The notes beneath the pieces are model-generated. The model had not been told where the DNA came from. It made no database searches and worked only from the letters and a program-made list of their open reading frames with translations. A stretch of 21,340 nt of DNA from the IMG/VR virus record IMGVR_UViG_3300022665_001001, positions 1-21,340 of that record, one strand, 5' to 3'. Made by a program: the position numbers and the translations under genes. Below, piece after piece: positions 1-21,340 of the stretch (the first letter of the stretch is position 1; every line of letters starts with the position of its first letter). The stretch comes from a virus.

Positions 1-144
1 CCATTTTGCGGCGGGGGATTTCTCCAATCCATCCCGGCTTTATTTCAGCGTCCAGCTTGATCCGGAGAATTGGACTGGGGGGACGAGTGGAAATATTGAT
101 ATCTCTCCCAATGATGGGGATATGATCACGGGGATTATGTCTCA
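1..144. repeat. Left terminal inverted repeat (fold-back), outer arm
   Basis: Bases 1-144 are the exact reverse complement of 423-566, with no mismatch on manual comparison. Pairing stops between 145 and 422, where both bases are A. The arms enclose a 278-base loop. The loop and the inner arm are one continuous coding frame of the tail gene, so 423-566 is the genuine copy and 1-144 is most likely an artificial fold-back. Coding sequence read across base 144 is chimeric and should not be used. The right end has a fold-back of exactly the same length. Confidence 0.95.
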
Positions 145-1099
145 AGCGATTGAAGACAAGATGTTCATCTAGCCAGCCTTGGATGGGGAGGGTGAGCGCA
201 CTCTCACGGAAATCTCCAAATGCTTCTACTGCCCGGAGTGTCCGAATACTCCCATCAATCCACAAGAACGCGATATCATCCCTATACCGCCAGATGCTAT
301 TTTGCCATACCGCCCCTACACCCTCCACAAATGTAATCCGCGCGAAGTCAGTATTGTTAGTCCCTGTTATGCGATGGATAGACCCCTTATGCGGGCCTTT
401 AAACACCCATAGCTGGTCCTTATGAGACATAATCCCCGTGATCATATCCCCATCATTGGGAGAGATATCAATATTTCCACTCGTCCCCCCAGTCCAATTC
501 TCCGGATCAAGCTGGACGCTGAAATAAAGCCGGGATGGATTGGAGAAATCCCCCGCCGCAAAATGGGAGAAATCCCCCGCCGCAAAATGGAAGTTTTTAT
601 GCTGAGTAGAGAAACTAAAATTAGGAGGACTACCAGCTAGGTTCTGGAATGTAGTTTGATCATAGCTAAAAGGCACATCGTTTACGTTATCGCTGGCGAT
701 TATAACGAGATCATCAAATGTGGCGTAGTTGGGGATAGCAGTGTTAATCAAACCAGACTTCAACTCCGTAAACGATCCATCCGCATCATCTTTGTAAATC
801 TTAGTTCCAACATGGATAATCCGTTTTTGCGCTGGGCTCCCTCCTGTTCCCTGTCGCCAGAAATCATAAATCCCTCTCACCGCTGCTCCGCTCTCAAGCG
901 CGCTCGAATTAAGCCGAGCCGTTCCCGGGGCTTTCCTCGGGCTCCCATCAAGGTTGAGAATGCAATCCTCCGCATTCACGAGGAATGGTAGGCGCATATT
1001 CCCCGCTTCATCAGGCACGACGAGGTTGGCGGTGGGGCCGAAGTCGGTAGCCCAACCTCCGTCGAAGTGGTGTTTTATGTGAAGTCGGCGTGAGGGCAT
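145..1099 (-). CDS. Tail/structural protein, beta-propeller-like, 3' end missing
   Basis: The frame opens with an ATG at 1099, directly after the TAG of the upstream gene (TAGATG), and stays open to the window edge; about 318 genuine residues are visible before the fold-back at 144. Residues 1-60 include MPSRRLHIKHHFDGGW and LVNAEDCILNLDGSPRKAPG. The middle contains NPSRLYFS followed by DPENW, the typical signature of phage tail proteins that build a propeller of short beta repeats and are usually annotated as stabilisation or tail structural protein. The pattern of short glycine- and aspartate-containing strands fits this. HFAAGDFS is present twice in tandem just before NPSRLYFS. The adaptor-like gene upstream supports a place at the head-tail connector of a podovirus. 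The exact role is inferred. Confidence 0.7.
423..566. repeat. Left terminal inverted repeat, inner arm
   Basis: This is the internal partner of the exact 144-base inverted repeat at the left end. It lies inside the beta-propeller-like tail gene and is in frame with it on both sides. The outer arm starts opposite base 566, one base inside the second unit of a 24-base tandem duplication (542-589), which may have helped break the assembly. Confidence 0.95.
542..589. repeat. Perfect 24-bp in-frame tandem duplication
   Basis: Units 542-565 and 566-589 are identical. Read on the minus strand they encode HFAAGDFS twice inside the tail protein. The duplication keeps the frame and falls at the conserved motif before NPSRLYFS, where related proteins, from general knowledge, carry a single copy. 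It may be a recent slippage event or an assembly artefact, because the fold-back of the window begins at this unit boundary. Confidence 0.9.
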
Positions 1100-1840
1100 C
1101 TATCGTAGCTCATCGAAAGCGGCACCAGTAACGAAATGCGCATGTACATTCCCACCCCAAGGCGCTCTCGCTCTCCCCCTATACCCACTCATCCGCGGAC
1201 GGAGTTGGGGACGCTGCTCTGCGATATCCTGATCTCCTGTCACTCTTCGCATCAGATCCAACCACTCGGATTGAACCTCTACACTGCGCTGATCATCCTT
1301 CTTATCCCTATACCAATTCTTGAGCGCGTGCAGGACGAGCAGATGGCGGTATGGGAATGGAATAATCGGCTCATCCGTATCCGCACTAAGGCTAGTCTGG
1401 AGCGTTCCACTGCTGCTAGCCGCTAGCTGATTTGTGACGAATGCGTAGGGCAATAAACGTACAGACTCCGGGGGGCGCCAGAACCGCACGAACCGTCGCA
1501 TATCCGCGCTTCCACTTGGAATCTTCTCCGTGATTGCAGCTACGCGAGGCACACCCGTTATTGCATTTCTTGGGTATCTCCGCCTAAACTCTTTCCGCGC
1601 AATAAGCTCCACATTCCCCGCGGGGCTGAATTTCTGGAAATCCATGGGGCGGAGGAAAGCGGAATTGAGAGAGTATTCGTCCTCGAAATAGGTGTACGAC
1701 GCACCACTCTCCGTATCTTGGATATAAGGAAACGTGAGTGTCGCGCTCGTATCAGATGCTACTGCGCTAATCTCATACACATCCTCTCCACTGATCCTAA
1801 TCTTCCCCCCCGACGCGGACATTATTCTCTCCGAAATCAT
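1100..1840 (-). CDS. Head-tail adaptor-like protein, C-terminal part after frameshift
   Basis: This open frame supplies the C-terminal roughly 230 residues of a protein whose N-terminus lies in 1797-2117. Its own first residues (MISERIMSAS) are out-of-frame readings of the upstream part; the meaningful sequence begins at KIRISGEDVYEISAV. Further on it has TYFEDEYSL, FLRPMDFQKF, FRRRYPRN and a stretch ending YRHLLVLHALKNWY. From memory, these motifs occur in environmental phage proteins encoded next to tail genes and likely to serve as adaptor or connector. Removing one G from the run at 1805-1811 would join the halves into about 338 residues. It ends in TAG, immediately followed by the ATG of the next gene. 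The motif order is clear; the structural role is inferred. Confidence 0.65.
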   Translation of the reverse strand: MISERIMSASGGKIRISGEDVYEISAVASDTSATLTFPYIQDTESGASYTYFEDEYSLNSAFLRPMDFQKFSPAGNVELIARKEFRRRYPRNAITGVPRVAAITEKIPSGSADMRRFVRFWRPPESVRLLPYAFVTNQLAASSSGTLQTSLSADTDEPIIPFPYRHLLVLHALKNWYRDKKDDQRSVEVQSEWLDLMRRVTGDQDIAEQRPQLRPRMSGYRGRARAPWGGNVHAHFVTGAAFDELR

Positions 1841-2117
1841 TAGCGGTATTCCACTCCGTACTCGTACCAGCGATCGCAGCCGATCCTATCGTAACAGCGA
1901 TCGTCCCAGTCGTATACGGAGCGTGTGTCCGCAACACGTCATTGCGTTCCGCCCATGGGAATTTCTCCCCGAACCCGATATGCATATCTTGGAGGGCGGT
2001 ATTTATATATCTTTTTGCTTGATCCTGACTAGCAGTGACGCCAGTTTGAATTCTCACTCGGTTGGATAAATCCGTGAATAAATCGAGAAAGGTCTCCGGA
2101 TGTGTATCAACAGCCAT
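1797..2117 (-). CDS. Head-tail adaptor-like protein, N-terminal part before frameshift
   Basis: The ATG at 2117 overlaps the TAA of the C1q-like gene (TAATG), so it is probably translationally coupled; no strong Shine-Dalgarno site is visible. It contains FLDLFTDLSNRVR, QDQAKRYINTALQDMHIGFG and KFPWAERNDVL, then an Ala/Gly/Thr beta segment ending NDFGENNVRVGG. It hits a TAG four codons later. In the other frame the expected continuation KIRISGEDVYEIS follows directly, which shows that the natural product is longer. The shift occurs at seven consecutive G on the coding strand. A sequencing or assembly indel is the simplest explanation; programmed frameshifting or a real mutation cannot be excluded. 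Confidence 0.65.
   Translation of the reverse strand: MAVDTHPETFLDLFTDLSNRVRIQTGVTASQDQAKRYINTALQDMHIGFGEKFPWAERNDVLRTHAPYTTGTIAVTIGSAAIAGTSTEWNTANDFGENNVRVGGED
1805..1811 (-). other. G7 homopolymer at the frameshift between two halves of one gene
   Basis: The plus strand has seven C, read as seven G on the coding strand. Upstream the frame reads GTC GGG GGG GAA GAT TAG. With one G fewer it reads GTC GGG GGG AAG ATT AGG, which joins VRVGG to KIRISGED without loss of any motif. The run is therefore the precise place of the frame change. Confidence 0.85.
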
Positions 2118-3121
2118 TACGATAACAGACAGCCAGAAAATGAGGTAACTAACTCCGTGGCTTGCCCCTCAATATCGACCGTATCAGCGCCCACGCCATC
2201 TACATTAGCCACTACTGTAGCAGTATCGCCACTATCCATATCTGCTACGACGGTTATAGTATGACCTATGACTCCAGGGAAATCAGCCGCTATATCGAAT
2301 CTGCTCCCTCGATAGTTTCGGTTGCTCGTATCGATTCGTATAAGCGATAAATCTGCGGCGGTCCCTATACCAAGAAGTTGAACGACCGCTGTGAGAAGAT
2401 ATCTACCTGTTACGGGCGCTGTAAAAGTGTCAGCGGTAAAGTCATTGCCTTGATCGAAAACTTCGGTGTCGAAGTCGACCGTTGCTACTGTGTTGTTGCC
2501 GGTAACATCAGCGTCGGTGGCGCTATTGAAAGCGAGGAAGCACGGATTTGATATCTTTGTAACATTGCCGTCGCGGTCGATCCTCATCCGCTCAGACATC
2601 GTGGTAGAGTCGTCCGGCGTCGTCAGAAACAGCAACCTCCCCGGCATGTCTCCATCGCCCGGCGCAGCATCTACCTCTGCACGAATAGCAGCAGCATTTT
2701 CGTAAGTATTCGAATCAAATCCCTGGAACGAAACAACCCCTAAGTTGTCTCCGCTCTGAACGACCGTATCCGTACCCACAGTCGCCCCGCGTGAGCGTCG
2801 TACCTGAATACCAGAGCCAAAGCTAGCCGTAGCATTATAGCGAGTCTGCTGCATGGTTGTGGTCGTGGCCGAGATTTCCAGTGGAAAGCTAGTAGCCACC
2901 GCTCCGATTCCTACGAGTCCGGCATCCGTGATCGTGACAGTAGAAGAGTCTTGCAGCCTCCTGCCGTTAGTCCCGTCGAATCTAGCTATGGCGTTGTCAG
3001 TCGAAGACGTTGGCCCTCGAAGAGTGGCGCCCGGTCCACGGAATCCGCCCCCACCAAACTGCGCTGCGACTGCTAGACCCAAAGCGATAGCTACAAAGGG
3101 GTAGATGTACCGCTTATTCAT
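2117..3121 (-). CDS. Membrane-anchored or secreted fibre protein with C1q-like head
   Basis: The protein has 334 residues. Residues about 7-21 form a hydrophobic segment after MNKRYIYP, resembling an uncleaved signal anchor or signal peptide; a Gly-rich linker follows. Residues about 38-68 carry TDNAIARFDGTNGRRLQDS, a repeat well known in environmental phage tail fibres. A region with GVVSFQGFDSNTYENAAAIRAE and MSERMRIDRDGNV resembles the domain that precedes fibre tips. The last 140 residues (CFLAFNSATDADVTGN through FDTEVFDQGNDF, TFTAPVTGRYLLTAVV) match the C1q/TNF-like jelly roll used as a trimeric receptor-binding head. The start ATG overlaps the previous stop (ATGA), with GGGGA about 8 bases upstream. 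A hydrophobic N-terminus is unusual for a fibre that must attach to a virion. Confidence 0.75.
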   Translation of the reverse strand: MNKRYIYPFVAIALGLAVAAQFGGGGFRGPGATLRGPTSSTDNAIARFDGTNGRRLQDSSTVTITDAGLVGIGAVATSFPLEISATTTTMQQTRYNATASFGSGIQVRRSRGATVGTDTVVQSGDNLGVVSFQGFDSNTYENAAAIRAEVDAAPGDGDMPGRLLFLTTPDDSTTMSERMRIDRDGNVTKISNPCFLAFNSATDADVTGNNTVATVDFDTEVFDQGNDFTADTFTAPVTGRYLLTAVVQLLGIGTAADLSLIRIDTSNRNYRGSRFDIAADFPGVIGHTITVVADMDSGDTATVVANVDGVGADTVDIEGQATELVTSFSGCLLS

Positions 3122-4158
3122 GACTGCATCCCCAGACGCCGTATGGTCGCATCGGAATGATACTTCGGTCCCACCACACCAGGCCGATCGCTATTTTGCG
3201 TCAAAATCACTTCCCCCCGCGGGTCAGTACCGGAAAGTTCAACATAGCAACCGTTTTGAAATTTGATAGGCCCAGAAAACGACGTAAACGTACCATTAAT
3301 ATCCAACTCCACCACAAACGCCTGTGTCGCATCCACATTCGCCACATCCGTATCCCAAAGCCGCATGATGTTGTTCGCCTCATCTGTCAGCAGACCCGCG
3401 ATATCAAGATGTCCCGGGCCTACAAATGCATGTCCGGTCTTGGTGAAGATTGGATGAACTTGATAACGTGGCTCTGGAAAAACACGAGCATCATCCTGGA
3501 TGAAATTGTCGAATAGGATGGTCCCTGTAGTGGTGGATGCGTGATCTTGTACCCCCAACACCCCCTGCCCAACCGCTAACTGATCCAAAGACGCAACTTG
3601 TGTGGCCGCTACAGTGGTTACTGCTGTGGTCCCTGCCCTCGTCACGAATAGATCAATAGTGCCATCATTATTCCCGGCATTATCTATGAGAATATCCAGC
3701 TCCACAGTATACCACACGTTGCGCGAAAGCGATTCCGTCATAAACGACGTAGGGGCCAACTCGCCAATACCCAGATTAATCACATCAGTAGCGGCTACAA
3801 TCCGCGCACCGAATGCTGCTTCAATCGTGTTATCAGTCTGCTGTGCCTCGAACAAACTAAACGTATCATCTGCTGTGCCTGTAAAATCGGATGAGAACCA
3901 GATATCAAACTTGACAAAACTACGGGTAGCAGCAGCTATATTGATATCCCCTTCAAGCACGAAAGCATCCGCCGTCCCTCCAGTAAGCGCCGCACGCATA
4001 CAATATGCTCCGCTAAAGGGTGTGCTTACAGAGTTGGGGAATCGTGCTAGCTCCGTATAGTGTGGAAAATCCAACTGATTAGCAGTGTCAGTTTCCGAAT
4101 CCCATTCTGCATTTGTGCCTTGCTCAAAATTCGCATGAAATATATATGGATGAGCCAT
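3118..4158 (-). CDS. Putative adhesion protein with LamG/concanavalin-like fold
   Basis: The protein has 346 residues and a good GAGGAG site about 9 bases before the ATG. Residues 1-230 have the rhythm of a concanavalin A-like lectin domain: YIFHANFEQG at the start, SGAYCMRAAL, FVKFDIWFSSDF, FSLFEAQQ, WYTVELDILIDN with NNDGTIDLFV, and ILFDNFIQDDARVF. This pattern (edge strand, bend, then a strand ending in a named feature) is typical of LamG-like domains of phage and bacterial surface proteins. The last 110 residues (ATQAFVVELDINGTFTSFSG) look like a separate beta domain. It probably decorates the virion or tail and may bind host glycans. The fold is inferred from pattern only; no catalytic site is evident. 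Confidence 0.6.
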   Translation of the reverse strand: MAHPYIFHANFEQGTNAEWDSETDTANQLDFPHYTELARFPNSVSTPFSGAYCMRAALTGGTADAFVLEGDINIAAATRSFVKFDIWFSSDFTGTADDTFSLFEAQQTDNTIEAAFGARIVAATDVINLGIGELAPTSFMTESLSRNVWYTVELDILIDNAGNNDGTIDLFVTRAGTTAVTTVAATQVASLDQLAVGQGVLGVQDHASTTTGTILFDNFIQDDARVFPEPRYQVHPIFTKTGHAFVGPGHLDIAGLLTDEANNIMRLWDTDVANVDATQAFVVELDINGTFTSFSGPIKFQNGCYVELSGTDPRGEVILTQNSDRPGVVGPKYHSDATIRRLGMQS

Positions 4159-4171
4159 ATCTTTTATCTCC

Positions 4172-4285
4172 TCATAATTCTATCGTTTCATACCCTGCTT
4201 CAAAACCAGCATCGGGATTGGCAGTTAGGCGCCTCAATGTGTTAGCGGCAACAACCTCAGCAGCGCCAAAGAGCAATAGCAACAT
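4172..4285 (-). CDS. Small hypothetical protein, 37 residues
   Basis: The ATG at 4285 overlaps the TGA of the upstream gene (TGATG), and the frame ends with a TGA just before the GAGGAG site of the LamG-like gene. It exactly fills what would otherwise be a 126-base gap. The product begins MLLLLFGAAEVVAANTLRRL, a short hydrophobic start followed by a charged, acidic tail. The hydrophobic part is too short for a confident membrane segment. Coupled spacing supports translation; function is unknown. Confidence 0.5.
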   Translation of the reverse strand: MLLLLFGAAEVVAANTLRRLTANPDAGFEAGYETIEL

Positions 4286-5304
4286 CACGCAAACCCTAAC
4301 ATGACGACCACTTCATTAGCTCCGGGCGCACCCGAATCCGCATCGGCTATACCAGTAGTCGCAGCAATAGTGATGGCGGTCCCGAAGGAGATACCATTGG
4401 GAATAGATAGCGTGAATCCAGCACCGTTTGTATCGCCTTGAGTCGCCAAAGGAAATGTCAGATCCGGTACAGTGGTGCCGACAGTTACGCTCGCAGCCGT
4501 GGCATTGTAAAACTTTAGAAACCGTGTGGACGAGGCGAGGTTCATGGCATGTATCCAGTAGACCTGCCCGGCTGTGCTCTTGACTTCCTCCTCTGTCTCA
4601 TCCAAATCAATCGTCTTGAAGAGCGTGGTTCCGCCGCTTGTTCTAGCTCCCGATAGCCCAACATCCCCAACTAGATTCGTACCAGCCGCGATGCGCGTAA
4701 CATCAACATCAAGGCCGTTAGTTGTGTCACCGCGCACCCTATCCCAAGTAGTACCATTAAACATATAGCTAGCAGCGGCGGATTTGAATTGCGATGTCGC
4801 TCCCGTAAAGGGATGAGCTAAGGTATTGCTGCTACCGTCAGAACCAGCTTGACCAGAAGCAAAAACTTGTCTTCCATTAGCGGTTACAAGAATGGTTTGG
4901 GCATTCGTCCCATCAGAACCAGCTATTAAGACTGGATTACCGGCGACCGCAGCACCGTCTGCCGCCAAACCACCTACGGCCTGCGATCCAGCAACACCAC
5001 CCGTAACTACAGCTGTCCCGCCAACTTGGTTGACATTGACACTTGAATCCGCAGTGATGCCAACTGTGCCATCAACGGTGATAATACCCCCGCCATCATC
5101 CACCGAGACAACACCTGTGGAATCGTTGGCGATTGTGACCCGAAGTGCGTTGGCCTCAGCCCCACCACCTGCCGCCACAACCGTTGTGCTCGCCGCTGTG
5201 CCATCAACTAACTTAACTAACTGGTGATGGTCGCCAGCAATATCTTCGGTTGCTATGACAGGTGTTGCCGTGCCAGTGCCGGTTGCCGGTATCGTGACTG
5301 CCAT
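4285..5304 (-). CDS. Gly/Ala-rich virion structural protein
   Basis: The protein has 339 residues. The ATG lies directly after the previous TAA (TAAATG), with AGGA 6 bases upstream. The N-terminal half is built from short Gly/Ala/Val/Thr beta segments such as VNVNQVGGTAVVTGG, followed by AVAGNPVLIAGSDGTNAQ and ANGRQVFASG. The string AGNPVLIAG with a following DGR or NGR is recurrent in environmental phage structural proteins. The C-terminal half (KSTAGQVYWIHAMN, STRFLKFYNATAASVTVGTT) resembles a beta-sandwich tip. There are no enzymatic motifs. It probably belongs to the virion or tail appendages; a more precise role cannot be read from the sequence. Confidence 0.65.
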   Translation of the reverse strand: MAVTIPATGTGTATPVIATEDIAGDHHQLVKLVDGTAASTTVVAAGGGAEANALRVTIANDSTGVVSVDDGGGIITVDGTVGITADSSVNVNQVGGTAVVTGGVAGSQAVGGLAADGAAVAGNPVLIAGSDGTNAQTILVTANGRQVFASGQAGSDGSSNTLAHPFTGATSQFKSAAASYMFNGTTWDRVRGDTTNGLDVDVTRIAAGTNLVGDVGLSGARTSGGTTLFKTIDLDETEEEVKSTAGQVYWIHAMNLASSTRFLKFYNATAASVTVGTTVPDLTFPLATQGDTNGAGFTLSIPNGISFGTAITIAATTGIADADSGAPGANEVVVMLGFA

Positions 5305-6414
5305 TTACGTTCCTACACCTAATAGCGCCAAACCAGATGGAACACCTGCTGCTACCAACCCGAACTCTACCACCTCGAACGTCGTAACGCCGTCCGGCGT
5401 CGTGTTTGTCGCTCGCGTTCCCGTCATCGTCGTATCGGCCGTGAATTTCATTATGGCGTGGTCACCTCCGGGGTTTTCGCTGAATTGACCAGCAGAACTC
5501 ATCTTGCCTTGATAACCACCAGCAACAACTATGGCCTTGGTTTGGTTGATTTCGTTGATGGTCACCGCCTCTGTTAGACTATTGCCCCAATCACACTCTG
5601 CTTGTTCAACGCTAAATTCCGACCCCCCGGCAGAAACGACCTGAGTCTCGACTACGGCAGCGGCGCCGACTGCGTGGTCTGCCGTGTCGTCGCCAAAGTC
5701 GTTAAAGGCGCGTCGAGCCCGAATGGTCGTGGTATCCTTAATATCCGCGACCACACAACCCTCCGAATCATCATCAGACGAAAAGGAGTTGTCGTCGGTA
5801 GAGATCATAAATGTTGATGCAAGGGTCACGGCCGAGATCGTCGCCTCTGTCAACTCGTCGGTCGATGCCATCGAAATCTGCGTATGAATGACAGAGAAAT
5901 CTGTCCCAGATGTATCCACGACGAAATAGCGCCCACTGACATTGCTACTGGAACCTATGCGCGAGAAGCCCAATTCAGTGCTGGAATTGAAGACTACTTT
6001 AATATTTGCATGATTCCAGTCGTCCAGCGTTGATGTCTGTCCGTAGGAAATTATGACAAATGCTTTTGTTGTTGTGACAGATGTAATTGCTTCCGTAGTG
6101 GAGGAAGCGCCCGTCATGGTAAACGTGCCCTGTTGAACAGATATGTTCCCGGTGGTATCGAACTCCACGACAAAAACACCCACGATTACGACCCCGGTGC
6201 CGTTGTCCCTTTTGGCCGTGACCTTGGGACCAGACTCGAAATAGACCTCCGCTGCCCGCCGGTTTATGGGGTCGCTAACAGAACTATCGAGATTAATGGT
6301 ATAGAACGGTGCGCAATTAGCGATAGTCTGGCTTTTGGTTAGGTTGACGGAAGTAGCCGTAGCATCACTCAGTGTGATCTCGACGTATTCGACAGACTTG
6401 ACGAAATCCGCCAT
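5305..6414 (-). CDS. Four-repeat beta-structured structural protein
   Basis: I choose the ATG at 6414 (369 residues, MADFVKSVEYVEITL), which overlaps the upstream TGA (TGATG); a longer frame would need a TTG. The protein consists of four related units of roughly 80-95 residues. Each begins with a strand of the type VEYVEITL, NISVQQGTFTM, DFSVIHTQISM or EFSVEQAECDW, then Thr/Glu-Ala, a strand, and a KAF-type strand (TKAFVIISYG, QTKAIVVAGG). Each ends with a V-rich strand such as GVFVVEFD or FEVVEFG. The starts lie near residues 7, 91, 172 and 266. Such repeats suggest an extended tail or capsid fibre. No enzyme motif is seen. The repeat structure is directly visible; the location on the virion is inferred. 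Confidence 0.65.
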   Translation of the reverse strand: MADFVKSVEYVEITLSDATATSVNLTKSQTIANCAPFYTINLDSSVSDPINRRAAEVYFESGPKVTAKRDNGTGVVIVGVFVVEFDTTGNISVQQGTFTMTGASSTTEAITSVTTTKAFVIISYGQTSTLDDWNHANIKVVFNSSTELGFSRIGSSSNVSGRYFVVDTSGTDFSVIHTQISMASTDELTEATISAVTLASTFMISTDDNSFSSDDDSEGCVVADIKDTTTIRARRAFNDFGDDTADHAVGAAAVVETQVVSAGGSEFSVEQAECDWGNSLTEAVTINEINQTKAIVVAGGYQGKMSSAGQFSENPGGDHAIMKFTADTTMTGTRATNTTPDGVTTFEVVEFGLVAAGVPSGLALLGVGT

Positions 6415-6923
6415 CAGGTAAATGTCCAAACTTCTTCATGTGGGGGTGAAGCGTTTGTTCTGATACGAATGCGAAGATCACCCGTAGCCTCTTGATAAAC
6501 CGCGTCAACAATAGACTTCTGGTTCATGTCGGGAGTGACGGTGAAATCGGTCAGAGTAGGCCATGTGCTAGCCCTGCGAAGCTTGTTGACGCTGACGACA
6601 GGCGACTGCCAAAACTCGCCTGACAAGGTGTGACTCACCTCATCAATGATCCTCGTCCCCGCGTCTACATCAATCTGCTGGGCAGCCATCTGAGATGATG
6701 GGATTCCGGACTCTAGCACAGAGAGCGTAAACACCACGTCCGCCGTAGAGGGGTCCGTACTCGTTGCGCGTACGATGATATCATGACTTTGATTCGTAGC
6801 TAAGACTAGTAGCGTGTCGTTATATGCAGCCACTACGCCCGAGCTAGAAGTCACGACGCCTAAACTAGAATCGATCTGGAAGCGACCACCAGCATCATCC
6901 ACTAGGCTGTAAGATATGGCCAT
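6414..6923 (-). CDS. Cadherin-like/Ig-fold surface protein
   Basis: The protein has 169 residues. The ATG at 6923 has GGAG with 6 bases of spacing. Residues about 3-70 read ISYSLVDDAGGRFQIDSSLG, then GVVTSSSG, a strand with LLVLAT and HDIIVRATSTDPSTADVVFTLSV. This is the arrangement of cadherin-like beta domains (S-L-x-D near the start, GRFxID in the middle, VRATS-D near the end). The second half, from LSGEFWQSPVV to IRIRTNASPPHEEVWTFT, is a distinct beta-rich part. It is probably a virion-surface or adhesion module. A 26-residue open frame lies immediately upstream in the same frame, separated only by a TAG. Confidence 0.65.
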   Translation of the reverse strand: MAISYSLVDDAGGRFQIDSSLGVVTSSSGVVAAYNDTLLVLATNQSHDIIVRATSTDPSTADVVFTLSVLESGIPSSQMAAQQIDVDAGTRIIDEVSHTLSGEFWQSPVVSVNKLRRASTWPTLTDFTVTPDMNQKSIVDAVYQEATGDLRIRIRTNASPPHEEVWTFT

Positions 6924-6926
6924 GAA

Positions 6927-7007
6927 CTACTCCAAGGTCACGTTGTTTGTCGATAGCGCCTCATTATGGGGTGGTGTGGAAATTAAAAGCGTGTCGCCAG
7001 AAGCCAT
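6927..7007 (-). CDS. Short ORF, 26 residues, in frame with the next gene across a TAG
   Basis: The ATG at 7007 overlaps the stop of the coiled-coil gene (TGATG). The product begins MASGDTLLISTPPHNEA, which resembles the first residues of longer phage structural proteins (family memory: MASGDTL followed by a proline and NEPP-like segment). Here it stops at a TAG after 26 codons. The next gene starts four bases later in the same frame, and the GGAG that serves that gene overlaps the last codon of this ORF. It may be a tiny independent protein, a truncated remnant, or the start of a 197-residue protein read through amber. Confidence 0.45.
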   Translation of the reverse strand: MASGDTLLISTPPHNEALSTNNVTLE

Positions 7008-7540
7008 CAGCTTCGCGCAGCCTCTTCCGTACGGCGTGCTTTGGCCTCGACGTCATCATGCATGGCAATAACTCGTTGGTGTTCAGCCTTGGCCTCCGCT
7101 ATTAGTATGTCAGCTTCCCTCATCTTTTCGCTCTCAACCTGTTCTCGTTGGCCCAGTTTAATCTCACGCGCATCTTGGTCGTTATTTCTTCTTAGCCACC
7201 CTCTCTCCTTCTCCACATCAAAAGCCTTAGCATGACTCCGAACTGTATCCGCATCCAGCTTCGCAGCCTCTTTCATCTCCTTAGATGCTTCTACCGCGTT
7301 CTCCAACTCCTCACGCGCCTTTCCCCGATCCTCCTGCGCCGCTGTGAGCGCCACTGTAAGCTTCTTTGCTTCTACAACCTGTGCTACAGCTTGTACATGT
7401 CGCTTAGTGGCCTTATCGCTCTCCTCTGTTGCAAGTGCCAATTCCGCGAGACGCTCTTTTACAGCCTCAGGATTGGTTATAAAAGCAAGCATACTCTCAA
7501 ACGTGGTATCCTTGGAGCGCTTATGCTTACTGAATTCCAT
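7007..7540 (-). CDS. Long coiled-coil protein
   Basis: The protein has 177 residues. The start follows an excellent AGGAGG site 5 bases upstream. After a short basic segment (MEFSKHKRSKD), almost the whole chain is charged and helical: NPEAVKERLAELALATEES, VEAKKLTVALTAAQEDRGKA, REELENAVEASKEMKEAAKL, IAEAKAEHQRVIAMHDDVEA. Heptad-like spacing of Ala, Leu and Val suggests a continuous coiled coil. It shares the structural operon with the beta-helix and cadherin-like genes, so it may be a stalk, a chaperone of fibre assembly or an internal virion protein. There are no catalytic motifs. Confidence 0.65.
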   Translation of the reverse strand: MEFSKHKRSKDTTFESMLAFITNPEAVKERLAELALATEESDKATKRHVQAVAQVVEAKKLTVALTAAQEDRGKAREELENAVEASKEMKEAAKLDADTVRSHAKAFDVEKERGWLRRNNDQDAREIKLGQREQVESEKMREADILIAEAKAEHQRVIAMHDDVEAKARRTEEAARS

Positions 7541-7549
7541 ATACGCCTC

Positions 7550-8257
7550 CTACGCCGCGATCGAGGAAGTGGCTTTCACTTTCCTACCCCGAAGTTTTAG
7601 CGCTTCTGCTTTATCTTCAACTGGCGACAGTTTCTCCTCTTCAGTCGAACCCCTAACCAGCGCCAGAATCTTCTCCCTCGTCTCGTTATCCAACACGGCC
7701 ATCTGAGCATGGAGCCCCGGATCAAGTGCCTTTAACAGTTTACTCTCACTATCACTCATAATCACAGCCGGTGTGATGGGGCCAGGTGGGAGATTGTATA
7801 GCTTACCGGGGATCTGAGCATTATCCATACTCAACTCCTGCGCCCCACCTACAGGCCGGAAGCGTTCCATATTCGCCGCATCGGGATCGTTATTCCCCGC
7901 GTTCAGCCTCAGCTTGATATGTTTCCACTCCTGGATCTTCTGCTGATTTCTCTTCTCCCAATTCATATGCTTGCTAACAGCACCCGGAGGATTTTTCCTC
8001 ATCTCCGCTTGGGTAGGCATACCTTCTTTAAGCTCTTCCTCAAGATCCTTCGCGCGCCTAACCTGCCAATCAACCTCGCTCCCCTCGAACATATGGGGGG
8101 CTTGCTCGTACATAGTTCGCTTGAGGGCGTTAAGCTGCTTCCTAGCCATACCTGGATCTTGCAACGAGGGCTGCGTCAGTTGCCCCTCAAGCCGCTGTAT
8201 CTCCGCCTCGGTCGCATCTACCTGATTAGGGCGCATTAGGTTTGGGATTTTATCCAC
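7550..8257 (-). CDS. Conserved phage virion-associated protein, GTG start
   Basis: The start is a GTG at 8257 preceded by GGAG at 7 bases; no upstream ATG in frame fits as well. The protein has 235 residues and is mostly helical and charged. It contains ATEAEIQRLEGQL, MARKQLNALKRTMYEQAP, the stretch SKHMNWEKRNQQKIQEWKHI, NDPDAANMERFRPVGG, and a tail rich in KAEALKLRGRKVK. I recall the block with HMxWEKRN and DPDxANxExxRP from environmental phages, where it is carried near capsid genes without a known function. It lies directly after the beta-helix gene with a 22-base gap. Confidence 0.6.
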   Translation of the reverse strand: MDKIPNLMRPNQVDATEAEIQRLEGQLTQPSLQDPGMARKQLNALKRTMYEQAPHMFEGSEVDWQVRRAKDLEEELKEGMPTQAEMRKNPPGAVSKHMNWEKRNQQKIQEWKHIKLRLNAGNNDPDAANMERFRPVGGAQELSMDNAQIPGKLYNLPPGPITPAVIMSDSESKLLKALDPGLHAQMAVLDNETREKILALVRGSTEEEKLSPVEDKAEALKLRGRKVKATSSIAA

Positions 8258-8279
8258 ATCTACTCTCCATTAAATCGTA

Positions 8280-9656
8280 TTAAGCGACTCTCACCGTCGC
8301 AGCGTCATTCGCAACATAGGTCATCACCCAGTCAACGTCACCCGTGCTGATCGCACTACCGTCAACCTGAATGGTCCCAGTTGGCACGAACCATTGCGTC
8401 GGCTTATCGGTGCCGTCCGCCGCATCATCTAGCGGCAGAAAGACGAGCCCAGCGGTAACGGGTGTCAAAACTCCACCTTCTCCGAGGAAATGGTACACTG
8501 TCCCTACCGCATCACCATTCGTCTCAACTGCTGTGCTCATAGCTACGGTAGCCGATGGTGAAGTAACAAGACATTCGAGTGTCTGGGTTGTGGCTTGAGC
8601 CTGGATGGCTGTAACCACAGTCCCGACCACGCTTAGAACATGAATTGTTCCGCCGGTAACTGTAAATAGCGCAACTGGAGTAGTGTTTACGCCGACAGCG
8701 TGCGCTACGATGGTGCGTACCATCGATGCATCCGACCCACCGATCCCCACAGCCTCGTCCCTCTGGAACGTGTTGCCGAGAATGAAACACCCATCGGCGA
8801 CGATGGACAACTCCGCGGAAGCTACGGCGCAGGATATATCATTATTGCGAATGACGCCGATGGTACCGGTTAGGAGTTCGATTGCCGGCTGTGCGTTCAA
8901 GCCACCCGCTAGCGGATCGCCATTCCACATCAGGTTGTTTTCGATGATAACCTTCTGCGATAGCGTTGTGTCACCACGGATACACGCGGTTGAATAGTCA
9001 CCAACGAAGGTGTTGTTTCGGATTGTGATCCCAATCACAGCGCCGTTCAACTCAATCGCAGCCACAGCAGCTTGAGCATCTGCGCTGAACACATTACCCT
9101 CGATCACACCCTCATCCGCACCCGCCTCCACGATTATCATGTCTGCAAATTCATCGGTGGAAGTCTCGGGATCGCCAAAGCGGCAATTGCGGATCGTGAA
9201 GCGATCGCCTGCCGCTTCAACGTTAATCGCATTAACCACCGCGTTTGTAGATGGGCGCATACGCAGGTTCTCTAGCGTCACGTTCGCCGCACCGATCACG
9301 AACTCACCTGCGGTGTTATCGTAGTCGAAGGTGGGGACATCCGTACCCGTACCTACACCGAGGACCGTCACACCTGCAACGTCAATATCCGCAGAGTCTA
9401 AAGCGCTAAAATTCTCATTATGCCCCGGCATGGCCACAATATAATCAGCATTATTCGCCGTACACTGCCCGACCGCGAAATCGACCGTGCTAAATGGTTT
9501 AGTCGGAGACGTACCGTGTGCGGTATCATCAGCACCCGTACCCGCTGCCGCTCCACTATCTACAAAGAAAACATTGCCTGTGGTGAAAATCGGGCCAGAG
9601 CCCAGAAGCGGTACGCCAAAACTAGTCACGCCATTTGGAAAATTTGTTAAACCCAT
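8280..9656 (-). CDS. Right-handed parallel beta-helix surface protein
   Basis: The protein has 458 residues; GGAG lies 8 bases before the ATG. After an entry segment containing NVFFVDSGAAAGTGADD and SPTKPFSTVDFAVGQC, residues about 110-300 show regular beta-helix turns: VTLENLRMRPSTNAV, FTIRNCRFGDPET, GVIEGNVFSADAQA, ITIRNNTFVGDYS, VIIENNLMWNGDP and GVIRNNDISC. The repeated I/V-x-N-N-x-F and Asn ladders are typical of pectate-lyase-like folds found in tailspikes and in environmental phage surface proteins. I see no clear catalytic acid pair, so depolymerase activity is not claimed. The C-terminal third is a beta-sandwich-like region. It follows the capsid genes, so it could be either a capsid decoration or a tail appendage. 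Confidence 0.75.
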   Translation of the reverse strand: MGLTNFPNGVTSFGVPLLGSGPIFTTGNVFFVDSGAAAGTGADDTAHGTSPTKPFSTVDFAVGQCTANNADYIVAMPGHNENFSALDSADIDVAGVTVLGVGTGTDVPTFDYDNTAGEFVIGAANVTLENLRMRPSTNAVVNAINVEAAGDRFTIRNCRFGDPETSTDEFADMIIVEAGADEGVIEGNVFSADAQAAVAAIELNGAVIGITIRNNTFVGDYSTACIRGDTTLSQKVIIENNLMWNGDPLAGGLNAQPAIELLTGTIGVIRNNDISCAVASAELSIVADGCFILGNTFQRDEAVGIGGSDASMVRTIVAHAVGVNTTPVALFTVTGGTIHVLSVVGTVVTAIQAQATTQTLECLVTSPSATVAMSTAVETNGDAVGTVYHFLGEGGVLTPVTAGLVFLPLDDAADGTDKPTQWFVPTGTIQVDGSAISTGDVDWVMTYVANDAATVRVA

Positions 9657-9718
9657 AATCTAAACTCCAATACAGGAACGCTATCGCGCCATGAGGAATC
9701 AAACCTCATCTTACCCAT
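9647..9718 (-). CDS. Possible tiny ORF, 23 residues
   Basis: The ATG at 9718 overlaps the TAA of the upstream gene (TAATG), and the frame ends in TAA just inside the beta-helix gene. A GAAGGA lies about 12 bases upstream, a little far. The product (MGKMRFDSSWRDSV at its start) has no recognisable feature. It occupies most of the 61-base gap, and the GGAG for the beta-helix gene lies inside it. It could equally be non-coding spacer. Confidence 0.25.
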   Translation of the reverse strand: MGKMRFDSSWRDSVPVLEFRLWV

Positions 9719-9915
9719 TAAAGACCAATATCCTTCGTATGCTGCTTAATCTTCGGAAACCCAAGCCTCCGGGGCACACTCGCCTTACCCGGAACGCCGG
9801 GCCAATTCGCGCTTTTCATATTGAGGGTGGGAGATGCAGGCGCAGTTCGTTTTGGGATTGGACCCGCTTTTCCATCCACTCCATCCAAATTACCGTGAAA
9901 TTTATTAGCCATCAT
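9718..9915 (-). CDS. Small basic Pro/Lys-rich protein
   Basis: The gene encodes 65 residues from the first ATG (9915) or 64 from the second (9912); it starts at a tandem ATGATG overlapping the previous stop. The chain contains NLDGVDGKAGPIPKRTAPAS and VPRRLGFPKIKQHTKD, with many Lys, Pro and Gly and no hydrophobic core, so it is probably disordered. It is the last of three basic short proteins following the major capsid gene. A role in binding DNA or a head component is possible, but nothing in the sequence decides this. Confidence 0.55.
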   Translation of the reverse strand: MMANKFHGNLDGVDGKAGPIPKRTAPASPTLNMKSANWPGVPGKASVPRRLGFPKIKQHTKDIGL

Positions 9916-10046
9916 TTAGCTCTCTTCTTAAACGCCCGCGGATTAGCCTTTTTCCGCGCCATAGGGTTAGCCCTCGCCAATCCCGTGAGAGCAGGCTTAC
10001 CCCGCTTAGGCTTCGCTCTCTTATGTGCTGCTGGATGTAATGCCAT
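9912..10046 (-). CDS. Small highly basic protein, 44 residues
   Basis: The ATG at 10046 overlaps the TAA of the gene before it (TAATG), and the TGA overlaps the tandem ATG of the next. The product includes HKRAKPKRGKPALTG, ARANPMARKKANPR and ends KKRAK. Almost a third of residues are Lys or Arg, with no acidic residues, so it should be disordered and bind nucleic acid or an acidic partner. It sits between two other basic peptides downstream of the major capsid gene. Function unknown. Confidence 0.6.
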   Translation of the reverse strand: MALHPAAHKRAKPKRGKPALTGLARANPMARKKANPRAFKKRAK

Positions 10047-10228
10047 TACTTCTTTCGCTTTCTAAATGGAGTTCTACCCTTCCTCCTAGGTTTTGGATTA
10101 GGAGAAAATGGGCTTTTCCGTTTCTTTTTTGGAAACCCAAACAATCCTCTAAGTCTCTCTTGTAAACTTTGGTGCTTTGGCTCATCTTCCCTATGACGAT
10201 GTAGTTTCCTTTTGCGAGAAACCGCCAC
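10046..10228 (-). CDS. Small highly basic protein, GTG start
   Basis: The start is a GTG at 10228 that overlaps the TAG of the major capsid gene (TAGTG), with AGG 7 bases upstream, so it is probably coupled to capsid translation. The 60 residues include SRKRKLHRHREDEPKHQ, FGFPKKKRKSPF and PRRKGRTPFRKRKK, an extremely Arg/Lys-rich and Pro-containing chain. Comparable small basic proteins in phage heads can compact DNA, but this is inference. An A-rich stretch in the codons gives a hairpin-like sequence near 10110 that is better explained by the protein composition. Confidence 0.65.
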   Translation of the reverse strand: MAVSRKRKLHRHREDEPKHQSLQERLRGLFGFPKKKRKSPFSPNPKPRRKGRTPFRKRKK

Positions 10229-11145
10229 TAGCTAACCTGATGCCCCATCGTCCAGCGCCAATCCGTATGCGCCAATGCATACCGCACATACCCCCTCCAC
10301 TTTGCGATCAGCGTATCAATATCCTCCGCCATCGCAAATTCCATTGGGATACGATCGGTCCAGAACACCATATCCGTTCGCAGGCCGGAGTCGGAGAGCC
10401 ACCAGTTATTCACATCGAGAAGGTAGTTCCACTCCTTGATCGTATAAACGCCATTATGAACATTCCGGTTGTTATTAGCCGTATCCAGCTTGCCCATTGA
10501 GCTAACGATCTCAAAGGCTTCCTCAAACAAGTCCGGGGGGATCGCGATCTCATTTGGCACAACGTTGATCCGCTCTGCCTGATCGCCTCGGAAACCCCTC
10601 ATCTGAATTCGCGCAGTTGAGACCGCGGTTGCGGAGAGTGCAGCCGTACCGAGATTGTCAAACCCCGTAGCGGTAGACGCGCCCGAGTTTGTAGTGTGGC
10701 TATTAGAGCAAAGCGGCACACCCTCGCTATTAACATAAAAGAGCGTATCAACACTGAACGCATTATTGAACAGTCTCGCCCCATGCGTTTCTCTCGTTCG
10801 CGCTCCACTCGTCGCTAGACTCTTCGGGCGTTGATCCATGATATTATACTGATCATCATCAAACAACTTCCTCTCCACCTGAATACCATTCGTCCATTCA
10901 AGCGGAGTTGCAGTCGTATCAAACCCCTGAGCCGAAGTCTGGTAATCAACCGTGCCTGTAAACTGTGTCCAATCTGGCAGCGTTCCCACCTGGCTCCATC
11001 TCATATCCTCTCGGTTATTCGTTGGAACGAAGGTGAAAAACTCACCCAGCATCGAATCTAGCTGCGGGTAAGTCTCGAAAAAGATTTTCTGGAATCTCGG
11101 ATCCAGCAAATCCCCAAAGTTGGTTGAAATATGTGGTGTTGGCAT
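10228..11145 (-). CDS. Major capsid protein, HK97-like fold (Mu gpT-related type)
   Basis: The protein has 305 residues; a GGAAGG lies about 10 bases before the ATG. The N-terminus reads FGDLLDPRFQKIFFETYPQL, followed by FVPTNNREDMRWSQVGTLPD, then VERKLFDDDQYNIMDQRPKS. The central CSNSHTT, GFDNLGTAALSATAVSTAR and MRGFRGDQAERINVVPNEIA, then IPPDLFEEAFEIVSS, are the sequence of motifs seen in capsid proteins of the Mu gpT-like group. The last part contains NNWWLSD, AKWRGYVRYALAHTDWRW. It lies after the scaffold-like and decoration-like genes, which is the usual order. Length is typical. The chain should be the hexon/penton subunit of the head. Confidence 0.9.
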   Translation of the reverse strand: MPTPHISTNFGDLLDPRFQKIFFETYPQLDSMLGEFFTFVPTNNREDMRWSQVGTLPDWTQFTGTVDYQTSAQGFDTTATPLEWTNGIQVERKLFDDDQYNIMDQRPKSLATSGARTRETHGARLFNNAFSVDTLFYVNSEGVPLCSNSHTTNSGASTATGFDNLGTAALSATAVSTARIQMRGFRGDQAERINVVPNEIAIPPDLFEEAFEIVSSMGKLDTANNNRNVHNGVYTIKEWNYLLDVNNWWLSDSGLRTDMVFWTDRIPMEFAMAEDIDTLIAKWRGYVRYALAHTDWRWTMGHQVS

Positions 11146-11166
11146 CTTAAATAATCCTTCCTAAAA

Positions 11167-11880
11167 TTACGTGGCCTGACCTAGCTTCGGGTCATCCCAT
11201 AGCCAATATACGAAACTCTTGAGCGTGCCTTCGCTAGAGATATCTAGCAGATCGGTGTCAATAACCTTCACAGCACCCCCCGTACCCACCGCGATCGAGG
11301 CGTCTACCTCATCTAAGTTCGTGGTAAGCTGGAGCACCATCGCGTCGGTCCAAGTCCAATGTGCGGAGCGGAGGAAGATATCCCCAACCGCAATGGCATT
11401 ATCGAAGGGCACATTGATAGTAGCTGTCGTACCACTCGTAGCGGTAATCTTCCGCTTCTGCGCTACATTCGAGCCACTAAAGCCCCAAGCCACGCCTTCA
11501 TCGAATTCCGGGGAATTCCATGCCGTACCCGTCTCAATCGTAATACCACCAGCATTTGCAACCGTGACTGTCTGCTGCGCGAGCGCCGTACCCGCAGTAG
11601 CGCCACCACTCAATCTCCCCTTTACAATCGCATCGGGGTTGATGATGACACTCACTAACCGTTCCGCGCTATTCGCACCCGTACCTTGTGTGGTGCTAAA
11701 TGTAGCGGTATCAAGTGTCACACCTACCACATCTGCGAATGTGCCAGTGCTAACCAGCGCAATCCCCGGATCATTCGCCGCAACGTCCGTAGCCGGCACG
11801 CCAGCGGTAGCGAAATCCTCCTGAACCTGGATTCTCTTAATCACGGGAGTTCCACCCCCAAGCAATCCTGAAATAATCAT
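11167..11880 (-). CDS. Putative capsid decoration/head protein
   Basis: The protein has 237 residues; AAAGGTG lies 7 bases before the ATG, which overlaps the previous stop (ATGA). The chain is rich in Ala, Gly, Thr and Val, with alternating strands: VIKRIQVQEDFATAGVP, TGTFADVVGVTLDTATFST, RLVSVIINPDAIVKGRL, VAQKRKITATSGTTATINVP. It lies immediately before the major capsid gene, where decoration proteins or capsid-stabilising proteins commonly sit. The SPEFDEG and RSAHWTWTDAMVLQL parts hint at a second domain. The role is inferred from position and composition; no specific family motif is visible. Confidence 0.6.
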   Translation of the reverse strand: MIISGLLGGGTPVIKRIQVQEDFATAGVPATDVAANDPGIALVSTGTFADVVGVTLDTATFSTTQGTGANSAERLVSVIINPDAIVKGRLSGGATAGTALAQQTVTVANAGGITIETGTAWNSPEFDEGVAWGFSGSNVAQKRKITATSGTTATINVPFDNAIAVGDIFLRSAHWTWTDAMVLQLTTNLDEVDASIAVGTGGAVKVIDTDLLDISSEGTLKSFVYWLWDDPKLGQAT

Positions 11881-12149
11881 CCTAAATCACCTTTCAAAAA
11901 TAATTGCCCTTGACAAAACGTTCCACAGCCATCGCAGTTTGCCATCACGAACCTCTGCCCCGGCCATAGCTCTCTAGGCGCGTATCCCGCCCGTCTCCAA
12001 TTCCACTTTCGCGAACATCTATCGCAAAGCGTGATCGCCTTCCCAAGCGCAGAGAGATCACTAACATGACCCCCCGCTAGGCGCCCGGAAGGCGGGCCTC
12101 CTGCCACACCCGCCGCGACAGACGCTCCCAACCTGCGTAGGAGATTCAC
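11877..12149 (-). CDS. Zinc-ribbon-like small protein, GTG start
   Basis: The 90-residue frame begins with a GTG that overlaps the scaffold gene stop (GTGA), and its own stop overlaps the next ATG. Cysteines C42 and C45 (LCDRC) and C72 and C75 (NCDGC, with C79 following) form the two CxxC knuckles of a zinc ribbon. Between them lies a basic stretch, SRKWNWRRAGYAPRELWPGQ. The N-terminus is Gly/Ala-rich. Zinc-ribbon proteins in capsid operons may bind nucleic acid or assist in head assembly, but the function of this one is unknown. Confidence 0.6.
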   Translation of the reverse strand: MNLLRRLGASVAAGVAGGPPSGRLAGGHVSDLSALGKAITLCDRCSRKWNWRRAGYAPRELWPGQRFVMANCDGCGTFCQGQLFLKGDLG

Positions 12150-12874
12150 GCTGCTTCACGCTTCCAACTACGCTCTTTCCAAACGGCATCCCAATCCTTA
12201 TACGCCCCTACACGGATGCCATTCTCGTAAAACGCTCTCTCCCTCACCGTCAACTCCTTGCCCTTATCAAGCTTCTGCCCACCACTGTCACCGCCTGCAC
12301 CTCCAGTTTCCATATGTGTGTCGTGCTGCGCGGGCTTAGTGGTTTGCATCTGCTCAACAGGGCCATACAGCCCTCTCAAGACCGCTAGGAGCGTAGTATC
12401 ATTATCCGCCATTCCCAAGTTGTTAACATAATGCGCATACTCCCCAAACACCTTCACATTCGCTGGAGAGCCCTCTTTAACAATCTCCGGATTAGCCACC
12501 TCATATTCCGAGATCGCACCGCGGCGAGCCGTCTGTTGGGATTGCACGGTAATCCCCGCGGCGATCTGCTCATCTATATGCGTCTCTTGCTGGCGATCCC
12601 AGATCGCATCGGCGGATGGCTGATCAATCTCTCCAGCCTCAACCGAAGCCGCCAACTCTTGACGCGAATATGACTTCTCCTTCAATTTCTTCGTTTCGAG
12701 GGCGGTGACTTTCTCGTTCAGAGCGTGAACTCGCCCTAACACATCGTCCAGCCGCCCCCGTGGAACCCACGAGCCATCGGCAGGTGGGGTGAAATTGGTG
12801 TTATCGGAAGGATGATCTCCGGAGGAAGCGTCAGAACTGCCGCTCTGCTCACCCCCTGCATTATCGTCCTGCAT
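12146..12874 (-). CDS. Putative capsid scaffolding protein
   Basis: The protein has 242 residues. It is the first gene after the promoter, with GAGGAG 8 bases before the ATG. Residues 1-36 are acidic and disordered (Ser, Gly, Asp; many Asn and Pro). Residues about 42-68 (LDDVLGRVHALNEKVTALET plus a Lys-rich continuation) form a coiled coil. The middle is Gln/Glu/Ala-rich helix, and the last 15 residues (DWDAVWKERSWKREAA) form an amphipathic basic helix of the kind scaffolds use to hold capsid subunits. Position just before the decoration and capsid genes supports this role. No protease motif is present. Identification is by architecture and position. Confidence 0.65.
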   Translation of the reverse strand: MQDDNAGGEQSGSSDASSGDHPSDNTNFTPPADGSWVPRGRLDDVLGRVHALNEKVTALETKKLKEKSYSRQELAASVEAGEIDQPSADAIWDRQQETHIDEQIAAGITVQSQQTARRGAISEYEVANPEIVKEGSPANVKVFGEYAHYVNNLGMADNDTTLLAVLRGLYGPVEQMQTTKPAQHDTHMETGGAGGDSGGQKLDKGKELTVRERAFYENGIRVGAYKDWDAVWKERSWKREAA

Positions 12875-12941
12875 CCGCTATACTCCTCAGATTGGCTCTG
12901 GATAGCCCCCGCTGACGAGACGGGGTTACGTCATATGACAG

Positions 12942-12975
12942 TCTGCTATATAGCAGAACATTACGTGAATGTCAA
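12942..12975 (-). promoter_or_regulatory. Sigma70-like promoter with palindromic operator over the -10 box
   Basis: On the minus strand TTGACA (12970-12975) is followed by a 17-base spacer and TATATA (12947-12952). Both boxes and the spacing are at or near the sigma70 ideal. The -10 box sits at the centre of a perfect 16-base palindrome, TCTGCTATATAGCAGA (12942-12957), a likely repressor or activator binding site. The site lies between the upstream terminator and the scaffold gene, leaving about 65 bases of leader. It should drive the capsid operon. Confidence 0.8.
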
Positions 12976-13004
12976 GGGTACAGATTGGGAACATTTTGGG
13001 CAGG

Positions 13005-13031
13005 AAAAAGCCCCGCTTTTACACGGGGCTT
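13005..13031 (-). terminator. Rho-independent terminator after the packaging/accessory genes
   Basis: On the minus strand the stem AAGCCCCG (13024-13031) pairs with CGGGGCTT (13008-13015) across an 8-base loop and is followed by further T (13005-13007), giving a T-run of five counting the stem end. The stem has eight perfect pairs, six of them in a G/C block. It stands 39 bases after the stop of the 64-residue gene and just before the promoter of the capsid operon, so it separates two transcription units. Confidence 0.85.
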
Positions 13032-13069
13032 CGCATTATGTAGAAGTCAGTTGATTGCTAGATGGGGCA

Positions 13070-13264
13070 TCACCGCCTAAGCTGATCTATTTTCCACGTT
13101 AGCACATCGTGAGCCATAGCGTAGTATTCATCTTTTATCAAATCCACTGTGACTCCCCAATCATCCCATCGTCCCCAATAATCTGGTTCTTCGCTTTTCA
13201 TACACCAATCCTTATGCGCTTCATAGAGTGCTTTAGCGCAGGCTTCTGGGGCTTTTTTTCTCAT
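13070..13264 (-). CDS. Small hypothetical protein, 64 residues
   Basis: The ATG overlaps the TGA of the gene before it (ATGA). The product starts MRKKAPEACAKALYEAHKDW and continues with a Trp/Asp-rich segment (EEPDYWGRWDDWGVTVDLI), ending with a helix that closes on DQLRR. It contains two Cys but no paired zinc motif. It is the last gene before the intrinsic terminator, so it ends the packaging transcription unit. I do not recognise a family. Confidence 0.6.
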   Translation of the reverse strand: MRKKAPEACAKALYEAHKDWCMKSEEPDYWGRWDDWGVTVDLIKDEYYAMAHDVLTWKIDQLRR

Positions 13265-13662
13265 TCCTCCTCATCCTTCATCATATCCACCTTCAACTCC
13301 CTCGCCATCTTCCCCGCCTCGATGATCGCTTTTGGAAGTTCCAACGCCCACTCAAGTGTTCTTTGCTGCCCAGTATTGAACGCCGCGGCGAGTTTTGCCT
13401 TCATCACATCATCAACATTCACCACATCAAGCCGGAAGATGTATTCGGTATTCTTAATAAGCTCCTCGGTAACTCGCTCTCCTGCTGCTTGTACGTAAGT
13501 CAGATACTTATCCCATGTTGGGATGGAGGTTAGAGCCTTCATATCCAAAGAGGCTTGAAGGGCGATGTTGAGCTTCGCGACTTGCGCTTTTTTATCCTCT
13601 ACGGATAGCTTACCCGTCTCTGCCTCAACCCGCTTCTTGTGTTCATCGAATGTTTCTGGCAT
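13261..13662 (-). CDS. Hypothetical helical protein between the Tat-signal gene and the terminator
   Basis: I select the ATG at 13662 (133 residues), which overlaps the preceding TGA and has GGAG 7 bases upstream; a longer frame would need a TTG. The chain is helical and charged: FDEHKKRVEAETGKLSVEDK, VAKLNIALQASLDMK, TWDKYLTYVQAAGERVTEEL, KAKLAAAFNTGQQRTLEWAL, closing with an acidic KDEEE. Coupling with both neighbours indicates a shared mRNA. Helical gene products between portal and capsid genes may act in head assembly, but I have no motif to support a specific role. Confidence 0.6.
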   Translation of the reverse strand: MPETFDEHKKRVEAETGKLSVEDKKAQVAKLNIALQASLDMKALTSIPTWDKYLTYVQAAGERVTEELIKNTEYIFRLDVVNVDDVMKAKLAAAFNTGQQRTLEWALELPKAIIEAGKMARELKVDMMKDEEE

Positions 13663-14183
13663 CAAACTTCTCCGGCTTCAAGTTGCGGCTCATCCGATAA
13701 GAGTAACCTACAATATCCTCTATACGTAATTGGAGGTGGGCTTACACTACTAATTTCCGATTGAGATAGTTCTGGCTTAATCCTAAAGTAAACTCTAAAC
13801 TGACTCTTATCCTTCCCATCAGTTACCCTATGTTCGTACATGTTGAAGGATAGTTCAAACATTCTCCATACGCTAGAAGGAGAACTAAGGCCAGTCATAA
13901 GATGCGGATAATAGACTGAGTTTGGAGCTGAGAACATAAAAGTATTCTCCGGGAAATGGTAACGATATGGGTCCAAAAGCTCCACATACTCCTCTCCTGT
14001 AACCGCATATATATTGTAAGTAGTTGGGCCTTCTCGATATTTACCTACAATCCAGTCGTATGCGTCAATCTCACTTTCAATCACGATAGGCTTAGAAGAT
14101 TTGGGGATCTTAGCGTAGGCCATTAGAGGCAAACTGCCAATAGCCGCCATTAGTCCACCTGTCAACACTTTACGTCTGTTCAT
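13662..14183 (-). CDS. Tat-signal-bearing exported protein, unknown function
   Basis: Tandem ATGs overlap the portal stop. I choose the ATG at 14183, because the AGGAG lies 7 bases upstream. The protein has 173 residues. Residues 1-24 form a signal peptide: MNRRKVLTGG has the twin arginine (R3, R4), residues 11-21 are hydrophobic, and AYA before K25 fits a signal peptidase site. This looks like a Tat signal (R-R-x-V-L), although the motif deviates from the strict consensus and Sec use is possible. The mature part contains EIDAYDWIVGKYREGP, YNIYAVTGEEYVELLDPYRY and WRMFELSFNMYEHRV; only one Cys is visible. The gene seems richer in A/T than the portal gene beside it, which suggests separate acquisition. 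No family is recognised. Confidence 0.65.
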   Translation of the reverse strand: MNRRKVLTGGLMAAIGSLPLMAYAKIPKSSKPIVIESEIDAYDWIVGKYREGPTTYNIYAVTGEEYVELLDPYRYHFPENTFMFSAPNSVYYPHLMTGLSSPSSVWRMFELSFNMYEHRVTDGKDKSQFRVYFRIKPELSQSEISSVSPPPITYRGYCRLLLSDEPQLEAGEV

Positions 14184-14185
14184 CA

Positions 14186-16525
14186 TCAAGCTCCTCTATT
14201 AGCCCCACCACCTGCTCCGGGCAGCGTCTCATCCACAAGCTGGTTATCCCCTACTGGTGCCGCTTCGGGTAGTGGTCCACCAACAGGGGGTCTACCTTCT
14301 GGCCCACCTCCCTGTCCCTGTTGTCCCTCTCCCGCTGCCGCACCTAGAGCCTGCTGTTGCTGCTCAACCTTCATCAATCCCTCAAGCATTTGCACCCACT
14401 CCGCGAACGCCTCCACGCCTTCCTCTTCTAAGAACCCAAACTCCTCACTCTCCGCGAACGCCATGATCTTCTGTAGATGCATCTGCGCTCCCTCAATCGG
14501 CAGCCCATTCGGCACCTTCCCTATCATAATATCCCCCATCGCCTCTTCCGCGGTGATGAATGGCATACCAAGCGGCGGGGTCAGATAGCGTTCGTGATCC
14601 ACGCCCAGCAACTTCCCGAGATCCTGGAAGAGATTGAAGATCCCTTTTTCCGCAGTCACAATCCCACTCTGTAACCCAATCGGACTGATGTAAAGCTCCG
14701 TGAGGGCTTGAAGCGCCTCTAGTTGCGTATCCCTGCTCGTATTAAACGCATTCGCCTCAAACTCGAACTCAAACACCGTATCGATATCATCCTTCTCAAT
14801 CGTCTTGTACGGATCGTCATTCGGATTTAGCGGTGTCGTAATCCTAATCTGCTTTTCCGCGGGCATAAAGTGCCGGTTAAGCTCATGCATGATTGACCAA
14901 ATCTGTGCTAGCCCGTGGAAGAAGCGCCGGAGTATGCGCTCGGGGCGGGAATCCCCTTGCCCACCAATCATCGCAATTCCCCTTGCGGTTCGTAGTGCGC
15001 TAGCCTGCCCCTGTGGCACTCTTCCAAGCTGGAGATCCCCGATCATAGAAAGCCGCTGATCTTCCCTATCAAGCAGTGAGAATACATTAAACGCAAAAGC
15101 GTGCCCCTGATTGGGAAGCGCGGGGAAGCTGATATCATTCCGCGGGTCGGATAGCGGATAACCCTCTCCCGGCCACAACCGAATAACCTCCTGCTTCATA
15201 CTAGACGTGGGGCGATAGAAGAAGAACGGGGAAAGCTGTAGCGTACCAAGATCCATCGCCTGATCTAGCACAACCTTCTTCACATCATGGAGGGCTTCAC
15301 TGAACTCCAACGAGCCTATCCCCGTTCTCTGCCCTCGTACGGGGAAGAACTGCTCTTCCGCAAACGGTCGAGCTACTTTGGAGTGCGGAAATGCCTCACT
15401 CAGTCGTCTCTGCCTCAACACAACATCAAACTGCGGTAGCACCCAATACACAACATCCTCAACCGGTCCACCCTCGCGTAATGGCATCATATCGAATACA
15501 AGATGGCGCTCTACCTGCTTATGCTCCACCGGATCGGGCATCCGCGAATCCAAATCCTCCCCTGCCATAGTAGCGCGCTGACTTGCCTCTTTAGAGTACT
15601 CTACATCTTTCCCCAACCCTGCACGAATAGTGTCAACCTGCTCCGCGGAGAGCAGATCGTAAAACTTATCCCTCTTGAGCCTCAAAATCTCCCCGAACTC
15701 AGGCCGATCAACCACCACCACATGCGCTGCGCCTTTGGGGTTGGATGGGCTAGGTGGTTGCAAATTCGCCACACCAGGGGGATGCAGAATATCCTCCCGA
15801 TCCTTAACCATAATCTTCGGGCCATCGAATACGACCACCTGGCGTGTGATAGCCATCTCCACAGGTGCGCCTTCGCTATCCGCATAGAACGCTACACGAA
15901 TAAGATCCTCATCCGGCAGCGTCACTTTGAAATCCCACGCCTCTAACGGATCAACGCCACCTCTTCTGCTCGCTTGTATCGCAACCGCATCTGGGTATCG
16001 CGTCTCCAACACGCGCTTGAAAAACACCCCCGGCATCTCTTCATCTGGTAGCGGAGGCGCAATCCTCAACTCCGTAGCTTGCTTCTTATCCCTAACCCAC
16101 GGGATGAACGCGGTGAAATGCCCATCATTAACAAATGCATCAATCAATTCCGCGAGCCAGACCTCCCCATTCTCCACATAGGCTTGATAGTCCAACACCG
16201 CATTAACGGTATCCTCTTTCTCTTTATCCTTCTCGCCTGTGGCTTTCGCTATGATCGTAGGGCGACGGGCTAGTGCGGCGTTGTAGAGCGTATCCTGTAT
16301 CCGCAAGCTCTTACTCGCCAGATCAGGGAGAGCCACATTAGACGACTCATCCCACACTGCACCCGTGCGCGCTCCCGTCCACTGCCGGAACTTCGCATAC
16401 CGTTGTGTGCGCGCCCACATATCGCTCGTGCGCGAACTCTCATCATCCTCCACAAACCTCTTCGCTCGCGCAACTAGGACTTCCTTATCAAGCCCCAACC
16501 TACGCCGTCTAAATCTCTCAGCCAT
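14186..16525 (-). CDS. Portal protein
   Basis: The protein has 779 residues, long for a portal but usual for podovirus-type connectors. Its start overlaps the upstream stop (ATGGCTGA). The first 60 residues form a basic, Arg-rich region. The stretch SKSLRIQDTLYNAALARRPT and later DGHFTAFIPWVRDKKQ, RDKFYDLLSAEQ, VEDVVYWVLPQFDVVLRQRR, FAEEQFFPVRGQRTGIGSLE, LHDVKKVVLDQAMDLGTLQL, SPFFFYRP and GRVPQGQASALRTARGIAMI show the wing, stem and crown pattern of portal proteins. The final 60 residues are low-complexity Gly/Gln/Pro. It lies after the terminase genes, the standard packaging order. It forms the ring through which DNA passes. Confidence 0.9.
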   Translation of the reverse strand: MAERFRRRRLGLDKEVLVARAKRFVEDDESSRTSDMWARTQRYAKFRQWTGARTGAVWDESSNVALPDLASKSLRIQDTLYNAALARRPTIIAKATGEKDKEKEDTVNAVLDYQAYVENGEVWLAELIDAFVNDGHFTAFIPWVRDKKQATELRIAPPLPDEEMPGVFFKRVLETRYPDAVAIQASRRGGVDPLEAWDFKVTLPDEDLIRVAFYADSEGAPVEMAITRQVVVFDGPKIMVKDREDILHPPGVANLQPPSPSNPKGAAHVVVVDRPEFGEILRLKRDKFYDLLSAEQVDTIRAGLGKDVEYSKEASQRATMAGEDLDSRMPDPVEHKQVERHLVFDMMPLREGGPVEDVVYWVLPQFDVVLRQRRLSEAFPHSKVARPFAEEQFFPVRGQRTGIGSLEFSEALHDVKKVVLDQAMDLGTLQLSPFFFYRPTSSMKQEVIRLWPGEGYPLSDPRNDISFPALPNQGHAFAFNVFSLLDREDQRLSMIGDLQLGRVPQGQASALRTARGIAMIGGQGDSRPERILRRFFHGLAQIWSIMHELNRHFMPAEKQIRITTPLNPNDDPYKTIEKDDIDTVFEFEFEANAFNTSRDTQLEALQALTELYISPIGLQSGIVTAEKGIFNLFQDLGKLLGVDHERYLTPPLGMPFITAEEAMGDIMIGKVPNGLPIEGAQMHLQKIMAFAESEEFGFLEEEGVEAFAEWVQMLEGLMKVEQQQQALGAAAGEGQQGQGGGPEGRPPVGGPLPEAAPVGDNQLVDETLPGAGGGANRGA

Positions 16526-16829
16526 TTTCTATATACCTAACTTCCGGTTCTCTATACATAATATCCAAAATGAAATTATCGCTTAATTGCCCTGTAATCC
16601 AATTGTTATGTGAGAGATCGCTTTGTGTCATCCACGCCTTGCATTCCCATGCCCAGATGATATCCAGCAGCTTCCCCTCTCCTATCCAATCTCCCTTTAA
16701 GCATTTAGCACAGATAGACACATCCATCATAGACTCATCAGCGAGTATGACTGTTACGAGATAGCCATCCATAGCAATATGTACTTCTATTCCGCAACAC
16801 TTACAACACCCTACGCGATCATCAGACAT
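16518..16829 (-). CDS. Zinc-ribbon-like small protein next to the portal gene
   Basis: I prefer the ATG at 16829 (103 residues), because it overlaps the stop of the gene before it; the longer frame from 16886 would overlap that gene by 65 bases. Cysteines C8, C9, C11 and C12 (GCCKCCG) and C40 and C43 (ICAKC) suggest two zinc knuckles; C63 is a further cysteine. Between them lies a beta hairpin (VHIAMDGYLVTVILADES), as in zinc ribbons. The remainder is Trp-rich (DIIWAWECKAW). It may bind nucleic acid or a packaging partner, but the target is unknown. Its base composition looks somewhat more A/T-rich than its neighbours. Confidence 0.55.
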   Translation of the reverse strand: MSDDRVGCCKCCGIEVHIAMDGYLVTVILADESMMDVSICAKCLKGDWIGEGKLLDIIWAWECKAWMTQSDLSHNNWITGQLSDNFILDIMYREPEVRYIENG

Positions 16830-17169
16830 GGGTTTTGGGGTTCCAACCTTCGTTTTCAGCACTAGCAAACGCCTCGTCTTTCTCAACTTGTGTCAATTGA
16901 GCGGGCATCTTACTAGCCTCATCCTCACTATCCGGCAACAGCCCCTCCGGATAAAGATCCAAAAACTTCTGCCTCGCCTCATACCTCTTCGTGCGAAACA
17001 CCTTCCTCGCTTCCGCCGCAGCACTCAGCACAGCTTTGGAATACTCATCCACAGCTTTGCTAGCCGCTTCGCTATACACCCTCGTCTTCCCCCAACCCGC
17101 ATAGCAAACCTCATCTGGCTTGAGAATTGTCTTGCGGTCCGCATCGCATACGAATACTTTAGCCATCAT
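16822..17169 (-). CDS. Hypothetical helical protein after the large terminase
   Basis: The gene encodes 115 residues from the ATG at 17169; another ATG follows at once (17166). It overlaps the terminase stop. The N-terminus (VFVCDADRKTILKPDEVCYA) has two cysteines, and the middle is a charged Ala-rich helix (SEAASKAVDEYSKAVLSAAA, EARKVFRTKRYEARQKFLDL). The C-terminus is acidic with little structure. There is no recognisable family. Translation coupled to the terminase gene suggests it is expressed with the packaging machinery. Confidence 0.6.
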   Translation of the reverse strand: MMAKVFVCDADRKTILKPDEVCYAGWGKTRVYSEAASKAVDEYSKAVLSAAAEARKVFRTKRYEARQKFLDLYPEGLLPDSEDEASKMPAQLTQVEKDEAFASAENEGWNPKTHV

Positions 17170-18869
17170 CTAGCCCTCGTCTTGATAACCTGCCCAAAGC
17201 CCATCAACATCCTATTCCGCGGCTCCATATTCAACAAATACTTCAACAGCGTAGGATAGTCATCATCTTTCGCCTTCGGCTTCTGCTTCAAGTCGTGCAT
17301 GTCTGCGTGTTTGAAGTCGTCCCAGACGTAACGGAGGAGCTGCCTAATTGTATTGGTACATCTTGGATGAATGTGTATACGTGGTTGCCGTCTATCTGGG
17401 TCAGGTTTAAGATACTCATTGAGCCTTCCCCGGCCCACGTCACTGTCATCAGCGAGATCCAAGTGCAATCCAACGACATCGAACTCATCCCTCCATGTTA
17501 CTTTTCGCTTTGCCCCAGCGGGGGATTGGAGCATATTCGGATCACCAATCCGTGCCACAACACTCAACCGATGCTCCCGCTCAATCCTATCACACGCCGC
17601 CTCTACATCATCCGGATCTCCATCCACCTCCTCTTCCGCCACAACCCACAGATCATCATATCCATCCACCTGCACCCACATCATCATATGAGGCTTTCTC
17701 GGATGAGGATCGAGCAGATAAACCGTAGGAAGTCCCGCTACCACATCGAAGTCTTGTACATGATTGTAACTAACGATTTCTTTCTCTGCCCCACCACATC
17801 GCCCACATACTCCAATAACCCCCACTGCGGACATTTTACAATTGAAACACCACCGGGAATCATGCTCCGTAAATAGCGCATGAACTCGGTTGCTGAACCG
17901 AATCGGTTGTCCGCGGAGTCGTGCGGCTTTAACGATCTCGCTCCACTGGTCGGCTTGCTTTGAGATTGCTTCTTGATCAAGGTTCGGGTTATCCTCTGTC
18001 CAGAGTTCAAACCAGTCTATATCTGGGTCTTTATGAGGGCCGGGCTTCCCCTTCTCATAGAGCGTATCATACACCCAATCAACCGGGATGCCAGGTTCAT
18101 CCGGCCAAGTGAACATAAGAAACATGCGCCCAGCAACACGCATAGTACGAGCCTCATTTTCTCGCCAAATCGCATAGCTGGGGAGTTCGTCGTGGAGTAC
18201 GAGGTGATAATCTCCGCTGGCGAAATCTTCTGGTTCTTGACTCTTAGCCATGAACTGCCATACAGTCTCTCCAAGTACCTTCTCAGGATAATCAGGATCG
18301 TAACAGAACGTCTTGAGCGTCCGGAGTTTCTCACTCCAACTCGCGGTCCAACTACCATTCCTCAAACACCTCCTCGGAACCCAGCCCCAATGGCCTCTCT
18401 CCCCACCTGGAGTATCAATCCCACTCCACTTCCACCACATCAGCTTGGGGAGGATGATGTTGTGGAGGGTCGTGGTGAGAGATTCTACCACTACCCGAAT
18501 CGCAATTGGACCTCGGAATTGAGCTTTCAAGCTCTCCCGCGTCTCCGCATCAAGCGTATCCGAAAACACCCCCGTACCGAGCATTGTGGCGTGGGCCAAT
18601 GCCGTTTCTGTTTTGGAACTGCCATTTCCCCCAGCTAGACAAAGGTATCTAGCCATTGATCTATGGGCTTTAACTGATTGAGGCGAGACGGATTTGTAGT
18701 AGAGTATCTGGTTCTCTTGCCTATCTTCCTTTTGCGTCTCTAGGAGTCGTGTGGCTACGCCACACAGTTGCGCGTCCGTCATCTTATGGAGGGCATCGCC
18801 GGTCTTTTCTAGCACATCGGCGAGAGTGGGGATTTCAAGAGCGACGCTAGCTTGGCTCACCAATCTCAT
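17166..18869 (-). CDS. terL: Terminase large subunit with an inserted zinc ribbon
   Basis: The protein has 567 residues. It is the motor and nuclease that packages phage DNA into the prohead. The ATPase half contains a Walker A-like CLAGGNGSSKTETA (about residues 77-90) and a Walker B-like HLVLHDE (222-228; D227 and catalytic E228). The nuclease half contains acidic motifs VYLLDPHP (D387), RIGDPNML (D443) and KAKDDDYPTLL (D535-D537), matching an RNase H-like fold. Between the halves, C341, C344, C355 and C358 (CFNC and CGRC) form a zinc-ribbon insert. The listed ATG has GAAGG with almost no spacing; a GTG at 18860 is a competing start. It overlaps the small terminase gene by 23 bases. Confidence 0.92.
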   Translation of the reverse strand: MRLVSQASVALEIPTLADVLEKTGDALHKMTDAQLCGVATRLLETQKEDRQENQILYYKSVSPQSVKAHRSMARYLCLAGGNGSSKTETALAHATMLGTGVFSDTLDAETRESLKAQFRGPIAIRVVVESLTTTLHNIILPKLMWWKWSGIDTPGGERGHWGWVPRRCLRNGSWTASWSEKLRTLKTFCYDPDYPEKVLGETVWQFMAKSQEPEDFASGDYHLVLHDELPSYAIWRENEARTMRVAGRMFLMFTWPDEPGIPVDWVYDTLYEKGKPGPHKDPDIDWFELWTEDNPNLDQEAISKQADQWSEIVKAARLRGQPIRFSNRVHALFTEHDSRWCFNCKMSAVGVIGVCGRCGGAEKEIVSYNHVQDFDVVAGLPTVYLLDPHPRKPHMMMWVQVDGYDDLWVVAEEEVDGDPDDVEAACDRIEREHRLSVVARIGDPNMLQSPAGAKRKVTWRDEFDVVGLHLDLADDSDVGRGRLNEYLKPDPDRRQPRIHIHPRCTNTIRQLLRYVWDDFKHADMHDLKQKPKAKDDDYPTLLKYLLNMEPRNRMLMGFGQVIKTRAR

Positions 18870-19425
18870 CCTTCATCGCATTTGCGTCTCTTCTACGTAG
18901 ATCATCAACTCTTTGTAAACGTCCCTTATGCGCGGTTCCCTCTCCCGTGGGCGTCACGTCGATAATATCTCCTCTATCCTCAAACACCAACCCGCGTCGG
19001 GTGGCCTCTTTGATTAGCATTGGGACAAGTGAGTTAAGCTGCCCCCGCTCCTCGATACTCAAGATGTGTGTAGGCTCCCCCCTCAACAACTGCCGCTTCT
19101 CCAGAAAGATCCCCACAATGATCGCTATATCCTTCGCACTCGACGCCGCTAGCGAATAGTCATCCAAATACATCAACGCCCGATATATCCGATCATCCAG
19201 AAGCTCCTGGAACTCCTTAGTCTTGACCCTCCTAAGTTCTTGATGGGCGGGTTGGTGTTGACTACGTGCGCGCAGCAGCATACGCTCAACTACCGCGCCC
19301 TTCAACCCAGCTTCCTCAAGCGTCTTACGCAGCGGGATCATCACCTCCGTATCGATATCAAGCACCTGAGCAAGCTCAGACTCATGCCCCTCGTCGCTCT
19401 TGGCTAAGGTTTTGGGCTTGGCCAT
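18847..19425 (-). CDS. terS: Putative terminase small subunit
   Basis: The protein has 192 residues; its 3' end overlaps the large terminase start by 23 bases, the usual order. After a short charged segment come an N-terminal helical region (AQVLDIDTEVMIPLRKTLEE, GAVVERMLLRARSQH) and a middle part with LLDDRIYRALMYLDDYSLAA, SAKDIAIIVGIFLEKRQLLR, which resembles the helical oligomerisation core of small terminases. The C-terminal tail is charged. These subunits form a ring that recognises viral DNA and hands it to the large subunit. The recognisable part is the architecture and position; there is no catalytic motif. Start ATG at 19425 has a weak upstream site. Confidence 0.7.
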   Translation of the reverse strand: MAKPKTLAKSDEGHESELAQVLDIDTEVMIPLRKTLEEAGLKGAVVERMLLRARSQHQPAHQELRRVKTKEFQELLDDRIYRALMYLDDYSLAASSAKDIAIIVGIFLEKRQLLRGEPTHILSIEERGQLNSLVPMLIKEATRRGLVFEDRGDIIDVTPTGEGTAHKGRLQRVDDLRRRDANAMKDEIGEPS

Positions 19426-19434
19426 CTTGCTCGC

Positions 19435-19521
19435 TCAGGCACCAAAAAGGATTATAATTACGACGCTCAACAATCCTCCAATAAGGATACCGGATATCAG
19501 TCCGTGGATGTAATCACTCAT
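19435..19521 (-). CDS. Single-span membrane peptide, 28 residues
   Basis: Three in-frame ATGs stand in tandem (19527, 19524, 19521); the last gives 28 residues. After MSDYIHG the whole chain is a Gly-, Leu-, Ile- and Val-rich membrane segment, with LISGILIGGLLSVVIIILFG, and the stop follows almost at once. A GxxxG-like spacing (GILIGG) could mediate helix packing. It fills most of the gap between the 76-residue gene and the small terminase. Size and composition match small phage membrane proteins that assist lysis or alter the host membrane, but this is inference. Confidence 0.5.
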   Translation of the reverse strand: MSDYIHGLISGILIGGLLSVVIIILFGA

Positions 19522-19537
19522 CATCATTCATCGTTTC

Positions 19538-19768
19538 TCAATTACCTATAAGGGTTTTCATTTCACTCGTATACGCGAAACAGGGTTCTCCAACCTTAAC
19601 TCCATATGGCCCAACCCAGGAGTTTTCACAGTCCTCTTGTGTAGCTTTACGTTCTACTCCAAGCCCATATGTTATAAGTAGTTCTTCAAGATTATCATAG
19701 CCTATGTCTCTATGCTCAGAGTTATCAAATTTTAGCAGTAGAGCGCGTAGAAAGCCATCTTTATTCAT
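19538..19768 (-). CDS. Small hypothetical protein, 76 residues
   Basis: Three tandem ATGs (19774, 19771, 19768) overlap the end of the lipoprotein gene. I select 19768, because a GGAG lies 7 bases upstream. The product reads MNKDGFLRALLLKFDNSEHR, then a helical segment (IGYDNLEELLITYGLG) and a beta part with VGPYGVKVGEPCFAY, ending LIGN. It has two cysteines. I do not recognise the family. It looks richer in A/T than neighbouring genes. It shares the short-gene cluster before the terminases, so it may be a host-interaction or lysis-linked accessory. Confidence 0.55.
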   Translation of the reverse strand: MNKDGFLRALLLKFDNSEHRDIGYDNLEELLITYGLGVERKATQEDCENSWVGPYGVKVGEPCFAYTSEMKTLIGN

Positions 19769-20030
19769 CATCATTCTCCAGTAACAACGTCTGAGAATTA
19801 CACTTCACCCTAAATCTCTCCGCAGCATTCGGATCAACCTCAACCAACCTCACCCACGTAGAGGCGGGCAATCTACACGGTGCAGTGCTATCCCACGTCT
19901 CGGCGATCAGCCCCTTCAACCCCCGATCAGCTATAGGTTGGGCTGCGGCTAAGACTGCATCTCGCGTTGTGCTAACCTCCGCACAGCCCATGAGAAGAAG
20001 TACCGCCAAAGGCGCTAGCGCGCCCCTCAT
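19761..20030 (-). CDS. Putative phage lipoprotein (lysis-region, possibly spanin-like)
   Basis: The protein has 89 residues. A signal peptide with a hydrophobic core (MRGALAPLAVLLLMGC) ends in the lipobox-like L13-M14-G15-C16, giving a mature lipoprotein with Ala at +2, which favours transport to the outer membrane. The mature part (TRDAVLAAAQPIADRGLKG through CRLPASTWVRLVEVDPNAAE) is helical with two cysteines. Short lipoproteins beside holin-like genes may serve as outer-membrane spanins or related lysis aids, but Rz1-type proline richness is absent, so this is uncertain. The start overlaps the previous stop (ATGA). Codons just after the start contain a GGCGC-GCTA-GCGCC hairpin. Confidence 0.6.
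   Translation of the reverse strand: MRGALAPLAVLLLMGCAEVSTTRDAVLAAAQPIADRGLKGLIAETWDSTAPCRLPASTWVRLVEVDPNAAERFRVKCNSQTLLLENDDE
20009..20024. repeat. 16-bp repeat with inner palindrome, copy 1
   Basis: AAGGCGCTAGCGCGCC occurs here, within the first codons of the lipoprotein gene, and again at 21070-21085 in the non-coding region. The inner GCGCTAGCGC is a palindrome, so each copy can bind a dimeric protein or fold as a small hairpin. Confidence 0.55.
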
Positions 20031-20164
20031 TTGGTAGTCTCTTTTCCAGATGCCTCATCTAGATAACTGTCTCTGTTAGCTAGCATCTCCGCCAACTCTT
20101 TCTTTGTGCATTTCATATACATAGCCAACATCTCCTCGCGCGACTGCTTTATGATTCTCATCAT
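20027..20164 (-). CDS. Small helical protein, 45 residues
   Basis: Tandem ATGs at 20164 and 20161 overlap the stop of the holin-like gene (ATGA); the TGA overlaps the lipoprotein start (ATGA). The product contains REEMLAMYMKCTKKELAEML followed by ANRDSYLDE. A helix of this kind (a Tyr-Met-Lys-x-x-x-Lys-Lys-x-Leu-x-x-x-Leu pattern followed by an Arg-Asp) recurs in short hypothetical phage proteins, from general knowledge. No catalytic motif; function unknown. Tight coupling to both neighbours supports it as a real gene. Confidence 0.55.
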   Translation of the reverse strand: MMRIIKQSREEMLAMYMKCTKKELAEMLANRDSYLDEASGKETTK

Positions 20165-20355
20165 TTAACAGCGACTCGCGCCGTCCACAGGCCCAAACCA
20201 GCAGTCAGCATAGGCAATTGCTCGTAGAGCGCCGTGAGCGTGATATCCCCAACCGCATAAGACACTACAGCTTCAGCAATCAAGATCCCTCCTAGCAGAT
20301 AAGTCCGATAGCCTTTCAGAAATCCGCCTGAAAGCAGATATCCAAGCGTATTCAT
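20161..20355 (-). CDS. Holin-like small membrane protein
   Basis: I prefer the ATG at 20355 (64 residues); GGAAGG lies about 9 bases upstream, and a longer frame from 20361 would use a TTG. The product begins MNTLGYLLSGG, then has a hydrophobic segment (TYLLGGILIAEAVVSYAVG, about residues 18-36) and a second moderately hydrophobic segment from LPMLTAGLGLWTARVAV. Size and one to two membrane spans fit a small phage holin, which would form holes in the inner membrane at lysis. The ATG overlaps the stop of the small ORF upstream. Its first residues repeat those of that ORF. Holin identity is inferred; no endolysin is seen in the window. Confidence 0.55.
   Translation of the reverse strand: MNTLGYLLSGGFLKGYRTYLLGGILIAEAVVSYAVGDITLTALYEQLPMLTAGLGLWTARVAVK
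20323..20352. repeat. Direct repeat copy B encoding NTLGYLLSGG
   Basis: This 30-base segment matches 20442-20471 at 27 of 30 positions, 119 bases away in the same orientation. Both copies encode NTLGYLLSGG at the start of two adjacent products. It suggests a local duplication that created a second N-terminus. Confidence 0.8.
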
Positions 20356-20474
20356 CCCCAAAATCCTTCCATCAGGTTATAGAATACAGGTTGATAGCCG
20401 GTCCCACCAGATGGGTCATCAGGACGAATACCATCATCATTTCCGCCAGATAGCAGATATCCAAGTGTATTCAC
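20352..20474 (-). CDS. Small ORF, 40 residues, with duplicated N-terminus
   Basis: The GTG at 20474 overlaps the TGA of the upstream gene (GTGA), and GAGAGG lies about 9 bases upstream. The product begins VNTLGYLLSGGNDDG and ends with YNLMEGFWG; its TGA overlaps the ATG of the holin-like gene. After the shared first eleven residues it diverges and has a Pro/Gly/Asp-rich middle with no membrane segment. It may be a degraded duplicate of the next gene or a small antiholin-like partner; neither is proven. Confidence 0.45.
   Translation of the reverse strand: MNTLGYLLSGGNDDGIRPDDPSGGTGYQPVFYNLMEGFWG
20442..20471. repeat. Direct repeat copy A encoding NTLGYLLSGG
   Basis: This is the upstream partner of 20323-20352 (27 of 30 identical). 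It lies just after the GTG of the 40-residue ORF. The three differences are scattered, so the duplication is not very recent, and the coding meaning is kept in both copies. Confidence 0.8.
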
Positions 20475-20695
20475 CAGCTTATACCTCTCGTTTTCAGATC
20501 TTCTTCAGCTTCTACTAAGTCCTGCTTTGCCTTTTCGTAGCTTTCTTTCATGTTGTCGGCAAGAGCTTTTATTCTCTCTGTAGAAGCAGGACTCGAATTA
20601 AATGTACGATTGAAGTTTCCATACGACTCTATCCTCTCAAGACAGATTTCTCGATATTCTAGGAGCATTTTCATCACGTCATCCATGGCATCCAT
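20471..20695 (-). CDS. Small coiled-coil hypothetical protein
   Basis: The gene encodes 74 residues from the ATG at 20695. A second ATG at 20686 would give 71 residues and lies at a better distance from the AAAAGG upstream. The chain is almost wholly helical and acidic: MKMLLEYREICLERIESYGN, then STERIKALADNMKESYEKAK and DLVEAEEDLKTRG, a likely coiled coil in two parts around a short loop with FNRTFNSSPA. It has one cysteine. The 5' half is inside the arm of the right fold-back. It looks more A/T-rich than the packaging genes. Function unknown. Confidence 0.6.
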   Translation of the reverse strand: MDAMDDVMKMLLEYREICLERIESYGNFNRTFNSSPASTERIKALADNMKESYEKAKQDLVEAEEDLKTRGISW

Positions 20696-20729
20696 ACCTT
20701 TTGCATTCCACCGCGGACTTAATCACACT
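20586..20729. repeat. Right terminal inverted repeat, inner arm
   Basis: This segment is exactly reverse-complementary to 21197-21340 (144 of 144 bases) and encloses a 467-base loop. It contains the 5' half of the 74-residue gene, so it is the genuine copy. Confidence 0.95.
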
Positions 20730-20732
20730 CAC
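20679..20732 (-). CDS. Possible tiny ORF, 17 residues, GTG start
   Basis: A GTG at 20732 overlaps the TGA of a 33-residue ORF (GTGA) and has a strong GAGGAG 5 bases upstream. The frame encodes VSVIKSAVECKRYGCHG and stops at a TGA overlapping the second ATG of the 74-residue gene. The arrangement would couple translation of the next gene. It is too short to distinguish from chance. Confidence 0.22.
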   Translation of the reverse strand: MSVIKSAVECKRYGCHG

Positions 20733-20830
20733 ACTTTCTCCTCAAATACAAGGTTTAATTTTGGAAAGCGGAAGCGCCTAGGATCACTCAGAACGCTTAA
20801 AATGGCTCTCAGATCCCTTTTAGCATACAT
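20729..20830 (-). CDS. Possible small ORF, 33 residues
   Basis: The frame from ATG at 20830 ends in TGA at 20729-20731. The product contains MYAKRDLRAILSVLSDPRRF and ends with NLVFEEKV; it is basic and partly helical. GGGGA lies just upstream with close spacing. The stop overlaps a GTG, which supports a compact gene chain like that downstream. It lies across the inner boundary of the right fold-back arm, so the first part is in the loop. Low confidence because of length. Confidence 0.35.
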   Translation of the reverse strand: MYAKRDLRAILSVLSDPRRFRFPKLNLVFEEKV

Positions 20831-21196
20831 CTCATCCCCGCCAATTCACACCTTTACGGAATTCCAGCATTTATGATGCACTTTTCGACACGTGCTATCG
20901 TTTTTCGACGCGATCTCGCCCTTTATAATTTCCCGTGTGGGATAAGGTTCCATAAGCCCCAAGCCCCCTCCAGGGGTGTGCCGATACTGCTTTCCCATGC
21001 CGCATATGGGGAGGGGAGGATGTTATATATCAAACCGTTATATAGCGTGCTGGCATATATCGTCCCGCTAAGGCGCTAGCGCGCCGAACATATCGTGAAC
21101 ACCCGCCCAGGCGTGCCCCAAGCGCGCTAGAAGGGGCAGGATAGCTGACCTACCCTCGCCCGTGCGCTCCGATGCGGCTTAAACTACACTAAAACT
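20831..21196. other. Non-coding region upstream of the gene chain
   Basis: I find no credible gene here. Several short elements are visible: two copies of TTTTCGAC (20882-20889 and 20902-20909), an ATAT-rich cluster (21022-21061), the 16-base palindrome-containing repeat (21070-21085), an inverted repeat TGCCCC/GGGGCA (21114-21119 and 21133-21138), and a hairpin ACACTA-AAAC-TAGTGT (21186-21201) that crosses the fold-back junction. No promoter with both boxes at consensus was found. The region may carry upstream regulation, but nothing is decisive. Confidence 0.45.
21070..21085. repeat. 16-bp repeat with inner palindrome, copy 2
   Basis: AAGGCGCTAGCGCGCC is identical to 20009-20024. This copy is in the non-coding region; the nearby AGCGCGCT (21121-21128) is another palindrome of related sequence. 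Confidence 0.55.
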
Positions 21197-21340
21197 AGTG
21201 TGATTAAGTCCGCGGTGGAATGCAAAAGGTATGGATGCCATGGATGACGTGATGAAAATGCTCCTAGAATATCGAGAAATCTGTCTTGAGAGGATAGAGT
21301 CGTATGGAAACTTCAATCGTACATTTAATTCGAGTCCTGC
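21197..21340. repeat. Right terminal inverted repeat (fold-back), outer arm
   Basis: Bases 21197-21340 are the exact reverse complement of 20586-20729. The arm is 144 bases, the same length as the left end. It re-reads the start of the 74-residue gene on the plus strand and should be treated as artificial until read evidence shows otherwise. Confidence 0.95.

Follow-up and report, generated by a model that had tools for sequence, protein, structure and literature searches.

A Tat-type leader as the best reading of the N-terminus of a small accessory protein in a phage packaging/head operon

The gene and its slot in the late operon

Does a phage operon for DNA packaging and head assembly encode a protein destined for export? 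The locus that raises this question lies in a 21,340-base viral record (hereafter the window, meaning the whole stretch of DNA analysed), whose late genes are on the minus strand. In transcriptional order, these comprise small terminase, large terminase, two small genes, an SU10-type portal gene, and the gene under study (the leader gene), followed by genes of 133 and 64 aa, two genes with scaffold-like and zinc-ribbon-like products, a 237-aa gene, and one encoding a Mu gpT-like capsid protein. Of these labels, small terminase, scaffold, and zinc represent readings from sequence and position. The features that concern the leader gene and its two slot partners are as follows.

13662..14183 (read from 14183 down to 13662), minus strand: whole gene, 173 aa plus stop (ORF, start context, GC)
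14112..14183, minus strand: residues 1-24, MNRRKVLTGGLMAAIGSLPLMAYA, best read as a Tat-type leader with a predicted cut after AYA (TATFIND-like rule and controls)
13665..14111, minus strand: predicted mature domain, residues 25-173, of the TGEEY/YWRIxPE family (relatives-only profile, AlphaFold2)
14186..16525, minus strand: portal gene, upstream slot partner (Pfam SU10_portal PF23899, E 1.8e-13; PHROG portal, E 2.8e-8)
13261..13662, minus strand: 133-aa gene, conserved in relatives, downstream slot partner (homologues in many loci)

A sequence-only reading of this DNA had described a 173-residue ORF (MNRRKVLTGG...AYA) flanked by a portal gene and two small genes and differing from the portal gene in base composition. 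The ORF is real and is located on the minus strand, and its neighbours are, as described, an SU10-type portal gene and two small ORFs (13261-13662 and 13070-13264). Translation from the ATG at 14183, which has a good ribosome-binding site (AGGAG, 7 nt upstream), yields the N-terminus MNRRKVLTGGLMAAIGSLPLMAYA followed by KIPKSS. Given that an alternative ATG of the gene at 14186 is overlapped by the portal stop (14188-14186) and that the gene's own stop is overlapped by the next ORF downstream, the leader gene is tightly coupled translationally. Its base composition is indeed unlike that of the portal gene, with a GC content of 42.1% (GC3, 38.5%) versus 54.5% (GC3, 58.1%); the 133-aa gene has 48.8%, and GC is about equally low in other small window genes (16518-16886, 19538-19774, and 20471-20695).

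Comparison with related loci revealed that the leader gene is an accessory insertion in the slot between the portal gene and the 133-aa gene. These two genes are nearly adjacent in about 64 of the 83 distinct loci having both, and the other loci carry various inserts. The gene had also been proposed to be a moron, a view with which the accessory slot and the deviant GC agree. Neither a minus-strand sigma-70-like promoter, the only promoter type covered, nor a terminator was found within 12800-16600; since no promoter and terminator of its own were found, the leader gene is not a classic moron. As for other occupants of the slot, a Gfo/Idh/MocA-type oxidoreductase-like gene (MRMAVIGCGDMGKRHARAL) is found there in L038 (8300-9130) and L040 (15525-16391), and a small protein with an HExxH motif in L010 (16221-16538).

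The N-terminal leader and leader ORFs in related packaging modules

Residues 1-24 satisfy a TATFIND-like rule, with NRRKVL at residues 2-7 followed by an uncharged, moderately hydrophobic stretch; the peak Kyte-Doolittle mean of the leader is 2.03. Across related phage loci, 36 of 19,234 ATG starts pass this rule, and ten of the 36 have a ribosome-binding site, two alternative starts of the leader gene among them. A stricter scan admitting ATG, GTG, and TTG detected 13 starts with a ribosome-binding site in the related loci, including some duplicates and some implausible ORFs, compared with 2 in reversed and 0-2 in shuffled sequence. Inspection by eye left approximately 10 distinct contigs with a convincing leader ORF, the unique sequence amounting to roughly 1.65 Mb. 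No Tat-like leader with a ribosome-binding site occurs in eight reference phages (358 kb), a comparison that is not significant by itself because there are only about 10 convincing contigs per 1.65 Mb or so.

The N-terminus of the window protein can be regarded with firmness as signal-like, and a Tat-type leader is its best reading. We consider it probable that the protein leaves the cytoplasm by some route, and Tat is predicted, with somewhat better than even chances, to be that route. A compact folded domain suits Tat. The window protein was not among the matches listed for TIGR01409, the NCBI Tat-signal model, for which the leader ORFs of L153 and L066 were listed above the cut-off; Tat is therefore likely over Sec, not firmly so. 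Its twin-arginine motif has V in place of F, and the leader is not carried by any of the 22 relatives of the protein described below. The earlier claim of a Tat-exported protein is thus borne out by the TATFIND-like rule and its controls as far as the best reading of the leader goes, and it is left without a listed TIGR01409 match.

Related packaging modules contain further Tat-like leader ORFs. One is positioned exactly between the small and large terminase genes (L066), one between the large terminase and portal genes (L067), and others upstream of the small terminase gene (L017, L021, and L014). They are also found in four contigs that have a gene of the family to which residues 25-173 belong (L151, L153, L165, and L180), and the one in L165 overlaps the family gene's end; because these contigs were selected by the family motif, the co-occurrence is suggestive only. 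Three of these leaders, in L165, L180, and L066, show sequence relatedness (E 6e-11 to 7e-4), and in L066 at least the sequence past the leader differs, which suggests that a leader module has been joined to different cargo. By extension, the tailed phages of this group might use a modular Tat leader on varied small cargo in packaging/head operons, in this case carrying a domain with a capsid-like hairpin to the periplasm late in infection, a generalization that we view as speculative and rather unlikely. Among the titles and abstracts listed by literature searches, none described Tat leaders in phage head operons. A match of Acetobacter phage phiAO1 to a leader ORF was dismissed as chance; phiAO1 has no leader there.

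Several other ORFs with leader-like features were observed. The 71-aa Tat-like leader ORF of L014 (2029-2241) has a body that aligns with two short stretches of capsid protein whose order is exchanged (E 2.5e-5 in a search of all ORFs), which may be chance or a capsid remnant. On the minus strand of the window, an 89-aa ORF (19761-20030) has a lipoprotein-type start (MRGALAPLAVLLLMGCAEV) and a sub-significant PHROG spanin match (E 0.17). A 334-aa protein, also encoded on the minus strand (2117-3121), has a signal-like hydrophobic N-terminus (MNKRYIYPFVAIALGLAVAAQF) followed by a fibre-like body, and is a second possible exported product of the phage.

A small-protein family and its likeness to a capsid hairpin

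Used alone as query, the window protein had no match in Pfam, PHROGs, NCBIfam, or INPHARED, a viral-contig scan with it detected no relative, and PADLOC returned nothing for it. Relatives were reached by way of the large terminase and the portal, which led to about 140 loci; tblastn within these loci detected L050 at E 2.6e-5 and weaker matches in L010, L011, and L072. A profile built from relatives, with the window left out, recovered the window ORF at E 1e-7 to 7e-10 among 18,677 ORFs. Residues 25-173 are thus no orphan: 22 relatives were found, 21 of which were aligned with the window sequence, and these comparisons showed homology to a small phage protein family new to the libraries searched. 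The family is characterized by TGEEY, YWRIxPE, and a terminal RxYxRLLVS, and was not found in Pfam, PHROGs, NCBIfam, or PDB; no member turned up either in 385 genomes of one bacterial class, searched without a positive control. Most relatives start about where the window's domain starts, past the leader, and the leader is an addition to the family body, seen among the members found only in that of the window.

Intein-like sequences were noticed in terminase and portal-like genes of these contigs. The 704-aa large terminase of L010 (9974-12088; also L011) has a mini-intein-like stretch within its Walker A region, reading GGNGA-CLPLDAPVL...VVSN-SKTE, and a portal-like ORF of 1021 aa in L179 (4444-7506, reverse-complement coordinates) has an intein-like segment (CFSLDTDILTKDGWKLIADVKVGEHVLS) first.

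In terminase relatives, family genes lie between the terminase genes (L010, L024, and L072), between large terminase and portal (L002, L050, and L063), or upstream of the small terminase (L009). In a wider set of phages (L148, L149, L179, and L180), they lie, judged by gene size and order, between portal and scaffold, as in the window. The L151 member is an exception, with neighbours that do not look like head genes. Since the family is sporadic, being present in 3 of 39 records of relatives, it is not a core head part. Given that the relatives lack the leader and are found mostly among packaging and capsid genes, the window protein seems to be an internal accessory protein turned into an exported one, and the association of the family with capsid genes suggests that its ancestral role was in the cytoplasm, a role that an exported copy would have left behind. 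The body of the protein is not of an envelope family, and to that extent the earlier suggestion of a moron that changes the host envelope is not supported.

AlphaFold2 models of the window domain (pLDDT 81.9, pTM 0.76) and of the relative in L187 (pLDDT 87.8, pTM 0.78) have in common the order helix, strand, helix, long hairpin. The structure prediction of residues 25-173 that had been proposed as a check thus yielded a fold matching the predicted fold of a relative. Foldseek searches with the models returned no significant structural match; there were short sub-significant overlaps with HK97 capsid proteins. Matches to a "Thoeris anti-defense 2-like" protein of phage PaBG (E 0.18) and to Dickeya phage JA11 (E 0.053) were not kept, and an anti-Thoeris role was not adopted, because neither was among the hits listed for the window model.

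The comparison with the capsid protein involves two further features.

13699..13866, minus strand: C-terminal part of the domain, second helix and long hairpin (VYFRIKPE...YRGYCRLLLSDEP), boundaries approximate (model secondary structure; hhalign)
10228..11145, minus strand: major capsid protein, Mu gpT-like (Pfam Mu-like_gpT, E 2.8e-10, and Phage_capsid_4, E 3.7e-9; PHROG major head protein, E 3.4e-11)

In hhalign, the C-terminal hairpin of the capsid protein (MVFWTDRIPMEF...KWRGYVRY) aligned with the family hairpin, the resemblance lying in the signature YWRIxPE...W.gYxR. Capsid proteins that a motif-based DNA search had drawn into the family profile were removed, and the comparison was repeated without motif-selected loci, upon which the hhalign probability fell from 94.6% to 18.9% and the score stayed far above shuffles. 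With these unbiased (strict) sets, the score was 28.5 (P 0.0012) over about 22 columns only, compared with a mean of 12.7 and a maximum of 17.0 for 60 column-shuffled controls, 16.0 for a reversed control, and no more than 16.8 when seven other head proteins were compared; the full family gave 36.3 (P 2.7e-5, probability 74.3%). Homology and convergence of the hairpins are not separable over so short a stretch, and neither a complete HK97 fold nor a full-length capsid match was found in the window domain. The capsid family is present in six motif-found family contigs (L148, L149, L157, L179, L185, and L187) and in 0 of 11 motif-matching contigs outside both the family and the capsid group; several other motif-found family contigs are short or end before the capsid position. 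In distant gpT-like capsid proteins of L154, L158, L160, and L162, the C-terminal hairpin contains FYWRIxPEF, which is the motif of the family as well.

Explanations weighed, and known phage systems

The explanation that we lean toward, somewhat above even, is that, in an environmental tailed phage, a Tat-type leader was added to the N-terminus of an accessory head-module protein from a leaderless family, and that the protein is probably exported. The protein would be translated together with the head genes and fold in the cytoplasm, its RR leader would engage the host Tat translocase, and signal peptidase I would cut after AYA, delivering an alpha/beta domain of about 149 residues to the periplasm at a late stage of infection. 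Its target there may be the envelope, where interference with secondary adsorption or with DNA entry would be the likeliest action and tuning of lysis the alternative; any one of these putative actions taken singly is doubtful, and the envelope role is the weakest step of the proposal. Control of superinfection, as the sequence-only reading had suggested, is a possible role. For the relatives that lack a leader, a site of action in the cytoplasm is probable, perhaps together with the capsid, to whose C-terminal hairpin theirs is similar. Counted against this explanation are the V for F in the motif, the window protein's absence from the TIGR01409 matches listed, the relatives' lack of a leader, and the tie of the family to capsid genes.

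A leader as short as 24 residues, with three basic residues and a hydrophobic stretch peaking at 2.03, would serve Sec too, and the TIGR01409 result likewise fits a Sec-type signal or an uncleaved N-terminal anchor that leaves the domain facing the periplasm without Tat. We consider this unlikely, as the RR falls inside a near-consensus NRRKVL, the core is Gly-rich and moderate, and related packaging modules hold clear Tat-like leaders. The leader stretch could also be untranslated or non-functional, with a true start downstream (e.g., GTG 14084) and a cytoplasmic accessory head protein as the product; the relatives begin about there without a leader, and the family is tied to head modules and to this capsid type. 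However, the downstream ribosome-binding sites are weaker than that of ATG 14183, whose AGGAG is spaced at 7 nt and which is coupled to the portal gene, and a chance Tat-like leader at a given start is rare, so that this possibility appears quite improbable. A virion or head-assembly protein that keeps its hydrophobic N-terminus, placed in or on the head as a mimic of the capsid hairpin, for example, or serving as an ejected internal protein, would account for the hairpin likeness to capsid (hhalign 28.5 versus a shuffled maximum of 17.0, n = 60), for the capsid family in six motif-found contigs, and for the sub-significant Foldseek overlaps with HK97 capsid proteins. We find it very improbable: the family is sporadic, only about 22 columns match, the L151 member lies away from head genes, and the hydrophobic N-terminus is absent from the relatives.

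Our findings thus concern a protein family that is absent from the reference libraries searched and often found alongside one capsid type, and one member of which appears to have acquired a leader for export. Should the Tat route be confirmed, phages would be using the host pathway for folded proteins from inside a head operon. The recurrent leader ORFs in related packaging modules make the Tat idea testable in several phages.

Among known systems, Lom and Bor of lambda are phage-encoded exported proteins carried as accessory genes ("morons"), and both are annotated in lambda. Like them, the window gene is accessory and its product is predicted to be exported. Unlike Lom and Bor, which are encoded outside the head module, the window gene sits inside the packaging/head operon and is translationally coupled; no sequence relation to them and no promoter or terminator of its own were found, and its relatives are leaderless. 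With the Mu gpT-like, HK97-fold major capsid protein, the window family shows a resemblance in the hairpin signature, whereas the rest of the 149-residue domain, beyond the approximately 22 matching columns, does not match. The releasin gp25 of phage Mu is a phage membrane protein with a twin-arginine motif (PMC9239132). Compared by description, the window protein also has such a motif, but the releasin differs from it in its reversed topology and its role in lysis (PMC9239132).
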